Source of the DNA: Thiomicrorhabdus sp. Milos-T2
GTDB lineage: Bacteria > Pseudomonadota > Gammaproteobacteria > Thiomicrospirales > Thiomicrospiraceae
Assembly: GCF_000702325.1 (NCBI RefSeq)
Contig: NZ_KL370891.1
Coordinates: 1,755,306-1,819,305, forward strand
Direction: 5' to 3'
DNA: 64,000 bases
A program made the translations under genes and the position numbers. Of this stretch, positions 1 to 64,000 are shown piece by piece (positions within the stretch are counted from its first letter, which is position 1; every line of letters begins with the position of its first letter). The notes beneath the pieces were generated by a model. That model did no database searches and was not told where the DNA came from. It saw only the letters and a program-made list of their open reading frames with translations.

Positions 1-1335
1 CATCACGGCGGTATTTTTTACCGAACTATTTAAAGAATCTTTTAATACCGCCATTTTCCCAGAGTAGGTACCTTTTACGGTCAGAGTTAAATCACCGTCA
101 CTAATGGCAGATTGGACTTTTGCAACTTCATTTACAAAATTTTCTAAATCACTCAAAGTTACATTTAATGAATCTTTTAAAGGAATAAAATCACCCCTAG
201 CGTCAGCTTCAGAACGCGCCGAAAAATCTCCATGAGCAAGGTGATTTAAGGTACCTGCAATAGACTCAACAACCCCTTTCATACGAATAGCTGATCGATC
301 TAAATCGTAAATAACATCAGAAAATTTCCCTTCAAGTTGAATGGAATCATCTTTATGTACCATTAACTTACCTTGACGAAAATTGTGAGCCGTCTTTTCT
401 AACACATTCATAGTTGAATCAATTTGCTTTATCGAGGTATTTACATCAAGTTTCATTTGTAAAAAATCGCCTTTGAGGTCGGATTCAACTTGACGACTAA
501 AATCACCTTTGGCAATCGAATTTAAAACATTATTTACCCCAAAAATAGCGTTATTAATATCGTCTAATAAATGGTTAAACGCTTTAGACGCTTTTGCAAG
601 TTCATCATTTCCATAGACTTTAATACGATGTTTAGTCTCACCCGTTTCACTGATTTTAACCATCGTACTGACCATAGAATTAATCGATTTCATCAAACCT
701 TGAGTAATCATTGACCCTACAATCGAAAAAGCTATGACTAAGACACCAAATGCAATCCATAAATACATTACACTTGCACTTTCCTGTTCGAGTAAGTTAG
801 CAATGGCTTGGCGGTTATTTTCTTTTCCCTTTTCCTGTAATTGAACAACATTATTTGAAAACTCTTTATATTTGGGATGAAACTCTTCCTGCATAATTTC
901 AACCGCTTCCGATTGAAAGCCCTCATCTATGGCTGTCATAAAGCTAGCAAATGCCGCATTAGAACTTGCCATAGTCTGTTTTATTTCATCATAAACATCT
1001 AGTTCTGTCTTTGTAAAATCTAGCGAATTAAGTTTATTAAACAGATTTAATATAGTTGAAGCACTCTCTTTAAGGTGTTTTTTAGAGTTCGCTAAATCAG
1101 CATCATACTGATCACTATCTGGATCTAGAAGCGCTAAATTTAATAATTGAATTTCACGATGCAATGCCGTGTTTTTCAGTTCATCTAATAATTCTAATTT
1201 AAGCCCATTGTCATCTACGACAACGGTAATAGTTTTATTAGTTTGATTGACTATCCATTGCGTAGCCAAAGTACTGATTAAAAAGAGAGATAAAGTTCCG
1301 ATGATACCTAAGATCATCTTCATTTTAATAGACAT
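1..1335 (-). CDS. Methyl-accepting chemotaxis protein, N-terminal part (cut by window edge)
   Basis: A membrane chemoreceptor that would signal to CheA/CheW. The frame is open from ATG at 1335 to the window edge (445 codons), so the C-terminal signalling domain lies outside. TM1 is at about residues 5-27 (ILGIIGTLSLFLISTLA). A periplasmic sensor of about 160 residues follows, then TM2 near 190-212 (YLWIAFGVLVIAFSIVGSMI). After TM2 come a HAMP domain and at least two HAMP-like repeats, each with a GDFS/GDL-type turn (AKGDFSRQ, AHGDFSAR, SDGDLTL). This poly-HAMP layout is known from chemoreceptors. The ligand cannot be told from sequence. It is transcribed alone, in the same direction as folA-thyA. 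The MCP call rests on the TM-sensor-TM-HAMP order; a HAMP-containing histidine kinase is the alternative. Confidence 0.75.
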   Translation of the reverse strand, partial: MSIKMKMILGIIGTLSLFLISTLATQWIVNQTNKTITVVVDDNGLKLELLDELKNTALHREIQLLNLALLDPDSDQYDADLANSKKHLKESASTILNLFNKLNSLDFTKTELDVYDEIKQTMASSNAAFASFMTAIDEGFQSEAVEIMQEEFHPKYKEFSNNVVQLQEKGKENNRQAIANLLEQESASVMYLWIAFGVLVIAFSIVGSMITQGLMKSINSMVSTMVKISETGETKHRIKVYGNDELAKASKAFNHLLDDINNAIFGVNNVLNSIAKGDFSRQVESDLKGDFLQMKLDVNTSIKQIDSTMNVLEKTAHNFRQGKLMVHKDDSIQLEGKFSDVIYDLDRSAIRMKGVVESIAGTLNHLAHGDFSARSEADARGDFIPLKDSLNVTLSDLENFVNEVAKVQSAISDGDLTLTVKGTYSGKMAVLKDSLNSSVKNTAVM

Positions 1336-1446
1336 AGACGCTCCACTCGCTGCTCAGTCCGTTGAACAGGGCTGTTAATAATTAACCTAAAACGTCATTT
1401 TAGTGAAATATTTTTTAATAGATAATCAAGACTTTTGTAGTCTAAA

Positions 1447-1950
1447 TTAGTTATTTTTATTTGCTTCTTTTTCTAATACCACAAAATCAAAAGCAAATGA
1501 ATGACGCTCATCTTTAGGGTGATACTCTCTTGAAAGCTCATTCCATGCCAATTTTGTCCAATCAGGGAAAAGGGTGTCCCCTTCTATTTCCGTATCAATC
1601 AAGGTTAAGTAAAGTTTATCGGCTTTTGGCAACATCATGTTATACAACTGCCCTCCACCCATAATAATCACTTCATCCTGTTCAGATAACTCAGCTAAGG
1701 CCGCATCAACCGAGGCACAAAGGGTTGCGCCATTTGTCTCAAAATCAGTTTGGCGACTAATGACATAGTTTGCTCGGTTAGGTAATGGTTTAGATCCAAT
1801 GGATTCAAAAGTTTTTCTACCCATAATGACAGGCTTACCCGTTGTTGTGGCTTTAAAAAACTTTAAGTCATCAGGAAGATGCCAAGGCATATCATTGTCT
1901 AAACCAATGACTCTATTTTTTGCCATTGCGGCAATCATTGCAATCTTCAT
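1447..1950 (-). CDS. folA: Dihydrofolate reductase
   Basis: Reduces dihydrofolate to tetrahydrofolate with NADPH, regenerating the cofactor that thymidylate synthase oxidises. At 167 aa it has the usual chromosomal DHFR length. Visible motifs are the N-terminal [14 protein letters not shown], the substrate loop [12 protein letters not shown] with the catalytic acidic residue, GRKTFESIG, and the IMGGGQLY cofactor-binding segment. Its ATG overlaps the thyA stop codon by four bases (ATGA), so translation is probably coupled to thyA. The two genes form a dTMP-synthesis pair. Confidence 0.97.
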
Positions 1951-2780
1951 ACCGATACCGTCGCTTTAATATGGGGATGAGACTCGTAGTCGACTATTTC
2001 AAAGTCTTCAAATTGATAATCAAAAATACTTTTTGGTTTACGTTTTATCACTAATTTGGGTAATACATAAGGTTCACGGGTTAATTGCTCTTTTGCTTGA
2101 TCCATGGTGTTGTTATAAAGATGAACATCTCCCCCCGTCCAAACAAAATCACCCACTTCATAGCCTGTTTGTTGAGCAATCATATGCAACAGCAAAGCGT
2201 AACTGGCAATATTAAACGGCACGCCCAAAAACGTATCTGCACTACGCTGATATAACTGACATGAGACCTTACCATTGGCGACATAAAACTGAAAAAACGC
2301 ATGGCATGTGGCTAAGGCCATTTGACCATTTTCCACATTTTCTTGTGGGCTAACTGATTCGTCGGGTAAATCTGCAGGGTTCCATGCAGTAACAATCATT
2401 CTGCGACTATTTGGATTGTTTTTTAAGGTTTCAATAACCTCTGCAATTTGGTTAATGGTTTCACCATTTGGCTTTTGCCAAGCCACCCACTGTTTACCAT
2501 AAAGCGGGCCTAAATCACCTGATTCGGTTGCCCACTCATCCCAAATTCTAACGCCGTTATCTTTAAGATATTGAATATTGGTATCGCCTGTTAAAAACCA
2601 TAAAAGTTCATGCACAATAGAACGTATATGAAGTTTTTTTGTAGTCACTAACGGAAAACCATCCTGCAAATTAAACCGCATTTGATAGCCAAATACCGAA
2701 CGTGTTCCCGTCCCCGTTCTATCGCCTTTGTCTGTACCACTTTCTAAAATATGACTTAATAAATCTAAATACTGTTTCAT
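1947..2780 (-). CDS. thyA: Thymidylate synthase
   Basis: Converts dUMP to dTMP using methylene-tetrahydrofolate. Conserved blocks are [17 protein letters not shown] near the start, [13 protein letters not shown], the nucleophile region [13 protein letters not shown], and [17 protein letters not shown]. The protein has 277 aa, about 13 more than E. coli ThyA (264). The extra residues sit just before the catalytic cysteine, in [13 protein letters not shown], where some ThyA proteins carry a small-domain insertion. Its stop overlaps folA. No strong Shine-Dalgarno is visible before the ATG. An ACCAGGCCTGGT site lies 78 bp upstream. Confidence 0.97.
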
Positions 2781-2857
2781 AATCTATACGCTTTATTTTT
2801 TTAATTAACCAGTTGATTCCATCAAAATCAATCCCGTTTAGTACTAATTGATGTTTT

Positions 2858-2869
2858 ACCAGGCCTGGT
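2858..2869. repeat. ACCAGGCCTGGT palindrome, thyA-lgt gap
   Basis: Exact 12-bp palindrome in the 123-bp gap between lgt and thyA, with no hairpin extension. Confidence 0.9.
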
Positions 2870-2903
2870 AGATCGGTAAATTGTTACTGTTAAGGAGTTT
2901 CTC

Positions 2904-3704
2904 TTAAGAAATCTTTTCTAAATTCTTTTTACTTTTATAAAGCATTAACAATAAACCAATAATAATCATTGGCAGAGAGAGTATTTGCCCCATGGTTACC
3001 CATCCCCAGAGTAAATAACCCAACTGAACATCAGGCACACGCCAAAATTCAACCGTAAATCTAAAGACGCCGTAACCTATTAAAAACAATCCCGCTACTG
3101 AACCCGGTGTTCTTGGTTTTTTAGCATACCAAGCTAATATCAAAAAGAGTACAACGCCTTCTAATAAAGCTTCTAATAATTGTGTTGGGTACTTTTGAAC
3201 CGTTTGTTGAATATAAGGGTCATACACCCACATGCCTAATGCTGAATCTGTGGTTTTACCCCATAGTTCCCCATTAATAAAGTTACCAATTCTTCCTGTT
3301 AGTAAACCGATAGGAACCAGTGGAGCGACAAAGTCAGCCACTTGAAACAAACTTTGTTTAGTGTTCTTAGCAAATACGAACATAGCTACAGTAACGCCTA
3401 TTAGCCCACCGTGAAAAGACATTCCGCCTTGCCAGACCTTAAACACATCAAGAGGAGAATCTAAATAATGAGGTAAATCATAAAATAAGATATAACCTAA
3501 GCGGCCACCTAAGATAACCCCCATAGCCACATAAAATAACAAATCGCCAACCATTTCAGTATTCCAAGGTTCGCGAGTTTTTGCTCTATAAACACCATAA
3601 AACCACCCACCGGCAAAGGCAATTAAATACATTAACCCATACCAGTGAATTTGCAAAAAGCCTAAATCTAAGGCAACGGGGTTAATTTCAGGATAAGACC
3701 ACAT
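2904..3704 (-). CDS. lgt: Prolipoprotein diacylglyceryl transferase
   Basis: Inner-membrane enzyme that transfers diacylglycerol from phosphatidylglycerol to the lipobox cysteine of prolipoproteins. The 266-aa product has about seven hydrophobic segments. The family signature GRIGNFINGELWG is clear, as are an early conserved block around IHWYGLMYLIAF and the MSFHGGLIG loop holding the essential histidine. Gene order lgt-thyA-folA is common in gammaproteobacteria. Confidence 0.96.
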   Translation of the reverse strand: MWSYPEINPVALDLGFLQIHWYGLMYLIAFAGGWFYGVYRAKTREPWNTEMVGDLLFYVAMGVILGGRLGYILFYDLPHYLDSPLDVFKVWQGGMSFHGGLIGVTVAMFVFAKNTKQSLFQVADFVAPLVPIGLLTGRIGNFINGELWGKTTDSALGMWVYDPYIQQTVQKYPTQLLEALLEGVVLFLILAWYAKKPRTPGSVAGLFLIGYGVFRFTVEFWRVPDVQLGYLLWGWVTMGQILSLPMIIIGLLLMLYKSKKNLEKIS

Positions 3705-3832
3705 AAAATTATTCTTTACTCAACTATAAAGGGCTTGGCAATAGCCAAACGCTTAATTAAAAAATGTTCAATCTATATTTGGCACTAAACCATGATTAAG
3801 GCAAATCCTTGAAGTTTTAGTCAGCTGGATTA

Positions 3833-3868
3833 TTAATGGCATAATTAATGGCATAGTTAATGGCACAG
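3833..3868. repeat. Tandem repeat, 3 x 12 bp
   Basis: Three adjacent units, TTAATGGCATAA, TTAATGGCATAG and TTAATGGCACAG, in non-coding DNA. The 12-bp period matches that of the in-frame repeats in murD and murF. Confidence 0.8.
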
Positions 3869-4081
3869 TGCAAAGAACAGTCATTATATATTGCTGAATA
3901 GCGATTATTAAATATTTAACTTTAATTTAATTAATGATGATTTTGTTTCATTGCTGAGTCTTAGAAAAAAACGACGTGATAAGGTCTGAAGAAAAAAATT
4001 TTTAATTGATGAGAGGTAAAACGTGACTGATTTTTATGAGGTAATCGGCACTGGCATTTCCCTTTTGAAAACTCTGCGTTA

Positions 4082-4097
4082 AGAGTGCAAAGGTCTC
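4082..4097. repeat. Remnant end of the GAGACC-type MITE
   Basis: The bases AGAGTGCAAAGGTCTC match the right terminal repeat CTCGTGCAAAGGTCTC, but no full element or convincing partner end could be followed to the left. Probably a degraded copy or solo end. Confidence 0.45.
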
Positions 4098-4107
4098 AAA
4101 AGGAAAC

Positions 4108-6150
4108 TTAAATTTTATATTGATGAACTAAACTTTCTATCTTATCCGCAATAACCTGAAGGTTATGACCAGCTTTTTCAGTGCTATGAGAACCCTCGGC
4201 AGCAACTTCAGTAACATCATGAATCTGATTTATATTTTGATTGATCTCTTGAGCTAATGTACTTTGTGTATGCGCCGCTTGAGCCATTTGTTTACTCATT
4301 TGATTGATATCATCCATTAAAATCACCACCGGCTGCAACATCTCTTTGGTTTGGGTAACCGCCTGACAACTGGCCTTAGTTGAATCTTGACCCGATTCAA
4401 CCACTTTAATCGTTGATAAAGTCGCATTACGAATTTTATCGATAATATTTTCAATTTGTACAGTAGATTCTTGAGTTCTTTGTGCCAAACCTCTCACTTC
4501 ATCAGCCACTACCGCAAAACCTCGACCATGTTCGCCCGCTCTGGCTGCTTCAATAGCGGCATTTAATGACAATAGGTTAGTTTGTTCCGCTATCTCTCTA
4601 ATAACGTTAACCACCGTACCAATAGACTCACTGTCTTCTCTTAATAACTCAACCGCATCCGTCATTTCCTGCATACCACTAGAAAGTTTTTGGATTTGAT
4701 TTGCTGTACTGACGACCATTTCGCCACTTTCTTTAATACGTTCCGCCGCTTGCTGAGTAGCACGAGAGGTATTATGCGAATGATCTTCTACGCTTTTTGA
4801 TTTTTCGGTCATATCAATCATTGAATTTGATAGACCTTTTGTGGCAGAAAGCTGTTGTTGTGCACCATCTTTAGCAGTATGCGTAATGGATAATAAACTG
4901 CCTGACGAGACTTCCAACTCCCTAACAGATTCCGCTAACTCGGTTAACATCTTGTGAATTTTATGAACAAAAGCATTGAAATGCTCAGCCATCTGACCCA
5001 CTTCATCTTGACTATTTACTGGCAAACGTCGGGTTAAATCCCCCTCACCTTCAGAAATATCTTTCATCGCATCAGATATTTCTTGAACCGGATTCACTAC
5101 TGATTTAGTTACTCGATTTGAGATAATCATGCCGGCAATTTGCCCGATTACAGACAATACCAACAAAATAATAATGCTGTTTAAACTTAAACTCAGAACA
5201 TCATCACTAATTTCATTCACATCATTAACGGCAAGGTTAGAAATTTCGATTAACTCTTTATCAAAATTGGCGAAAAGCGGCAAAATTTGACTACGCATTA
5301 ACCAGATATCCATACGCCACTTATCACCACCATGAATACCTTTTACAACCATATAATGTTCACGATAATTTTCATACAGAGATTCTAAGTTACCAATCCC
5401 CTCTTCTTCTTCCATTGTTAATTCAACATTTTGTTGTTCTTTAACTTTATAGATTAAGGTTTCAAATCGGTTCAAATAATTATCTGTTGCCTCAGCCATT
5501 GAATCACTTCTAAAGCCGATATAACCACGTAAACTACTCGTCACATTTAGCCAAGACTTCTGTAACTCTAATACATCAGTTAATAGAGCTTGTCTTTCAG
5601 GACTTAAATCAGCGGTTTCAGAGTTAATCATAAAAGATAAGTTTTGTTGTATCTGGTTTGCTAGCGTTAGCATATGTTTATTAACATACGCAAATGCGGG
5701 GAATTTTTTAGCACGACTTTGTTGAAGAACTTTTACCTTTTCTACTAAAGGCTTGAGTGACGCCATATCAACTTCTAACTGGGCATAGATGTCTAAAAGT
5801 AATGATGCGTTTTCCCCAAAATTTTTAAGACTTGATTTAGATTTTTCAATATTCTCTTGAACCTTTCGAATACCTAACTCATAGTCATCCAAAAGTTTTT
5901 CATCATTCACTAGAATATACATACTCAAAGCATTCATACTTTTTTCAAGTAAAAATGCCGACTCTTTGGCTTCTAATGCAATCGGCTGGTGATGTTCAAC
6001 CATATCTGAGACACTGGAACGGACGATAGCTAAGTTAATAGCGGCTTGAATGGTGATAATAGCTAGAACAGCCCAAATAATGCCAAAGCCAAAGCGCATT
6101 TTTTGTTTAATTGTGAGTTTTTTAAGCCAGTTTTTCATACGTACGTTCAT
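4108..6150 (-). CDS. Methyl-accepting chemotaxis protein
   Basis: Membrane chemoreceptor of 680 aa. TM1 is at about residues 21-43 (FGIIWAVLAIITIQAAINLA). A large, mostly helical periplasmic domain of about 280 residues follows, then TM2 near 325-347 (IIILLVLSVIGQIAGMII), a HAMP domain with the GEGDLTRRLP block, and a cytoplasmic coiled-coil signalling domain. The conserved hairpin tip EIAEQTNLLSLNAAIEAARAG is near residues 515-560. No C-terminal CheR-docking pentapeptide is visible (it ends VHQYKI). The ligand is unknown. It stands alone between lgt and a short-chain dehydrogenase. Confidence 0.93.
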   Translation of the reverse strand: MNVRMKNWLKKLTIKQKMRFGFGIIWAVLAIITIQAAINLAIVRSSVSDMVEHHQPIALEAKESAFLLEKSMNALSMYILVNDEKLLDDYELGIRKVQENIEKSKSSLKNFGENASLLLDIYAQLEVDMASLKPLVEKVKVLQQSRAKKFPAFAYVNKHMLTLANQIQQNLSFMINSETADLSPERQALLTDVLELQKSWLNVTSSLRGYIGFRSDSMAEATDNYLNRFETLIYKVKEQQNVELTMEEEEGIGNLESLYENYREHYMVVKGIHGGDKWRMDIWLMRSQILPLFANFDKELIEISNLAVNDVNEISDDVLSLSLNSIIILLVLSVIGQIAGMIISNRVTKSVVNPVQEISDAMKDISEGEGDLTRRLPVNSQDEVGQMAEHFNAFVHKIHKMLTELAESVRELEVSSGSLLSITHTAKDGAQQQLSATKGLSNSMIDMTEKSKSVEDHSHNTSRATQQAAERIKESGEMVVSTANQIQKLSSGMQEMTDAVELLREDSESIGTVVNVIREIAEQTNLLSLNAAIEAARAGEHGRGFAVVADEVRGLAQRTQESTVQIENIIDKIRNATLSTIKVVESGQDSTKASCQAVTQTKEMLQPVVILMDDINQMSKQMAQAAHTQSTLAQEINQNINQIHDVTEVAAEGSHSTEKAGHNLQVIADKIESLVHQYKI

Positions 6151-6299
6151 TGTTTTTTTGACATGTATAAAACCATTAGCAATTTAAATGCCATAAGCAA
6201 GTAGAAATAAACAAGTAGAATATGAAGCAATATATGAAAAGAGACCTTGCCCAGCAACTAAGGGCATAAACAAGAGCAGGGCTTGCTCTAAGTCTTAGA

Positions 6300-6329
6300 G
6301 AGAAGTTACTTAACGAGAAGTTACTTAAC
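6300..6329. repeat. Tandem duplication, 2 x 15 bp
   Basis: GAGAAGTTACTTAAC occurs twice in tandem. The second unit contains the stop codon and last bases of the dehydrogenase gene, so the first looks like a duplication of its 3' end. Confidence 0.8.
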
Positions 6330-7104
6330 GAACAGGATAATTACCACGAGCAATTAAACCGCCATCAATCGTTAACACCGACCCCGTCATCCATTGCGTT
6401 GCATCTGATAATAAATAGGCAGTTGCTTCACCCATTTCTTCGGTTGTGCCATAACGACCTGCAGGCATGCGCTCACACCACTTTGCGGCCATCTCAGGTT
6501 GGTTTAAAATTTTATCGGTACGTTCTACCGGAACAACGCCAGGAGCTAAACCATTAACACGTATTCCATGTTTTCCCCATTCAACGGCTTGTACTTTAGT
6601 AATGGCATCTAAACCCATTTTGGATGCGGCATAAGCAGAAAACCATTCGCAGGTTGCTTGACCATGAATACTACTGTTATTGACAATAACACCAGGCTGC
6701 TTGGCTTTTATACAGGCCTTGGCAAATGCCGTACTTAATTGGTAGGGTGCTTGAAGGTTAACGGCTAGGGTTTGTGCAAACTGTTCACCTTCAGCATCTT
6801 TTAATGAGGTACTTTTAGTGACAATACCCGCGTTATTCACTAAACCATCTAAGCCATCAAAAAGTAACCAGGCCTGGTTAAAAAATTGGGTGAGTTGAGT
6901 TAACTGTTTAAAGTCACATTGAATAACTTGAGCTTTGGCTCCAAGCGATTCTACCGTTTTTAAGGTTTGTTCAATACCGTGTTGGTTTCGATTGTAATGC
7001 AAGACTAAACGACAACCTTCTCTAGCTAAAACTTTAGCCATACCTGCACCAATACCACTTGATGCGCCTGTAATTAAAATACGTTTGTCTTTTAAGCCTT
7101 GCAT
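6325..7104 (-). CDS. Short-chain dehydrogenase/reductase (SDR)
   Basis: A classical NAD(P)-dependent SDR of 259 aa. It shows the cofactor motif TGASSGIGAGMA, the NNAG motif (LVNNAGIV), the catalytic Ser in NNSSIHG and Tyr-Lys in YAASK, and the C-terminal block SVLTIDGG. The substrate is unknown. HYNRNQ after the second strand puts a basic residue where NADPH-using SDRs often have one. ATG at 7104 is chosen because GGGAG lies five bases upstream; a TTG four codons earlier would consume that site. The coding sequence contains one ACCAGGCCTGGT site, read as NQAWL. It is not in an obvious operon. Confidence 0.85.
   Translation of the reverse strand: MQGLKDKRILITGASSGIGAGMAKVLAREGCRLVLHYNRNQHGIEQTLKTVESLGAKAQVIQCDFKQLTQLTQFFNQAWLLFDGLDGLVNNAGIVTKSTSLKDAEGEQFAQTLAVNLQAPYQLSTAFAKACIKAKQPGVIVNNSSIHGQATCEWFSAYAASKMGLDAITKVQAVEWGKHGIRVNGLAPGVVPVERTDKILNQPEMAAKWCERMPAGRYGTTEEMGEATAYLLSDATQWMTGSVLTIDGGLIARGNYPVR
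6867..6878. repeat. ACCAGGCCTGGT palindrome in the SDR gene
   Basis: Exact copy inside the coding sequence, read in the Q-A-W frame. Confidence 0.9.
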
Positions 7105-7127
7105 AGTTACTCCCAACTAACCTTTAC

Positions 7128-7430
7128 GGGTATATGTATTTTATGATTGATTAAACAAATCTTTTAACCACGAAGACACGAAAGCACGAAGTTTTCTAAT
7201 ATCTAATACCAACTTAAATTTAACGAATAGCCAAACTAAACGTATAACCAAACTAAACATAATAAATTAATCGCTTTTACACTTTACAAATGCAGAGCTG
7301 CAGAGCTTATAGGCATGACTTAAAATCGTTAGGCTATGATTTTAGAATCACTTTTATTTGTTTTTTTAATCTTCGTGCCTCTGTGTCTTCGTGGTTAATT
7401 TTTACAATACTGGATAATCAATCACAAAAT
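7128..7430. mobile_element. CCACGAAG-type inverted-repeat element, copy 1
   Basis: A non-coding element whose core, 7164-7398 (about 235 bp), is bounded by inverted ends TTAACCACGAAGACACGA and its complement ending CTTCGTGGTTAA. A copy in the opposite orientation lies at 22912-23174. Similarity extends beyond the terminal repeats on both sides (GGGTATATGT outside one end, TTAATTTT.ACAA outside the other). This copy carries a short internal duplication (CAGAGCTGCAGAGCTT). It fills the gap between murG and the SDR gene, exactly where the dcw cluster stops. No transposase is encoded. Confidence 0.75.
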
Positions 7431-7473
7431 ACGGATACCCACCTTTACATCCATATCAGGTCTTTGTCTCGCT

Positions 7474-8550
7474 TTAACCATTTATGATTGCCATTAACTC
7501 ACTAACTATTTTTTCTTTCGCTTGGGTTTTGGCTTGAATACGAATACTCAATGAAGCTTTAACTCGTTTATCAGGGTTTTCACACCAATCCGTTAAGGCA
7601 TTAGCCAATTTTTCTGGCGTCAGCACATCTTGCTGAATAATCTCTCCACCATCTAAATCAACTAATGCTTTTGCATTAGCGGTTTGATGATCATCAACGG
7701 CATGCGGATATGGCACCATAATAGCAGGACGAGCACTTGCCATTAACTCACTAACCGTTAATGCGCCTGAACGGCATAACACCATATCGGCACTCGCATA
7801 CGCTAGCAGCATATTATCAATAAAGGGAACAACTTCTGCTTGCACGCCAGCTTCTTGATAGGCTTGTTGCGCTTGTTGTAGTGTCTTTTCACCCGTTTGA
7901 TGTTTAACGACTGGACGGTTCGCTTCATCCATTAAAGCCAAAGCTTTAGGTAAGGTCTCATTTAATGCTAAAGCACCACGACTACCGCCCAAAACCAAGA
8001 GGTGACAAGGTTGAGTATTTTCAACTTGCTCAATATCCTCTAGACCTTCTCTTACGGGATTACCAATCGTAACGACATTTTTGCCATGAATTTTATTTTG
8101 TGGAAATGCGGTAATCACTAAGTTTGCAAATCGGGCCAACAACTTGTTTGTTAAACCCGGTATGGCATTTTGTTCATGCAGCACTAAAGGAATACCTAAC
8201 GATTTTGCCGCTAAACCTCCTGGCCCACAAACAAATCCTCCCATTCCAAGCACTAAATCGGGTTGAATATCCTGCATAATTTTTTTGGCTTGTGCTCGTG
8301 CTTTTAGAATATTAAAAGGTGCCTTTAGCCAACCTTTTAATCCATTTCCTCGCAAACCTTTTATTGAAATCGTTTGCAGTGGAAGTTGTGCATTATTCAC
8401 CCAGGTTGCTTCCATTCCGCCTTTTGTCCCTAACCAAAAGACATTTACATTCTCTTGTTTTAGGGCTTCTGCCAAAGCAATTCCAGGAAAAACATGCCCC
8501 CCTGTTCCACCTGCCATAATTAATATTTTTTTTGACTGTTTCATATTCAT
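7474..8550 (-). CDS. murG: UDP-GlcNAc:lipid I N-acetylglucosaminyltransferase
   Basis: Adds GlcNAc to lipid I to make lipid II on the inner face of the cytoplasmic membrane. The 358-aa protein shows the N-terminal glycine-rich loop AGGTGGHVFPGIALAEAL, the second-domain loop LGGSRGALALNE, and the donor-site region LCRSGALTVSELMA. It is the last gene of the cluster: murC, which usually follows, is missing and an inverted-repeat element comes next. It starts 50 bases after ftsW with an ACCAGGCCTGGT site in the gap. Confidence 0.97.
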   Translation of the reverse strand: MNMKQSKKILIMAGGTGGHVFPGIALAEALKQENVNVFWLGTKGGMEATWVNNAQLPLQTISIKGLRGNGLKGWLKAPFNILKARAQAKKIMQDIQPDLVLGMGGFVCGPGGLAAKSLGIPLVLHEQNAIPGLTNKLLARFANLVITAFPQNKIHGKNVVTIGNPVREGLEDIEQVENTQPCHLLVLGGSRGALALNETLPKALALMDEANRPVVKHQTGEKTLQQAQQAYQEAGVQAEVVPFIDNMLLAYASADMVLCRSGALTVSELMASARPAIMVPYPHAVDDHQTANAKALVDLDGGEIIQQDVLTPEKLANALTDWCENPDKRVKASLSIRIQAKTQAKEKIVSELMAIING

Positions 8551-8584
8551 TTCTTAGATGTTTTTGATTTTGTGAGATTGATAC

Positions 8585-8596
8585 ACCAGGCCTGGT
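8585..8596. repeat. ACCAGGCCTGGT palindrome, ftsW-murG gap
   Basis: Exact copy in the 50-bp gap within the dcw operon. It lies between the ftsW stop and the murG start. Confidence 0.9.
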
Positions 8597-8600
8597 AGTT

Positions 8601-9905
8601 TTAACTTCCAGAAACTCCACGATTAGGGTTAATTCTCTTAGGCGATTTTAGACTGGCTACGGGATTTTTTGATTTTTTAACTTTGCTACGCTTTTTGGTT
8701 TTATGGCTTTTATCAGAGACTTCATCTGAATTTTCCTCTTCAGAATCATCTTGTTCTGGGTTTGCTTCTCGGGGATAAAAACGGCTTTCATAATCGGCTC
8801 TAAACACCACAGCTAAAGCAATACTGAGAAGTAACACACTACTTCCACCGTAACTCATAAAAGGTAAGGTTAATCCTTTAGTTGGGAAAGCCCCGAGATT
8901 AACTCCCATGTTAATTCCCGCCTGCAATATAATCCAAATGCCAATGCCGTAGGCCACCATTCCACCAAAGAAATGATTCACCTCAATGGCTTTTCTGCCA
9001 ATTCTAAATAAACGATACAGTATTCCTAAATAAACCATAATTAAGAAAACTACCCCAACAAAACCAAACTCTTCGCCATAAATTGAGAATAGAAAATCGG
9101 TATGAGCATCCGGCAAATAGAGTAACTTTTGAACACTGGCTCCAAGCCCTTCACCAAACCATTCACCACTACCCGAAGCAATCAAGGCTTGAGTTAATTG
9201 ATATCCGGCGCCAAAAGGGTCTTGCCAGGGGTCAAGAAAGCTACTGACCCTAGCCATACGATATTCTGAGGTAACAACCAAGGCAACCAGAATCGTTACC
9301 ATAGGCAATACCGTTAACACAAAATAGCGCCAAGGCGCTCCAGCAATTAATAGCATTCCGGTAATAATCACAGCTATAACAAAGGTACTACCGTAATCGG
9401 GTTCCATTAATAACAAAATAGCCATCACACCAAAAGGTAAAGCTAAACGAATAACAGCACCAAAATCTTCTTTAACGGCTGAGGAGTGTCTATCTAGGTA
9501 GCCTGCCATAAATAACACTATGGCTAATTTCATAAATTCAGACGGCTGAAAGTTCATCACAACTAACGGTAACCAACGTTTACTACCATTAATCTCACGG
9601 CCAAAGATTAAAACCGCAACTAATAAAAACAGAGCCAATAGAAATATTTTACCGCGGTGGTTTTCCCAAAATGAAAGTGGTATTTGAAAAAAGATATAAG
9701 CTGCAAAAAGCCCCAAGCCCATCGACATCAATTGACGATAAAAGTAATGGTCTGGGTTACCAAAGCGTGTTTGGCTTATTGCTACCGAAGCCGAAGCTAC
9801 CATAGTCAAACCAATAACGGCAAGCATCACCACTAGACCCAATAACCAAAAATCCATTGGCCAGGTTTTACTTTGTTGTTTGAGCTCTTGGATTTTGGCT
9901 AACAT
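8601..9905 (-). CDS. ftsW: Septal peptidoglycan polymerase FtsW (SEDS family)
   Basis: Membrane glycosyltransferase that polymerises lipid II at the division septum with FtsI. The 434-aa protein has about ten membrane segments and the signature PTKGLTLPFMSYGGSSVLL before the last helix. The C-terminal tail of about 55 residues is unusually charged: an acidic run (EQDDSEEENSDE) is followed by a lysine-rich run (KKRSKVKKSK). The ATG follows the murD stop by one base, so translation is probably coupled. The cognate ftsI lies five genes upstream in the same transcription unit. Confidence 0.96.
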   Translation of the reverse strand: MLAKIQELKQQSKTWPMDFWLLGLVVMLAVIGLTMVASASVAISQTRFGNPDHYFYRQLMSMGLGLFAAYIFFQIPLSFWENHRGKIFLLALFLLVAVLIFGREINGSKRWLPLVVMNFQPSEFMKLAIVLFMAGYLDRHSSAVKEDFGAVIRLALPFGVMAILLLMEPDYGSTFVIAVIITGMLLIAGAPWRYFVLTVLPMVTILVALVVTSEYRMARVSSFLDPWQDPFGAGYQLTQALIASGSGEWFGEGLGASVQKLLYLPDAHTDFLFSIYGEEFGFVGVVFLIMVYLGILYRLFRIGRKAIEVNHFFGGMVAYGIGIWIILQAGINMGVNLGAFPTKGLTLPFMSYGGSSVLLLSIALAVVFRADYESRFYPREANPEQDDSEEENSDEVSDKSHKTKKRSKVKKSKNPVASLKSPKRINPNRGVSGS

Positions 9906-9906
9906 T

Positions 9907-11358
9907 TCAACCTACCAGGCCTGGTTGTTTTAATGTTTTATTTTTTGGTATTGGCTTTTTATCAAAACTGGCACAAGCTTGATGAACCAGTTCAACAAAA
10001 GCTTCACCACGTTTAACGTAATTAGTAAACTGATCAAAACTCGCGCACGCTGGCGAAAATAAAACACAATCTTTAGGTGCAGCATTTTCTAAAGCAAATG
10101 CTACTGCCGTGGTTAAGTCATCTACATGGGTTATCGTCACTAAAGAATCGGTATCTACATTGGTATCTAAATCTGTACCTAGATCCGTACCTAAATCTGT
10201 ACCTAATGCAATATCGTTAGACATTAAGTGTTTATCGCGTCCAAACAGAATAACCTGTTTGCAATAGTTTGTAATGGGGCGTTGTAGTGCAGAAAAATCA
10301 GCATCTTTTCCCACGCCACCTGCAATTAAAATCAACTTACCTTCGGTTTGTTCGCCAATGCTTTCTAAAGCGGTTTGTGTGGCACCAACATTTGTTCCTT
10401 TGGAGTCGTTAATCCACATAACTTCATTATGTGTTAAAATCCATTCTGTTCTATGTGGTAGACCGGCAAACTGGCTAAGTACTGTTTCAAAATGATGATT
10501 TTCTACTTCAAATGGACGGCATAAAGCTAGCATAGCCAAAGCGTTTAGTTGATGATGAAAGCCCTGTAAACGCATTGATGAAACCGGGACTTGAGGAGTA
10601 TTACCATGACCTAACCAGACCTGGTTATTATGGTTAATTAGCCCATAATCTTTATCTGTTTGCACAAAACCTTCATTCACACAAAAACGCACAATTTCTC
10701 CATGATGGATTAACCCTTGTTCATGCAAATCAAACGGAATAACCGCTAATTCAGTTTCTGCAAATACTTTAGTTTTGGCTTGAATATAGTCTTCTATTCC
10801 AAGATAACGATCCATATGATCTTCTGACACATTTAAAACCGTTGAAGAGACCGTTGTTAAAGAGTAGGTAGTTTCTAACTGAAAACTTGATAACTCTAAT
10901 ACATAGACATCATATTCATTTTCATCCATCAATAAGTCTAAAGCGGCCGCGCCAATGTTTCCACCAACTCCAACCGTATAACCGGCTTCTTCAAGCGCTA
11001 AACCGGTAATGGTGGTGACGGTACTTTTACCATTAGAACCGGTAATAGCAATAACGGGCGCGCCAACTGCTCTAGCAAATAACTCAATATCACCAATGAC
11101 CTGTTTGCCTAATTTTTTAAGCGCTACCACCCAAGGTTCTGATTTAGCGATTCCAGGGCTAAGTACAATGGTTCGATACTTTTTAAGCCACTTAATAGGA
11201 ATTTCACCCAATGCAAATTGCACATTAGGGAATTGTTTTTGTAAGTCACTTACATCAAGATTGACTCGAGTATCAAAAGCGAAACAGTCTTCACCCCGCG
11301 CAGTTAAATAACGCAATACTGACTGACCTGTAACCCCTAATCCAGCAACTAAATACAT
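9907..11358 (-). CDS. murD: UDP-MurNAc-L-alanine:D-glutamate ligase
   Basis: Cytoplasmic ATP-dependent ligase adding D-Glu to UDP-MurNAc-L-Ala. N-terminal Rossmann motif GLGVTGQSVLRYL, P-loop TGSNGKSTVT, and the central block FAGLPHRTEWI with NDSKGTN are all visible. At 483 aa it is longer than typical MurD (about 440-450). Part of the excess is a tandem GTDL-type peptide near residues 383-402, encoded by five 12-bp units. The last residues, QPGLVG, are encoded by an ACCAGGCCTGGT site. A one-mismatch copy (ACCAGACCTGGT) lies at 10614-10625. ftsW follows within one base. Confidence 0.95.
   Translation of the reverse strand: MYLVAGLGVTGQSVLRYLTARGEDCFAFDTRVNLDVSDLQKQFPNVQFALGEIPIKWLKKYRTIVLSPGIAKSEPWVVALKKLGKQVIGDIELFARAVGAPVIAITGSNGKSTVTTITGLALEEAGYTVGVGGNIGAAALDLLMDENEYDVYVLELSSFQLETTYSLTTVSSTVLNVSEDHMDRYLGIEDYIQAKTKVFAETELAVIPFDLHEQGLIHHGEIVRFCVNEGFVQTDKDYGLINHNNQVWLGHGNTPQVPVSSMRLQGFHHQLNALAMLALCRPFEVENHHFETVLSQFAGLPHRTEWILTHNEVMWINDSKGTNVGATQTALESIGEQTEGKLILIAGGVGKDADFSALQRPITNYCKQVILFGRDKHLMSNDIALGTDLGTDLGTDLDTNVDTDSLVTITHVDDLTTAVAFALENAAPKDCVLFSPACASFDQFTNYVKRGEAFVELVHQACASFDKKPIPKNKTLKQPGLVG
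9914..9925. repeat. ACCAGGCCTGGT palindrome at the murD 3' end
   Basis: Exact copy encoding the penultimate residues of MurD in the P-G-L-V frame, five bases before its stop codon. Confidence 0.9.
10151..10210. repeat. In-frame 12-bp minisatellite in murD
   Basis: Five consecutive 12-bp units of consensus GTACCTAAATCT (plus strand), with substitutions. They encode repeated G/D-T-D-L/V tetrapeptides. A unit gain or loss keeps frame. Confidence 0.85.
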
Positions 11359-11451
11359 GTAAACTTCTCTTAATTAAATTATCTAGAAACCTTTAAAAAC
11401 CAGGCGTTTTTAACCATTTTCATTCGTCCAACATTTTATTTTAAAATTTCC

Positions 11452-12534
11452 TTATCTTAGTTTTAAACTGGCTAAACCAATTAATACTAAAATAATGGTG
11501 ATGACCCAAAAACGTACAATAACCTGTGATTCATGCCAGCCTTTTTGCTCATAATGATGATGCAAAGGCGCCATTAAGAAAATGCGTTTTCCTCGTAATT
11601 TATATGAGCCAACCTGCAAAATAACCGATACCGTCTCTGCTACAAAAATTCCACCCATAATAAAGAGCACTAATTCTTGTTTAACCGCCACCGCCATACC
11701 ACCTAAAACGGCACCAATCGCCAAAGAACCTACATCGCCCATAAACACTTGTGCTGGGTGTGCGTTAAACCATAAAAAACCTAGCCCTGCACCCACCAAA
11801 GCGGACGCTAATATGGTTAATTCGCCCACTCCAGGAATATAAGGAATATTTAAATAATCTGAGAAATAAACGTGACCGGATAAGTAAGCAAACACCCCTA
11901 ATGCCGCAGAGATCATGACCGTTGGCATAATCGCCAGACCATCTAAACCATCCGTTAAATTTACGGCATTTGAAGTACCAACAATGACAAAATAACTTAA
12001 TACAATAGTCCAAGCACCTAAATGAATCACCGTATCTTTCATATAAGGGATTAACAATTCACTTTCTGCAGGTACAGTGGCTAAGGCAAACAAAGCATAA
12101 GCGGTTGCAAAACCAATAATGGATTGCCATAAATATTTAGTACGCGCACGTATACCATTAGGGTCTTTATAAACAACCTTTTTATAATCATCTATAAAAC
12201 CAACTACACCAAAACCTAACATTGAAAGCGTGATGGTTAGTAAATAATGATTAGTTAAATCACCCCACAAAAAAACCGCCACTGCAATGGAAAACAAAAT
12301 CATAGTTCCGCCCATGGTAGGCGTTCCAGCTTTAATTAAATGCGTTTGCGGGCCATCTTGTCTAATAGATTGCCCTACTTTTAAACGGGTTAACCAGCGA
12401 ATCATGCCTGGGCCAATTAGAAAAGAGAGGATAAGAGCAGTCAACACACTCATAATAGCGCGCATAGTGATATAACTAAACACACTAAAACCTGAAATGT
12501 ATTGTTGTAGATATTCTGTTAAATATATGAGCAT
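11452..12534 (-). CDS. mraY: Phospho-MurNAc-pentapeptide transferase
   Basis: Integral membrane enzyme that transfers phospho-MurNAc-pentapeptide to undecaprenyl phosphate, forming lipid I. About ten hydrophobic segments occur with the signatures [20 protein letters not shown] (catalytic aspartates), [11 protein letters not shown] and the cytoplasmic loop [15 protein letters not shown] at 12534 is chosen over the GTG one codon upstream because AGGA lies seven bases before it; this gives 360 aa, the normal size. It lies between murF and murD. Confidence 0.97.
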
Positions 12535-12630
12535 CACTCTATCCTAGTTATCGTTATACCATGGTAATATGATGGTAATACGATGATTTTAATTTTGTCA
12601 TTATTATCAATCGCAGTCATTATGCTTTAG

Positions 12631-14241
12631 CTATTTTATTACTACTTTGTTTAAAACGGCTTGTGAAACTTTTTCCATTTTGGCACTGCGTGAACCCTTA
12701 ACCAAAACATTTATTTTATTATCAGAAGTTTTAGCCGATTCTATGTCTGCAACCACAAGATTAGCCATTGCTGCATGACTCGTAAAAAACTGACTTCCTT
12801 CTCCAAAATGGGTTGGCATATTGTGCGCCGCCTCACCCAAAACGTATAGGTTTCTAACACCTTTTTCTCGGGCAAATTCAGCTATTTCTTGATGGGCCTT
12901 ATCACTTTGCTCCCCAATTTCGGCCATAGCACCTAAGCAAACAATTGCCTTGCCGGGTAGTGAACATAATGCCTCAATACCCGCCTTTACTGATTCTGGG
13001 TTTGCATTATAACTGTCATCAATTAACCAACCATTATTTATTGCTGTTTTTTGCAACCTTCCAGAAACACCATTAAAAGACACCAGGCCTGGTAGAATTT
13101 GTTGCCAACTTAATCCCGCACTCATTGCAACGGCAACACACGCCGCGGCATTCATTGCATTATGAAACCCTAAAACAGGCATGTTTACATGATGTTTTTG
13201 TTTAGAAATAATTAAATCAAACGCAATCCCTAAAACGTCTTTTCCATCAATACACACTGTATTGGTTGTCACTGAATCCACTTTAGAATCTGCTTTTACA
13301 TCACTACCAAAAGTAACAACAGAATTTACGTTTAAATCGCGCAGGCTTTGCTGCCAATCTTCAAATCCGGGTGAATCCGTATTAATAACCGCAACGCCAG
13401 GTTTATGATTCTTAATTTGATTTAAACCTTCAAAAATTTCGCCCTTAGTATCAATCACACCTTGTAAACTGCCAAATCCTTCTAAATGTGCGCCTGATGC
13501 ATTATTTATCATGGCAATATCAGGCAGCGCTAAGGCGGTTAAATATTGGATTTCTTTAGGATGGTTTGCTCCCATTTCAATAATGGCATATTCATGTTCA
13601 GGCCTAAGGTTTAGTAGCGTTCTTGGCACACCAAAATCATTATTTAAGTTGCCTTCTGTTGCTAGAGTATTACCGGCTAAAGAAAATATATTATGCAGTA
13701 GTGTTTTAGTTGTGGTTTTACCATTGCTTCCGGTTACGGCAATTAATGTTTTGACTGGCATCTGTAGACGATGCCAACGTGCAAATTGCCCAAGTGCAAT
13801 TCGAGTGTTTTGCACTTCTACTCCTGGCACAATTGAATCTAAACACTCAGAATTCTCATCCACCAATATCGCCACAGCGCCTTGTTGAACCGCTTGTTCA
13901 ATAAAATCATGTCCATTAAAATTCTCACCCTTAATGGCAATATACAAGGCTCCAGGTTGCAAGGTTCTGGTATCAGTACTAATGGAAGTAAATTCAATAC
14001 TATTGGCTTCACTGATTGGGCCAATGAATTCACCCTCAGTACTGTCTTTAAGTTGTTCTAATGTCCATGAAAACATATTCATTGCCTTAGTTAGAGACTC
14101 TTCTTGATTAGCATTAATCTGAGATTGTAAACTTGCCACAACCATTTCTACATTCTCTTCGATAGGTTTATTTAAACCTTTATTTAATCTTTTATTTAAA
14201 CCCTGATTTTTAATGAAAAGTTTTTTATTATCACTTGTCAT
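12631..14241 (-). CDS. murF: UDP-MurNAc-tripeptide:D-Ala-D-Ala ligase
   Basis: Adds D-Ala-D-Ala to the UDP-MurNAc-tripeptide. P-loop TGSNGKTTTKTLL, the block LNLRPEHEYAIIEMGANH and the C-terminal DSYNANPESVKAGIEAL are typical. The start is uncertain. ATG at 14241 overlaps the murE stop and gives a 536-aa protein with an atypical N-terminus of about 55 residues containing LNK repeats. An ATG at 14076 starting MFSWTLEQL has AAGG eight bases upstream and matches the usual MurF start, giving a normal length. The longer form is reported to cover the repeat tract. One ACCAGGCCTGGT site encodes LPGLVS. Confidence 0.93.
   Translation of the reverse strand: MTSDNKKLFIKNQGLNKRLNKGLNKPIEENVEMVVASLQSQINANQEESLTKAMNMFSWTLEQLKDSTEGEFIGPISEANSIEFTSISTDTRTLQPGALYIAIKGENFNGHDFIEQAVQQGAVAILVDENSECLDSIVPGVEVQNTRIALGQFARWHRLQMPVKTLIAVTGSNGKTTTKTLLHNIFSLAGNTLATEGNLNNDFGVPRTLLNLRPEHEYAIIEMGANHPKEIQYLTALALPDIAMINNASGAHLEGFGSLQGVIDTKGEIFEGLNQIKNHKPGVAVINTDSPGFEDWQQSLRDLNVNSVVTFGSDVKADSKVDSVTTNTVCIDGKDVLGIAFDLIISKQKHHVNMPVLGFHNAMNAAACVAVAMSAGLSWQQILPGLVSFNGVSGRLQKTAINNGWLIDDSYNANPESVKAGIEALCSLPGKAIVCLGAMAEIGEQSDKAHQEIAEFAREKGVRNLYVLGEAAHNMPTHFGEGSQFFTSHAAMANLVVADIESAKTSDNKINVLVKGSRSAKMEKVSQAVLNKVVIK
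13082..13093. repeat. ACCAGGCCTGGT palindrome in murF
   Basis: Exact copy in the coding sequence, read in the P-G-L-V frame. Confidence 0.9.
14167..14202. repeat. 12-bp tandem repeat at the murF 5' end
   Basis: Three 12-bp units, TTTATTTAAACC, TTTATTTAATCT and TTTATTTAAACC (plus strand). They encode LNK-type tetrapeptides if the upstream murF start is used. With the downstream start they lie in the untranslated leader. Confidence 0.85.
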
Positions 14242-15958
14242 AATTAATTTTCTTAGAATCTGACAACCATTCACAAACCACCTGAGCATCACTAAAAAAG
14301 TTTTTTACCCCCTTAACCTCTTGATAATCTTCATGCCCTTTGCCTGCTATCAGTACAATATCTTCTGCTTTGGCCTGATTTAATACTTTTAAGATGGCCT
14401 GTTTACGATCTAATTCTTTCTCAATATTTTCAGGTTCTTTTATTCCCTTAAGAATATCCTTAACTATGATTTCTGGAGACTCATCTCTTGGATTATCATT
14501 AGTTAACATGACTTTATCAGCCAAGGTTTCTGCAATTTTTCCCATTAAAGGTCGTTTGCCTTGATCTCGATTTCCTCCGCAACCAAATACAACACTTAAC
14601 TTGCCCTTAGCCTGTCTATTGCTGCCGTTTAAATGCGATTTAACCGCATTTAAGACCTGTTCTAAAGCGTCTGGCGTGTGTGCAAAATCTAAAATAATCG
14701 TGGGTGATTGGTTTAAAACCTGCATTCTTCCGGCTACCGACTGAAGTTGACTAACATAGGGTTTAATTTGTGCCCAGCGAATGTCATTCACCAATAAAAT
14801 GGATAAGGCACAAAAGACATTTTCTAAATTAAAGACACCCATCAGAGGCATTTTTAATTGTTCTGTAGGGGCGGTCTGCTTTAACTTAACATCAAATAAA
14901 TTTGCCTTAAAACCAATCCCTGCTGACGTCAGTTCAAGCTCTTCAGCTTGTAAATTTGCGAGAATAGCATTTTCATTATTCGTACTTAACAACTCAGGAC
15001 TCTTTGTCATTTCTGCTTGATAACACCAAACCGCCTTATTATCGTCATTGCCATTGTCATTGTCATTGCCATTGCAATTACCGTTTCTACTAACATTACC
15101 ATTTACATTTTCCGCAAACTCGGTACAAAGTGATTGTCCTAAATTATCGGCTAGATTAAGTACTATATTCTTTGTTGGGTATTCGCTAAATAGTCGCGCT
15201 TTTGCTTGTGTATAAGCTTCCACTGTTCTATGAAAATCCATGTGATCTCGGGTAACCTGAGTTAAGGCTACCGTCTGAAATATCACACCTTGAATACGCC
15301 CTAGGCACAATGCATGAGAAGAAACTTCCATAATTACCCACTGCAAACCTTGTTCAGCAAAGGTATTTAACAAACGATGAACCCTTACACTATCGGGTGT
15401 TGTATTCACACTCAGTGTTAATTGGTTTATTGGCCCGTTACCTAAAGTACCAATTAACCCAACGTTATAATCTAATGATTGTAATAATTGTGCGGTAAAA
15501 AAAGCGGTTGAAGTTTTACCATTCGTGCCAGTAATTCCCACCACCCTTAGGCGTTGACTCGGCCGGTTATAAAACCAAGAAGCAAAGTCTCCTAATATCT
15601 CCTTAATGCCATTAACAACCCATATTTGGGTCTGTTCAGTTTGATTAGCATTGCATTTTAGTTGGTTTTGTTCTGGCTCAGTAAGCGCTCTATCACTTAT
15701 TACCAGGCCTGGTTGTTTATCTAAAACAGACGATAAAAAATTCAAACCATGCTGTTGTTCACCTTGAATGGCAATAAACAAGTCGCCTTTCTCAATAAGA
15801 CGAGAATCTAACGACACATGACGTATTCTTTCATTATCTTCACCAAAAACTAACTCTGCATTTGTAGCACATTTCTCAACACGAATTGAGTGACCCATTA
15901 AATAAGATTCTATCTCTTTTAAGGTTTTGAAGACTTCACTAAACACGCTTTGGGACAT
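14231..15958 (-). CDS. murE: UDP-MurNAc-L-Ala-D-Glu:meso-diaminopimelate ligase
   Basis: Adds the third amino acid of the stem peptide. P-loop TGTNGKTSTAFF, the substrate block NTTPDS and the motif DNPRDESP are present; DNPR is the known signature of meso-DAP-specific MurE. The protein has 575 aa against about 495 in E. coli. One clear insertion is an Asn/Gly/Asp-rich stretch near residues 290-307, encoded by a hexamer repeat. The stop lies inside the putative murF start region. One ACCAGGCCTGGT site encodes QPGLVI in the N-terminal domain. Confidence 0.96.
   Translation of the reverse strand: MSQSVFSEVFKTLKEIESYLMGHSIRVEKCATNAELVFGEDNERIRHVSLDSRLIEKGDLFIAIQGEQQHGLNFLSSVLDKQPGLVISDRALTEPEQNQLKCNANQTEQTQIWVVNGIKEILGDFASWFYNRPSQRLRVVGITGTNGKTSTAFFTAQLLQSLDYNVGLIGTLGNGPINQLTLSVNTTPDSVRVHRLLNTFAEQGLQWVIMEVSSHALCLGRIQGVIFQTVALTQVTRDHMDFHRTVEAYTQAKARLFSEYPTKNIVLNLADNLGQSLCTEFAENVNGNVSRNGNCNGNDNDNGNDDNKAVWCYQAEMTKSPELLSTNNENAILANLQAEELELTSAGIGFKANLFDVKLKQTAPTEQLKMPLMGVFNLENVFCALSILLVNDIRWAQIKPYVSQLQSVAGRMQVLNQSPTIILDFAHTPDALEQVLNAVKSHLNGSNRQAKGKLSVVFGCGGNRDQGKRPLMGKIAETLADKVMLTNDNPRDESPEIIVKDILKGIKEPENIEKELDRKQAILKVLNQAKAEDIVLIAGKGHEDYQEVKGVKNFFSDAQVVCEWLSDSKKINYDK
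15045..15080. repeat. In-frame hexamer repeat in murE
   Basis: About five consecutive CATTGC/CATTGT hexamers (plus strand), with degenerate flanks. They encode an Asn-Gly/Asn-Asp run absent from standard MurE proteins. Confidence 0.85.
15702..15713. repeat. ACCAGGCCTGGT palindrome in murE
   Basis: Exact copy in the coding sequence, read in the P-G-L-V frame. Confidence 0.9.
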
Positions 15959-15960
15959 GG

Positions 15961-17898
15961 CTATTTCCCCTTCGCTTTGGAATCTATTTGGTCAGGTGCG
16001 ACATTACGTAAGCGTAAGGCTTCTTGCATCACTTCTTTAAACGCTGGCGCGGCAACTGAACCACCGTAATATACACCTCTGCTTGGCTCATCAACCACCA
16101 CAATCATCAACATATTGGGATCAGAAACTGGGACAATTCCGGCAAATAAAGAGTAATAAGTATTCTCTCTATAGCCACCCACCGAGTTGGTTTTATGCAC
16201 CGTACCAGTTTTACCCGCAACACGATAGCCAGGTATTTGTGCTTTTGGGGCTGTACCACCTCTAGCAACAACGGTTTCCATCATACCCAATACTTTTTCA
16301 GCCGTTTCTGGTTTAATTAATGCCTTACCTTCAGGTTTCTCATCAAGCTTGATTAAGCTCAATGGTAAGATTTTTCCCTTATTGGAAAACAGCAAATAGG
16401 CGTGTGCTAACGTTAAAATATTGGTATTAAAACCATAACCAAAAGAGGCAGAAGCTTGATCAATATCTTCCCATTCACTTGCCGGTTTTAAATAACCCAT
16501 GGCCTCACCAGGCAAAAATAGTCCACTCTCTTGACCAATTCCAATTTGCGCCCAAAAGTCACGCTGTACATCGGCTTTCATTTTTAAGGCAATTTTACTT
16601 GCCCCAACATTACTCGACATTTGAATAATTTGTGATGGTGTAAGCTTTCCATGATTACGAGTATCATTTAGCCGATTCCCTTGCACTCTAATCCAACCTG
16701 GAGAAGTATCTATTATGGTGTCTTCATCTATAAGTCCATCATCAAGCGCCTTAGAAATAATAAAAGGTTTCATTGTTGAGCCGGGTTCAATCAAATCAGT
16801 TATCACACGATTTTTAATTCCTCTGCCCCGGCGTTGTGAAGAATCATTGGGATTAAAACTTGGTAGACTGACCATCGCTAAAATCTCACCGGTTTTAGCA
16901 TCTAAAATCACACTACTTGCGGCTCTGGCTTGGTGTTCAATCATGACCTTTTTTAAGGCTCGATAAGTAAAGTATTGTAAATTTTGATCAATACTTAGTG
17001 TCATTGACTTACCTGGCTTAGCGGCTTTAATATCTTTGATAAAATCAACAACATGCCCTGCTCTATCTTTAACAACTTGCTTTTTACCGGGTACGCCTTT
17101 TAACCAATTATCATAGGCTAGCTCAATACCTTCTTGGCCTTGGTCATCTATATTAGTAAAACCAATTAAGTTAGCACTACTCTCTCCTGACGGAAAATAA
17201 CGACGATATTCACCTTGAGTATAAACTCCGGTTAATCTAAGAGCATCAATCTTGGCAGCTAAGTCGGGTACCAAGCTTCTTTTTAAATACAAAAATCGTC
17301 TTTTGGGATATTTGTAGATTTTATTTTGAATTTTCTTACGATCAATTCCCAATATCTCAGCTAACCTAGATACCGTATAACGGTAACGGTTAACAACTCT
17401 CATATCGACCCATACTGATGGAAGAACTTTATTTACTTCAACATGATTACCTGCGTTGTCATAACTTAACCCAACATATTTAATATAAGTTCCCGGTAAC
17501 TCAAGAGAAGCTAATTTTTGAACAAGTTTTTTATCCCCTAATTGGCGGATAAAACTAAGCCGTTTATAACGATTTTGTTTCGCTAAAATATTAAGTTGAG
17601 AGTCAGTTAAACCCAATAACTCTAGGAACTCATGGTAATGCGTATCGTGAGAGATAATGGTTTTAGGGTCGAGCCATACCGAAGCCATCGGGGTACTTAG
17701 GGCGAGCAAGTCTCCATTTCGATCATAAATTTCTCCTCTAGGAGCGGGAATAACAATGGTTCGAATTTGGCGTTTATCACCTTCTGATTGCAAAAAATCC
17801 GTTTTAATTGTCTGCACATAAAACGCTCTAACACCAATTGCCACAAAACTTAGGCATATAAGGGTAAAGACCACAGCGTCTCGTCTAATCTTGAACAT
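15961..17898 (-). CDS. ftsI: Septal peptidoglycan transpeptidase FtsI (PBP3)
   Basis: Class B penicillin-binding protein that crosslinks septal peptidoglycan with FtsW. The 645-aa product has one N-terminal TM segment (AVVFTLICLSFVAIGVRAF), the PBP dimerisation motif PRGEIYDRNGDLLA, the active-site serine S374 in EPGSTMKP, then SSN and KTGT (AGKTGTVHK). The start is ATG at 17898, one base after the ftsL stop, with AAGG eight bases upstream; a GTG 33 bases earlier would overlap ftsL. It is longer than E. coli FtsI (588 aa), mainly through extra sequence between about residues 80 and 230. Confidence 0.96.
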   Translation of the reverse strand: MFKIRRDAVVFTLICLSFVAIGVRAFYVQTIKTDFLQSEGDKRQIRTIVIPAPRGEIYDRNGDLLALSTPMASVWLDPKTIISHDTHYHEFLELLGLTDSQLNILAKQNRYKRLSFIRQLGDKKLVQKLASLELPGTYIKYVGLSYDNAGNHVEVNKVLPSVWVDMRVVNRYRYTVSRLAEILGIDRKKIQNKIYKYPKRRFLYLKRSLVPDLAAKIDALRLTGVYTQGEYRRYFPSGESSANLIGFTNIDDQGQEGIELAYDNWLKGVPGKKQVVKDRAGHVVDFIKDIKAAKPGKSMTLSIDQNLQYFTYRALKKVMIEHQARAASSVILDAKTGEILAMVSLPSFNPNDSSQRRGRGIKNRVITDLIEPGSTMKPFIISKALDDGLIDEDTIIDTSPGWIRVQGNRLNDTRNHGKLTPSQIIQMSSNVGASKIALKMKADVQRDFWAQIGIGQESGLFLPGEAMGYLKPASEWEDIDQASASFGYGFNTNILTLAHAYLLFSNKGKILPLSLIKLDEKPEGKALIKPETAEKVLGMMETVVARGGTAPKAQIPGYRVAGKTGTVHKTNSVGGYRENTYYSLFAGIVPVSDPNMLMIVVVDEPSRGVYYGGSVAAPAFKEVMQEALRLRNVAPDQIDSKAKGK

Positions 17899-17899
17899 A

Positions 17900-18256
17900 T
17901 TATTTACCTTGTTCCAAATTAGAAGATTCACTCTTATCGTTCAAAGAATGATGAATATAGAGGTTAAAATAGTGAGTTTTATCCAGAGTCATGTGTAGCT
18001 TTTGTTTGGCAACTTGCTCCACCATAGTTGGTGAGGTTAGATGCTCCTTTTCAAGCATTAAACGCCCCCATTGCTCTTTAGCTACTAATGCTTGCTTTAA
18101 AGACTGATAATATTGAGATTCAACATTACGAATTTGATGTTGTACGTGAACAATAGCCAGCAAACTTGCTAGAACAAGAGTGACTAATATAAATAGAAAA
18201 AACCCACGCCACTTATAAGCTTTTAAGTGAGTGGGTTCTGGGAACCGATTATGCAT
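17900..18256 (-). CDS. ftsL: Cell division protein FtsL
   Basis: Small bitopic divisome protein that forms a complex with FtsB and FtsQ and helps activate FtsWI. The 118-aa product has a short cytoplasmic N-terminus, one TM segment at about residues 19-38 (FFLFILVTLVLASLLAIVHV), and a periplasmic heptad-rich region resembling a coiled coil. Identification rests on this architecture and on its position directly before ftsI. The sequence is poorly conserved, as is usual in the family. Unusually, the gene upstream is ftsZ instead of rsmH. Confidence 0.9.
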   Translation of the reverse strand: MHNRFPEPTHLKAYKWRGFFLFILVTLVLASLLAIVHVQHQIRNVESQYYQSLKQALVAKEQWGRLMLEKEHLTSPTMVEQVAKQKLHMTLDKTHYFNLYIHHSLNDKSESSNLEQGK

Positions 18257-18296
18257 ATCGACCTATCCGACTGTACAATCTAAAACTTAACGCCTT

Positions 18297-18319
18297 AAAA
18301 TATTCGTGGACAACGAATA
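18297..18319 (-). terminator. Possible weak terminator after ftsZ
   Basis: On the minus strand TATTCGT-TGTCC-ACGAATA forms a 7-bp stem with a 5-base loop, followed by a short T run. It lies 11 bases past the ftsZ stop and could partly separate ftsZ from ftsL transcription. The stem is AT-rich, so it may act only as an attenuator or RNA processing site. Confidence 0.4.
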
Positions 18320-18329
18320 CCTTAAAAAG

Positions 18330-19568
18330 TTAGTCAGCTTGACGTCTTAGGAAAGCAGGGATATCTAAATAATTAGAATTCTCCATACTTCCAGCTGTCG
18401 CGCCATTTACAACCATCTTAGGACGAACCACTTCTGGTTCAGAAGCCAAGATTTCAGGTTGAGCCATATCAATCGTTGTTTGCACCGCTTCAGAGTTAAC
18501 GACTTTAGGAGCCTGTTCAACTTCTTCAACCGCTGTTTTTACTTCAGTATTATTGGCCTTTACTGCTTGTAAATTAGGTTTAACAACTTCTGGCTTACCA
18601 GCAACACTTGTTGCATTCTCAAGCCCTGTCGCCACAACCGTTACACGAATTTCATCTGTCATGGATTCATCTACTGATGTACCAATAATGACACGAGCAT
18701 CTTGTGCTGCTACCTGGTCAATAACATCACCCACTTCGTTAAATTCACCTAAAGTAAAGTCTAATCCGCTTGTAATATTAACTAAAAGACCACGTGCACC
18801 TGAAACAGAAATATCTTCAAGCAATGGGTTAGCAATCGCTTTCTCAGCCGCTTTAATAGCACGGTCTTCGCCTGTTGCGTGACCCACGCCCATCATTGCC
18901 ATACCTCTTTCACCCATCACGGTACGTAAATCTTCAAAATCCACGTTAATCATACCCGGACGAGTAACTAGCTCAGAAATACCTTGAACCGCTCCATGAA
19001 GCACTTCGTTAGCGTAATCAAATGCCTTAGCTAAAACAAAATCACGACCTAATACTTTTAATAATTTATCATTTGGTACTGTGATTAAAGAATCTACATG
19101 TTCAGAAAGCTCTTCAATACCAGCTTCAGCAGTGTGATTTCGACGCTCAAAACCAAACGGTTTACTGACTACACCAACGGTTAAAATACCCATTTCACGT
19201 GCTGCTTGCGCTACAACCGGTGCAGAACCTGTTCCTGTTCCACCGCCCATTCCAGCAGTAATAAAAACCATGTCCGCTTCTTTTAACTGTTCTTTAACGG
19301 AATCAATATCATCTTTGGCGGCTTGTCTTCCACGCTCTGGATCCGCTCCAGCGCCTAAACCACCTGCTCCTAATTGTATGCAGGTTGATACAGATGCATT
19401 TTCCAATGCTTGAGCGTCAGTGTTTGCGCACATAAACTCAACACCTTTTACATCTGAGCGTACCATGTAATCCACAGCGTTACCGCCGCCTCCGCCTAAG
19501 CCAATGACTTTAATGACTGGCATACCAGGTGTCCGAACTGGTGTGACTTCTTTTCCGATAAAATTCAT
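18330..19568 (-). CDS. ftsZ: Cell division GTPase FtsZ
   Basis: Tubulin-like GTPase that forms the Z ring. The 412-aa protein has the N-terminal KVIGLGGGGGNAVDYM, the tubulin signature GGGTGTG at residues 108-114, the T7 loop NVDFEDLRTVM, a variable linker, and the C-terminal FtsA/ZipA-binding peptide LDIPAFLRRQAD. Differences from typical gammaproteobacterial FtsZ include SAPV after the signature, PFGFERRNHTA and DFVLAKAFDYANEVLHG. In most relatives ftsZ is the last gene of the dcw cluster; here it lies between rsmH and ftsL. It could be the only ftsZ, relocated, or a second copy. Confidence 0.96.
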   Translation of the reverse strand: MNFIGKEVTPVRTPGMPVIKVIGLGGGGGNAVDYMVRSDVKGVEFMCANTDAQALENASVSTCIQLGAGGLGAGADPERGRQAAKDDIDSVKEQLKEADMVFITAGMGGGTGTGSAPVVAQAAREMGILTVGVVSKPFGFERRNHTAEAGIEELSEHVDSLITVPNDKLLKVLGRDFVLAKAFDYANEVLHGAVQGISELVTRPGMINVDFEDLRTVMGERGMAMMGVGHATGEDRAIKAAEKAIANPLLEDISVSGARGLLVNITSGLDFTLGEFNEVGDVIDQVAAQDARVIIGTSVDESMTDEIRVTVVATGLENATSVAGKPEVVKPNLQAVKANNTEVKTAVEEVEQAPKVVNSEAVQTTIDMAQPEILASEPEVVRPKMVVNGATAGSMENSNYLDIPAFLRRQAD

Positions 19569-19646
19569 GACGACGATTCCCCTTAATCAGCATGATAAAA
19601 ATAAATAAATAGTAAAACCAAATAATCTTTATTGTAAACGCTACGC

Positions 19647-20597
19647 TTACAGTTTTTCAGCAATCCTCAATACCGCACTACGCGATCTTGAATTTTGCTT
19701 GCACTCTTCTTTGCTTGGAAAGATAGGCTTTCCAACTTTCTTTATCACCGGCTCAATAACTTCTAGTTGAATCGGTGAGTCTGGAAACAGGTCTTTTATC
19801 TTAGATTGATCTCTTATAAACACCTTAACAATTCTGTCTTCTAACGAATGAAAACTGATAACGGATAATCTTCCGCCCGGTGCCAAAATCTCAACTGCAG
19901 ATTCCAATACATTTTTTAAAACATCCAACTCTCGGTTAACAGCAATTCTAATTGCTTGAAAAGTTCTGGTTGCTGGATGTTTATTTTTTTCGGTCTTTGG
20001 CGATACTCGTTTAACTAAATTTGCCAAATCCAATGTTGTTTGTAATTCATCGCGCTCAGAAGCTTCTTTAATCTCTCGCGCAATTCGACCAGAAAAACGT
20101 TCTTCACCGTAGTTCTGCAAAACCAACTTTAAGGTTTTTTCATCAACTTGTTTTAACCACGCTTTAGCACTCAAGCCCTCTTCAGGATTCATTCGCATAT
20201 CGAGTGGCCCTTCACGCATAAAGCTAAATCCGCGCTCCGCATCATCTAATTGAGGTGATGAAACCCCTAAATCAAGCAGAAGACCATCAACCTTGCCAAC
20301 TAAACCTCGCGCCTCACAATAGCGAGTGACCTCTTCAAAGCTTCCGTATTGAATTTCAAAACGACCATCTTTAATATTTTGATTGGCATATTCAATCGCT
20401 TCAGGGTCTTGATCAATGGCGATTAACCTACCCTTTTCACCCAATCGACTTAATAAAGCTCGGCTATGCCCACCTCGTCCAAAAGTTCCGTCAATATAAA
20501 CACCATCTGGCTTTATATCCAGACCGTCTAATGACTCATTTAAAAGAACTGAAAAATGAGTTTCTTGAGAATTCTGATAACTGTCTGGCTCTTGCAC
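19647..20597 (-). CDS. rsmH: 16S rRNA (cytosine1402-N4)-methyltransferase
   Basis: Also known as MraW; methylates N4 of C1402 in the ribosomal P site. The 316-aa protein shows the SAM-binding motif YIDGTFGRGGHSRALL, DLGVSSPQLDDAERGFSF and the C-terminal VISFHSLEDRIVK. RsmI, the partner enzyme that 2'-O-methylates the same nucleotide, is also encoded in this window (26407-27279). rsmH lies 32 bases after mraZ and 78 bases before ftsZ. Confidence 0.97.
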   Translation of the reverse strand: MQEPDSYQNSQETHFSVLLNESLDGLDIKPDGVYIDGTFGRGGHSRALLSRLGEKGRLIAIDQDPEAIEYANQNIKDGRFEIQYGSFEEVTRYCEARGLVGKVDGLLLDLGVSSPQLDDAERGFSFMREGPLDMRMNPEEGLSAKAWLKQVDEKTLKLVLQNYGEERFSGRIAREIKEASERDELQTTLDLANLVKRVSPKTEKNKHPATRTFQAIRIAVNRELDVLKNVLESAVEILAPGGRLSVISFHSLEDRIVKVFIRDQSKIKDLFPDSPIQLEVIEPVIKKVGKPIFPSKEECKQNSRSRSAVLRIAEKL

Positions 20598-20629
20598 TAC
20601 TTATCCTTATAAAGATTTACAAGACTAGA

Positions 20630-21088
20630 TTACAAACTTAAGCTTGCAAGCGATTCTGAAATCTCATTCGTCATTGCCGTATCCAACATTTCAGGACGAC
20701 TATTATCCCAAGCCTCTTGAGACCAAAGCTCAAATTTATTACCTTGGCCTAGTAAAATTGCCGGCTTATCAATTTGAGCATGCTCTCTTAACAAACTTGG
20801 CAAAAGAACACGTCCTTGCGAATCTATTTCCATTTCAGAAGCATGCCCTAATAACAAACGCTGGTACAATCTCGCCTGCGGATCTACGTTAGGCAACGAC
20901 ATTAACTTACGTTCAATGATTTCCCATTCATCCAGGGTATAAATCAATAAACATGGGCTGTGCAAATCAATCGTGGCAACTAGTTGATTATCGCTGGCGT
21001 CAGAAATCGATTCACGATACTTCTTAGGGATAGCCATTCTTCCCTTAGTATCGATACTCACCGAATTGATTCCTCTAAAAAACAGCAT
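20630..21088 (-). CDS. mraZ: Transcriptional regulator MraZ
   Basis: DNA-binding AbrB-like protein that represses its own dcw operon in E. coli. The 152-aa product has the two family repeats: FFRGINSVSIDTKGRMAIPKKYRE near the N-terminus and ASEMEIDSQGRVLLPSLLREHA near residue 90. ATG at 21088 is chosen over the GTG at 21097, which would fall within the GTGGT box nearest the gene. It is the first gene of the cluster and is preceded by four phased GTGG boxes, so autoregulation is likely conserved. Confidence 0.95.
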   Translation of the reverse strand: MLFFRGINSVSIDTKGRMAIPKKYRESISDASDNQLVATIDLHSPCLLIYTLDEWEIIERKLMSLPNVDPQARLYQRLLLGHASEMEIDSQGRVLLPSLLREHAQIDKPAILLGQGNKFELWSQEAWDNSRPEMLDTAMTNEISESLASLSL

Positions 21089-21092
21089 TTTT

Positions 21093-21127
21093 ACCACTTT
21101 TCACCACTTTGCCCCACTTGGTGCCAC
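21093..21127 (-). promoter_or_regulatory. MraZ operator: four GTGG boxes at 10-bp spacing
   Basis: On the minus strand the boxes GTGGC, GTGGG, GTGGT and GTGGT occupy 21123-21127, 21113-21117, 21103-21107 and 21093-21097, exactly one helical turn apart and ending five bases before the mraZ ATG. Direct GTGG/TGGG repeats at this spacing are the known recognition pattern of MraZ in E. coli and Mycoplasma. A further GTGGC lies out of phase at 21144-21148. Confidence 0.85.
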
Positions 21128-21562
21128 TATATGGAGTTTTGACGCCACTGTCAACTACCTAAAATAGTAAATTCTATTTAATGACAACAACTTAGCGTCA
21201 TTTTAGAATAAAAAACAGCTTTGAACCTAAAAATCATTTTCTATTTATTTCAACAATTTACAAAGGATTAACAATTTTATTTTTAACTTATTAAAACAAG
21301 ATATTGTCTTTTTATTGGTAATATTACATACAAAGACAATCCCCTTAGGAATACTACATAAGTTAATGCATTCACATAAAAACACCATATATAGTGCTAA
21401 GATTTTATTTGTATAAAAAAATAAAAAAAGTGGGGAATTTTTACCTTTTTTTAAAAAAAATGATAAAAAAGTGGAAAATAATGGATGAGGTCAAAATATA
21501 TAGCCCGATAAAAAAGAAACTTTAACCAGTAAAAGGAGTGATTTGAAAATAGTTAATTAATA
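21128..21562. other. AT-rich upstream region of the dcw cluster
   Basis: No gene is supported. The stretch is very AT-rich with A/T runs near 21415-21470 and probably holds the mraZ promoter. No -35/-10 pair could be singled out because of the base composition. Confidence 0.5.
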
Positions 21563-21802
21563 GAGACCTTTGCAGGAGATAGGTGCGAAAGAAAAATGAG
21601 GTAAAATTTGCCTGATTCTCGACTTACCCCTTCGGGCGTCGAGTTCTTCGTTTGCGGCGGAAAACGTAAGGAATAGCTAACTATTCGCAAGTTGTCGCCC
21701 AACGGAAGTGCCCTTTAGGTACAACAAAAATCGGGTGAATTTTTACCCTCAAGGGGCACCTAGAACCATTTTTACTCGTACATACTCTTGTGCAAAGGTC
21801 TC
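21563..21802. mobile_element. GAGACC-type MITE, copy A (240 bp, long form)
   Basis: Ends GAGACCTTTGCAGGAG and CTTGTGCAAAGGTCTC are inverted repeats. TAATA is duplicated directly on both sides (21558-21562 and 21803-21807), showing a 5-bp target duplication. This copy is longer than the 159-bp form. It carries an extra segment with TCGACTTACC...CGTCGAG near 21615-21650 and, near the right end, the CCCTCAAGGGGCACCTAGAACC segment shared with copy B. No open reading frame of note. Confidence 0.85.
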
Positions 21803-21803
21803 T

Positions 21804-21831
21804 AATAGATAACCAGGCCTGGTTATCTATT
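21804..21831. repeat. ACCAGGCCTGGT site within a perfect 28-bp palindrome
   Basis: The exact core at 21812-21823 extends symmetrically to AATAGATA on the left and TATCTATT on the right, giving 14 paired bases per arm with no loop. It starts directly beside MITE copy A. Confidence 0.9.
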
Positions 21832-21940
21832 TAAAGTAAAAGATAAAAGCATTGTTATGTGTAGCAAATAAAATTTATAACCAAATGTATTAATTACAAA
21901 TTTTGTCATTAAAAACCTTACAGTCCTAAAAATAATGACA

Positions 21941-22219
21941 TCAATGACTACGGTGTTTATATTGAGTAGGACAATAACCTCTAGTGACTTCAGAAGAACG
22001 GAAAGCCCCATGCTTAGTTTTACGGCCAGTGACTCGCTCTCGCCATACTTTAAAACTTTTAGGTTTTAGCTCTGAGCGCATTAATTTAATCACCTGCGAT
22101 TCAGACAAACCATAATTGAGTTCTATGGCTTCAAATGGAGTTCTATCTTCCCAAGCCATTTCAATAACACGAGACACGCCCTCTTCATCAAGCGTTTCAC
22201 CATCAACACAATTAATCAT
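21941..22219 (-). CDS. DUF2805 / TIGR03643 family protein
   Basis: Small protein of 92 aa with no known function. The family block RVIEMAWEDRTPFEAIE, then GLSESQVIKLMRSELKP, SFKVWRERVTGRKTKH, covers almost all of it. The spacing of helices is helix-turn-helix-like, so DNA or RNA binding is possible but unproven. ATG at 22219 is taken as the start. A TTG seven codons upstream, four bases after GGGGTG, is an alternative. It lies alone between the dcw upstream region and rnpB. Confidence 0.8.
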   Translation of the reverse strand: MINCVDGETLDEEGVSRVIEMAWEDRTPFEAIELNYGLSESQVIKLMRSELKPKSFKVWRERVTGRKTKHGAFRSSEVTRGYCPTQYKHRSH

Positions 22220-22426
22220 TTTTTTCAAAGTACACCCCAATAAAACTACATAAAAGTTATACGATTATAATACACTAACTATGCAAGAATAATTAACCCA
22301 AATATAAAATATGACTTCTTCTTGGTAAGATATAAACCGTATTGTTAATATCGTTTGGGATTAAATAAATTTAAATAAAGAAAAAGAGAAATTGAGATTG
22401 TTTTAGAAACATTAAAGGGAAAAGAA

Positions 22427-22804
22427 AAAGCGGGTCTATAAGCCGGGTTCTGTACTCTTGCGAGCGACAACCATTCATCTGGACTAAACATCACTGCTAG
22501 CCTCAAGCAACCTACCCGAAAACTCCTGCGAGCAGCAGGTTGTACCAAGCAAGCTTGATACGGTGTTTTCCTATTTGGTCTTGCACCGGATTGGGTTTTC
22601 ACTGCCACTTTTGTTACCAAAAGCGCGGTGCGCTCTTACCGCACCATTTCAACCTTACCTGTTCTCCTAAGAGCCATCGGCGGTATATTTTCTGCTGCAC
22701 TATCCATCAGCTTTCACTGCCCAGCCGTTAGCTGGAATCCTGCTCTATGGTGCCCGGACTTTCCTCCGAAGGTAAACCTTCCGCGGTTGTCCGACCCACT
22801 TTTT
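22427..22804 (-). ncRNA. rnpB: RNase P RNA (class A)
   Basis: Catalytic RNA of ribonuclease P, which matures tRNA 5' ends. On the minus strand the 5' part has the conserved GGAGGAAAGTCCGGGCACC, and the 3' part has GAACCCGGCTTATAGACCC. The ends pair to form P1 (AAGTGGGTC with GACCCGCTT). The length of about 378 nt suits a proteobacterial type-A RNA. Ends are inferred from pairing, with an error of a few bases. Several spurious reading frames overlap it. Confidence 0.93.
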
Positions 22805-22911
22805 AGATGGCGTATAGTACAGTAAACCTCACTAAAAGGCGAATAATGGATTTAACATTTCACAAGAAGAGAAATTCCAAGAATAAAAAGAGGTCTCCAT
22901 ATTTTGATTGC

Positions 22912-23174
22912 TAATTCAGTTTTGTCAAAATTAACCACGAAGACACAAAGGCACGAAGATTAAAAAATAAATAAAAGTGATTGGAAAAACATAACCTAAC
23001 AATCTTAAACTATGCCTATAAGCTCTGCTTTTGTATAGTTTAAAAGCGATTAATTTATTATGTTCAGTTTGGTTATTCGTTAAATTCAAGTTGGTATTAG
23101 ATATTAGAAATCTTCGTGCTTTCGTGTCTTCGCGGTTAAAAGATTTGTTAAATCAATCATAAAAGACATATACC
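22912..23174. mobile_element. CCACGAAG-type inverted-repeat element, copy 2
   Basis: Core 22931-23139 (about 209 bp), starting TTAACCACGAAGACACAA and ending CTTCGCGGTTAA. It is the reverse complement of copy 1 at 7128-7430, with scattered substitutions and without that copy's small internal duplication. The pair brackets the dcw cluster, the DUF2805 gene and rnpB. Confidence 0.75.
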
Positions 23175-23200
23175 CAAAAATAGATGGAATGTCCTAAATA

Positions 23201-23212
23201 ACCAGGCCTGGT
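23201..23212. repeat. ACCAGGCCTGGT palindrome upstream of the dacB 3' end
   Basis: Exact copy in the non-coding stretch between the CCACGAAG element and the end of dacB. The 478 bases between rnpB and dacB hold only this site and that element. Confidence 0.9.
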
Positions 23213-23282
23213 GATTTAATTCTCTAGCCATAACAAATTACCTCTAATAAATTAATCTTATAAGTTAATCTGACAATCGAGT

Positions 23283-24605
23283 CTAATAAGCCTGGGCTAA
23301 CTCTTTTGCTAACTTATTTCTAAAATGATACGGCACCCTTTGGTTAATCATCATGGCAAACGGCATCAGCGCATCCTGTTTTTTGATATACCCTGCAAGT
23401 GTACTCACCCCTATTAAAGAACCAGACTTAGCAATAACACTGGGTTCAATTTCTGGTAAAAGCTTTGCCCATGGTCTAAACGCTTGTAAAACATCAATCA
23501 ACTGAGAAGGCCTTAAACGATTATTTCGCGAAAGCCCTGCGCCATCTTCTATATAAAAATCTTGCCAACCAAAATATTGAGTTAACTGCTGCCGATAGAC
23601 CTTTGCCACTTTTTGCTGACTTGCCTCACCCCCAAGAATATCCACACTTAAATTCAAAGCCAGTTGATTCGCAATAAAGTTAGTAGAGTACTTCATCATT
23701 GGCTTAATCACTTCCGCCAAAGTTCGACTATTAAAATGCGTATATAAAGGCGTAATATTTTTTTCATTGGGTTTTAGTAGAACATTCACAGACACCTTCT
23801 TTAACACTTCAACTCCATTTTGCTGCAAAAACGCACTCAGCAGTTCAGCAAAATAGCGTTGATTAAGTTCAAAGTCTGTTCCCAGGTTTACCCTGCTATA
23901 TTTTCCAGAGGATTTAGTTTTGTATGTTTTAATTTTATGGGCAACCACTAAACCAGACTTTGTCATAGGTGTTTGAGGCTCTGCAGAAAGTAGCAGCTTC
24001 CCTCTCTTAACAATATAAATACTATTAAAATTTGCCGCTATGGCTCCTGGAATTGCATCATAAGGATTATCACTTTTACTCGTACCCGGCATAACCAGGC
24101 CTGGTTGGTAAAAACTGCTATCTAGTTCAATACCATTAATTTGCTTAACACCATTTGTATGTAACTTTTCTTTCAGCTTTTTAGCAACCAACTGAAGTTC
24201 TTCTGACACTAAAAAAGGATCGCCATACCCTTTCACAACAAGCGTTGCCGAATCATCTTTAACATTTTTTAAATAAAACTCTGTTTTAAACCGATAGTTT
24301 TCACCCCAATGCTGTAACGCTAAAAAAGCGGTAATTAATTTAGTCGTTGAGGCTGGCACGTAAAATGACTCTGCATTTTTAGATTCTAAGGCTTGTCTAT
24401 TCCCATCTAACATTAAAAAACCAGCTTGCTCTAATTTTGCAAAATATTGCCAATTAGGCCCTTCTAAAATATTGGCCTTATTAACAGTTTGCGAAAAGCT
24501 TACAGGCGCAAATAAAAAAGCCCCTAACGATAGCAATGTTAGGGTTATTTTTTTAAGGCTTATTTTACCAAAGTGATTCAATGCGTTTTTCAATGAAATA
24601 TCCAA
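23283..24605 (-). CDS. dacB: D-Ala-D-Ala carboxypeptidase/endopeptidase (PBP4 type)
   Basis: Periplasmic class C low-molecular-weight penicillin-binding protein that trims or cleaves peptidoglycan crosslinks. The 440-aa product has an N-terminal signal segment (ITLTLLSLGAFLFAPVSFS). The active-site serine is S86 in ASTTK. The SxN motif is STN (MKYSTNFIANQLAL) and the third motif is KSGS (VIAKSGSLIGVSTLAGY). No ATG exists near the N-terminus, so TTG at 24605 is the likely start, with GAGA upstream. One ACCAGGCCTGGT site encodes QPGLVM. Confidence 0.92.
   Translation of the reverse strand: MDISLKNALNHFGKISLKKITLTLLSLGAFLFAPVSFSQTVNKANILEGPNWQYFAKLEQAGFLMLDGNRQALESKNAESFYVPASTTKLITAFLALQHWGENYRFKTEFYLKNVKDDSATLVVKGYGDPFLVSEELQLVAKKLKEKLHTNGVKQINGIELDSSFYQPGLVMPGTSKSDNPYDAIPGAIAANFNSIYIVKRGKLLLSAEPQTPMTKSGLVVAHKIKTYKTKSSGKYSRVNLGTDFELNQRYFAELLSAFLQQNGVEVLKKVSVNVLLKPNEKNITPLYTHFNSRTLAEVIKPMMKYSTNFIANQLALNLSVDILGGEASQQKVAKVYRQQLTQYFGWQDFYIEDGAGLSRNNRLRPSQLIDVLQAFRPWAKLLPEIEPSVIAKSGSLIGVSTLAGYIKKQDALMPFAMMINQRVPYHFRNKLAKELAQAY
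24094..24105. repeat. ACCAGGCCTGGT palindrome in dacB
   Basis: Exact copy in the coding sequence, read in the P-G-L-V frame. Confidence 0.9.
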
Positions 24606-24746
24606 AATAGTCTCTACTTAAATGTTATGTCTAATTTTTCTTTCGTATAAACCTTTCTATTATATGTCACCCAGAAACATTTACACTCCCCTTCTTAATT
24701 TGATTAGTTTAAGATAACATCCAAACTTTATTAAGATAGTATTGCG

Positions 24747-25133
24747 ATGAATAAGCCCAACCCCTCTCAAGAAACAGCAAGCCCCAAATCAAAATTGACT
24801 GCTCCATTGTACAAAACGCTTTTTTATAGCTTTATATGGACCTTAGCATTTGCTGTTCTATTACCCTTAGAAAAAATAGAGTGGTGGCAATATAGTTTTT
24901 TTATTGGCGCTGTACCTAGTACCTTGCTTTGGGATATATTTAACGTTCAAAACCCAATAAGCGTCATTGCGGTGGCTGTATTAAATGGTTTAATTTTATT
25001 AATACCCTACTTCTACTACCTAAAAACTCAACAACAATACTGGTGGCTTTATTGGAGCATTTCACTCTATGGTTTTATTAATGCGGCACTCGGATTTACC
25101 ATTATTATTAGCGTCAAAGACTTTGCCCACTAA
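24747..25133 (+). CDS. Small membrane protein of unknown function
   Basis: Not recognised. The 128-aa product has a short polar N-terminus followed by four hydrophobic segments: near residues 22-42 (LYKTLFYSFIWTLAFAVLL), 48-65, 70-92 (VIAVAVLNGLILLIPYFYYL) and 99-122 (WWLYWSISLYGFINAALGF). Aromatic residues cluster at the segment ends. rsmJ follows seven bases after its stop, so the two are probably cotranscribed, but that context does not reveal a function. Confidence 0.7.
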   Translation: MNKPNPSQETASPKSKLTAPLYKTLFYSFIWTLAFAVLLPLEKIEWWQYSFFIGAVPSTLLWDIFNVQNPISVIAVAVLNGLILLIPYFYYLKTQQQYWWLYWSISLYGFINAALGFTIIISVKDFAH

Positions 25134-25139
25134 CAGACT

Positions 25140-25964
25140 ATGAATCCCCCTAAAGCCCCAAACAATACAATTTGTATTGCCAATACCTATCCAAACAAAG
25201 CTTCAGCATTAAGCCTTAAACAAGGTATTACAATTTGTGAATATCTCCCTAACTTGCAATGGCTAGATTGGGTAAGTGAAAAAAAAGACCCTCTCTTAAA
25301 ACTGGCCATATGCTCCGATTCTCAAGGCCCTGTCTTTGTCGATTTTTTAGCCGGCAAAAAAGCCCATCGCCGACAATTTGGCGGAGGTAAAGGTCAACCC
25401 TTAGTTAGAGCTATGGGGCAATTAGAACATGAACTACCCAGTATTTTAGACGCTACAGCAGGTATGGGTGGTGACAGCTATGTACTCGCCAGCTTAGGCT
25501 TTAAAGTTTGTATGGTAGAACGTTCACCAGTTGTCGCTGCCTTAATTAACGATGCTTTAGAACGTGCACAATCCATTAAGCCTGAACTCGATCCCGAACT
25601 ACAGCAAAGCATTGAAAATTTATCGTTAATTAATGCAGACAGCACCACTTACCTTCTTAAGAATCAACCAGTTGTAGATACGATTTACATGGATCCCATG
25701 TATCCTGAAAAAAAGAAAAAGGCCGCTGCAAAAAAAGAGATGCAGGCCTTACAACAACTTGTTGGACCCGATACAGATAGTGAAAATCTACTAGAAGCCG
25801 CCCTTAAAACCGCAAAATTTCGAGTTGTCGTAAAACGGCCTAAAGGCGCTGACCCTGTTTTTTGCCCTCTAAACAAAATTAAACCAACATCTCAAATCAG
25901 CAGCCCAAACACACGTTATGATATTTATGTAATCAAAGCCTTAAAAGCTTCTGGCCAGTTATAA
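25140..25964 (+). CDS. rsmJ: 16S rRNA (guanine1516-N2)-methyltransferase
   Basis: SAM-dependent methyltransferase acting on G1516 of 16S rRNA. The 274-aa protein shows the family region LDATAGMGGDSYVLASLG for SAM binding, VERSPVVAALINDAL, and the catalytic-type motif DTIYMDPMYPEKKKKA followed by RVVVKRPKGADP. Length and motif order match RsmJ. It lies close behind a small membrane-protein gene on the plus strand. Confidence 0.93.
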   Translation: MNPPKAPNNTICIANTYPNKASALSLKQGITICEYLPNLQWLDWVSEKKDPLLKLAICSDSQGPVFVDFLAGKKAHRRQFGGGKGQPLVRAMGQLEHELPSILDATAGMGGDSYVLASLGFKVCMVERSPVVAALINDALERAQSIKPELDPELQQSIENLSLINADSTTYLLKNQPVVDTIYMDPMYPEKKKKAAAKKEMQALQQLVGPDTDSENLLEAALKTAKFRVVVKRPKGADPVFCPLNKIKPTSQISSPNTRYDIYVIKALKASGQL

Positions 25965-26034
25965 AAAGAGCCCTTTGCTATTTTTTCATTCAATTTATAC
26001 TGAGCCTAGTTTGAATAAAAATGGTCGTAAACCT

Positions 26035-26378
26035 ATGACTAAAATCCTAATTTTAGATGATGCTAAAGTGATTAGAGCTTTACTTAAGCTAACCTTAGAA
26101 AGTGATGGAATTACCTGTAATGACGCGGAGACGGTCATAATGGACAGGAACTGGTCAAAGCCATCAAATATCAAGGGAAAAACGTAGATACTCCATGCGT
26201 AATGTTGAGTGCTGAAGATGGTGAAACTTGTAAATAAAACGCTAAAGATTTAGGTGTAAAAGAGTGGATTAAAAAACCATTTACCCCAACAAATTTACTT
26301 AAAACGGTATACAAAGTTCTTGGAAAAGACTATCTAACCGTAAATAGTGAAAAGCATTCTATGCATCGTCATGAATAA
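26035..26378 (+). pseudogene. Broken CheY-like response regulator
   Basis: The first frame reads MTKILILDDAKVIRALLKLTLESDG, the N-terminal half of a receiver domain with its acidic pair. After CNDAE the reading changes frame to NGQELVKAIKYQGKN, DTPCVMLSAEDGETCK, then meets an in-frame TAA. The rest, NAKDLGVKEWIKKPFTPTNLLKTVYKVLG, is clearly the receiver C-terminus with its conserved Lys-Pro. Compared with intact receivers, about 25-30 residues in the middle, including the phosphoacceptor aspartate, are missing. The deletion, frameshift and nonsense codon together mark decay. No partner kinase is nearby. Confidence 0.85.
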
Positions 26379-26406
26379 AATACGATTGAAACTGGAGGAT
26401 TAACTC

Positions 26407-27279
26407 TTACTCTTGTTTAAGCTCTAAGACTCTTTGATAAATCGGTTTTTTCTTTTGGCCAGTTAATTCTGCAATAATTTCTGATATTTGTTTGACTGGC
26501 AAAGCCTGCTTTAACATCACCTGAATCATTTTATCTTGTTCAATTGATGCCGCTTCACCACTGTGTGGTTGTTCTGGCGCACCTTTAAGCATTAAAACAA
26601 ATTCGCCCCTCACCTTATCCGAATTATCTTCAAAATAACCATAAACTTCTTTTAAACTGCCGGAAATAAATTGCTCAAACTTTTTAGTTAATTCACGTGC
26701 AACAACAATCTCTCGTTCATTTCCAAAGGCCGTTAACATAGATTGCAAACAATCCATCATTCTATGCGGAGATTCATAAAATACTAAAGTACGTACTTCA
26801 GCCGCCAGATTTTCTAAACAGGCTAAACGTTTACTTGCTCTGGCGGGTAAAAAGCCTTCGTAAGTAAAGCGGTCAGTTGGCAAACCCGCCGCACTTAAAG
26901 CGGTAATCACTGCACTTGGCCCCGGCAAAGGCACAACATCAACACCTTCATCACGTAATAGTTTTACCAAGTAATAACCAGGATCATTAATCAATGGTGT
27001 TCCTGCATCTGAAATTAAAGCGCCATTTTCGCCATTTTTTAATTTCGCTAATAACTGCTCACTCCGTTGAAGCTCATTATGCTCATGTAAACTAATCAGA
27101 GTTTGGTTAATACCTAACGCTTGCAATAAAGGCTTACTATGACGAGTATCTTCGGCGGCAACCCAATCCACCTTCTCTAAGGTCTCAACCGCCCTTCGTG
27201 TAATATCCGCAAGGTTACCAATTGGGGTGGCAACCACATACAAGGTACCGGTTGATGCTACTTGACTGTGAAATGACAT
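26407..27279 (-). CDS. rsmI: 16S rRNA (cytidine1402-2'-O)-methyltransferase
   Basis: Methylates the 2'-OH of C1402, the nucleotide also modified by RsmH. The 290-aa protein has the family N-terminus GTLYVVATPIGNLADIT, the block AAEDTRHSKPLL, ALISDAGTPLINDPG, LPGPSAVITALSAAGLP and YESPHRMMDCL. AAGG lies shortly before the ATG. It is divergent from lpoA-yraN, a neighbourhood known from E. coli (yraL-lpoA-yraN). Confidence 0.96.
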   Translation of the reverse strand: MSFHSQVASTGTLYVVATPIGNLADITRRAVETLEKVDWVAAEDTRHSKPLLQALGINQTLISLHEHNELQRSEQLLAKLKNGENGALISDAGTPLINDPGYYLVKLLRDEGVDVVPLPGPSAVITALSAAGLPTDRFTYEGFLPARASKRLACLENLAAEVRTLVFYESPHRMMDCLQSMLTAFGNEREIVVARELTKKFEQFISGSLKEVYGYFEDNSDKVRGEFVLMLKGAPEQPHSGEAASIEQDKMIQVMLKQALPVKQISEIIAELTGQKKKPIYQRVLELKQE

Positions 27280-27498
27280 AGAGACCTTTAAATTTGATTA
27301 ATAGAGATTCAATATCGAGATACAATATAGATTTTTAGTTATACGTTTATTTATAGGGTTAACAACACTTTTAAGAAACTCCCTTAATTGAATTTAGAAC
27401 TCAATTAGCGTTTGCTAAGCAAGAATACTCAATCTAAAGAAAGTTTAGGCTATAATTCCTAGATGTCTTTTAACAACGATAAGCTATTTTAAAACAAA

Positions 27499-29046
27499 AT
27501 GAATAAGACCTCTGCTTTTTATACCCCAAAACACGCTCGACTCATATCCAAGTCATCCTTTAAGTTTGCAGTAATCAGCATACTACTTTTAGGTCTAAGT
27601 GCCTGTACTAATAACTCGATAAAACCAGCTAAGCCTGATGTAGTCGCGTCTTCAAAACCAGACACCAAACACTCAGATGACCGTTTAAATCAAACGCCCG
27701 AAGCATTAAGTATTAATGAACTTAAATTATTACAAGCGAATGCAACCACTAAAGGAAATTGGTCAGACTACCTTTATTACAGTACCTTATTGTGGAATAA
27801 ATCTAATCAAAACGAAGCTTATCAAAATCAATTAGAGAACCAGGCCTGGTCAATCGTCAATTCACTGTCTGCTCAAAATATTGCAGAACTAGAAAATAGC
27901 AGTTACCCTGAGGCTCAAGCTTGGGTTTCATTGCTAAATGCTTTTAAAGGCTCTAAATATCAAATCAAACAAAGCCTAATGAACCTAAACAGCTTTGAAG
28001 CCGATGCTATTTACCACAAGCACTTACTACCAAGGTTATTAGCCGAACAACCAAAAAGCAAAAGTATTCATCAAATCGCAGTACTGCTTCCAATGGAAGG
28101 TCGCTATAAGGTCATTAGCCAGCAAATTCGCAGCGGAATAATGAAAGCCTTTTACGCTTCAAACCAGACTATCACTCTCAAATTTTACGATTCCAGTGAA
28201 TTAGCAAACTTAGAAGCCACTTACACTCAAGCAAAACAAGATGGTGCCGACCGAATTATTGGTCCCCTGCGTAGAGAAGCATTACAAATACTTGCCAGTT
28301 TTCATGATGATAACCTGCTCGCTTTAAACAGTATTGATAGCCATGCGTTTACACAGTTTAGTTTTAAATCTTCACAACCCAATCTACAAATGGTCAAAAA
28401 GTTTGAAACGGCGGGTTTTGAACGTATTGGCATTTTAAGCAATGATGCCCACTCCTCTTTAGGTAAAGCCCAAGAATTAAACGATTCTTGGATAGCCGCT
28501 GGGCATAGCGCTATTTTAAGCGTTTACCCTGATCAAAAACCAAAGCTCAGAAAAGCATTAGGTCAGCTTATCCATGAAAACTTAAGTAAAGAACGTCAAA
28601 ATAATCTACGTTGGTTAGTTGGACGTAAGCTAGATTATTTTCCAAGAACTCGCCAAGATTTAGATGCTATTGTCATTTTTGACAACGCCTTTAGAATGGC
28701 CGTGTTTAGACCACAATTTGATTTCTTTGAACTTGATACTCCGGTGTTTGGTGATACCGAATTAACCCCCGCAAATTTTCAAGCTATCAAACAAAATCCT
28801 GATTTGAAGAGTGTTAGCTTTTTAACCTATCCCGCCACATTAAACCCGGTTGATTTAACTTCAAAATTTGAAGCGTTTGGTTGGGATAGCTTTATGGTAA
28901 GTACACATAATGATGCATTACAAAATGGCAATTGTTTAACCAATACCAAAACCGGCATCCTTAGATTAGATGGCAATGAAATCAAACAAAAATTGGTTTG
29001 GGCTAAATACGATAAAACCGGCACATTACTGGAAGAACAAGAATAA
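27499..29046 (+). CDS. lpoA: Penicillin-binding protein activator LpoA-like lipoprotein
   Basis: Outer-membrane lipoprotein which in E. coli activates PBP1A from the periplasm. The 515-aa product has a signal segment ending in a lipobox (LLLGLSAC, Cys near residue 36). A TPR-like N-terminal part and a C-terminal periplasmic-binding-protein fold follow, with QIAVLLPMEGRYKVISQQIRSG marking the start of the latter. It is shorter than E. coli LpoA (678 aa). Position between rsmI and yraN supports the call. Lpo activity itself is inferred. One ACCAGGCCTGGT site encodes NQAWS. Confidence 0.85.
   Translation: MNKTSAFYTPKHARLISKSSFKFAVISILLLGLSACTNNSIKPAKPDVVASSKPDTKHSDDRLNQTPEALSINELKLLQANATTKGNWSDYLYYSTLLWNKSNQNEAYQNQLENQAWSIVNSLSAQNIAELENSSYPEAQAWVSLLNAFKGSKYQIKQSLMNLNSFEADAIYHKHLLPRLLAEQPKSKSIHQIAVLLPMEGRYKVISQQIRSGIMKAFYASNQTITLKFYDSSELANLEATYTQAKQDGADRIIGPLRREALQILASFHDDNLLALNSIDSHAFTQFSFKSSQPNLQMVKKFETAGFERIGILSNDAHSSLGKAQELNDSWIAAGHSAILSVYPDQKPKLRKALGQLIHENLSKERQNNLRWLVGRKLDYFPRTRQDLDAIVIFDNAFRMAVFRPQFDFFELDTPVFGDTELTPANFQAIKQNPDLKSVSFLTYPATLNPVDLTSKFEAFGWDSFMVSTHNDALQNGNCLTNTKTGILRLDGNEIKQKLVWAKYDKTGTLLEEQE
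27839..27850. repeat. ACCAGGCCTGGT palindrome in lpoA
   Basis: Exact copy in the coding sequence, read in the Q-A-W frame. Confidence 0.9.
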
Positions 29047-29072
29047 CCCAATAAAATGACAAGACTTACAAA

Positions 29073-29441
29073 ATGGTAAAACTCACCAAGCTGTTCTCTA
29101 TTGGTCACCAAAAAGAGCAACAAGCAAAGGCTTGGTTAAGCCAAAAAGACATCAATATCATTGCTGAAAACTACCTCTGTAAAGGCGGTGAAATTGACTT
29201 AATTGGTGTCAAACATCAGCAACTCTTTTTCTTTGAAGTTAAATACCGAAAACAAACCTCATACGGCCATCCAGCCGAGACCGTCACAGCAAAAAAACAA
29301 CAACGCATCATTTTATGCGCACAAAATTTTCTACTCAAACACCCTCAATACCAAGACTTTTCTATGCAATTTGATGTTATTACCTTTACCGGAAAAGATA
29401 AAACACCAGAATGGATTGAGAATGCTTTTCAAACCTTTTAA
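29073..29441 (+). CDS. yraN: UPF0102 (YraN) family protein
   Basis: Predicted nuclease-fold protein of unknown role. The 122-aa product shows the family start GHQKEQQAKAWLSQKDINIIAENYLCKGGEIDLIG and FFEVKYRKQTSYG, which together resemble a PD-(D/E)xK active site (E-ID, E-K). It follows lpoA by 26 bases on the same strand, the conserved arrangement. Confidence 0.9.
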   Translation: MVKLTKLFSIGHQKEQQAKAWLSQKDINIIAENYLCKGGEIDLIGVKHQQLFFFEVKYRKQTSYGHPAETVTAKKQQRIILCAQNFLLKHPQYQDFSMQFDVITFTGKDKTPEWIENAFQTF

Positions 29442-29885
29442 TCTTAATTAAAAATGTTAAAAATTGAATTAATCTGGCAGGAAAACAGCTAAGTTACTAA
29501 CATAACTTGATAAAAAATCATTATCAGGTTTGAGTTATTTTCCACTTTTGAGATGCTTAATATTGAAGCTTGGGCAAACGCCTTAAGTCCCCTTGTAATA
29601 AATTGTGCAAGGTTCTTAGTGTAGTGAACGGTAAAAAAACGCTGCTGTTTGAGCGTAGCGAGTTCAGCGTTTTCAGTTCACAAGCTTAGAACTTGCCCAT
29701 TTATGGAGCGGGGTTCGTTTTTTGGTTACTTTTTGCCGAACAGCAAAAAGTAACGGGAAGCCTGAGTGACAAAATTTAAGGCAAAGGCTTAATATTTAAA
29801 AAAGGCTTCTCAATCGCTGTACTGTCTGATTACATCTAATCTTTGCATTTAAATCCTTACCAGGCCTGGTTGTTTGCTTTTATGC
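29442..29885. other. Non-coding region with stem-loops, yraN to ppsA
   Basis: No gene is supported. Two clear inverted repeats occur: AAAACGCTG at 29636-29644 with CAGCGTTTT at 29665-29673, and a perfect 12-bp stem GTTACTTTTTGC at 29725-29736 with GCAAAAAGTAAC at 29743-29754 (6-base loop). GCCTTAA and TTAAGGC also face each other at the outer edges (near 29580 and 29780). It could be a structured repeat or a terminator region for the convergent genes. Confidence 0.5.
29859..29870. repeat. ACCAGGCCTGGT palindrome downstream of ppsA
   Basis: Exact copy in the intergenic region, 16 bases past the ppsA stop. Confidence 0.9.
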
Positions 29886-32309
29886 TTAATGGTTTTCTGC
29901 TTTTAATACGGTCGGCAAGGTACTTAAAACCGAATCAGGGTTTAAACTCATTGCATCTATTTCTAACTCTACCAATAACTCAGCAAACTCTGGGTAGTCT
30001 GATGGCGCTTGACCGCACAAACTAATATGTTTGCCATTGCGTTTTGCTCCTTCTATTGCCATTTTAACCATTTTAATAACACCTGGGTCACGCTCATCAT
30101 AATCGTAAGCAACTTTTTCAGAATCTCGATCCACCCCTAAAACCAGTTGAGTTAAATCATTGGTACCAATCGAGAAGCCATCAAAAAATTCAGAAAACTC
30201 ATCAATAAGCAAAACGTTATTGGGAATTTCGCACATCATATAGATTTTTAAGCCATTCACGCCTCTAACCAAACCATTATGCGCTAGCGTGTCAATGACA
30301 CACTTAGCCTCTTCCAGACGTCGGCAAAATGGAATCATGATAATAATATTTTCAAAGCCCATGACTTCACGTACATGTTTTAAAGCCGCACACTCCATAG
30401 CAAAACTTTCTTTAAAAGAAGCGTCGTTATAACGAGCAGCACCTCTAAAACCAATCATTGGATTGGCTTCTTCCATCTCAAAAGCTTTACCACCAATTAA
30501 ACTCGCATATTCGTTCGACTTGAAATCAGACAAGCGCACAACAACAGGCTTCGGATAAAAACCAGCCGCTAGCGTTCCAACCCCTTCTGACAACTTGCGA
30601 ATAAAGAAATCTTTACCACTACGATAACTTTCAATTAATTTCTGAATTTGAAGCTTTTCTTCCTCACTCTCAATCAGCTCTGGTTGTAATAATGCTTGCG
30701 GATGAACTTGAATTTTATTATTAATAATAAATTCCATTCGAGCCAATCCTAATCCATCATTCGGTAATTTATTTACCCTAAATGCCATTTCTGGATTAGC
30801 TAAGTTCATTAAAATTTTAGTTTTTGGTTTTTTAATCCCGGTTAAATCCGTTTCGGTAATCTCAAAAGGTACTTGTCCGGCATAAACATGCCCCTCATCC
30901 CCTTCAGCACAACTCACGGTAACTAAAGCCTCATTTGATAAAACCTCTGTCGCGTTCCCCGTACCAACTACCGCTGGAATACCTAATTCTCTTGAGATAA
31001 TTGCAGCATGACAAGTTCGACCACCGCTATTAGTCACTAAAGCCGAGGCCATTTTCATAATAGGCTCCCAGTCTGGTGTAGTAATATCCGAAACTAAAAC
31101 CTCCCCCGCTTTAAACTCATTCAAATGCTCAATTGACTCAATAACTCGTACCCGTCCAGAGGCAATTTTAGACCCCACAGAACGCCCAATGACTAAACTT
31201 TCCGGAGGTTTTTCGGTAAGGTGATATTGCTTTAATACCATGGCAGACAGCTGAGAAGCAACCGTTTCAGGACGAGCTTGTACAATAAATAACTCTCCGG
31301 TAATTCCATCTTTAGCCCACTCAATATCCATGGAACGGTGTTGATTAGCATTGTCACTATAATGCTTTTCAATTTTAAGAGCGTATTCCGCTAATTTAAG
31401 GGCTTCAAGGTCGCTAATACAAAACTTTTTACGCTCTGATATTCCTGTAGCGATATTGTGTACTGGCTCCCTACGATTACCATCACTGGCATACACCATT
31501 TTGATTTTTTTAGCTCCTAAGTGGCGTTTAAAAACACTTCTAAAACCTTTTTCAAACGTCCCTTTGTGTATATAAAACTCATCAGGATCTACCGCTCCCT
31601 GTACTACATTTTCTCCCAGTCCATAAGCTCCCGTAATCAAAATAACATCTTCAAATCCCGTTTCCGTATCAATGGTAAACATTACCCCTGAAGAGGCTAA
31701 ATCGGAACGAACCATAATTTGTACGCCAATGGATAAGGCAACATCAAGGTGATTAAAACCTTGGTCAACTCGGTAGTGAATTGCTCGGTCAGTGAACAAG
31801 CTGGCAAAACAATGACGACAAGCATCTATATAAGATGCCAAACCAGATATATTTAAGTAAGTATCTTGTTGTCCAGCAAAGCTTGCTGTGGGCAAATCTT
31901 CTGCCGTAGCCGAGCTTCTAATTGCCAAAGAAACATTGTCACCGTAATCATTTATCAGTTTTTCATATGCCAAAACCATCTCTTGGTATAAATCATCAGG
32001 CAATTTTGCTTCATAAACTAAACCCCTTAACTGTCTGCCACGTTTTTGCAAATCTTGAGAGTCTTCTAAATTTAACCCCTCTAAAATATGAGTAATTTGA
32101 GGCCAAAGGTTATTCTCAGTTAACACCCATCGATAAGCTTCAGCAGTAATCGCAAAGCCATTAGGTATAGGCACTCCTTGCGGAGTAAGTTCTTGATACA
32201 TTTCACCCAAAGAGGCATTTTTACCGCCAACTAAAGGAATATCTTCTATAGCGATTTCATTAAAAAAACGGATGTATTGAGCTTGATTAGCAGAACGTTG
32301 ATTAGACAT
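29886..32309 (-). CDS. ppsA: Phosphoenolpyruvate synthase
   Basis: Converts pyruvate and ATP to PEP, AMP and phosphate, the entry to gluconeogenesis. The 807-aa protein has the N-terminal nucleotide-binding domain (GGKNASLGEMY, AIRSSATAEDLPTASFAGQQ), the phosphohistidine swivel domain with TNSGGRTCHAAIISRELG, and the C-terminal PEP/pyruvate barrel (GTNDLTQLVLGVDRDS, SLCGQAPSDYPEF with the catalytic cysteine). ATG at 32309 has a perfect AGGAGG six bases upstream; a start 66 bases earlier would run towards MITE copy B. Copy B lies 41 bases before this start. Confidence 0.96.
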   Translation of the reverse strand: MSNQRSANQAQYIRFFNEIAIEDIPLVGGKNASLGEMYQELTPQGVPIPNGFAITAEAYRWVLTENNLWPQITHILEGLNLEDSQDLQKRGRQLRGLVYEAKLPDDLYQEMVLAYEKLINDYGDNVSLAIRSSATAEDLPTASFAGQQDTYLNISGLASYIDACRHCFASLFTDRAIHYRVDQGFNHLDVALSIGVQIMVRSDLASSGVMFTIDTETGFEDVILITGAYGLGENVVQGAVDPDEFYIHKGTFEKGFRSVFKRHLGAKKIKMVYASDGNRREPVHNIATGISERKKFCISDLEALKLAEYALKIEKHYSDNANQHRSMDIEWAKDGITGELFIVQARPETVASQLSAMVLKQYHLTEKPPESLVIGRSVGSKIASGRVRVIESIEHLNEFKAGEVLVSDITTPDWEPIMKMASALVTNSGGRTCHAAIISRELGIPAVVGTGNATEVLSNEALVTVSCAEGDEGHVYAGQVPFEITETDLTGIKKPKTKILMNLANPEMAFRVNKLPNDGLGLARMEFIINNKIQVHPQALLQPELIESEEEKLQIQKLIESYRSGKDFFIRKLSEGVGTLAAGFYPKPVVVRLSDFKSNEYASLIGGKAFEMEEANPMIGFRGAARYNDASFKESFAMECAALKHVREVMGFENIIIMIPFCRRLEEAKCVIDTLAHNGLVRGVNGLKIYMMCEIPNNVLLIDEFSEFFDGFSIGTNDLTQLVLGVDRDSEKVAYDYDERDPGVIKMVKMAIEGAKRNGKHISLCGQAPSDYPEFAELLVELEIDAMSLNPDSVLSTLPTVLKAENH

Positions 32310-32350
32310 AGAAAGCCTCCTAGAGAAGTTAACTAAATTCAATAGATTAT

Positions 32351-32528
32351 GAGACCTTTGCTCGAGAGTATGCACAAGTAAAAATGGTTCTAGGTGCCCC
32401 TTGAGGGTAAAAATTTACCCGATTTTTGTTGAAAAAATTGCGAATAGCTAGCTATCCCTGCTTTTCCCGCCGCAATCAGGCAAATTTTCTCTCATTTTTC
32501 TTTCGCACCTATCTCGTGCAAAGGTCTC
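32351..32528. mobile_element. GAGACC-type MITE, copy B (178 bp)
   Basis: Inverted ends GAGACCTTTGCTCGAG and CTCGTGCAAAGGTCTC are flanked on both sides by ATTAT (32346-32350 and 32529-32533). It is in reverse orientation relative to copies C and E and carries the GGTTCTAGGTGCCCCTTGAGGG segment shared with copy A. The end that usually faces a gene faces ppsA. Confidence 0.87.
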
Positions 32529-32753
32529 ATTATGATATTAAGCTTACGCTGATTTGTTTAGAAAAACTTAAAAAATTAGTTATTTCTAAATAAGAAATAG
32601 AATCTTTTTACCAGGCCTAGTGTTTTTAGTTTCATTTTTTTAATTATTTAATAGAGATGTATCTTGTCTTTTAAAAGAGCTTTCAACTTAAAACTTTTCA
32701 ATCATTATCTTTTTTGATAAAGTGGTAATATTACTTATTAAAGGGCTTGGGTT
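32529..32753. other. AT-rich gap before the BRCT gene
   Basis: Contains a one-mismatch palindrome (ACCAGGCCTAGT at 32610-32621) and probably the promoter of the BRCT gene. TTGATAAAGTGGTAATAT near 32715 is a loose candidate. Nothing else is seen. Confidence 0.4.
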
Positions 32754-33662
32754 ATGGACAATGATAAAAAACTAAATGAACATGGTCAACCTATTCTAAA
32801 AGGATTCAATTCAAAGCGAAATGCAGTAAAGGCTTTTGAAAATTTACTGGGGATAGTTTCTGGAATTCAGGGTGATGTAAATCTAACAAAGGATGAGTTA
32901 TTTTTTTTACAAGCATGGTTAATAGATCAAGATTATTTAGTAAATGATCCTGACGTCGTAGACCTATTAGATGCAATAAATGACGTATTAGCTGATGGCA
33001 TTCTCACTCAGTCTGAAAAAGATGATATAAGTTGTCTACTCTCTGATTTTTTAGAATATAGAGATGACTACAATTACTTAGAACAAGATTTACAGCAATC
33101 AATCAAACGAGCAACAGGTGTATTTGCAGGACTATCTGCCGATGACCAGCTTTCGGACAAAGAAGTAATATTCTTAAAAAACTTTTTAGATACCCATTCA
33201 TCTGCAAGAGAGTACTGGCCTTTAAGTTCTGTTGCAAGACTTGTTGACGATGCACTAGCTGATGGATTCTTATCAGGAAATGAAAAAGAAGCTATATTAA
33301 TGATGCTGCATGATGCTATAGGAGGTTCTTTCTCTTCAGATGGTTCTGCGGCAGGAAAAACTACTAATTTACCCTTAGATAACATTGATTTTATTAACTT
33401 TAAAGGTAAAACTTTTTGTTTCACAGGAGCATTAATATCTGGAACACGCGCTGAATGCTCTAAAAAAGTTATTGAAGCTGGTGGATTAGTTTCCAGCGGT
33501 ATTACTAAAAATCTTGATTATTTAGTTTTAGGTCCAATAGCAAGTAGAGATTGGTTTAATTCTTCTTATGGTCGTAAAATTGAAAAAGCTGTTAAGTATC
33601 GAGATGAAGACGGGCTAAAAATAAAAATCATTTCTGAATCTACTTGGCTTCAAAATTTATAA
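32754..33662 (+). CDS. BRCT-domain protein with two TerB-like helical repeats
   Basis: The C-terminal third (from about residue 212, FKGKTFCFTGALISGTRAECSK) is a BRCT domain like that of NAD-dependent DNA ligase, with GGLVSSGITKNLDYLVLG. Upstream are two similar acidic helical segments, about residues 30-110 (ELFFLQAWLIDQDY, INDVLADGILTQSEKDDI) and 120-200 (EVIFLKNFLDTHSSA, VDDALADGFLSGNEKEAI). Their D-G-x-L-S/T-x-x-E pattern recalls TerB or EF-hand-like modules. Role unknown; DNA damage response is inferred from BRCT only. It is a lone gene flanked by MITE copies. Confidence 0.8.
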   Translation: MDNDKKLNEHGQPILKGFNSKRNAVKAFENLLGIVSGIQGDVNLTKDELFFLQAWLIDQDYLVNDPDVVDLLDAINDVLADGILTQSEKDDISCLLSDFLEYRDDYNYLEQDLQQSIKRATGVFAGLSADDQLSDKEVIFLKNFLDTHSSAREYWPLSSVARLVDDALADGFLSGNEKEAILMMLHDAIGGSFSSDGSAAGKTTNLPLDNIDFINFKGKTFCFTGALISGTRAECSKKVIEAGGLVSSGITKNLDYLVLGPIASRDWFNSSYGRKIEKAVKYRDEDGLKIKIISESTWLQNL

Positions 33663-33686
33663 CAAAATAAATGAGATTAAATATTA

Positions 33687-33800
33687 CTGATTACAGTGGA
33701 AAATACAGGGAATAGCTAACTATTATCAAATTTTCCAACAAAAATCAAGTGAATTTTAACTGTTTTTACTCTCACATACTCTCGAGCAAACAAAGTCCTC
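33687..33800. mobile_element. Degraded GAGACC-type MITE
   Basis: Bases from CTGATTACAGTGGAAAAT to CGAGCAAACAAAGTCCTC match the right two thirds of the family (CTGATTGCGGCGGAAAAC through GTGCAAAGGTCTC) with many substitutions. The left end is gone. It lies just after the BRCT gene. Confidence 0.7.
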
Positions 33801-33850
33801 TCTCTATATAATTATATCAATTAACCCTGAATTTCTCCGCCAGATAAATA

Positions 33851-34534
33851 TCATTTTTCTACCACGATACGAACAAACCGCCCGCTTCGTTGTGGAGTGT
33901 TTTCTATGACTTTGAACCCTACTGATTTGAGCATAAAAATAATATCATCTGCATGATAGCGGTTATGTTCTAGAAAATGTTCAAACACATCCTCAATTTC
34001 TGCACGTGAAATATCGTTATTCCAAAGTTCAGCATTGGGGTATTTATGGGTTAAATATTCTTCTAATGGCTGGCGCACTAAATCAATAATACAAAAACGT
34101 CCACCGGGTTTTAACCACTTATAAACGGCCTTAAACATATTCACCGGCTGAGGCAATTCATGTACTAACATGTTTGCCATTACCGTAGCGACTTTGCCTG
34201 CTTCAATATTCGTATTCGGTTCATTTAAATCTGCTTTAAGCATTCTCGCATTTTCAGGTAAATTAACTTGTGCCGTTAGCATGTATTCAGCCGCATCCAT
34301 GCCTATAACGGTATTTTCTGGATAACGTAACGCTAAATCTTCTACAAATTGGCCAATCCCTGCGCCTAAATCTAATAGCACATCACCCTTGGCTATAGAT
34401 GAGCCCATTTGTGCATTCCAAAACTCCCAAAAATCAACATCATGACGACGTTGATAACTTTCGGTAATCATCTTTCGAGCGTGTTTTGCATCACCACCGT
34501 GGTGGCGTAAAATTTGTGCTTGGGTTTTTTCCAT
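33851..34534 (-). CDS. Class I SAM-dependent methyltransferase
   Basis: The 227-aa protein has a SAM-binding glycine motif LLDLGAGIGQFVEDLA, an acidic second motif (VIGMDAAEYML), and post-motif LKPGGRFCIIDLV. The C-terminal 60 residues are helical. The substrate cannot be inferred. It is in the same direction as the helicase-nuclease genes, starting 66 bases after the first of them, so cotranscription is possible. Confidence 0.82.
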   Translation of the reverse strand: MEKTQAQILRHHGGDAKHARKMITESYQRRHDVDFWEFWNAQMGSSIAKGDVLLDLGAGIGQFVEDLALRYPENTVIGMDAAEYMLTAQVNLPENARMLKADLNEPNTNIEAGKVATVMANMLVHELPQPVNMFKAVYKWLKPGGRFCIIDLVRQPLEEYLTHKYPNAELWNNDISRAEIEDVFEHFLEHNRYHADDIIFMLKSVGFKVIENTPQRSGRFVRIVVEK

Positions 34535-34600
34535 TGTTTTCTCTGTTTTGATATTTATTCACCACTAGATAAATCAAGAAGTCACTATTTCCTAACTTGG

Positions 34601-37600
34601 TTAATTCAGTTCATGCCAAATATCTAAGTAACTAAAATAAAGTACCCACTTTTGTGGACGGTTTTCTAACGCATTAAATAGCTGACCATAACGTTGTAAT
34701 TGCGGTTGGTATTTTTCTACCTGTTTGGCTATAAAACCATCAATATTATTATCATCACTTACACTGGTTTTGTAGTCAACAATCCAGCGTACGTCGTTAT
34801 CATCAACAAAAGTGCGGTCAACAATATGATTGGCAACACCCCCCTCTTCAATCGACGTTAACGGGTACTCCACCGCAGAATCCGTTAAGGTATTTTGTAA
34901 AGCCCAACGAACTTTTTCATGATTAATTCCGTTCATTATCGATTGTTTTACTCGGCGAATCGCCTCTGGTAATTCACTTTCTGGTAAACCTTGCTGAAGT
35001 AACCATAATTGATAAACAGGCAAACGTTCATTCAGTTTCGCTTCACTCCATGTATCAATGCCTTCTAAAACCATTTGCTCAAAAATGGCGTGCACTAAAT
35101 TACCCACGGAAGTATTTAATAACGCATTTTGTTGATTAAATACCAGGCCTGGTGAATTATCAACCTTGTTGATTGACGTTGCAGAGGTTTGTGTACTGGG
35201 TTTAGTAGATTCTTGAACTTGAGCCGTGCTACTTTGCGTATGACTAACCCTATCGCTTACCATATTGCTTATTGCAAACAATTTTGATGGCGTAAAGCCA
35301 AAAAAACCTTGGCGTTCTATCGGCAAACGAGAAACTTTTGGCCAAGGTATTTCGGTGTTTTCATCGCCATTTTCTTCAGGTTCATAATCAACAGCAAGCT
35401 TTTCAAAATCTTTTTGTGCAAAAGGCCACATACTTTCAAGCAAACTATCTTTAATTGGAGTAATTTTATAGTCTCCCTTTTCAAGTTGCTTTTCGCTCGG
35501 CTTATAGTTTATTTGAGCAAATAGGTGTAACTCAACCTTGGCTCGTGTGGCAGCTACATACAATAAACGCCCCAATTCATAGCGCTGTTTTTCAGCCTCA
35601 AAACCTTTTAATAAGGTTCTTAAATTTGAGTTAGCTTGGCCTTTACGATCCAGTGGTGCAATCACTAATTGCTCGGTAGCATTTTCTCCTAAAAACTGAA
35701 ACCATGAAACCAATTCGGCATCATCGCTTCTCGGCTTTCTACCCAGGCCTGGTAGGATAACCGTATCAAATTCCAAACCTTTTGATTTATGCATGGTCAT
35801 TAATTCAATCTGCTGACTTTCTGCATGACTGTCCGGGCGAGCAAATAGGGTTTCCATCTGCTTTTCAAGCTGATTAATGTCTAAAATCTCATTCTCACTA
35901 TTGGCGAGTGTTTGACAAAAGACCTCTACGTTTTCTAACGCTAATGAATTTTCAACGGTTTGCGGGCCATCTAATTGCAACCAAGTTTCTCTCACCAAAT
36001 TGGCAAATGATAAACTACCCAAACGTTTTAACGCATTCTCAATAATTGGAATAGTAACGGCTAAACGTTGCTGACCTATTTGAGATAAATTGGCCATTTC
36101 ATTAAAGCACCAGGCCTGGTGAGATTTAGACTGAACATCTTCAGAATTATCACTTTTATCGACTTTACATTGAGCAATAGAGTGCCAAGCGGTTTTAAAA
36201 GGCTGTTCACCAATTAAGGCATAAATATCACTTAAATTTAAACCAACCAAAGGAGAACGTAATAAAGCAATCCATGCGGCTCGGTCTGCCAAATGCAATA
36301 AAGCACGGCTTAAGGCAAGTACATCTTGAATTTCTTGGCGATCGGCTAAATTTTCTAAATCTACCGCTCTAAAGCCAATTTGCTGTTGTTTTAAAAGTTG
36401 TGCAATCCCCATTAAACTTGATCGGGTTCGTCCAAGAATGGCTATTTTTTTGATTTTCTTAGGAGCACTATCAGTTCTCTTTTCAGCATCACTTTGCTCT
36501 GATTTAAATTGCGTTAATCGTTTTTGAATAACCGCTAAAATTTGTTGAGCTTCTTCTGTGGGAGACTGGTTTAATGCCCAATGCGTATTAACAGCTTGAT
36601 TATTATCATTAGAAAACGCAATTGAATCGCTATAGCTGACCGCTCCGGTTTCTTTGTCATCTTGGGTGGGTAAAACTTGGCTAAAAGCTTCATTAACCCA
36701 ATTCACCACTCCGGCCGTTGAACGAAAGTTAACTTCTAAATTAAGCGGTTTTAAAGTCACCTCACCTAACAGACCTTTCCAGGCCTCTAAAAAATTACCC
36801 ACTTCTGCTTCACGAAAACGGTAAATGGATTGCATGGGGTCACCAACCAAAAATAGGGTGCGCCCATCATCCGTTTGCCAACCGGCAATTAACTGTTTAA
36901 GTAACTTAAACTGCTCACTACTGGTATCTTGAAACTCATCAACTAAAAGATGTTGAATTTGATAATCTAGTTGCTGAGCCAAATCAGTTGGTTCTAGTTC
37001 ACACCCTAATGCTTGGCTGGCGGCCTGAGCAATTTCAATGTAATCGGCTTGTCCAGTTTGTTGAAAAACTAATTTTAAAAAGCCGGCACTAACCGTTAAT
37101 AGTTGAATCAACCATTGTAAATCTTGCCACTGTTCATCAGAATAATCGGGTTTGGGTAGGTTTTTTAACATAACCAGGCCTGGTAGAACCTTAGCGTGAT
37201 TAGCTGCAGCGACTCTGACTTGCTCCAATACATCAATAAACCGGTCTTTCTGCTCTTTAGCCTCACCTTTACCCGCTGGAAAACCATTATTTTTATTAAC
37301 GGTTTTACGTACTTCATTTTGCGCCGTCAGTAACCAATCGGCTAAAACCTGCCATTTTTCTGTTTCGCTGGTATCTTCTGCAATAGGCCAAGCACCGCAT
37401 AAAACGGATAATTGTGGCTGATTATGTTGCACAGCAAAATCAGCAATGGCACAGGCTTCTTCAAAGGCAGGTTTTAAGTAATAAAGTTCACTCAATTGTT
37501 CGGCTAAAACTTTATTTACAATCTCTTGCAAAGCGTTTTCTAAAACCTCTCGTGCCGCGTCTCCTTGATATTGAATTAAAGTACGCATCCACTGATCGCG

Positions 37601-38335
37601 TTTAGCGAGCATATTCATTAATAACGATTCTGCTCGACCAAAACGACCATTAACCAAACGTAAAAGGCGACCCACCGGCTCTTCTAGCTGTGGCATTTTC
37701 AGCACTTGACGCACCGCTTCTTGATAAGCAGGAGTCGCATCTTGCAATAGCTGTGACTGTCCACCCATTTTAGAGAGCAATGGCATTTGCCCGACTAAAT
37801 AGCTATTTAAACCATCAATGGTTTTGATGCGTAAACGGTTAGGATTTTTTAATAAAGCCCAACTCTTTTCTTTATCCCGCAATAGTGCTTTACGTGCTAA
37901 TTGCCAAGTATTCGCCTCAACTAAGGTTGCGCCTTCAGTGAGCGGTTGTTCACCTATCATTAAGGCTTCAACAATACGCTCACGCATTTCTGCTGCGGCT
38001 TTTTTGGTAAAGGTCATGGCCACAATTTGTTCGGGCGAATTTACTTGTGATAATAAGGCTAAAAAACGTTGCGCTAATAACGACGTTTTACCCGAACCAG
38101 CCGGGGCTTGCACAATAAAAGAGTGGTGAGGATGCACACCTTGAAAACGTGCTAATCCATCGGGTAATTCACTGTCTAACTGCAAGTTAAAATTCTCTTT
38201 TAACCAATCAATATCAACCGAATTTTGCGTATAAAGGTTTGCGGTCATATCTGGCGATTCATTAACAAAAAGCGACTCTTGCTGAAAAGTATGCGGCTTA
38301 GCTTGTTCTGTAGTTTGATCTGTAGTTCGTGGCAT
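34601..38335 (-). CDS. UvrD/RecB-like helicase-nuclease (AddA-like)
   Basis: Large ATP-dependent helicase fused to a nuclease, probably one half of a DNA end-processing enzyme. Of 1244 aa, Walker A (APAGSGKTS) is near residue 80, the DEAD-like motif II (LLVDEFQDTSSEQ) near 465, motif VI (LLYVAATRAKVELH) near 925, and a C-terminal PD-(D/E)xK nuclease motif (VRWIVDYKTS) near 1190. The adjacent gene (two-base gap) encodes a second nuclease-domain protein, an AddAB-like pairing found in many proteobacteria beside or instead of RecBCD. Three exact ACCAGGCCTGGT sites and one variant (CCCAGGCCTGGT, 35742-35753) lie within. Confidence 0.88.
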   Translation of the reverse strand: MPRTTDQTTEQAKPHTFQQESLFVNESPDMTANLYTQNSVDIDWLKENFNLQLDSELPDGLARFQGVHPHHSFIVQAPAGSGKTSLLAQRFLALLSQVNSPEQIVAMTFTKKAAAEMRERIVEALMIGEQPLTEGATLVEANTWQLARKALLRDKEKSWALLKNPNRLRIKTIDGLNSYLVGQMPLLSKMGGQSQLLQDATPAYQEAVRQVLKMPQLEEPVGRLLRLVNGRFGRAESLLMNMLAKRDQWMRTLIQYQGDAAREVLENALQEIVNKVLAEQLSELYYLKPAFEEACAIADFAVQHNQPQLSVLCGAWPIAEDTSETEKWQVLADWLLTAQNEVRKTVNKNNGFPAGKGEAKEQKDRFIDVLEQVRVAAANHAKVLPGLVMLKNLPKPDYSDEQWQDLQWLIQLLTVSAGFLKLVFQQTGQADYIEIAQAASQALGCELEPTDLAQQLDYQIQHLLVDEFQDTSSEQFKLLKQLIAGWQTDDGRTLFLVGDPMQSIYRFREAEVGNFLEAWKGLLGEVTLKPLNLEVNFRSTAGVVNWVNEAFSQVLPTQDDKETGAVSYSDSIAFSNDNNQAVNTHWALNQSPTEEAQQILAVIQKRLTQFKSEQSDAEKRTDSAPKKIKKIAILGRTRSSLMGIAQLLKQQQIGFRAVDLENLADRQEIQDVLALSRALLHLADRAAWIALLRSPLVGLNLSDIYALIGEQPFKTAWHSIAQCKVDKSDNSEDVQSKSHQAWCFNEMANLSQIGQQRLAVTIPIIENALKRLGSLSFANLVRETWLQLDGPQTVENSLALENVEVFCQTLANSENEILDINQLEKQMETLFARPDSHAESQQIELMTMHKSKGLEFDTVILPGLGRKPRSDDAELVSWFQFLGENATEQLVIAPLDRKGQANSNLRTLLKGFEAEKQRYELGRLLYVAATRAKVELHLFAQINYKPSEKQLEKGDYKITPIKDSLLESMWPFAQKDFEKLAVDYEPEENGDENTEIPWPKVSRLPIERQGFFGFTPSKLFAISNMVSDRVSHTQSSTAQVQESTKPSTQTSATSINKVDNSPGLVFNQQNALLNTSVGNLVHAIFEQMVLEGIDTWSEAKLNERLPVYQLWLLQQGLPESELPEAIRRVKQSIMNGINHEKVRWALQNTLTDSAVEYPLTSIEEGGVANHIVDRTFVDDNDVRWIVDYKTSVSDDNNIDGFIAKQVEKYQPQLQRYGQLFNALENRPQKWVLYFSYLDIWHELN
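35142..35153. repeat. ACCAGGCCTGGT palindrome in the AddA-like gene (1)
   Basis: Exact copy, read in the P-G-L-V frame in the linker before the nuclease domain. Confidence 0.9.
36109..36120. repeat. ACCAGGCCTGGT palindrome in the AddA-like gene (2)
   Basis: Exact copy, read as HQAWC. Confidence 0.9.
37173..37184. repeat. ACCAGGCCTGGT palindrome in the AddA-like gene (3)
   Basis: Exact copy, read as LPGLVM. Confidence 0.9.
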
Positions 38336-38337
38336 GA

Positions 38338-41190
38338 TTACACCCCTTCCTGTTCAGAAATAAGGCTTTCTGTATCTTTGCGTTGTTGCAACACTTCTGG
38401 CACTCTTAAGGCTAAATGACCTGCGGCATATTCAATATCGTTTAATGATGCAAATGACATCTGCGCTTGCCCTTGTTGAATTTGGGTAGCCAACTCAACC
38501 ACCTGTTGTTTCAGGCTGTCTAAAAATTCATGCCAGGTTGTTTCATAATAATCGCCGCCCTCTTTATTAGCCATATTGCTAAAAACCTTAATGCTACGCT
38601 GTTTATATAAAACGGCTTCTTCCTCAACCACGGCACTGAACTTAACCCCTTCATCAGAGTGTAATAGCGCATAACCAATTCCGCTTACATCTTCATTAAT
38701 GGCTTCTAAATACACGGCTAATTGGGGTGCGGCTAATGGTGTTTTAAACAAACTATTAATGGAGGCTTTACCGGTTTTGTAGTCCAAAATCACTTTTTGA
38801 CCATCCACCTCATCAACACGGTCAATAATGACCTTAAATTTAATTCCCGCTAAAGTAATGTCATGACTTTTTTCACGCTCAACCACTTTAAATGAACTGC
38901 GTTGCGTTTCGAGTTCTAACCACTCTAAACACAGTTCTAAAACACGCTTTTGTTCAACCTCTAATAAACCTTTTGCTAAACTCGCTTGTAAGCTTGCAAA
39001 CGCCTCTTCTATGTGTGTATTTAGCTTATCTACACGCTCATCCTGAGATAAACTTAGCAAGGCCACTTGCGTTTTAACCTCTAACCAAAAATGCTCTAAA
39101 ACCTGGTGAATCAAAGTCCCCTGATTGGTATTTTGCAAACTGTCTTCTACTTGCTGAAAACCATATTTTGCTCCTAATCGATAATCAATATACGCCATTA
39201 ATGGGCACTGACTTTGGGCTTGTAAAATCCCTGTTCCTCCTGGGGCTTGCTGGCCTAGTGGAATTTCTGCCCCCTGCCAATCCTCTTCCCAAAGCAATCC
39301 GTCTTGTGAATTTCGAAAATCATAAAAACATTCCGCTAAGGTTTGATATTTGGTTTTTGGATACGCTACAACCGATTGAGGCATTTGATGGTGGCTAGGC
39401 AAAATGGAACTGGGTAATAAGGTCGCTTCACCTGTTTGCTGTGGATAACTCCATATAACTTGATTTGCAGACAGCAACAAACGCTGACTAATTTGCAGCG
39501 CATAACTTAATTCACGGTTGGCATCACTGCGGGGTAGATGAAATTGGCGCTGTAATGCCATCGGCAAAAATGGGTTAGGACTTGGCATTCTTGGCCAAGC
39601 CTCATTGGTTAATCCCATTATCCAAAGCGCATCAAATTCTTGTCCACCAGCTTCAAGCATACCCATAATTTGAATAGGTTGATGACCTACACTCTGTGGC
39701 TGATGAACTAACTCACTTAAATAACGTTTTAATAAGCTCAACCATTTACTATAGGACTGTTTTCCACCAATATCCGCGAGTTTAGAAAAATTGACTAACG
39801 CATTTTCAAACGCGGTTTTTTGTTGAAATTCTACCGATTGTAAAGTGCGGTTTCCGGGCCAACCTAAGGTTTCTAAAACCGACCAGGCCTGGTTAATAAA
39901 ATCGACTAAAGTCACTGAACCTTTGGTTTGGGAACTTTCTACAACTTTAAGCAAGCTGTTTTTTAATGATTGTGGAAGAGTTTTTGCCGCTTGAGTGTCG
40001 AGTAGATTTGGCCACAACACATTTGCCCACTGTAAACGTCTAAATTCGGCATCAGCCTGTTGTCTTTGAGTAAAATCACCTTGGGTATAGGGAGAGATTA
40101 ACCATTGGCTCCAGGCCTGGTAGGTTGTAGATTTATGCGGTTGCAAGAAGAGACTTAAGGTTTGCCAAGCATTTTCAATAATCGGTACCGAAAAAAGGGG
40201 TTCTCCTAAAGATAAGTTATACAGTTTCGTTTGGTTACTTGAAATATTCGCCTGAGTATTCAACTGCTGTAAACCGTTTAAATAAAGCTGCTCATCTAAA
40301 CATTGGATTAATGCAGTTTTGTAATCGGCCACATTAGGCGCTACTACCGCCACATTAATGTTTTTAAAGTCTTTTTTCTTAAGCAGATTTGCCACTTGGT
40401 TTATTGCCCAATTGGCAACCTGCTGAACTTCATCAAAAAGATCTTGAGCGGCATAACAGCTTAATCCGTTGTCTGGCAACTCCATCGTCTCACGGCTAAC
40501 CTCACTATCCAACTCAACGTGGCAACCCATACTCTCTACGGCTAATCTCCACGCTTGAATATTGGGTGATAAATCATCAAAACCATGTAAAAAGAAACGT
40601 TGTGGTAATTGAGTTTTACCCACATTATGGTTATTTAACCAAGTTAAACGTTGTTGGGTTTGTAAGGCTTCATCTTGCCAATGCTTATTTTTAAGGCGTT
40701 GCAAATAACGTTGTAATACGGTTTTAAAAAGTTGTGTTTCTTCGTTAAGAAAATGCTCTTCATGCCAATTGTTTGGTAACCATTCGGCACTCAATGACCA
40801 GGCCTGGTAGAGTTGTTTAGCGGTGGTATGAATATTTAATAAGGCAATCTGTTGAGCCTTAAACTCAGACTCACTTTCCGAGTTTTCATGGTCGTCTAAT
40901 CGCTCATCGAGTTCTTCTTGTAAACACTGCTCCATTAACCACTGAGCTTCAAAAGAAGTTAACACTTTTTTGGGCAATTCAGAAGCTGGCAACTCCCCTG
41001 CTAATAAAGCATTGTTTTGCCAAAGTTGCCACCACTGATTCAGCGTCATAACATTGGGCGTCTGAATAACTTTTTGCCCAGATGATAAAATAGCACGCTC
41101 TTTAATCACCGCCGTTAAACGGCTATTGGCGGTAATAAAAATCGTTTGTTCATTTTCAAAATTCATTGAATTATTTTTAGAAATTGCCAT
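38338..41190 (-). CDS. AddB-like PD-(D/E)xK nuclease, probable DNA repair protein
   Basis: Partner of the AddA-like helicase. The 950-aa protein has an inactivated helicase-like N-terminal region (TIFITANSRLTAVIKERA, no Walker A). Its central block includes IMGMLEAGGQEFDALWIMGLTNEAWP, typical of the TIGR03623 probable DNA repair family. The C-terminal RecB-type nuclease has FKVIIDRVDEV and KVILDYKTGKAS near residue 802. The helicase gene starts two bases after its stop. ATG at 41190 lacks a clear Shine-Dalgarno, so a start at 41166 is also possible. It holds two exact ACCAGGCCTGGT sites and one variant (40110-40121), all read as QAW. Confidence 0.85.
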   Translation of the reverse strand: MAISKNNSMNFENEQTIFITANSRLTAVIKERAILSSGQKVIQTPNVMTLNQWWQLWQNNALLAGELPASELPKKVLTSFEAQWLMEQCLQEELDERLDDHENSESESEFKAQQIALLNIHTTAKQLYQAWSLSAEWLPNNWHEEHFLNEETQLFKTVLQRYLQRLKNKHWQDEALQTQQRLTWLNNHNVGKTQLPQRFFLHGFDDLSPNIQAWRLAVESMGCHVELDSEVSRETMELPDNGLSCYAAQDLFDEVQQVANWAINQVANLLKKKDFKNINVAVVAPNVADYKTALIQCLDEQLYLNGLQQLNTQANISSNQTKLYNLSLGEPLFSVPIIENAWQTLSLFLQPHKSTTYQAWSQWLISPYTQGDFTQRQQADAEFRRLQWANVLWPNLLDTQAAKTLPQSLKNSLLKVVESSQTKGSVTLVDFINQAWSVLETLGWPGNRTLQSVEFQQKTAFENALVNFSKLADIGGKQSYSKWLSLLKRYLSELVHQPQSVGHQPIQIMGMLEAGGQEFDALWIMGLTNEAWPRMPSPNPFLPMALQRQFHLPRSDANRELSYALQISQRLLLSANQVIWSYPQQTGEATLLPSSILPSHHQMPQSVVAYPKTKYQTLAECFYDFRNSQDGLLWEEDWQGAEIPLGQQAPGGTGILQAQSQCPLMAYIDYRLGAKYGFQQVEDSLQNTNQGTLIHQVLEHFWLEVKTQVALLSLSQDERVDKLNTHIEEAFASLQASLAKGLLEVEQKRVLELCLEWLELETQRSSFKVVEREKSHDITLAGIKFKVIIDRVDEVDGQKVILDYKTGKASINSLFKTPLAAPQLAVYLEAINEDVSGIGYALLHSDEGVKFSAVVEEEAVLYKQRSIKVFSNMANKEGGDYYETTWHEFLDSLKQQVVELATQIQQGQAQMSFASLNDIEYAAGHLALRVPEVLQQRKDTESLISEQEGV
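39882..39893. repeat. ACCAGGCCTGGT palindrome in the AddB-like gene (1)
   Basis: Exact copy, read as NQAWS. Confidence 0.9.
40797..40808. repeat. ACCAGGCCTGGT palindrome in the AddB-like gene (2)
   Basis: Exact copy, read as YQAWS. Confidence 0.9.
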
Positions 41191-41290
41191 AAAAGGAAGA
41201 GCTCATTTTAGGTTTAAATCTATCCGTTTTTTTAAATGTCGTGAGAGCATTCCAAGACTGCTCTGTAAAAATCGCTAAGAAAAACAGTGT

Positions 41291-41809
41291 TTATTTATTA
41301 ACCACTAAGGTACTGGCAATCATATCGTGTAGACCTTGCTTCTTTGAGGTAAAGGCAATCATAATAAAACCAATAAAAAGAATTAAAACTGAAAGAATTT
41401 TACTGAAGTAGCGCACACTCGCTCTTAAAAAAGAAATTCGTTCCCCATGCAAATCCGTTACTTTCATTCCTAAGAGTGACTTTCCATAAGTCGCTTGTTT
41501 AGAAGAGCTTTCCATGCCGGCATAATAAAACCAAGCAATGAATAAAGTCACCAAATTACCGATTAAACTCACCCCCATCATTGCCGCCTCGTTATCAGGG
41601 TTCTTGCCTAAATAGGCAAGATATACACCCAACATAATCATTAGTAAAACGCTAATCACCGCTAAAATTAACCAATCAATAATATAAGCCCCTAAACGTT
41701 TCCAAAAACCGCCATAACTAACCGCGAGAGTTTGCTGATTTGAGTTAATTTCTTGATCTGAAACTTGATTATTGTCTATTTCATTACTGTCTAATTGATT
41801 ATTATTCAT
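41291..41809 (-). CDS. RDD family membrane protein
   Basis: Protein of about 172 aa with an Asn/Gln/Asp-rich N-terminal tail of 30 residues. The RDD-type start GGFWKRLGAYIIDWLILAVI follows, with three or four membrane segments and the typical loop ATYGKSLLGMKVTDLHG. Function is unknown; some RDD proteins act in ion or osmotic homeostasis. ATG at 41809 is chosen because AGGA sits eight bases upstream. ATG at 41839 is a possible earlier start, and a TTG at 41887 would overlap the YgjP-like gene. It probably follows that gene in one transcript. Confidence 0.8.
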   Translation of the reverse strand: MNNNQLDSNEIDNNQVSDQEINSNQQTLAVSYGGFWKRLGAYIIDWLILAVISVLLMIMLGVYLAYLGKNPDNEAAMMGVSLIGNLVTLFIAWFYYAGMESSSKQATYGKSLLGMKVTDLHGERISFLRASVRYFSKILSVLILFIGFIMIAFTSKKQGLHDMIASTLVVNK

Positions 41810-41865
41810 CTGGTTTTTCCTAACGGGTTTTGTGGTCATAATTTGGTAATGTTTATTTTGAAACC

Positions 41866-42663
41866 TTACTCTAAAAAATGAATCCAAGTACGGCCATGTT
41901 GTTTTATAACCTGTTTAGCGGCCTTTGTTTGCGGGTAAGAGGTCTCTACCACTTGCCAAAAGGCCTTAGAGTGATTGGCGTGAATTAAATGCGCTAGCTC
42001 ATGCACAATAACGTAATCCACGACCCATTGAGGGGCTTGCATTAAACGCCAATTAAACTGAATACGCCCATCAGAATAACAGCTCCCCCAACGTGATTTA
42101 TAGCCTTTTACGGTAACGGATTGATACGTTAACCCCATCACTTTAGCGTAAATTTGCGTTTGAGGGATTAAATAGCTCTCTGCTTGCTGTTTAAAAAATG
42201 CCTCTAAATTCTTACAGGCCTGTGACTTTTTCTGTTGTTCCGTTAGGTTCAAACCCAAATTTAGGTTTGAACCCAAATTCAGCTTAATTTTTTGTGTATT
42301 TTCATCTAGTTCAATCGGTTTTTTTTGTTCATTCTGAATATCAGGTGTTAACCACTCTAGGGTGTAGTTTTGACCTAAAAAACTCAAACATTCACCATGC
42401 AATCCAGTAAATTGAACGGGTAAAGTTTCAACTAATTCGTCAATTCGCTTTTCAAGCCAGCTGTGATTTTGCTTTAAAACCTGATTTAAGCGCGATGCGC
42501 TCATGGCTTGCGGAACCGCTAAAATCAACCCCTCTTTTTGCTGTTTTATGGCAATCGTTTTTCTACGTGCAGAGGGTTTTATAGGTAAACGAAGTTCTCC
42601 TATTTCATAGTGAGTCATCTTTTTATATTTTGCTTTTTTATTCGAAACAAATGACATAAGCAT
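41866..42663 (-). CDS. YgjP-like metallopeptidase (DUF45)
   Basis: Predicted zinc metalloprotease of the YgjP/SprT-like group. The 265-aa protein has YKSRWGSCYSDGRIQFNWRL and the metal-binding motif VIVHELAHLIHANHSKAFW (HExxH followed by H). A Leu/Asn/Gly-rich duplication (NLGSNLNLGLNL) near residue 130 comes from an 18-bp tandem repeat. No good Shine-Dalgarno marks the start; ATG codons at 42657 and 42618 are alternatives. The RDD gene follows. Confidence 0.85.
   Translation of the reverse strand: MLMSFVSNKKAKYKKMTHYEIGELRLPIKPSARRKTIAIKQQKEGLILAVPQAMSASRLNQVLKQNHSWLEKRIDELVETLPVQFTGLHGECLSFLGQNYTLEWLTPDIQNEQKKPIELDENTQKIKLNLGSNLNLGLNLTEQQKKSQACKNLEAFFKQQAESYLIPQTQIYAKVMGLTYQSVTVKGYKSRWGSCYSDGRIQFNWRLMQAPQWVVDYVIVHELAHLIHANHSKAFWQVVETSYPQTKAAKQVIKQHGRTWIHFLE
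42247..42282. repeat. In-frame 18-bp tandem repeat in the YgjP-like gene
   Basis: Two units, GTTCAAACCCAAATTTAG and GTTTGAACCCAAATTCAG (plus strand), encoding a duplicated six-residue Leu/Asn/Gly peptide. Confidence 0.8.
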
Positions 42664-42696
42664 GGCTAAGTGAATATCTTTTTAAGGAAATAAAAC

Positions 42697-42730
42697 AAAA
42701 AACGCCCTGGCTATTTACCAGAGCGTTTTA
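42697..42730 (-). terminator. Rho-independent terminator after the HDOD gene
   Basis: On the minus strand AAAACGCTCTGG-TAAATAG-CCAGGGCGTTTT forms a stem with one mismatch and ends in a T run (TTTTTTG). It lies 55 bases after the HDOD gene stop and before the YgjP-like gene. A single CCACGAAG-type end (CTTCGTATTTTAGTATCTTC) sits beside it at about 42740-42766. Confidence 0.8.
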
Positions 42731-42784
42731 ATTAAAAACTTCGTATTTTAGTATCTTCGTGGTTAAAGCAAGACATCTATAAAA

Positions 42785-44002
42785 TTAAGCCGCTTCTAAA
42801 CCAGCCATAGTTTTGTAAGCCCAAGAGTTAGCATTCATATACGCAGAAGAGACCTGCATAATGTCCATACCATTACCCATAACATTTGAATTACCCTGCT
42901 CTAAAGAGCGCACCACAAATAACGCTTTACCCATGTCACCAGATTGATCTACCAATGCCCCTTTTACAGTTTCTGACAGCGGCAATTGATCAACAATATC
43001 AATCATTGAAGCTTTTAGAAACGCATTTAAGGTTGAAAACATACCCGCCATAAAGTAGCGATCTTTGTCATCGTTTTTGCCTTGTTTATCAGCAAGCTCT
43101 TCCATAAACTTAGCTCTAACTAATGCCGTAGTTAACAACTCTTTAGGCACATCATTAATTTCGGATAACATCATCATATTCACCCAAAACTTAAGACGCT
43201 TTAGACCCATGAAATTGACTGCATCTTTTAAGGTCTCTACCACTTGAGGAATATTGTTACTTGGGTGATTAATTACACTCAATAATTTATGCGTTAAACC
43301 AACATCTGAACCTACCGTTGCCACAATGGTATCAAATTCAACATCTGGATCATTAACCTCAGCTAATAACTTAAGCATCGCTAATTTGTTACCAGACAAT
43401 TCTTGCTCACCAGAAATAATTGGGTTTGTGAAAAAATAACCTTGGAAAAGTGTAGCGCCTGTTTTGGCATAATCGTCAAACTGTTTTTCAGTTTCAATAC
43501 CACTAATCATCGTTTGAATATTTTGCATATTCAAAGCACTCACTGCGGTTTTAGCTTCATCAGAGGTAAAGTCTTTAGTATCTAACTTAACGAGTTTGGC
43601 AATCGTTAATAATTTTTTATAGGCATCTGAGTTTTCATAACCCAATAAGGCAACTTTTGCGCCGGTTTTTACAATCTCTTTTAGAGACTCTAAGGCAGGT
43701 TTATTTTTTAAAACCGATAAATCTACTTCAACTACCATAGAGTTCATTGACTCTACTTCTGGTAACCACTCAACCTTTAGCACTTCAAGAGGGGCTTTGA
43801 AATAAACTTGTTTATTTGCCGTTAAACCTTGCATACCATCATGTTCAGCAACACGATTACAAAATGCCTTCATCACCTCTTCCCATTCCACCGTAGAACG
43901 GTCAATATCGTCTACCAACTCTAAAGAAAGGTGGTAGCCATTTAGAGCTTGCTGAGCGTCAAGAACCGGTTGTTTGTTTAAGAAAAGTTGTGCTTGTGGC
44001 AT
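42785..44002 (-). CDS. EAL-like/HDOD signalling protein (YuxH type)
   Basis: The 405-aa protein has an N-terminal degenerate EAL-like domain (LFLNKQPVLDAQQALNGYHLSLE) lacking an obvious EAL catalytic motif. A C-terminal HDOD domain follows from about residue 200 (DVGLTHKLLSVINHPS, FMGLKRLKFWVNMMML). Such proteins are thought to work in c-di-GMP-related or motility signalling without phosphodiesterase activity. ATG at 44002 is chosen because AAGGAA precedes it by six bases; an upstream TTG would include that site. It stands alone with its own terminator. Confidence 0.88.
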   Translation of the reverse strand: MPQAQLFLNKQPVLDAQQALNGYHLSLELVDDIDRSTVEWEEVMKAFCNRVAEHDGMQGLTANKQVYFKAPLEVLKVEWLPEVESMNSMVVEVDLSVLKNKPALESLKEIVKTGAKVALLGYENSDAYKKLLTIAKLVKLDTKDFTSDEAKTAVSALNMQNIQTMISGIETEKQFDDYAKTGATLFQGYFFTNPIISGEQELSGNKLAMLKLLAEVNDPDVEFDTIVATVGSDVGLTHKLLSVINHPSNNIPQVVETLKDAVNFMGLKRLKFWVNMMMLSEINDVPKELLTTALVRAKFMEELADKQGKNDDKDRYFMAGMFSTLNAFLKASMIDIVDQLPLSETVKGALVDQSGDMGKALFVVRSLEQGNSNVMGNGMDIMQVSSAYMNANSWAYKTMAGLEAA

Positions 44003-44222
44003 GTGTTGTTCCTTGTTCAAAAAAGTCTAATCAGACCTACACTTAATGACTTTAAATAAAATATTAATGTGTACCATTATAGAAATATAATTCTAAAGAA
44101 AAACCCTTAATTTAATAAAATAAAGAAACTTGTCAAAAATATGATTTTTGTCTTTTAAAAATCAATAAGATAGCAGTACAATAACGCTTTTAAATTAACC
44201 GAGTTATTTTATAAGGTATTTA

Positions 44223-45122
44223 ATGCCAAACCAATCCACGCCCTTAAATTCAAACAATGGTCAACATTTTACTTTTACCTCACCGGGTGAAATCAATGCC
44301 TTAGATTTACTTGCTCAACATACCCATTTAAGCAAACAAAACCTTAAAGAAAGTGCTCAAAAAGGTGCGGTATGGATTACGCGCAAATCCAACAGTAAAC
44401 CTGAGCGCTTACGCAGATTAAAAAAGACACTCCCCGCTAATCAAGTTTTAGATTTTTACTACAACCCAGAACTTTTAAACCAACAGCCACCTTCACCTAC
44501 TTTAATCGCTGACTTTGAAAGCTACTCGGTTTGGATTAAACCACGAGGTATGTTATCTCAAGGGTCAAAATGGGCTGATCACACGGCTCTTTATCGTTGG
44601 ATAGAAATGAATTTTCAACCCAATGGTCATCCTAGACAGGCTTGGATTGTTCACAGATTAGATAGAGCAACCCATGGAATAATGTTAGTTGCCCACAGTA
44701 AAAAAATGGCGGCAACTTTAAGTCGAGCTTTTGAAGAAAATCGGGTTCATAAAACTTACCAAGCAATCGTTTGGGGCGATTATCCTGCTGAAACTCAGAG
44801 CATTCATTTAGCTATTGATAACAAAGCTGCTGTTAGCCATATATCATTGCTAAAACATAATGCTAAAAAAGGCATTTCACTGGTAGAAATCACCATTGAA
44901 ACCGGTAGAAAACACCAAATACGTAAACACCTATCGGAAACTGGCTACCCAATTCTTGGCGATAGAATGTACGGCAATGTACAAAAAGATGCTGAACTTT
45001 CAAGTATGCCTAATTTACAACTCACCGCTTATAAACTTTGTTTGCAATGCCCCCTTAGCAAGGCTAACCAAGAAAAATGTTTCAAACTAGAGCAAACCCA
45101 ATTAGACTTAATTGATTTTTAA
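44223..45122 (+). CDS. RluA-family RNA pseudouridine synthase
   Basis: Converts uridine to pseudouridine in rRNA or tRNA. The 299-aa protein has a short S4-like N-terminal region (LDLLAQHTHLSKQNLKESAQKGAVWI), the catalytic motif VHRLDRATHGIMLVAHS with the essential Asp, and GRKHQIRKHLSETGYPILGD. The exact target cannot be assigned from the sequence. Confidence 0.9.
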   Translation: MPNQSTPLNSNNGQHFTFTSPGEINALDLLAQHTHLSKQNLKESAQKGAVWITRKSNSKPERLRRLKKTLPANQVLDFYYNPELLNQQPPSPTLIADFESYSVWIKPRGMLSQGSKWADHTALYRWIEMNFQPNGHPRQAWIVHRLDRATHGIMLVAHSKKMAATLSRAFEENRVHKTYQAIVWGDYPAETQSIHLAIDNKAAVSHISLLKHNAKKGISLVEITIETGRKHQIRKHLSETGYPILGDRMYGNVQKDAELSSMPNLQLTAYKLCLQCPLSKANQEKCFKLEQTQLDLIDF

Positions 45123-45207
45123 ATGGTTACTCTCTCAACTCAAAAAGCTTTCTACTTACTTTCTTCTTATTTACTTCTTGCTTTGAACTTATAAGGTAAA
45201 GGCCACT

Positions 45208-45699
45208 ATGAAAAGAAACATTAGGTTTCCTATTAAAGGCACCTTTTATTATGGCGCCGATATCGCCATAGATTTATCACTGCTTGCGCCACAAAAACCT
45301 TTGCTGTTTTCATTAGAAGAAGACAACCTCTATGATAAACACGCCATACAGGTTTGGTTACCTCATAATCAGGATATGAATCAGAATAAGAAACAAGATA
45401 AGAAACAAAATATTAAACAAGAAATGACTTCTAACACCATATCAAACGACCCTGTAAACGGTCTGTTACTTGGTTATGTTCCCCGATCTTTAGCACCCAA
45501 AATGGGTTGGTACATTAAACACCAAGGCAACCTTGAACTTAAAGTCATTCACTTCGCTAAACTGGGAAAACAGATTGAAATTGATTGTACCGTTACCCTT
45601 GACCAGGCCTGGTTAAGTTATTTAACCCTGTTTATTCAAGCTAAAGTGATTACCCAATTAATGCGTTTTAAACGATTTAGAAAACATTTTTTATCCTAA
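45208..45699 (+). CDS. HIRAN-domain protein
   Basis: The 163-aa protein is almost entirely a HIRAN domain: GTFYYGADIAIDLSLLAPQKPLLFSLEEDNLYDKHAIQVWL, then LLLGYVPRSLAPKMGWYIKHQG. HIRAN domains bind DNA ends or damaged DNA in helicase-associated proteins. Stand-alone bacterial copies have no settled role. A Lys/Gln/Asn-rich insertion (QDMNQNKKQDKKQ) interrupts the domain at about residues 57-77. One ACCAGGCCTGGT site encodes DQAWL. A DEDDh exonuclease gene follows. Confidence 0.82.
   Translation: MKRNIRFPIKGTFYYGADIAIDLSLLAPQKPLLFSLEEDNLYDKHAIQVWLPHNQDMNQNKKQDKKQNIKQEMTSNTISNDPVNGLLLGYVPRSLAPKMGWYIKHQGNLELKVIHFAKLGKQIEIDCTVTLDQAWLSYLTLFIQAKVITQLMRFKRFRKHFLS
45602..45613. repeat. ACCAGGCCTGGT palindrome in the HIRAN gene
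   Basis: Exact copy in the coding sequence, read in the Q-A-W frame. Confidence 0.9.
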
Positions 45700-45852
45700 T
45701 CTGCCTCCTAATATCCCTCTTCATTGGCTTTAATTTACATACAATCATGCAGAGACTAGAACAAGTATGCACAAGCTGAATATTTGTTGCTAAAATCATT
45801 AACAAAAATTCCCTGTACAAACATTACATATACAAACGAAAAGTTAATCACT

Positions 45853-46734
45853 ATGACCCCAACAGCAGAAGACCAAGCTTGCATTGATCAGCTTCATCAA
45901 TCTGGAAACTATCAAGTACTCAGTAAATTACAGCCAGCAACCGAATTCAATTCAGCCACCGCAGAAAAAAACCACAAGGTTTGTATTATTGATACCGAAA
46001 CCACCGGCCTAGATACTGATGTTTGTGAAATTATCGAACTGGGTTATCAAATTATAGAGTTTGATTCGAATGGCCATTTTTATAAAGTGCTCAGCGCACA
46101 GAACTATCTTAATGAACCTAAAGGGGAAATTAGTGCGGAAGTGACTGAAGTGACCGGCTTAACCATTGATGACGTTAAAGGGCATACAATCCCTTGGGAT
46201 GAAGTCGCAGCAGAGATTTCTCAAGTTCAACTCTGCGTAGCACACAACGCCAGCTTTGACCGTCCGGTGGTAGAACGCTATCACGATGTCTTTATTGATA
46301 AAATTTGGGGTTGTTCTGTAGCCCAAATTGACTGGTTAAAACAAGCTCACGTTGGTTCAAGAAGCCAAGAATTTTTATGTTGGAAAGTGGGACAGTTTTT
46401 CTATGGTGCGCATCGAGCTTTAGATGATGTACAAGCTCTCACTCAATTACTGTCTTGTGAAATCTCCGACAATAAAGTCCCTGCTTTTAGCTTTTTATTA
46501 ACCGCCGTTCGCCAAAGTAAATCCTTAATTAAAGCTACAGGAGCACCTTTTGATGTTAAAGATGCTTTACGCTCCCGTGGCTACCGCTGGAATGTTAGCG
46601 AACGTGTCTGGCAAAGAGTGCTTGATGACTCAAAACTACAAGATGAATTAGCTTGGTTGATTGAACATAACACCCCCAACCCTAATGTTATCAAGCTAAA
46701 AGCAACCGACAGCTTTTCAATTAGAGCTCGTTAG
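45853..46734 (+). CDS. 3'-5' exonuclease, DEDDh (DnaQ) type
   Basis: The 293-aa protein has an exonuclease fold like DNA polymerase III epsilon. ExoI is VCIIDTETTGLD, ExoII is LCVAHNASFDRPV, and ExoIII is HRALDDVQALTQLL with the catalytic His. About 70 residues follow (PFDVKDALRSRGYRWNV), an uncharacterised C-terminal extension. ATG at 45853 is preferred over a TTG at 45784, since the extra residues look non-domain. It lies downstream of the HIRAN gene on the same strand, suggesting DNA-repair company, though this is inference. Confidence 0.85.
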   Translation: MTPTAEDQACIDQLHQSGNYQVLSKLQPATEFNSATAEKNHKVCIIDTETTGLDTDVCEIIELGYQIIEFDSNGHFYKVLSAQNYLNEPKGEISAEVTEVTGLTIDDVKGHTIPWDEVAAEISQVQLCVAHNASFDRPVVERYHDVFIDKIWGCSVAQIDWLKQAHVGSRSQEFLCWKVGQFFYGAHRALDDVQALTQLLSCEISDNKVPAFSFLLTAVRQSKSLIKATGAPFDVKDALRSRGYRWNVSERVWQRVLDDSKLQDELAWLIEHNTPNPNVIKLKATDSFSIRAR

Positions 46735-46770
46735 CAATCACTTTCAAACGTTAAAGCACAAGGGTCTATT

Positions 46771-47238
46771 TTGATTATTAAAATTCCAGGTCGTGACACC
46801 TTAGATATTCGTCACATTATTTTTGATTATAACGGCACAATTGCAATAGACGGCAAGGTAATTAATGGCGTCACCGAAAAAATTCAACAACTAGCAGGCC
46901 TGGTAGAGTTTCATGTAATTACTGCAGATACCTACGGAACCGTTGAAAAAGAATTAGAAGGTATCCAATGCAATATCATCAATCTCTCTAGCTCTAAGGA
47001 TTTTAAAAGCAAAACCGAATATCTTAACTTTTTAGGTGCAGAACACTGCTTAAGTGTAGGCAATGGTTTTAATGATAGCGACTTACTTAAAGAGAGCAAA
47101 ATTGGAATCGCACTCATTCAAGATGAGGGAGTCTGCGTTGAGACCTTAATGGCGGCAAATATTGCTTGTAAATCGATTATGGATGTTTTTGCCTACCTAG
47201 AAACCCCTAACCGACTCAAAGCTACCTTAAGAGCTTAA
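46771..47238 (+). CDS. HAD-superfamily hydrolase
   Basis: Small HAD protein of 155 aa resembling the soluble relatives of P-type ATPase phosphatase domains. Motif I is FDYNGTIA, where the second catalytic aspartate of the usual DxDGT is asparagine, as in some P-ATPase-type domains. Motif II is around VITADTYG and motif IV is VGNGFNDSDLL. No cap domain is present. The only plausible start is TTG at 46771, with AAGGG six bases upstream. The substrate is unknown. A one-mismatch palindrome (AGCAGGCCTGGT, 46893-46904) lies within. Confidence 0.82.
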   Translation: MIIKIPGRDTLDIRHIIFDYNGTIAIDGKVINGVTEKIQQLAGLVEFHVITADTYGTVEKELEGIQCNIINLSSSKDFKSKTEYLNFLGAEHCLSVGNGFNDSDLLKESKIGIALIQDEGVCVETLMAANIACKSIMDVFAYLETPNRLKATLRA

Positions 47239-47340
47239 TATGTATTGATTGATATACATTGATTAATATACGTAATTAATACTCTTTAGAGACCTATAAT
47301 CTAAAGTAAACACAAGCAAAAAACCCGAGAATTTTATACC

Positions 47341-47619
47341 ATGAAAAACTTTTTTAAAATGCTATTTTCACCCATTCTTAACCGCTTAGAAAGTGGCGAT
47401 GATGAATACTCTTACCGCCCTTCCCATAGAAAAATCTTGGCGGTTATGGGATTTTTATTTATCATCATTGCAAGCGTAGCAGCTTATTTTGGAATGGCTA
47501 CGGGAATCATTGAATCTTTACTCCCCATTACGTTGTTTGGCGTGATTGGTCTAATCTGTCTAATGGTAGTTTGGCTCGGAAGTGATAAAGCCGTTTCCAA
47601 AATTTGGCGCAACAGATAA
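47341..47619 (+). CDS. Small two-TM membrane protein
   Basis: Not assigned to a function. The 92-aa product has a polar N-terminus with an acidic turn (LESGDDEYSYRPSHRK), then two membrane segments near residues 31-52 (ILAVMGFLFIIIASVAAYFG) and 56-80 (IIESLLPITLFGVIGLICLMV), and a basic tail. A one-mismatch palindrome (ACCAGGCCTGGG, 47619-47630) overlaps the last base of its stop codon. Confidence 0.7.
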   Translation: MKNFFKMLFSPILNRLESGDDEYSYRPSHRKILAVMGFLFIIIASVAAYFGMATGIIESLLPITLFGVIGLICLMVVWLGSDKAVSKIWRNR

Positions 47620-47751
47620 CCAGGCCTGGGGAATTGAGTAAAAACAATTTATAGTGTTACTTGAATTCACATATTAATCGTCATTAATCAAAAAAAAACC
47701 GTGAATTTTCAATTAAGTTTCATAATTGAAAAGCTTAAAAAATATTACATT

Positions 47752-47910
47752 GAGACCTTTGCACGAGATAGGTGCGAAAGAAAAATGAGAGAAAATTTGC
47801 TTGATTGCGGCGGAAAACGCAGGGAATAGCTAGCTATTCACAAGGTTTTCAACAAAAATCAGGTGAATTTTAACCATTTTTACTCGCGCATACTCTCTTG
47901 CAAAGGTCTC
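47752..47910. mobile_element. GAGACC-type MITE, copy C (159 bp)
   Basis: Perfect ends with ACATT duplicated on both sides (47747-47751 and 47911-47915). The centre holds the palindrome GGAATAGCTAGCTATTC. Its right end faces the start of the 75-aa gene, 56 bases away. Confidence 0.9.
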
Positions 47911-47966
47911 ACATTATTTCTAATTTCTTAAATTAGCCAATCAATCAACAAAAGGCCCCTTAAAAA

Positions 47967-48194
47967 ATGACCGATTTTACTCAAGTCTATGTTCTTAAAA
48001 TCACTGGAAAACATGGTTTAGTATTTAAATGTAAAGATACAGATAAGGACTATTTAAAAAAAATAGCTGAAAACCAGCTTAAAGAAGAAGGCACTGACTT
48101 TACTGACTATGAAATTCACCCAAGTGATCATTCAAATTCTGAACTAACCGAAGCCGAGCAACTTTTACACTTTACACCAAAATGTAGGGGATAA
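47967..48194 (+). CDS. Small hypothetical protein
   Basis: Not recognised. A 75-aa soluble, acidic protein (TQVYVLKITGKHGLVFKCKD, then YLKKIAENQLKEEGTDFTDY) with no membrane segment. AAAGGCCCC precedes the ATG, a weak ribosome site. It lies between MITE copy C and the convergent ggt gene. Coding status rests on length and composition only. Confidence 0.5.
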   Translation: MTDFTQVYVLKITGKHGLVFKCKDTDKDYLKKIAENQLKEEGTDFTDYEIHPSDHSNSELTEAEQLLHFTPKCRG

Positions 48195-48235
48195 AACTTA
48201 ACGAGTCTAGCTCTTTAAGAAGTCTTATTGTTTAA

Positions 48236-49975
48236 CTAATCGTGCACTTTAAAGACTCTGGAAACCCCTTCTCCTCGTTTATCTGATGCGGCTTCCCAAC
48301 CTAATTTTGTTTTTAGAATAAGTTGAACATCGCCCATATAGTTATTCTTTTTTAGGTGATAGCCCATCAACTCAAGCTCTTGTTTTACTTTGCCTGGTAA
48401 ATCAGGATTATAGGCAATTTGATTTTTAGGTAATAGCTGATGATGTACTCTAGTCGCATCTACCGCTTGTTGAGCGTTCATATCTTCCTCAATTACGTTC
48501 ACCAGAGTTTGAAACACACTAGTAATAATTGTTGAACCACCCGGAGTTCCCACTACCATTTTTGTTTGGTTGTCTTTTAATAATAAGGTGGGAGACATAG
48601 AAGAGAGCATTCTCTTTTTAGGTGAAATGGCATTGGCTGAGCCGCCAACCACACCAAAAATATTGGCCACTCCAGGTTTAGTACTGAAATCATCCATTTC
48701 ATCATTCATTAAAAATCCCGCACCTTTAACAACCACACCACTACCAAACGGCATATTTAAGGTATAAGTGTTAGAAACCGCATTACCCTGTGCATCAACA
48801 ATTGAAAAATGCGTGGTTTCCGGTGATTCGATTTTGCCGGGTTTTATCTTTTCAGATTCTGAAATATCATCCCATAAAATCGTTTTAGCTCGTTCTTTTA
48901 GATATTCATCTGAAATTAGCTGTTTTATTGGTACCTTCACAAAATCAGAGTCACCCAAAAAATACGCTCTATCGGCATACACTCTTTTTTCTAACTCCGC
49001 ATAAAAATGGGTTTTTATAGTTTGCTCAGACACTCCTTCCTGTTTTCCTAATTTCAAGGCATGATGTAATTCTTTGGCAAGAATTTGTTTCATTTTTAAT
49101 AGTTGAACAATCGCAATTCCGCCTGAGCTTGGAGGTGGTGCCGAAACCACTTGATAACCCAGCCAATCGCCAACAATGGGTTCTCGCCATTTGGCTTGAT
49201 AAGATGCTAAGTCTTCTAAAGTGATTAAGCCATCATGTTGCTGAAGTTGTTTTACTAATAAGTTGGCAGTTTGCCCATGGTAAAAGTCATGAGCACCTTG
49301 TTTAGCAATGCGTGTTAAGGTCTTTGCTAATTCTGGCTGAGTTAAGGTTTGCCCTACTTTTAAACCCTCAAAATAGTCTACAAAGTTAAGCGGTATAGGT
49401 GATTTATTGGCAATCCAAGTTTTAAACCATTTAGAACGAGCTTCTAATTGAGGAGAGACCTCAAAACCACGTTGAGCCAATTCTATGGCGGGTTGTAATA
49501 ACTTTGCCCAAGCAACCGAACCAAAACGCTTATGTGCTTGCCACAATCCCATAACCGTTCCAGGCACACCAGAAGCTTGATAACCCACTAGCGATTTATA
49601 AGGAATCACATTTTTATCTTTATCCAAATACATATCTTGACTCGCGGCTAAAGGCGCGGTTTCACGATAGTCTAAAAAGTGTACCGCCAAGCTATCCGAT
49701 TTAGCTGTTTGCAAGGTAGGGGCATATACCGTCATAAAACCGCCGCCGCCCAAATTACCCGCTTCAGGATAGGTGACGGCTAAAACAAACGCAGAAGCGA
49801 CTGCGGCATCTACCGCATTACCCCCTTGTTGCAAGACTTGTTGGGCAATTTGTGCGCTATATTTATCAGGCATCGCAACGGCGGCAGAATTTGCTTTTAC
49901 CCATAAAGGGTTTAATAACAAAGCTAAAAATATTGGACTTAAAAACAATATTTGAGGTAAGCGAAATAAATTCAT
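48236..49975 (-). CDS. ggt: Gamma-glutamyltranspeptidase
   Basis: Periplasmic enzyme that hydrolyses glutathione or transfers its gamma-glutamyl group. The 579-aa precursor has a signal peptide (ILFLSPIFLALLLNPLWVKA) and is expected to self-cleave before the nucleophile threonine at about residue 387 in ESPETTHFSIVD. Other conserved blocks are GGNAVDAAVASAFVLAVTYPEAG, GGGGFM, APPPSSGG and GTPGGSTIITSVFQ. ATG at 49975 has GGAG eight bases upstream. MITE copy D ends only 16 bases before the start, so transcription must begin in or beyond the element. Confidence 0.95.
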   Translation of the reverse strand: MNLFRLPQILFLSPIFLALLLNPLWVKANSAAVAMPDKYSAQIAQQVLQQGGNAVDAAVASAFVLAVTYPEAGNLGGGGFMTVYAPTLQTAKSDSLAVHFLDYRETAPLAASQDMYLDKDKNVIPYKSLVGYQASGVPGTVMGLWQAHKRFGSVAWAKLLQPAIELAQRGFEVSPQLEARSKWFKTWIANKSPIPLNFVDYFEGLKVGQTLTQPELAKTLTRIAKQGAHDFYHGQTANLLVKQLQQHDGLITLEDLASYQAKWREPIVGDWLGYQVVSAPPPSSGGIAIVQLLKMKQILAKELHHALKLGKQEGVSEQTIKTHFYAELEKRVYADRAYFLGDSDFVKVPIKQLISDEYLKERAKTILWDDISESEKIKPGKIESPETTHFSIVDAQGNAVSNTYTLNMPFGSGVVVKGAGFLMNDEMDDFSTKPGVANIFGVVGGSANAISPKKRMLSSMSPTLLLKDNQTKMVVGTPGGSTIITSVFQTLVNVIEEDMNAQQAVDATRVHHQLLPKNQIAYNPDLPGKVKQELELMGYHLKKNNYMGDVQLILKTKLGWEAASDKRGEGVSRVFKVHD

Positions 49976-49991
49976 TACAGACACTCCATAA

Positions 49992-50150
49992 GAGACCTTT
50001 GCACGAAAGTATGCACGAGTAAAAATGGTTAAAATTCACCTTATTTTTGTTGAAAAACTTGCGAATAGCTAGCTATTCCCTACGTTTTCCGCCGCAATCA
50101 GGCAAATTTTCCCTCATTTTTCTTTCGCACCTATCTCATGCAAAGGTCTC
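49992..50150. mobile_element. GAGACC-type MITE, copy D (159 bp)
   Basis: Reverse orientation. Flanks CATAA and TATAA are an imperfect 5-bp duplication (4/5). The last base forms part of the stop codon of the M48 protease gene at 50150-50152. The right-type end faces ggt. Confidence 0.87.
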
Positions 50151-52126
50151 TATAATTTAATTCGAGGGATGGGTGCGTTCATTGTGGCGGCAATGGCCAA
50201 AACAAGTTCTTTTTCAATAGAGTTAACCTTGCCATCATATTCAATACAGACCACAAGTGCTTCAACAATCTTTTGTTTTAAAGGCTCTGAACAGTACAAC
50301 AATTTTTCTGTGGCATTTTTAAATAGATTTGGTTGGGTTGAGTCTGTTTCTATGCGTTGAAGATTAGGTAAATCAAGTTTTTGCATGGCGCTCTTAAAGG
50401 CTAAATCCATCGTTGAGCTTAAACTAGCTTGCTTGCTGTGTTGTTTGCCTGCTTTAGAAGTATGACCATAAAAAACTAACGCTGAGAAGATCAATTGCAG
50501 TTCAATCGCCACCTTTTTGGCGTTTCGATAACGCACTCGATGTTTTTTGGCTAACCCAAAATGAACATCTAAATATCGAGTGACTAACTGATAAACACTC
50601 TGTTCAAAAATGGTTTGCTCGTTATCTAAATCCATGAGCTGTTGCATTAAAGATTTAAACTGAAGATATTGCTTGTCAGAGAGCGTTTTTAAAGCCGGCA
50701 TAGTCAACTCAACCAAAGGCAACCTATTTATCAATTCAGTCTGACGCAATAAATTAACTTGCTGTTTTACCAGATTAGCCAGGCCTTCTATCTCAATACT
50801 CGGCAACATTTTTTGCCATTCACTTTCTACTTGATTTGGAGAAGATTCTTCACAAATCAATACCGCCATTACTAGCGCCATGGCCTCCATTGGGTCATTG
50901 GCCTTCTCTATTAAATCCACTAACGTTGTTTTAGACTGATCACTAAGCTGATCAACGATCACTCCTGCAGCCATTAACAACGCTAAAGGTTCGGGCAAAA
51001 CGCCCAGGTTTAAGTCTGGTTTTGAGCTTTTTTGAATAGGCTCACTGACTGGCAACGGCTCTTGAGGTTTAAGAAATTGGCCATCCCAATTTGGCTGAAT
51101 TCTTTGAATACGCAACGCAATGGGAGGATGAGTAGCAAACAAAAACGCTAAGCGTGTATGAAAAGACTGCCCAAAAAACATGTGAGCCACTTCTTTACTT
51201 TCGGTATTTTTTAAACGTGACGATTCAGTCGCACCCCCAATCACTTTTAAGGCGCCAGCAATCGCATCTGGATTTCGTGTAAATTGCACCGAAGAAGCAT
51301 CCGCCAAAAATTCACGTTGACGACTTACCGCCGCTTGAATCATATTGCCACAAAGTGCGCCAAACCAACCTAGAATGCGTAAGGCAATGCCGGCCAACAC
51401 AATGGCGCCATTCCCTTTAGAACGAGAGGAACGTGAAGAGCTTGATGAGACTAAAAATCCAGAGCGTCGTGAGCGACTAGATCGACCAGAAGCCGTCATA
51501 ATTCGTCCCAACAAACCAATAAACTCTATACCATGCAATAACATAATAATTCGTAAATTTAAGCGCATATCACCATTTAAAATATGACTAAACTCATGTC
51601 CAACAACGCCTTGTAACTGGCTTCGAGATAACTTATCAATCGTGCCTTGAGTTAATCCTATGACCGCATCTTGAACGGTTTGTCCGGCAGCAAATGCATT
51701 AATGGCCGACTCATTTCTTAACAAATAAACCTCAGGCACCGGCATACCTGAAGCAATGGCCATTTCCTCAACCACATTTAAAGCTTTTCGTTCATTAAGG
51801 TTCTTAGAGTTAGGCGACAATTTAACTCCGCCCAAAGCCCCTGCAATCACAGCCCCGCCTTTTGATAAGTGACGACTCTTAACAAAAGAACTGATGAGCG
51901 CGCCCCCAATAACAAACCCGCCTACCCCTAACAAAGTAGGCAAGCTTTGCGGTGAAAACAGCAAATACTGCCAATCAAGAACGATACGTTCTCCGGTAAA
52001 AAACGGGAGTAATAACATTAACACCAAAGAACTTAAGACGGTAAGCACCATCAAAATCAAAATATAAAGCAACACTAAATAGGTTGTTTTCTTTTTGGCA
52101 TTGTCTTGGGCGGAATAAAAATTCAT
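50150..52126 (-). CDS. M48-family membrane metalloprotease (HtpX-like)
   Basis: The 658-aa protein has two N-terminal membrane segments (LVLLYILILMVLTVLSSLVL; near residues 57-77), then a peptidase M48 domain with zinc motif VVGHEFSHILNGDM near residue 176 and SRQREFLADASSVQF for the third ligand. A serine/arginine-rich loop (SGRSSRSRRSGF) lies between the helices. The C-terminal 280 residues form a helical domain ending in a TerB-like stretch (IEYDGKVNSIEKELVLAIA). It follows lemA, a recurring partnership. Its TAG stop is completed by MITE copy D. Confidence 0.88.
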   Translation of the reverse strand: MNFYSAQDNAKKKTTYLVLLYILILMVLTVLSSLVLMLLLPFFTGERIVLDWQYLLFSPQSLPTLLGVGGFVIGGALISSFVKSRHLSKGGAVIAGALGGVKLSPNSKNLNERKALNVVEEMAIASGMPVPEVYLLRNESAINAFAAGQTVQDAVIGLTQGTIDKLSRSQLQGVVGHEFSHILNGDMRLNLRIIMLLHGIEFIGLLGRIMTASGRSSRSRRSGFLVSSSSSRSSRSKGNGAIVLAGIALRILGWFGALCGNMIQAAVSRQREFLADASSVQFTRNPDAIAGALKVIGGATESSRLKNTESKEVAHMFFGQSFHTRLAFLFATHPPIALRIQRIQPNWDGQFLKPQEPLPVSEPIQKSSKPDLNLGVLPEPLALLMAAGVIVDQLSDQSKTTLVDLIEKANDPMEAMALVMAVLICEESSPNQVESEWQKMLPSIEIEGLANLVKQQVNLLRQTELINRLPLVELTMPALKTLSDKQYLQFKSLMQQLMDLDNEQTIFEQSVYQLVTRYLDVHFGLAKKHRVRYRNAKKVAIELQLIFSALVFYGHTSKAGKQHSKQASLSSTMDLAFKSAMQKLDLPNLQRIETDSTQPNLFKNATEKLLYCSEPLKQKIVEALVVCIEYDGKVNSIEKELVLAIAATMNAPIPRIKL

Positions 52127-52156
52127 AAATGACTAAATTAAACTAAAAGCCTTATT

Positions 52157-52172
52157 GAGACCGTTGCATGAG
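52157..52172. repeat. Solo GAGACC-type MITE end
   Basis: GAGACCGTTGCATGAG matches the 16-bp end at 14 positions, between lemA and the protease gene. No partner end was found, so this is probably a remnant. Confidence 0.45.
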
Positions 52173-52201
52173 TCCATTAATGCATAACGCATACTAAAGG
52201 A

Positions 52202-52213
52202 ACCAGGCCTGGT
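52202..52213. repeat. ACCAGGCCTGGT palindrome, lemA-M48 gap
   Basis: Exact copy in the 100-bp gap between lemA and the protease gene, 13 bases past the lemA stop. Confidence 0.9.
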
Positions 52214-52226
52214 AAAATGAAAAATC

Positions 52227-52823
52227 CTAAAATTGTACTTTAGGGACTTCTTGAATAGCCTCACGATCTGCAAATTCAAGCATTTGCGCATCAACAGGGT
52301 GTCCAAACATTCCTGCAAATACAGTTTGTGGAAAGCTTTGACGATAAGTGTTGTAAGCCATAACTGCATCATTAAATGCTTGGCGAGCAAATGCCACTTT
52401 ATTCTCTGTTGAGGTTAACTCTTCAGTAAGTTGCATCATGTTTTGGTTGGTTTTTAAATCAGGATACGCTTCCATAACCATATTAAAACGCGACATAGCA
52501 CCACCTAATACACCTTCCGCATTAGATAGTTGCCCCATAATTTGTGAATCTCCTGGGTTAGCAGCCGCAGCTTTAAGTAAGCTCGAGGCTTCATTTCGTG
52601 CTGCAATTACCGCTTCTAGAGTTTCACGTTCATGAGCCATGGCTTTTTTAGCTACTTCAATTAAGTTTGGAATTAAGTCGTAGCGACGTTTTAATTGCAC
52701 ATCAATTTGTGCAAAGGCGTTTTCAAAACGATTTTTTAAGGCCACTAACGTATTGAAGATATTAATTAAGTAGAGAATAAACAGTACAACCAAAACTAAA
52801 AAAACAATCATTCCAGTGCTCAC
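52227..52823 (-). CDS. lemA: LemA family protein
   Basis: The 198-aa protein has an N-terminal membrane anchor (MIVFLVLVVLFILYLINIF) and the helical LemA domain: LVALKNRFENAFAQIDVQLKRRYDLIPNLIEV, ETLEAVIAARNEA, YPDLKTNQNMMQLTEELTSTENKVAFARQAFNDAV. Its function is unsettled, but it often occurs beside HtpX-like proteases, as here. Confidence 0.93.
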   Translation of the reverse strand: MSTGMIVFLVLVVLFILYLINIFNTLVALKNRFENAFAQIDVQLKRRYDLIPNLIEVAKKAMAHERETLEAVIAARNEASSLLKAAAANPGDSQIMGQLSNAEGVLGGAMSRFNMVMEAYPDLKTNQNMMQLTEELTSTENKVAFARQAFNDAVMAYNTYRQSFPQTVFAGMFGHPVDAQMLEFADREAIQEVPKVQF

Positions 52824-53036
52824 AAGAGGACTCCTACATTTTTAAAAAAATTATCTAAATTTATTTTACACAGATTTTAATACATTAAGAGACAATTGCG
52901 CGAATGGCGTAAGAAGTAAAACACGCAATTCTAATCAGACTATCTTCAGATTTTTTTAAGGATTAAAGTTCAAACTAACCTGGATTAAGATTAAAATGAT
53001 TTTCATTATTCGGTGAATTTATCCAAGGAAAATATC

Positions 53037-53669
53037 ATGCTAAAAGGTCTATTAACAAAAACCGCTATTTTAACCCTAACCTTATCAAGCTTAACTTTGC
53101 TATCCATGAATAGCTACGCTGATGATGAGTACACCGAATCTGAACCGCAAATGACACAAGATGTCTCCGATGCGGAGTATGATCAAACCATTGCCGCCTT
53201 TCAAAAAGCACCCCAATCTGCTGCGTTTTTTGACCATGCTTATGGATATGCCGTTTTTCCCACCATTGGTAAAGTTGGTTTTTTAATTGGTGGAGCTTTT
53301 GGTAATGGTCGAGTCTATGAGCAAGGCCGCCAGTCTGGAACAGCAGAAATGACACAAGCCACAATTGGTTTTCAACTGGGTGGTCAAGCATTTAGCCAAA
53401 TCATTTTCTTTCAAGACCAACGAGCTTATGATGAATTTACCAGTGGTAATTTTGAGTTTGGTGCACAAGCTTCTGCGATAGTCATTACCGCTGGAGCAAA
53501 TGCCGAAGCATCAACAAAAGGCACCTCAGCCTCAGCAAACCTTAATGACGATTATGTAAAAGCCGACGGTCAATACTACAAAGGAATGGCTGTATTCAGT
53601 TTAGCTAAAGGTGGCTTAATGTATGAAGCGACTATAGGTGGGCAAAAATATAATTTTTATCCAAACTAA
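53037..53669 (+). CDS. YSC84-related lipid-binding domain protein
   Basis: Secreted or periplasmic protein of 210 aa with a signal peptide (LTLTLSSLTLLSMNSYA). The YSC84 (DUF500) domain follows: FFDHAYGYAVFPTIGKVGFLIGGAFGNGRVYEQG, IGFQLGGQAFSQIIFF, YDEFTSGNFEFGAQAS and GLMYEATIGGQKYNF. Bacterial functions of this domain are little known; lipid binding is known from eukaryotic relatives. ATG at 53037 is chosen because AAGGA lies seven bases upstream; a GTG at 53013 precedes that site. Confidence 0.88.
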   Translation: MLKGLLTKTAILTLTLSSLTLLSMNSYADDEYTESEPQMTQDVSDAEYDQTIAAFQKAPQSAAFFDHAYGYAVFPTIGKVGFLIGGAFGNGRVYEQGRQSGTAEMTQATIGFQLGGQAFSQIIFFQDQRAYDEFTSGNFEFGAQASAIVITAGANAEASTKGTSASANLNDDYVKADGQYYKGMAVFSLAKGGLMYEATIGGQKYNFYPN

Positions 53670-53703
53670 TTCGCTATTGACTTTACCTTAAGACACTTTA
53701 CAT

Positions 53704-53738
53704 TGAGAGCTGGTTAATTTTAAATTAACCGGCTTTTT
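53704..53738 (+). terminator. Rho-independent terminator after the YSC84-like gene
   Basis: AGCTGGTTAATTT-TA-AATTAACCGGCT forms a long stem with one G-T pair and is followed by seven Ts. It lies about 40 bases after the stop and just before MITE copy E. Confidence 0.85.
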
Positions 53739-53749
53739 TTATACAAATT

Positions 53750-53908
53750 GAGACCTTTGCAAGAGATAGGTGCGAAAGAAAAATGAGGTAAAATTTGCCT
53801 GATTGCGGCGGAAAACGCAGGGAATAGCTAGCTATTCGCAAGTTTTTCAACAAAAATCAGGTGAATTTTAACCATTTTTACTCGTGCATATTCTCGTGCA
53901 AAGGTCTC
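53750..53908. mobile_element. GAGACC-type MITE, copy E (159 bp)
   Basis: AAATT is duplicated exactly on both sides (53745-53749 and 53909-53913). The right end faces the DUF3392 gene, 26 bases from its ATG. Confidence 0.9.
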
Positions 53909-53934
53909 AAATTAACAGCAAGGCAAATTTTGAT

Positions 53935-54276
53935 ATGGATATTTTAGGTTGGTTAAATGATATTTTGTTGCATGTTTCCGCATGGATGAAAGGTTATTTA
54001 AATGAAATCGTACTTTCTATGGTCGCAACGTTACTGGTTATTTACGGCAACAACATTTTACTGATGGTTAAAAACCAGATTGGTAGTTTAAAAATATTTT
54101 TACGCATCACCCTATTTGTGGCTTTCTGTGCATTTGGGTTTAGTTTTATCACCTCAATTGCAGCCCCCTTTTTAAGCCATTGGCTAGCGCAAGCTAATGC
54201 CCCTTTACTCCCTTTTGTGATTGTTCTCATCTACTATTTACTAGGCTATTTAGCCCAACGTAAAGGTATGATTTAA
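53935..54276 (+). CDS. DUF3392 family membrane protein
   Basis: Membrane protein of 113 aa with three hydrophobic segments: about residues 18-40 (YLNEIVLSMVATLLVIYGNNI), 52-78 (FLRITLFVAFCAFGFSFITSI) and 88-108 (PLLPFVIVLIYYLLGYLA). It matches the DUF3392 family in length and layout; function is unknown. ATG at 53935 is used because frames extending upstream run into MITE copy E. Its promoter must lie in or beyond the element. A perfect palindrome terminator follows. Confidence 0.82.
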   Translation: MDILGWLNDILLHVSAWMKGYLNEIVLSMVATLLVIYGNNILLMVKNQIGSLKIFLRITLFVAFCAFGFSFITSIAAPFLSHWLAQANAPLLPFVIVLIYYLLGYLAQRKGMI

Positions 54277-54312
54277 ACAATCCCGTTGCAAAATTCGACT
54301 CTTTTAAACATA

Positions 54313-54350
54313 AAAAGCCCGAGTTACCAGGCCTGGTAACTCGGGCTTTT
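54313..54350. terminator. Bidirectional terminator built on ACCAGGCCTGGT
   Basis: A perfect 38-bp palindrome: AAAAGCCCGAGTT, then the 12-bp core at 54326-54337, then AACTCGGGCTTTT. It lies between the convergent DUF3392 and parvulin genes and has an A run and a T run at its edges, so it can terminate both transcripts. In RNA the innermost bases of the core would form the loop. Confidence 0.9.
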
Positions 54351-54426
54351 GTTAACGATATATTAACGATATGATTGTTAGCAGATCTTATCGTTAGCTT
54401 AACGCATAAGCTTATCTTAACCAATC

Positions 54427-54705
54427 TTAGCTACGGCTAGTCACTTCTAACAAGTGATAACCAAACTGGGTTTTTACAGGACCTTCAACAGAGCCTACAT
54501 CGGCACTAAAGACAACCTTATCAAATTCTGGAACCATCATCCCAGGACCAAACTGACCTAAATCACCACCATTTGCGCTTGATGGGCAGTTAGAGTTTGC
54601 TTTAGCGACATCTGCAAAATCTGCTCCATTAGCGATTTGTTCTTTTAATTGATTACACTGTTCTTCTGTATCTACCAGAATATGACGTGCCGTTGCTAAA
54701 GTCAT
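54427..54705 (-). CDS. ppiC: Parvulin-type peptidyl-prolyl isomerase
   Basis: A 92-aa single-domain parvulin that catalyses cis-trans isomerisation before proline. The family pattern ARHILVDTEEQCNQLKEQI, GADFADVAKANSNCPS, GGDLGQFGPGMMVPEFDKVVF and TQFGYHLLEV is complete. With no signal peptide it is cytoplasmic, like E. coli PpiC (93 aa). MITE copy F ends 39 bases before its ATG. Confidence 0.95.
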   Translation of the reverse strand: MTLATARHILVDTEEQCNQLKEQIANGADFADVAKANSNCPSSANGGDLGQFGPGMMVPEFDKVVFSADVGSVEGPVKTQFGYHLLEVTSRS

Positions 54706-54744
54706 AACATTTTCCTTCGTTTAATTTTATTTTTTAAGCTACTT

Positions 54745-54903
54745 GAGACCTTTGCACGAGATAGGTGCGAAAGAAAAATGAGAGAAAATTTGCCTGATTG
54801 CGGCGGAAAAAGCAGGGAATAGCTAGCTATTCGCAATTTTTTCAACAAAAATCGGGTAAATTTTAACCATTTTTACTCGTGCATACTCTCGTGCAAAGGT
54901 CTC
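54745..54903. mobile_element. GAGACC-type MITE, copy F (159 bp)
   Basis: Flanks TACTT and TATTT are an imperfect 5-bp duplication (4/5). Unlike the other gene-proximal copies, the left end (GAGATAGGTGCGAAAG side) faces the nearby gene, ppiC. Confidence 0.87.
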
Positions 54904-55042
54904 TATTTAGATATCTTTGCTTAAATTTAGTCTGCAAAGGCTTCTAATATAGCCACTTAAAATTCAATATAGGGTTTAAATTGAAAGTTTCAAGCTTTAA
55001 GAGATATTTTTCACCTTTTCCTGCCACCTTGTGGTCGACTAG

Positions 55043-55309
55043 GTAGTCGACTCTGGATCTCTAATTTAAATTATGTGGGACGTTTAAGCTTGTAGGCTCT
55101 AGGCGTGGACTGCAGATAATGGTTATTCCATTATCAAGTTACACAACAACGAGCATGCATGCTTAAACGCCCACCCGAAGGGGCGCCACCAGTTTTCACT
55201 CCACTACGTTAGAATTGCTCTTGTTATCTAGATACCATTTATCAATTCTGCCTTGTTGAGCAAAAACTGGTTTTGCCATAAATTAAATTAGTGATTCAGA
55301 GTCGACTAC
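55043..55309. other. Structured element with 33-bp inverted ends before hmgR
   Basis: The bases 55043-55075 and 55277-55309 are inverted repeats matching at 30 of 33 positions (GTAGTCGACTCTGGATC... against ...GATTCAGAGTCGACTAC). Inside are further stems: GTGGGACGTTTAAGC (55075-55089) with GCTTAAACGCCCAC (55161-55174); GATAATGG with CCATTATC near 55115-55135; CCAGTTTT near 55190 with AAAACTGG near 55263; AGAATTG near 55211 with CAATTCT near 55243. A hairpin GTCGACTAGGTAGTCGAC (55034-55051) overlaps the left end. It could be a structured RNA leader, a cruciform, or a mobile element. No second copy is in the window. Confidence 0.6.
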
Positions 55310-55324
55310 GTAGGGTTGCTCATC

Positions 55325-55330
55325 TATAAT
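55325..55330 (+). promoter_or_regulatory. -10 hexamer TATAAT directly before hmgR
   Basis: A consensus TATAAT ends seven bases before the hmgR ATG at 55337, and no Shine-Dalgarno precedes the ATG. Initiation at the usual distance would begin at the A of ATG, giving a leaderless mRNA. No strong -35 is seen 17 bases upstream. Confidence 0.5.
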
Positions 55331-55336
55331 ACGGCT

Positions 55337-56413
55337 ATGACTAAACAGACAGAAAACCTAACCCAATCGTTTGCTTCTATTCCAATGCAGGCAGTAGGCC
55401 CATTTAAATTAATTGGCGACGTTGAGGTCGATGACTTAATGGTGCCAATGGCAACTTATGAAACTCCGCTTTGGCCATCCGTTGCGCGCGGTGCTCGTGT
55501 CGCAGCGCATTCAGGCGGTATTCGGGTAACGGTAGTGGATGAGCGTATGACACGTTCTGTATTGTTACAGGCACAGAATGCGGGTATTGCGGCGTTAAGA
55601 CTTAAACAAATTCAGGCTGAACATGACCAACTCCAAGAAGTAGTCTCCAAAACCAGTCGTTTTGCTAAATTAATTGACACTCATTATCAAGTCGTTGGTA
55701 ACTTAATTTATTTACGCCTTGAATTTCATACGGGTGATGCATCTGGTCATAACATGGTGACTAATGCCGCTGACAAAATTTTACCTTGGTTACTAGAGCG
55801 CTATAGTGATTTAAGCTATGTCTCAATTTCTGCCAATTACTGCACAGATAAAAAGGTTTCTGCGGTTAACGGTATTTTGGGTAGAGGTAAGTATGTCGTT
55901 TGTGAAACCACAATTCCTAAAAAGTTCTGTAAACGCTTTTTAAAAACAACACCAGAAGCGTTAGTTGATTTACACATCAAAAAAGACCTCATTGGTAGTA
56001 TTGTCTCAGGCGGCCTACGTTCAGCTAATGCTCACGTTGCCAATATGTTGTTAGGCTTTTATTTAGCAACTGGCCAAGATGCCGCTAATATTGTTGAAGG
56101 CTCACAAGCCATTAACCATGCTGAAGTTACTCCAGAAGGTGATTTGTATTTTTCTAGCACCCTACCCAACTTAATTGTGGGAACCGTCGGTAACGGTAAA
56201 GGACTAGACTTTGTATTGGACAACCTAACTCTTCTTGGCTGCGCTAACAATAATGCTTCACCCGGTGAAAATGCTCGCCGATTAGCTTGTATTGCGGGTG
56301 CTACCGCATTTTGTGGAGAGCTATCTTTACTTGCTGCACAAACTAATCCAGGTGAATTAATGGAAGCACACATCAAACTAGAACGTTCGCATAATGCGTC
56401 CGAAAACGCATAA
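55337..56413 (+). CDS. Hydroxymethylglutaryl-CoA reductase
   Basis: Reduces HMG-CoA to mevalonate with NAD(P)H, the committed step of the mevalonate route. The 358-aa catalytic domain has no membrane anchor. Recognisable are VARGARVAAHSGGIRV, TGDASGHNMVTNAAD (counterpart of the class I GDAMGMNM region), VSAVNGILGRGKYVVCE with the catalytic Lys region, VGTVGNGKGL, and a C-terminal His (MEAHIKLERSHN). ATG at 55337 is taken because no ribosome site supports the upstream TTG. It is the first gene of the locus and follows the structured element. Confidence 0.9.
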   Translation: MTKQTENLTQSFASIPMQAVGPFKLIGDVEVDDLMVPMATYETPLWPSVARGARVAAHSGGIRVTVVDERMTRSVLLQAQNAGIAALRLKQIQAEHDQLQEVVSKTSRFAKLIDTHYQVVGNLIYLRLEFHTGDASGHNMVTNAADKILPWLLERYSDLSYVSISANYCTDKKVSAVNGILGRGKYVVCETTIPKKFCKRFLKTTPEALVDLHIKKDLIGSIVSGGLRSANAHVANMLLGFYLATGQDAANIVEGSQAINHAEVTPEGDLYFSSTLPNLIVGTVGNGKGLDFVLDNLTLLGCANNNASPGENARRLACIAGATAFCGELSLLAAQTNPGELMEAHIKLERSHNASENA

Positions 56414-56435
56414 CGCCAACTGAGCCTATTCAAGA

Positions 56436-57494
56436 ATGAGTCATTCCAGCCAAACTCCACCGCCAATTGAAGATTTAGCCCAACAAGTAACAGATAGAAA
56501 GCAAGATCATATTGATGCGGTACTCAACGACCCATTAGTTGAACGAAATGCTCAAGGCTTTGACACCATTAAGCTCCTGCATCGAGCACTTCCTGAGTGT
56601 GATTTCAGCAGCATTGATACCTCTACCCATTTTTTAGATAAACGCATTCAATTTCCATTCTTAATTTCTTCTATGACGGGTGGAGCTTCACAAAATTTAG
56701 GTTCAATAAATCGCCATCTAGCTGAAGCCGCAGAAGCCTGCAATGTACCGATGGCTGTTGGCTCTCAAAGAGCGATGATTATTGATAAAACTGCCCAAAA
56801 AAGCTTTGATATTAGACCGTTCGCCCCCAATATTCCTCTTATTGCTAACTTGGGTGCGGTACAACTTAATTATGGTTTTGGTGAAGATGAAGCACGCAGA
56901 GCGATTGATTGCTTGCAAGCAGATGCACTCTATTTACACCTAAACCCTTTGCAAGAAGTGGTTCAACCTGAAGGCGATACCAACTTTGCTAACTTAGCTG
57001 AAAAGATTCATTCATTAGCTGAAAAAATTGATATTCCTATTATTCTTAAAGAAGTGGGTTCTGGCCTTTCTCCCCAAGACATTGAATTAGGCATCGCCGC
57101 AGGCATTAAGTATTTTGATCTTGCTGGCCGTGGCGGTACGTCATGGAGTCGTATTGAGGCTCATCGTTCAGACAATGATTTAGGAATTTTGTTCCAAGAT
57201 TGGGGATTAACTGCCGTTGAGAGCTTGCAATTAAGCGCGCCTTATCAAGAAAAAGCACAGTTTATTGCCAGTGGTGGAATACGAAACGGAATAGACATGA
57301 TAAAAGCTGTTATAATGGGCGGTCGATTATGCGGGGTTGCTGCACCTTTACTCACCCCAGCCCAAGAGTCAACCGATAAAGTTGTCACTAAAATCGAACA
57401 ATTTAAGCAAGAATTTCAAACAGCGCAATTCTTGCTCGGCGCGGCCAATACCGAGGCTCTGCACTTAAATACCGCTTTGATTTCGCCTCTTTAA
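56436..57494 (+). CDS. fni: Isopentenyl-diphosphate isomerase, type 2 (FMN-dependent)
   Basis: Interconverts IPP and DMAPP using reduced FMN. The 352-aa protein begins with the substrate region RKQDHIDAVL and carries PFLISSMTGGASQNLGSINR, VPMAVGSQRAMI, YLHLNPLQEVVQPEGDTNF, LKEVGSGLS, FDLAGRGGTSWSRIE and ASGGIRNGIDMIKAVIMGG, the FMN phosphate site. It lies 22 bases after hmgR. Type 2 isomerases usually accompany mevalonate genes, as here. Confidence 0.96.
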   Translation: MSHSSQTPPPIEDLAQQVTDRKQDHIDAVLNDPLVERNAQGFDTIKLLHRALPECDFSSIDTSTHFLDKRIQFPFLISSMTGGASQNLGSINRHLAEAAEACNVPMAVGSQRAMIIDKTAQKSFDIRPFAPNIPLIANLGAVQLNYGFGEDEARRAIDCLQADALYLHLNPLQEVVQPEGDTNFANLAEKIHSLAEKIDIPIILKEVGSGLSPQDIELGIAAGIKYFDLAGRGGTSWSRIEAHRSDNDLGILFQDWGLTAVESLQLSAPYQEKAQFIASGGIRNGIDMIKAVIMGGRLCGVAAPLLTPAQESTDKVVTKIEQFKQEFQTAQFLLGAANTEALHLNTALISPL

Positions 57495-57582
57495 CAGGCC
57501 AAAAATTAAAGATGATTTACAACCCATTATTCATCGTAAAGCTTCAATGAATAAAAGAACTAGAACGAATCCACTTTAGATT

Positions 57583-58758
57583 ATGAAAGTAGGCATTGAT
57601 TTAATCCATTTCGCAACAGCAGACTATTATTTAGGTTTAGATACCTTTGCTGCTGAAAAGCACATAGATGTTGAAAAATTCACAATAGGCATTGGCCAAG
57701 AAAAGATGTCAATTGCTCCACCAGATGAAGATGTGGTGAGCTTAGCTGCCAAAGCCGCTGCACCTATATTAGAGCACATTGAGGCTAATGAAATTAGTGC
57801 TGTTTTGTTTGCGACCGAAACGGGCGTTGACCAATCTAAATCTGCAGGTGCCTTTTTACATGGCTTATTAGGCCTATCAAACCGTTGTCGAGTTATTGAA
57901 CTTAAGCACGCTTGTTATGCAGGGGCTGCCGCATTACAAATGGCGACCAGTATGATTCGAGCGAATCCTAAAGAGAAAATTCTGGTCATTGCCGCTGATA
58001 TTGCTAAATACGATGTCGATACCTCAGGCGAAGCCACTCAAGGCTGTGGAGCAGTCGCCATGTTGGTCACCGAAGCACCACGTATCATCGAAATAGAGCC
58101 CGGTTCAGGTTTTTATACTGATGATGTTATGGACTTTTGGCGCCCAAATCACAGAACAACCGCATTAGTGGATGGGAAATATTCCACCAAGGTTTATCTT
58201 AATAGCCTGAAACACGCTTGGAAACATTTTACTGAACAGACAAACCGTACCTTTGATGACATTGATTATTTCTGTTACCACATTCCTTTTACTAAAATGG
58301 CTGAAAAAGCCCATAAAACTCTAGTAAAGAAAGTGGGGGCAAAACTGACTCAAGCTCAAATAGATGCACAAACTTTACCTAGCCAGTTATATAACCGTAT
58401 TGTTGGAAATAGTTATAGTGCCTCATTATTTGTGGGATTCATTTCTCTGCTCGACAATATTGATAGCCATTTGCATAACCTAGAAGGCAAACGTGTTAGT
58501 TTCTTTAGTTATGGCTCAGGCTGTGTGGCAGAGTTTTTTACAGGTGTTATTCAACCTGGATATCAAAAGGTACTTATGACGGATGAGCATAAAACCACCA
58601 TTGCCCACCGCCAGGCTTTAAGCTATCAAGAATACCTTGATTTCTACCACAACGTTGACAATGCTTTAGAAAATGTTGTTTTTCCTGTAAACAATCAGGG
58701 ACCATACCGTTTAGCGGGCATAAAAGATCATAAACGTTATTACGAAAAGTCTCACTAA
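57583..58758 (+). CDS. mvaS: Hydroxymethylglutaryl-CoA synthase
   Basis: Condenses acetyl-CoA with acetoacetyl-CoA to HMG-CoA. The 391-aa thiolase-fold protein has the catalytic Glu79 (FATETGVDQSKSAG), nucleophile Cys111 (ELKHACYAGAAAL) and the catalytic His in YHIPFTKMAEKAH, at the numbering known for bacterial MvaS. GNSYSASLFVGFISLLD and FSYGSGCVAEFF are also conserved. It lies 88 bases after the isomerase. An acetoacetyl-CoA thiolase is not encoded in the window and must come from elsewhere. Confidence 0.96.
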   Translation: MKVGIDLIHFATADYYLGLDTFAAEKHIDVEKFTIGIGQEKMSIAPPDEDVVSLAAKAAAPILEHIEANEISAVLFATETGVDQSKSAGAFLHGLLGLSNRCRVIELKHACYAGAAALQMATSMIRANPKEKILVIAADIAKYDVDTSGEATQGCGAVAMLVTEAPRIIEIEPGSGFYTDDVMDFWRPNHRTTALVDGKYSTKVYLNSLKHAWKHFTEQTNRTFDDIDYFCYHIPFTKMAEKAHKTLVKKVGAKLTQAQIDAQTLPSQLYNRIVGNSYSASLFVGFISLLDNIDSHLHNLEGKRVSFFSYGSGCVAEFFTGVIQPGYQKVLMTDEHKTTIAHRQALSYQEYLDFYHNVDNALENVVFPVNNQGPYRLAGIKDHKRYYEKSH

Positions 58759-58813
58759 GCCAACCAGGTTAAGTTTAGTTAAGTTAAATTTTATTAAATG
58801 ATTTAAACTTAAT

Positions 58814-58973
58814 GAGACCTTTGCACGAGTGGGGCGCGAAAGAAAAATGTGATAAAAATTGTCTGATTTAGGCGAAAAATTTAGCTAATAGCAAGCTATT
58901 GGCAAATTTTTCAACAACAATCAGGCGGTTTTTAACCATTTTTATTCGTGCATCCATCTCGTGCAAAGGTCTC
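58814..58973. mobile_element. GAGACC-type MITE, copy G (160 bp)
   Basis: Ends GAGACCTTTGCACGAG and CTCGTGCAAAGGTCTC are intact; flanks TTAAT and TGAAT are an imperfect duplication (4/5). It splits the mevalonate genes between mvaS and the first kinase, with its right end 34 bases before the kinase start. The interior is the most diverged of the full copies (GATTTAGGCGAAAAAT). Confidence 0.85.
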
Positions 58974-59007
58974 TGAATATTAAGACTTTGAGACCTAGGA
59001 ATTTCCT

Positions 59008-60060
59008 GTGCACGATACTCCATCTATGCAAACAGTTTGTTCAGTTCCTGCTAAACTTATCCTTTCTGGTGAGCACTCGGTGCTTTATGACTGCTCTGCA
59101 TTAAGCATGGCCATAAAACTGTTTACCCATTGCGAATGTCGTTTTACCCCCTGCTCACCCAACCAAAGCTCGGTTACCATTGAGCTTAGTGATTTTAATG
59201 AGAAACACGCTTTCCCACAGCCTGTATGGCAACATTTAGCCACCAGTATTGAAACCCGCTACCAACTCTTTCTTAATAAAAATGCAGCCATTCAAAGCGT
59301 TTTATCAAAGCCAATCGATTTAATCATTGTCACCCTGCATCATTTTGATGTTTTTCACACGATAAAAAGTGGCCATTGGCATTTTAAAATACACTCAGAA
59401 GTTCCTATAGGAAAAGGTCTAGGTAGTTCTGCCAGCGTAATCCTCAGCGTTTTAGTGAGTTTATTAAAACTTCATGAAGTCGAACTCGAAAAAGAAACTT
59501 TATTGGCTTTAGCCCGAAAAATTGAATCTCGTCAACACGGACAGTCAAGTGGTATCGATCCCGCAACGATGATTTATGGAGGGCTGTTAGAGTTTCACTC
59601 TCATCACTCCACAAAACAGTTCGACTCTCATAAATTTAAAGCGTGGTTAATTGACACTGGAGCTCCGGTTAGTTCAACTGGGCAGGCTGTTTCGCATGTT
59701 CACCAAGAGTTCTCTAAAGATAAGGCTTTGTGGGAATCTTTTGAAAAAACAACGCAAAAAATCCACCAGGCCTGGTCAATTCAAAACAGCCAACAATTCT
59801 ATGAAGGCATTCAAGAAAATCAAACTCTTTTAGAAAAAATTGGGGTGGTTCCAGCTAAAGTTTCAACTTTTATTGCTGAATTAAAAAGTGATTACAATGC
59901 CGTTGCCAAAGTCTGTGGCTCAGGAAGCATTAAAGGCGACCATGCTGGTGTTGTCATCTGCTTTTCTGAACAAGAGCCTAAAGAACTCTGTGCAAAATAT
60001 GATTATACTTGCCGAGCGATTAACGTCTCTAACGAAGGGCCAGTATGTCATCAAAACTAA
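59008..60060 (+). CDS. GHMP kinase, mevalonate kinase-like (first of two)
   Basis: The 350-aa protein belongs to the GHMP family: VPAKLILSGEHSVLYDCSAL at the N-terminus, the ATP loop PIGKGLGSSASVILSVL, GQSSGIDPATMIYGG with the catalytic Asp region, and the C-terminal VCGSGSIKGDHAG. GTG at 59008 is chosen because AGGA lies seven bases upstream; an ATG 18 bases later is further from it. It overlaps the next kinase by 16 bases. One of the two kinases should phosphorylate mevalonate and the other phosphomevalonate; which is which is unresolved. One ACCAGGCCTGGT site encodes HQAWS. Confidence 0.9.
   Translation: MHDTPSMQTVCSVPAKLILSGEHSVLYDCSALSMAIKLFTHCECRFTPCSPNQSSVTIELSDFNEKHAFPQPVWQHLATSIETRYQLFLNKNAAIQSVLSKPIDLIIVTLHHFDVFHTIKSGHWHFKIHSEVPIGKGLGSSASVILSVLVSLLKLHEVELEKETLLALARKIESRQHGQSSGIDPATMIYGGLLEFHSHHSTKQFDSHKFKAWLIDTGAPVSSTGQAVSHVHQEFSKDKALWESFEKTTQKIHQAWSIQNSQQFYEGIQENQTLLEKIGVVPAKVSTFIAELKSDYNAVAKVCGSGSIKGDHAGVVICFSEQEPKELCAKYDYTCRAINVSNEGPVCHQN
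59765..59776. repeat. ACCAGGCCTGGT palindrome in the first GHMP kinase gene
   Basis: Exact copy in the coding sequence, read in the Q-A-W frame. Confidence 0.9.
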
Positions 60061-61034
60061 CCAATACGACAGACTGGCAAAGCCAAGCCCCAGCTAATAC
60101 CATAATATTAGGTGAACATAGCGTAGTTTACGGACATCCCGCCCTGGCTTGCGCTCTAAATCAATTTGTGAACATTCAATGGCAAAAACGCAATGATTCT
60201 GCGATTAATATCTACTCTGAGCTCGGTGAACATCATACCCAATTGGAACAGATCACCGTTCACCCTAAACTTAATTTTGCCGTATCAGCACTGCAAGCTT
60301 TTCAAAAGGATATCCCCTTTGGGTTAGACCTTAAAATAGAGAGTGATTTTTCTTCAACTATCGGCCTGGGTAGTTCTGCCGCGGTTTTAGCCGCTATGCT
60401 TTCTGGTTTAAATAAGATTTGTAACACGCAATATGATTTAGTCACCTTATTTGAAATCGGTCATCAAATTATTTTAGATATTCAAGGCCGAGGTTCAGGA
60501 ACAGATTTAGCTACGAGTTTAGCGGGTGGCATGATTTATTTTCAGCCTAAAACAGAACAAAATCCTCTACCCATTATTCAAAAACTTGATATCTCTTTAC
60601 CCATAATTTTAATCTATGCAGGCTATAAAACCCCTACTGCAGAGGTTCTAAAACAAGTGGCTGAGGCCTGGAAAGAAAAACCTCATGAATTGGAGATGCT
60701 TTATCGCTCAATGGCTAAAGTCACAAAGAATGGTTTTAGCGCTCTACAAAGAAATAGATTAACGGCTTTTTATGAGGCTTGTGATCAATATCAAGCCCTT
60801 ATGACTCAATTAGGGGTTAATGATAAAACCTTACAAAAAATTATAAAGACTCTCTATGAATGTTCTTCTATTCATAGCGCCAAAATCTCGGGCTCAGGAT
60901 TAGGCGACTGTGTTTTAGGATTAGGAGATTTACAGGCATGCGACACCACTACGAAAAATATATTGAATCAATACCAATCGATTAGCATTGAAATCACTAA
61001 AAAAGGCTCTAGGTGTTTATCAAATGCCTCTTAG
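60045..61034 (+). CDS. GHMP kinase, mevalonate kinase-like (second of two)
   Basis: The 329-aa protein has the same layout: APANTIILGEHSVVYGHPALACAL, STIGLGSSAAVLAAMLSGL, QGRGSGTDLATSLAGGMIYF and AKISGSGLGDCVLG. The GEHxVVYGxPAL start is closer to canonical mevalonate kinases than its neighbour's. Its start overlaps the upstream kinase by 16 bases, so translation is probably coupled. Together the two kinases would take mevalonate to diphosphomevalonate for the decarboxylase that follows. Confidence 0.9.
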   Translation: MSSKLTNTTDWQSQAPANTIILGEHSVVYGHPALACALNQFVNIQWQKRNDSAINIYSELGEHHTQLEQITVHPKLNFAVSALQAFQKDIPFGLDLKIESDFSSTIGLGSSAAVLAAMLSGLNKICNTQYDLVTLFEIGHQIILDIQGRGSGTDLATSLAGGMIYFQPKTEQNPLPIIQKLDISLPIILIYAGYKTPTAEVLKQVAEAWKEKPHELEMLYRSMAKVTKNGFSALQRNRLTAFYEACDQYQALMTQLGVNDKTLQKIIKTLYECSSIHSAKISGSGLGDCVLGLGDLQACDTTTKNILNQYQSISIEITKKGSRCLSNAS

Positions 61035-61088
61035 TTAGGCTTTAAATCAATCTTTCTATATCACTCTTTCTTATATTACGGAAACCAC

Positions 61089-62117
61089 ATGTCTCAAGCG
61101 ATACAACAAAAATTTGTTCATCAAGTCATAGGACACTCTTCTGAACAAAACCGTTTGGCTACCACTAAAAAATTGGGAAAAGGCAAGGCGCCGGTAAACA
61201 TTGCATTAAGTAAATACTGGGGTAAAAGAGATTCAGTTTTAAACTTGCCGACCAATAGCAGTCTATCCATAAGCCTACCAGGCCTGGGTACAGAAACTAA
61301 AATTGAAGTCTTAAACCCGCAAACAACTCAAGAAGACCAAGTCTATTTGAATGGTCAGCCATTAGAGGCTAGCAATGCGTTTGCTAACCGCGTTAGCCGT
61401 TTTTTGAACTTTTTTAGAGCAACACCACAGACTTTTTTTAAGGTGACTACGGTTAACAGTGTTCCTACAGCGGCAGGATTAGCTTCATCAGCCTCTGGTT
61501 ATGCGGCTTTAGTGTTAGCGCTTAATGACCTTTTCTCTTGGAACTTAGACAATAAAGCTCTTTCTCTATTGGCTCGTTTTGGGAGTGGTAGTGCTAGCCG
61601 TTCTCTCTTTAGTGGTTTTGCCATTTGGCACCAAGGACAGCAGGCTGATGGCTTAGATAGCTATGCAGAAGCGATTGAAACCACTTGGCCCGAATTTTGT
61701 GTTGGCCTGCTTGAAATCGATGTTAAACAAAAGCCCGTAAGCTCTACTCAAGGTATGCAAAACACGGTTGAAACTTGTGCTTTATACCAGGCCTGGCCAA
61801 AACAAGCCAACCAAGATTTGCAAACCCTTTTAAAAGCGATAGAACTTAAGGACTTTGAAACACTTGGTAAAACGGCTGAACATAATGCTCTAACCATGCA
61901 TGCCACCATGATAGCAACCTGGCCACCGATTGTTTACTGGCAACCTGAGTCTGTTGAAGCGATGCATAAAATTTGGCACTTACGAGAACAAGGCGTACAG
62001 GTTTATTTTACGATGGATGCCGGCCCTAACTTAAAACTTCTCTTCTTAGAAACAGAAAAGCCTGCGATTAAGCAGGCTTTTAAAGCAATCAAAGTATTAG
62101 AACCGTTTAAGGATTAA
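61089..62117 (+). CDS. mvaD: Diphosphomevalonate decarboxylase
   Basis: Converts diphosphomevalonate to IPP with ATP-driven decarboxylation. The 342-aa protein has APVNIALSKYWGKRD, NLPTNSSLSISLPGLGT, VPTAAGLASSASGYAALVLAL, FGSGSASRSLFSGFAIW and TMDAGPNLKLL, all typical of the MvaD family. It ends the locus, and its stop is two bases from the end of convergent sspB. Two one-mismatch palindromes lie within (ACCAGGCCTGGG at 61277-61288, ACCAGGCCTGGC at 61786-61797). Confidence 0.95.
   Translation: MSQAIQQKFVHQVIGHSSEQNRLATTKKLGKGKAPVNIALSKYWGKRDSVLNLPTNSSLSISLPGLGTETKIEVLNPQTTQEDQVYLNGQPLEASNAFANRVSRFLNFFRATPQTFFKVTTVNSVPTAAGLASSASGYAALVLALNDLFSWNLDNKALSLLARFGSGSASRSLFSGFAIWHQGQQADGLDSYAEAIETTWPEFCVGLLEIDVKQKPVSSTQGMQNTVETCALYQAWPKQANQDLQTLLKAIELKDFETLGKTAEHNALTMHATMIATWPPIVYWQPESVEAMHKIWHLREQGVQVYFTMDAGPNLKLLFLETEKPAIKQAFKAIKVLEPFKD
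62056..62081. terminator. Terminator-like hairpin inside the mvaD 3' end
   Basis: AAAAGCCTGC-GATTAA-GCAGGCTTTT is a perfect 10-bp stem with a 6-base loop within the last 62 bases of mvaD, symmetric with A and T runs. It could terminate sspBA transcription coming from the right. For mvaD it would act before the stop codon, so use in that direction is doubtful. Confidence 0.55.
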
Positions 62118-62119
62118 GG

Positions 62120-62593
62120 TTATTTAACAATCGATAACGTCGGTTTTTTATTCGTACTTTTCTTTGCACTCTTGCGAGAGTCTTCTGATTTTTTACTAGC
62201 GTTAGTTTCAGTTTCTGGAGTATCCACACTTTGTAAAGCGGGTTTACTCTCTTCAATTTCATCCGCTTCTTCAGGGTAAGGCTCTGGAGGAAAAGGCATT
62301 CCTTGACCATTCTCTCTAGCAAATACGGCTAGAACCGCCTCTGGTGGAAAGTAAATACTTTGTTCCACCCCTTTAAAACGTGCCTTAAACGCAAAAAGAT
62401 CATTGTCCAAACTTAAACCCAATACTGCCGAAGGGTGAGCATTTAAAACAATCACTCCTTCTTGCACATACTCTTGTGGAACTTTGGTTCCAGGATAGTT
62501 TGCGTCAACCTGAAAATGCGGTGTCCACTGATTGTCAACAATCCAATCATAGATTGCGCGAATCATATAAGGTCGGTTTGAAATCATTTCCAT
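62120..62593 (-). CDS. sspB: ClpXP adaptor SspB
   Basis: Delivers ssrA-tagged and other substrates to ClpXP. The 157-aa protein has the substrate-binding domain (SNRPYMIRAIYDWIVDNQWTPHF, GVIVLNAHPSAV, NDLFAFKARFKGV, IYFPPEAVLAVFARENGQGM). A flexible acidic then lysine-rich linker follows, ending in KKPTLSIVK, which resembles the C-terminal ClpX-binding tail. It starts two bases after sspA. Confidence 0.96.
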   Translation of the reverse strand: MEMISNRPYMIRAIYDWIVDNQWTPHFQVDANYPGTKVPQEYVQEGVIVLNAHPSAVLGLSLDNDLFAFKARFKGVEQSIYFPPEAVLAVFARENGQGMPFPPEPYPEEADEIEESKPALQSVDTPETETNASKKSEDSRKSAKKSTNKKPTLSIVK

Positions 62594-62595
62594 GC

Positions 62596-63234
62596 TTAAA
62601 CAATATCTCGCATATCAATTTCATCATCAGACAGACTTTCTACAAACATTTCGCGTGCTAATACTTTTTCAGCATAATCCACAATTGGCTTAGCGCCTTT
62701 TGGCAATTGAATACCTAGTGAAGGTAAACGCCATAGTAATACCGCCATACTAGTATCGACCAATGAGTAATCATCATTCATAAAATAAGGCTTATGCTCA
62801 AAAACTGGAATTAACTGAATTAAACGTTCTTGTAGATTACGACGAGCAACTTTAACCGCCGCTTCATCATCGCTGTTAGCAATGGTATCAACTAGTGGGT
62901 ACCACTCAGTTTCAATTTGACGCAACATTTGACGTGCACGTGCTTTAGAAATAGGGTCTACAGACATTAATGGAGGATGAGGAAAACGCTCGTCAAGATA
63001 TTCAATAATGACTTGTGGATCATATAAAACTAAATCTCTATCAACTAACGTTGGTAAGGTTGCATAAGGGTTTAGTTCTAATAAATCTTCTGGAAGGTTA
63101 TCAACATCTACTTCAATAATATCCATTGGGATATCTTTCTCTTTAGCAACTAAACGCACACGGTGACAACTTGGGCTTTTAGAATCCGAGAATAAAACCA
63201 TTACGGAACGTTTAGTGACTGGAATGTCAGACAT
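62596..63234 (-). CDS. sspA: Stringent starvation protein A
   Basis: Glutathione-transferase-fold protein that binds RNA polymerase during starvation. The 212-aa protein has the N-terminal thioredoxin-like region SVMVLFSDSKSPSCHRVRLVAKEK, EVDVDNLPEDLLELNPYATLPTLVDRDLVLYD and IEYLDERFPHPPLM, all typical of SspA. GGAG lies a few bases before the ATG. It forms an operon with sspB. Confidence 0.96.
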   Translation of the reverse strand: MSDIPVTKRSVMVLFSDSKSPSCHRVRLVAKEKDIPMDIIEVDVDNLPEDLLELNPYATLPTLVDRDLVLYDPQVIIEYLDERFPHPPLMSVDPISKARARQMLRQIETEWYPLVDTIANSDDEAAVKVARRNLQERLIQLIPVFEHKPYFMNDDYSLVDTSMAVLLWRLPSLGIQLPKGAKPIVDYAEKVLAREMFVESLSDDEIDMRDIV

Positions 63235-63418
63235 GGAGCTCTCCTACAAAGTAAATGAACCTTAATCAAACCACGCGATGAAATCTCATGCAAAATGTGT
63301 AATTAAGTTTTGATGTTAAACATCTATTATACCCCACCTGTCAAGCCTCTTAGTTTGCAAGCGTTTGTTTAGGCGCTTGTTTAAGCCATTTATAACAATC
63401 ACCTAAGTAACTCAACTT

Positions 63419-63430
63419 ACCAGGCCTGGT
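63419..63430. repeat. ACCAGGCCTGGT palindrome, epmA-sspA gap
   Basis: Exact copy in the 265-bp gap between epmA and sspA, where no gene is seen. Confidence 0.9.
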
Positions 63431-63499
63431 TGATTTAATCAGATTGATTTAATCCATTGATTGAGCCCTGATTAATTATAGAGTCCTTTGCTAGACTCA

Positions 63500-64000
63500 T
63501 TAGGCCTGATCTAATCCGAAAGCGATGCCTTGTTGAATATTTTCAAAACCTTGCTGTAGAGCAAACAAACGATCAATACCCAAAGCCACCCCACTGCATT
63601 CCGGTAAACCTGGCTTTTGTAACTGGGTTAATAAGTTTTCGTCCAAAGGAACCGTTGGTAAATCAAACTGTTTTCGTTGTTCAAGCGATTCATTAAATCG
63701 CTGACGATATAACTGACTATCGGTTAATTCATAATAGCCATTGGCTAATTCCATGCCTTTGACAAAAACTTCAAAGCGCTCGGCAACTAATGGATTTTTT
63801 TCGCTAATGTTAGCCAATGCCGCATCTTTAGCCGGAAAAGAGTGCACCACAGAAATGCCCTCCCTTCCCAGTTGTGGTTCAATCACTTCGGTTAACACTA
63901 ACTGCTCCCACAAGCTGGTATCAGTATCCTCCACACCAACAATTTCGGGAATATGATGTTTATTCAAGCAGGCTTGGTAGATTTTTGAGTTCGCTTGAAA
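63500..64000 (-). CDS. epmA: EF-P lysine ligase EpmA, C-terminal part (cut by window edge)
   Basis: Class II lysyl-tRNA-synthetase-like enzyme (PoxA/GenX) that attaches beta-lysine to elongation factor P. The frame stays open to the window edge (FQANSKIYQACLNKHHIP), so the N-terminal part is outside. Visible are QLVLTEVIEPQLG, FPAKDAALA, RFEVFVKGMELANGYYELTD and the motif 3 block GVALGIDRLFAL. It lacks the anticodon-binding domain of true LysRS as far as seen. Confidence 0.92.
   Translation of the reverse strand, partial: FQANSKIYQACLNKHHIPEIVGVEDTDTSLWEQLVLTEVIEPQLGREGISVVHSFPAKDAALANISEKNPLVAERFEVFVKGMELANGYYELTDSQLYRQRFNESLEQRKQFDLPTVPLDENLLTQLQKPGLPECSGVALGIDRLFALQQGFENIQQGIAFGLDQA

Follow-up and report, generated by a model that had tools for sequence, protein, structure and literature searches.

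A miniature mobile element before presumed mevalonate genes of Thiomicrorhabdus shares a covarying two-arm core with elements bounded by unlike terminal repeats

Why should a densely paired stretch of DNA stand directly before genes that we take to be the mevalonate genes, a name carried over from a first-pass annotation and one that fits the translations? The window, that is, the whole stretch of 64,000 nucleotides analysed here (contig NZ_KL370891.1, positions 1,755,306 to 1,819,305), comes from Thiomicrorhabdus sp. Milos-T2, whose genome (G000) comprises 2.66 Mb in 2 contigs. The first-pass annotation had described a 33-bp inverted repeat with at least four further stems inside it, a GTCGAC hairpin at its left border and pairing far above background, all of which is confirmed. 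Between 55043-55075 and 55277-55309, 30 of 33 positions pair, and the repeat can be extended to 55039-55075/55277-55313 (37 nt, 89%); the further stems include 55078-55099/55151-55172, 55188-55204/55255-55271, and 55115-55122/55128-55135, and the border hairpin is formed by GTCGACTA and TAGTCGAC at 55034-55051. The RNA minimum free energy (MFE) of 55030-55320 is -118.5 kcal/mol on the plus strand and -111.7 kcal/mol on the minus strand (z = -10.4 and -9.1, respectively), and none of 200 shuffles is as low on either strand. A scan of the 64 kb in 440 grid segments of 291 nt, which did not coincide exactly with the element, gave a lowest plus-strand MFE of -106 (mean -57.5, sd 10.8), and the three lowest segments overlap MITEs of another family. 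The features are collected in Table 1.

Table 1. Coordinates of the element, its surroundings and the single-arm MITEs, numbered from the first letter of the window.
Feature	Position	Strand	Remark
MITE copy, 261 bp, GTCGAC to GTCGAC	55046-55306	+	orientation is the strand scoring 200 bits with R1
Left target-site copy TAGGTA	55040-55045	.	5/6 identical to the right copy
Right target-site copy TACGTA	55307-55312	.	letters of the uninterrupted site of relative G015
Left terminal inverted repeat	55046-55075	+	sequence pairing
Right terminal inverted repeat	55277-55306	-	sequence pairing
Conserved two-arm core	55071-55281	+	model R1 200 bits; other strand 55.1 bits
Arm A: basal stem, internal loop, hairpin	55075-55174	+	
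Arm A internal loop	55101-55105 / 55144-55151		AGGCG / CAACAACG
Arm B, corresponding to arm A in inverted form	55182-55277	-	
Arm B loop letters	55207-55210, 55250-55253	-	AACG, AGGC
Further GTCGAC beyond the left target-site copy	55034-55039	.	pairs with 55046-55051 (border hairpin)
TCGACT, candidate -35 (4/6) at right end of element	55302-55307	+	pattern match only
TATAAT	55325-55330	+	retained ahead of this gene in relatives lacking the element
Single-arm MITE copies, 159-160 bp	47752-47910, 53750-53908, 54745-54903, 58814-58973		GAGACCTTTGCACGA ends, mostly 5-bp flanking repeats

Judged from sequence, the element is a non-autonomous transposon (MITE), being short with terminal inverted repeats, a target-site duplication and dispersed copies. 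An unrecognised mobile element had been among the possibilities raised at first pass, and copies in other genomes, flanking duplications and uninterrupted sites bear it out; no observation made here favours the recombination site that had also been proposed. The BLAST search of its own genome returns a single copy, so that this sequence type is represented there by one complete two-arm element, and the search for more copies that had been suggested finds near-full-length ones in five related genomes: seven in G010, two in G023, two in G057 (75% and 66%), one in G059, and two in G095. Matches to the pattern of the ends number 71 in G010 and 46 in G023, whereas a reversed control pattern yields 2 and 1. 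Among 38 listed end pairings, 17 were counted as near-full-length copies, the 59-bp and the internally deleted ones were treated separately and the rest were taken as chance; exact 6-bp flanking repeats, nearly all TANNTA, occur at 11 of the 17. They also occur at three of four internally deleted copies (L173, L174, and L201, not L176) and at three of the four sites in G023 where 59-bp copies, which have lost the core through an identical internal junction, are found. As these core-less copies sit at different sites, the ends alone can move, and on this evidence the core is dispensable in cis for transposition.

A candidate for the enzyme comes from genome G024, where an insertion of 5388 bp (L240 188-5575) has matching GTCGAC-type ends, is bordered by TAATTA at either side and contains two IS5-family transposase gene pieces (NF033578, 388.9 and 91.7 bits) flanking an IS66-family element, which itself contains an IS3-family element. 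No other transposase was seen enclosed by ends of the GTCGAC type, and relatives of this one were found only in G024 and G042 among 62 family genomes, with none in the genome of the window. A DDE transposase that recognises GTCGACTCTGAATAA-type ends would have mobilised the element in trans, and an IS5-family enzyme of the G024 type may have moved the window copy. Despite the matching ends, the window element differs from IS5-family insertion sequences in encoding no transposase, and the core is not part of the G024 element, in which R1 has no match. A phage or plasmid origin was rejected, as neither the window element nor its relative Kmv17 matches phages or plasmids. The single contig of genome G182 carries about 21 near-identical 264-bp copies with ACTAAGACAAACGATAACAAA ends, and none of the 21 full or near end pairs among the matches listed there is longer than a MITE; in the same genome, a two-arm copy has as its immediate neighbour another element, which resembles a single arm and has ends of the CGGCAACTATCCATGTC type (L255, about 1190-1380).

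What, then, does the element do for the genes beside it? The best named matches of the downstream protein lie on Thiomicrospira and Thiomicrorhabdus contigs (the first few 92-85% identical), and the closest protein (95%) is carried by G015, which reads TTTTCCTGCCCGTACGTAGGGTTGCTCATTTATAAT before the gene; the window has the same words, but the element splits them at TACGTA. None of the seven relatives compared at this place (G015, G009, G010, G007, G026, G002, and G013) has the element, a comparison that leaves out L056 and L058-L060, for which the stretch examined was not the one upstream of the gene, and L083 and L086, which repeat L057 and L062. The insertion would have hit a TACGTA target ahead of the first gene of the mevalonate cluster. 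To the left of the target copy the window is about 12 bp longer than G015, including the additional GTCGAC, and a similar GTCGAC adjoins copy L164 in G010. The TATAAT box separates the element from the gene and stands 6 bp ahead of the likely ATG, and since relatives lacking the element keep it a few bases before the ATG, the transcript of the gene probably starts past the element. The first-pass proposal of a structured regulatory RNA or leader sensing an isoprenoid-related signal does not survive this comparison. A mevalonate leader RNA or riboswitch would suit the position directly upstream and the very stable fold, but the element is missing from every relative compared, its copies elsewhere lie beside unrelated genes and the conserved TATAAT stands between it and the gene, so that conservation before the same gene fails at the locus and we regard this reading as highly improbable. 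Probably the insertion did no more than exchange the sequence that precedes the -10 box. The right end of the element may supply a -35-like hexamer, TCGACT, 17 bp before TATAAT (together 10 of 12 consensus letters, as a pattern match only), and an insertion-made -35 for the downstream gene is possible. At the mevalonate locus itself we are dealing with an ordinary insertion beside a promoter.

The 27-codon minus-strand frame that had been pointed out inside the repeat exists, but it is not kept as a frame across copies: among 13 other copies, one of which was left out because the search string is absent, it has 38 codons in eight (two of them starting at TTG), 27 in one, and 8 to 17 in three. 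With its length varying in this way the frame looks incidental to the stems, and a coding function was rejected.

Weak BLAST matches confined to the interior of the element led to elements of the same architecture with different ends. RNAalifold on 20 relatives gives 93 pairs, 79 of them with two-sided change, and compensatory changes, the absence of which was to speak against a structured element according to the first-pass annotation, are strongly present in the core (57 of 68 pairs). Core cells are paired in 93.8% of cases, against 70.1% after shuffling and 35-44% after sliding, and none of 500 shuffles reaches any of the observed measures; alignment and structure derive from the same sequences and kinship inflates these scores, while the sliding control is clear. 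The structure of the core is selected, as a property of the mobile element and not of the locus.

The ends around this core are very diverse. When 98 non-redundant elements are clustered by single linkage on the 27 nt that adjoin the core externally, they form 25 groups at 60% identity and 40 at 65%. GTCGAC ends go with 6-bp flanking repeats, GGAA- or GGGCACC-type ends, as we read them, with exact 4-bp repeats in 6 of 11 cases, ACTAAGAC-type ends, again as we read them, with a flanking TA at either end in 6 of 10, and the single-arm GAGACCTTTGCACGA family with 5-bp repeats in 21 of 39 pairings, some of them nested. As the flanking repeats vary with the type of end, we infer several transposases behind the different end types. 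The 210-nt core belongs to a superfamily whose members are enclosed by terminal repeats of many kinds, and its recurrence between very different ends points to a selected role, so far unrecognised.

A covariance model of the core, R1, was built from the 20 relatives, and matches to it were obtained in 37 of 60 genomes of the family, at least 108 of 369 of the class (E <= 0.001, six candidates scored per genome) and at least 62 of 299 of a phylum sample, 38 of the latter outside the class and 34 of those in one family; all these counts are lower bounds. Three other relatives match plasmids of Vibrio, Photobacterium, Pseudoalteromonas, Catenovulum, Azotobacter, Pseudomonas, and Halomonas, the named carriers including Azotobacter chroococcum and Pseudomonas aeruginosa. 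On the P. aeruginosa plasmid NZ_CP017294.1 (L417 1501-1767), a relative fills the gap between a CoA-transferase and an acyl-CoA dehydrogenase gene, both annotated and co-directional, with 31 and at most 7 bp left over.

A closer examination of the arms identified them as inverted copies of one motif (AGGCG...CAAC/AACG), arranged as stem, internal loop and stem. Among 117 elements, AGGCR is found in the 5' loop of arm A in 100 and inverted in arm B in 105, with 8 and 6 in the wrong orientation; CAAC and AACG are present in 90 and 85 elements in arm A and in 72 and 96 in arm B, the wrong orientation accounting for 9-21. Arm A aligns better to the inverted than to the direct arm B in 104 of the 117, but the inverted alignment gains from stem complementarity too, which makes the loop letters the better evidence. 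The GAGACCTTTGCACGA MITEs, of which the genome of the window holds many copies, contain the motif once, with AGGCG/GGCGG...CAACAA loops. The first-pass statement that the pairing is not explained by the MITE families elsewhere in the window was therefore half right, since a single arm with this loop motif is present in the GAGACCTTTGCACGA MITEs of the window.

A G-U pair on one strand is A-C on the other, and their ratio consequently shows the strand on which pairing matters. With alignments fitted to the model, a first set of 52 elements (<90% identity) gives 126 GU and 14 AC in the 5' arm and 20 and 55 in the 3' arm, and a new set of 68 elements gives 161 and 27 against 30 and 103 or, counted by element, 59 versus 2 in the 5' arm and 6 versus 47 in the 3' arm. 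Pooled over 99 elements, the 5' arm has 242 GU and 37 AC and the 3' arm 39 and 135 (5'-first ratios of 6.6, bootstrap 4.5-10.1, and 3.5, bootstrap 2.5-5.0), the arm sums omitting four pairs of the B loop, one of which is a near-invariant U-G (94/99); once these pairs are included, arm B comes to 138 GU and 142 AC. Arm B was also even in the first 20 elements (10 GU, 10 AC), and counted per pair position in the new set its bias is not significant (9 versus 15 positions, p = 0.31). The bias of arm A is robust; that of arm B hinges on omitting one invariant loop pair. The terminal repeats have 14 GU and 12 AC, and 32 single-arm sequences from the genome of the window have 73 GU and no AC on the motif strand, much of which is shared by descent. 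Because the sign of the bias differs between the arms, a mutation skew that simply affects a whole strand is excluded, and a choice of strand for each element cannot cause such a difference, so that each arm seems to be constrained as a single strand when it comes 5'.

These observations also bear on whether the core could be passive, its pairing being kept by quasi-palindrome correction (template switching between the stem strands) and not by functional selection. Template switching does restore stems and can produce two-sided changes, and the element is a selfish MITE whose window copy has no link to its neighbour genes. However, loop letters that do not pair are conserved as well, the two arms are biased in opposite senses while the terminal repeats show little bias, and the core is maintained whatever the ends that enclose it; none of this would follow from correction alone, and we consider a passive core improbable.

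Which molecule is constrained is a separate matter. RNA is most likely and single-stranded DNA possible, as tolerance of GU could equally mark the latter. REP/BIME pairs, which are dispersed over intergenic regions, consist of two imperfect and strand-specific hairpins in inverted orientation, and the inverted strand-specific pair is common to them and to our element. The arms might accordingly act as single-stranded DNA, like BIMEs read by REP-associated Y1 transposases, a hairpin-binding enzyme reading the 5' arm of each strand during replication and the DDE repeats being added later. Two such hairpins with a 5'-first GU bias fit single-stranded DNA as well as RNA, and the roughly 21 uniform copies in G182 occur without a longer element sharing their ends. 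On the other hand, duplications of 6 bp, TA (6/10), and 4 bp (6/11) are of the kind left by DDE transposases and not by Y1 enzymes, core-less 59-bp copies have moved, no GTAG tag as in REP/BIME was noticed by eye, and the element has a base-stem, terminal repeats and target duplications; overall this explanation appears unlikely, if a serious competitor. We judge it probable that the window holds one MITE copy moved in trans, with a superfamily core of two inverted arms that are strand-constrained, most likely as RNA.

The genomic surroundings of the core were classified with a longest-ORF rule, not a gene finder, which assigns 7 of 94 classed sites to the interior of an ORF, 49 to gaps between co-directional genes (25 of these with less than 100 bp left besides the element), 24 to gaps between divergent genes and 14 to gaps between convergent ones; 281 control gaps comprise 180 co-directional, 45 divergent, and 56 convergent ones. 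The element is thus tolerated in operon-like places. A terminator for convergent genes was rejected, there being no intrinsic terminator and no enrichment between convergent genes (14/87 versus 56/281 control gaps). Where the neighbouring genes are co-directional, single-arm MITEs point either way without preference (12 sense and 16 antisense, some pairings nested), which argues against a regulatory role for host genes. The arms may rather serve the element itself, as RNA formed when transcription enters it: transcription from either side would make the proper motif first, and the arm RNA could keep the element tolerated or expressed, for example by shielding against read-through effects. Taken as a whole, the picture of a Pseudomonadota-wide mobile superfamily, in which a selected, inverted and strand-specific pair of RNA hairpins (also found single) has been passed among the repeats of several transposase families, the working motif being made first, is one that we offer tentatively and at somewhat less than even confidence.

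In the excerpts of the literature consulted, bacterial MITEs such as QMITE1/2 of Coxiella (PMC5896051; review PMC10969869) are shorter than 500 bp, have terminal inverted repeats and flanking direct repeats, lack a transposase, yield strongly folding transcripts and are mostly intergenic. Our element matches them in size, repeats, missing transposase, folding and intergenic sites; those MITEs are described per species or genus in these excerpts, whereas here one covarying core lies behind many unlike repeats across Pseudomonadota. The CIR elements of Caulobacter, as far as the corresponding part of a review describes them (PMC2229807), fold as RNA into two inverted-repeat arms with a linker and are conserved between genera. 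The two-arm inverted-repeat fold and cross-genus conservation are alike, but by that description CIRs have a GANTC motif, while the arms here have AGGCG/CAAC loops inside terminal repeats with target duplications. Rfam 15 gave seven matches to 54600-55600 of the window up to E = 10, all far below gathering, and none to the loci of five relatives up to E = 1. No description of the core was recognised in the literature listings and excerpts covered, the latter from PMC5896051, PMC10969869, PMC4853749, and PMC2229807, and literature searches by short sequence strings returned unrelated matches among the 25 of 99 listed. As far as checked (Rfam 15, literature), the mobile DNA part is a MITE, a known kind, and the structured core shared across families is undescribed.

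MITEs are usually seen as end sequences flanking dispensable filler. A filler that covaries, conserves its loops and is mirrored on the two strands behind unlike ends would mean that MITEs carry a working nucleic-acid module, and model R1 could annotate many copies that are currently blank. Lone arm-B-like hairpins also occur in the genome of the window (L354 and L355, G000 C1:1933590-1933890 and 1974440-1974740); they cover model positions 119-198, and no terminal repeats were recognised around them.
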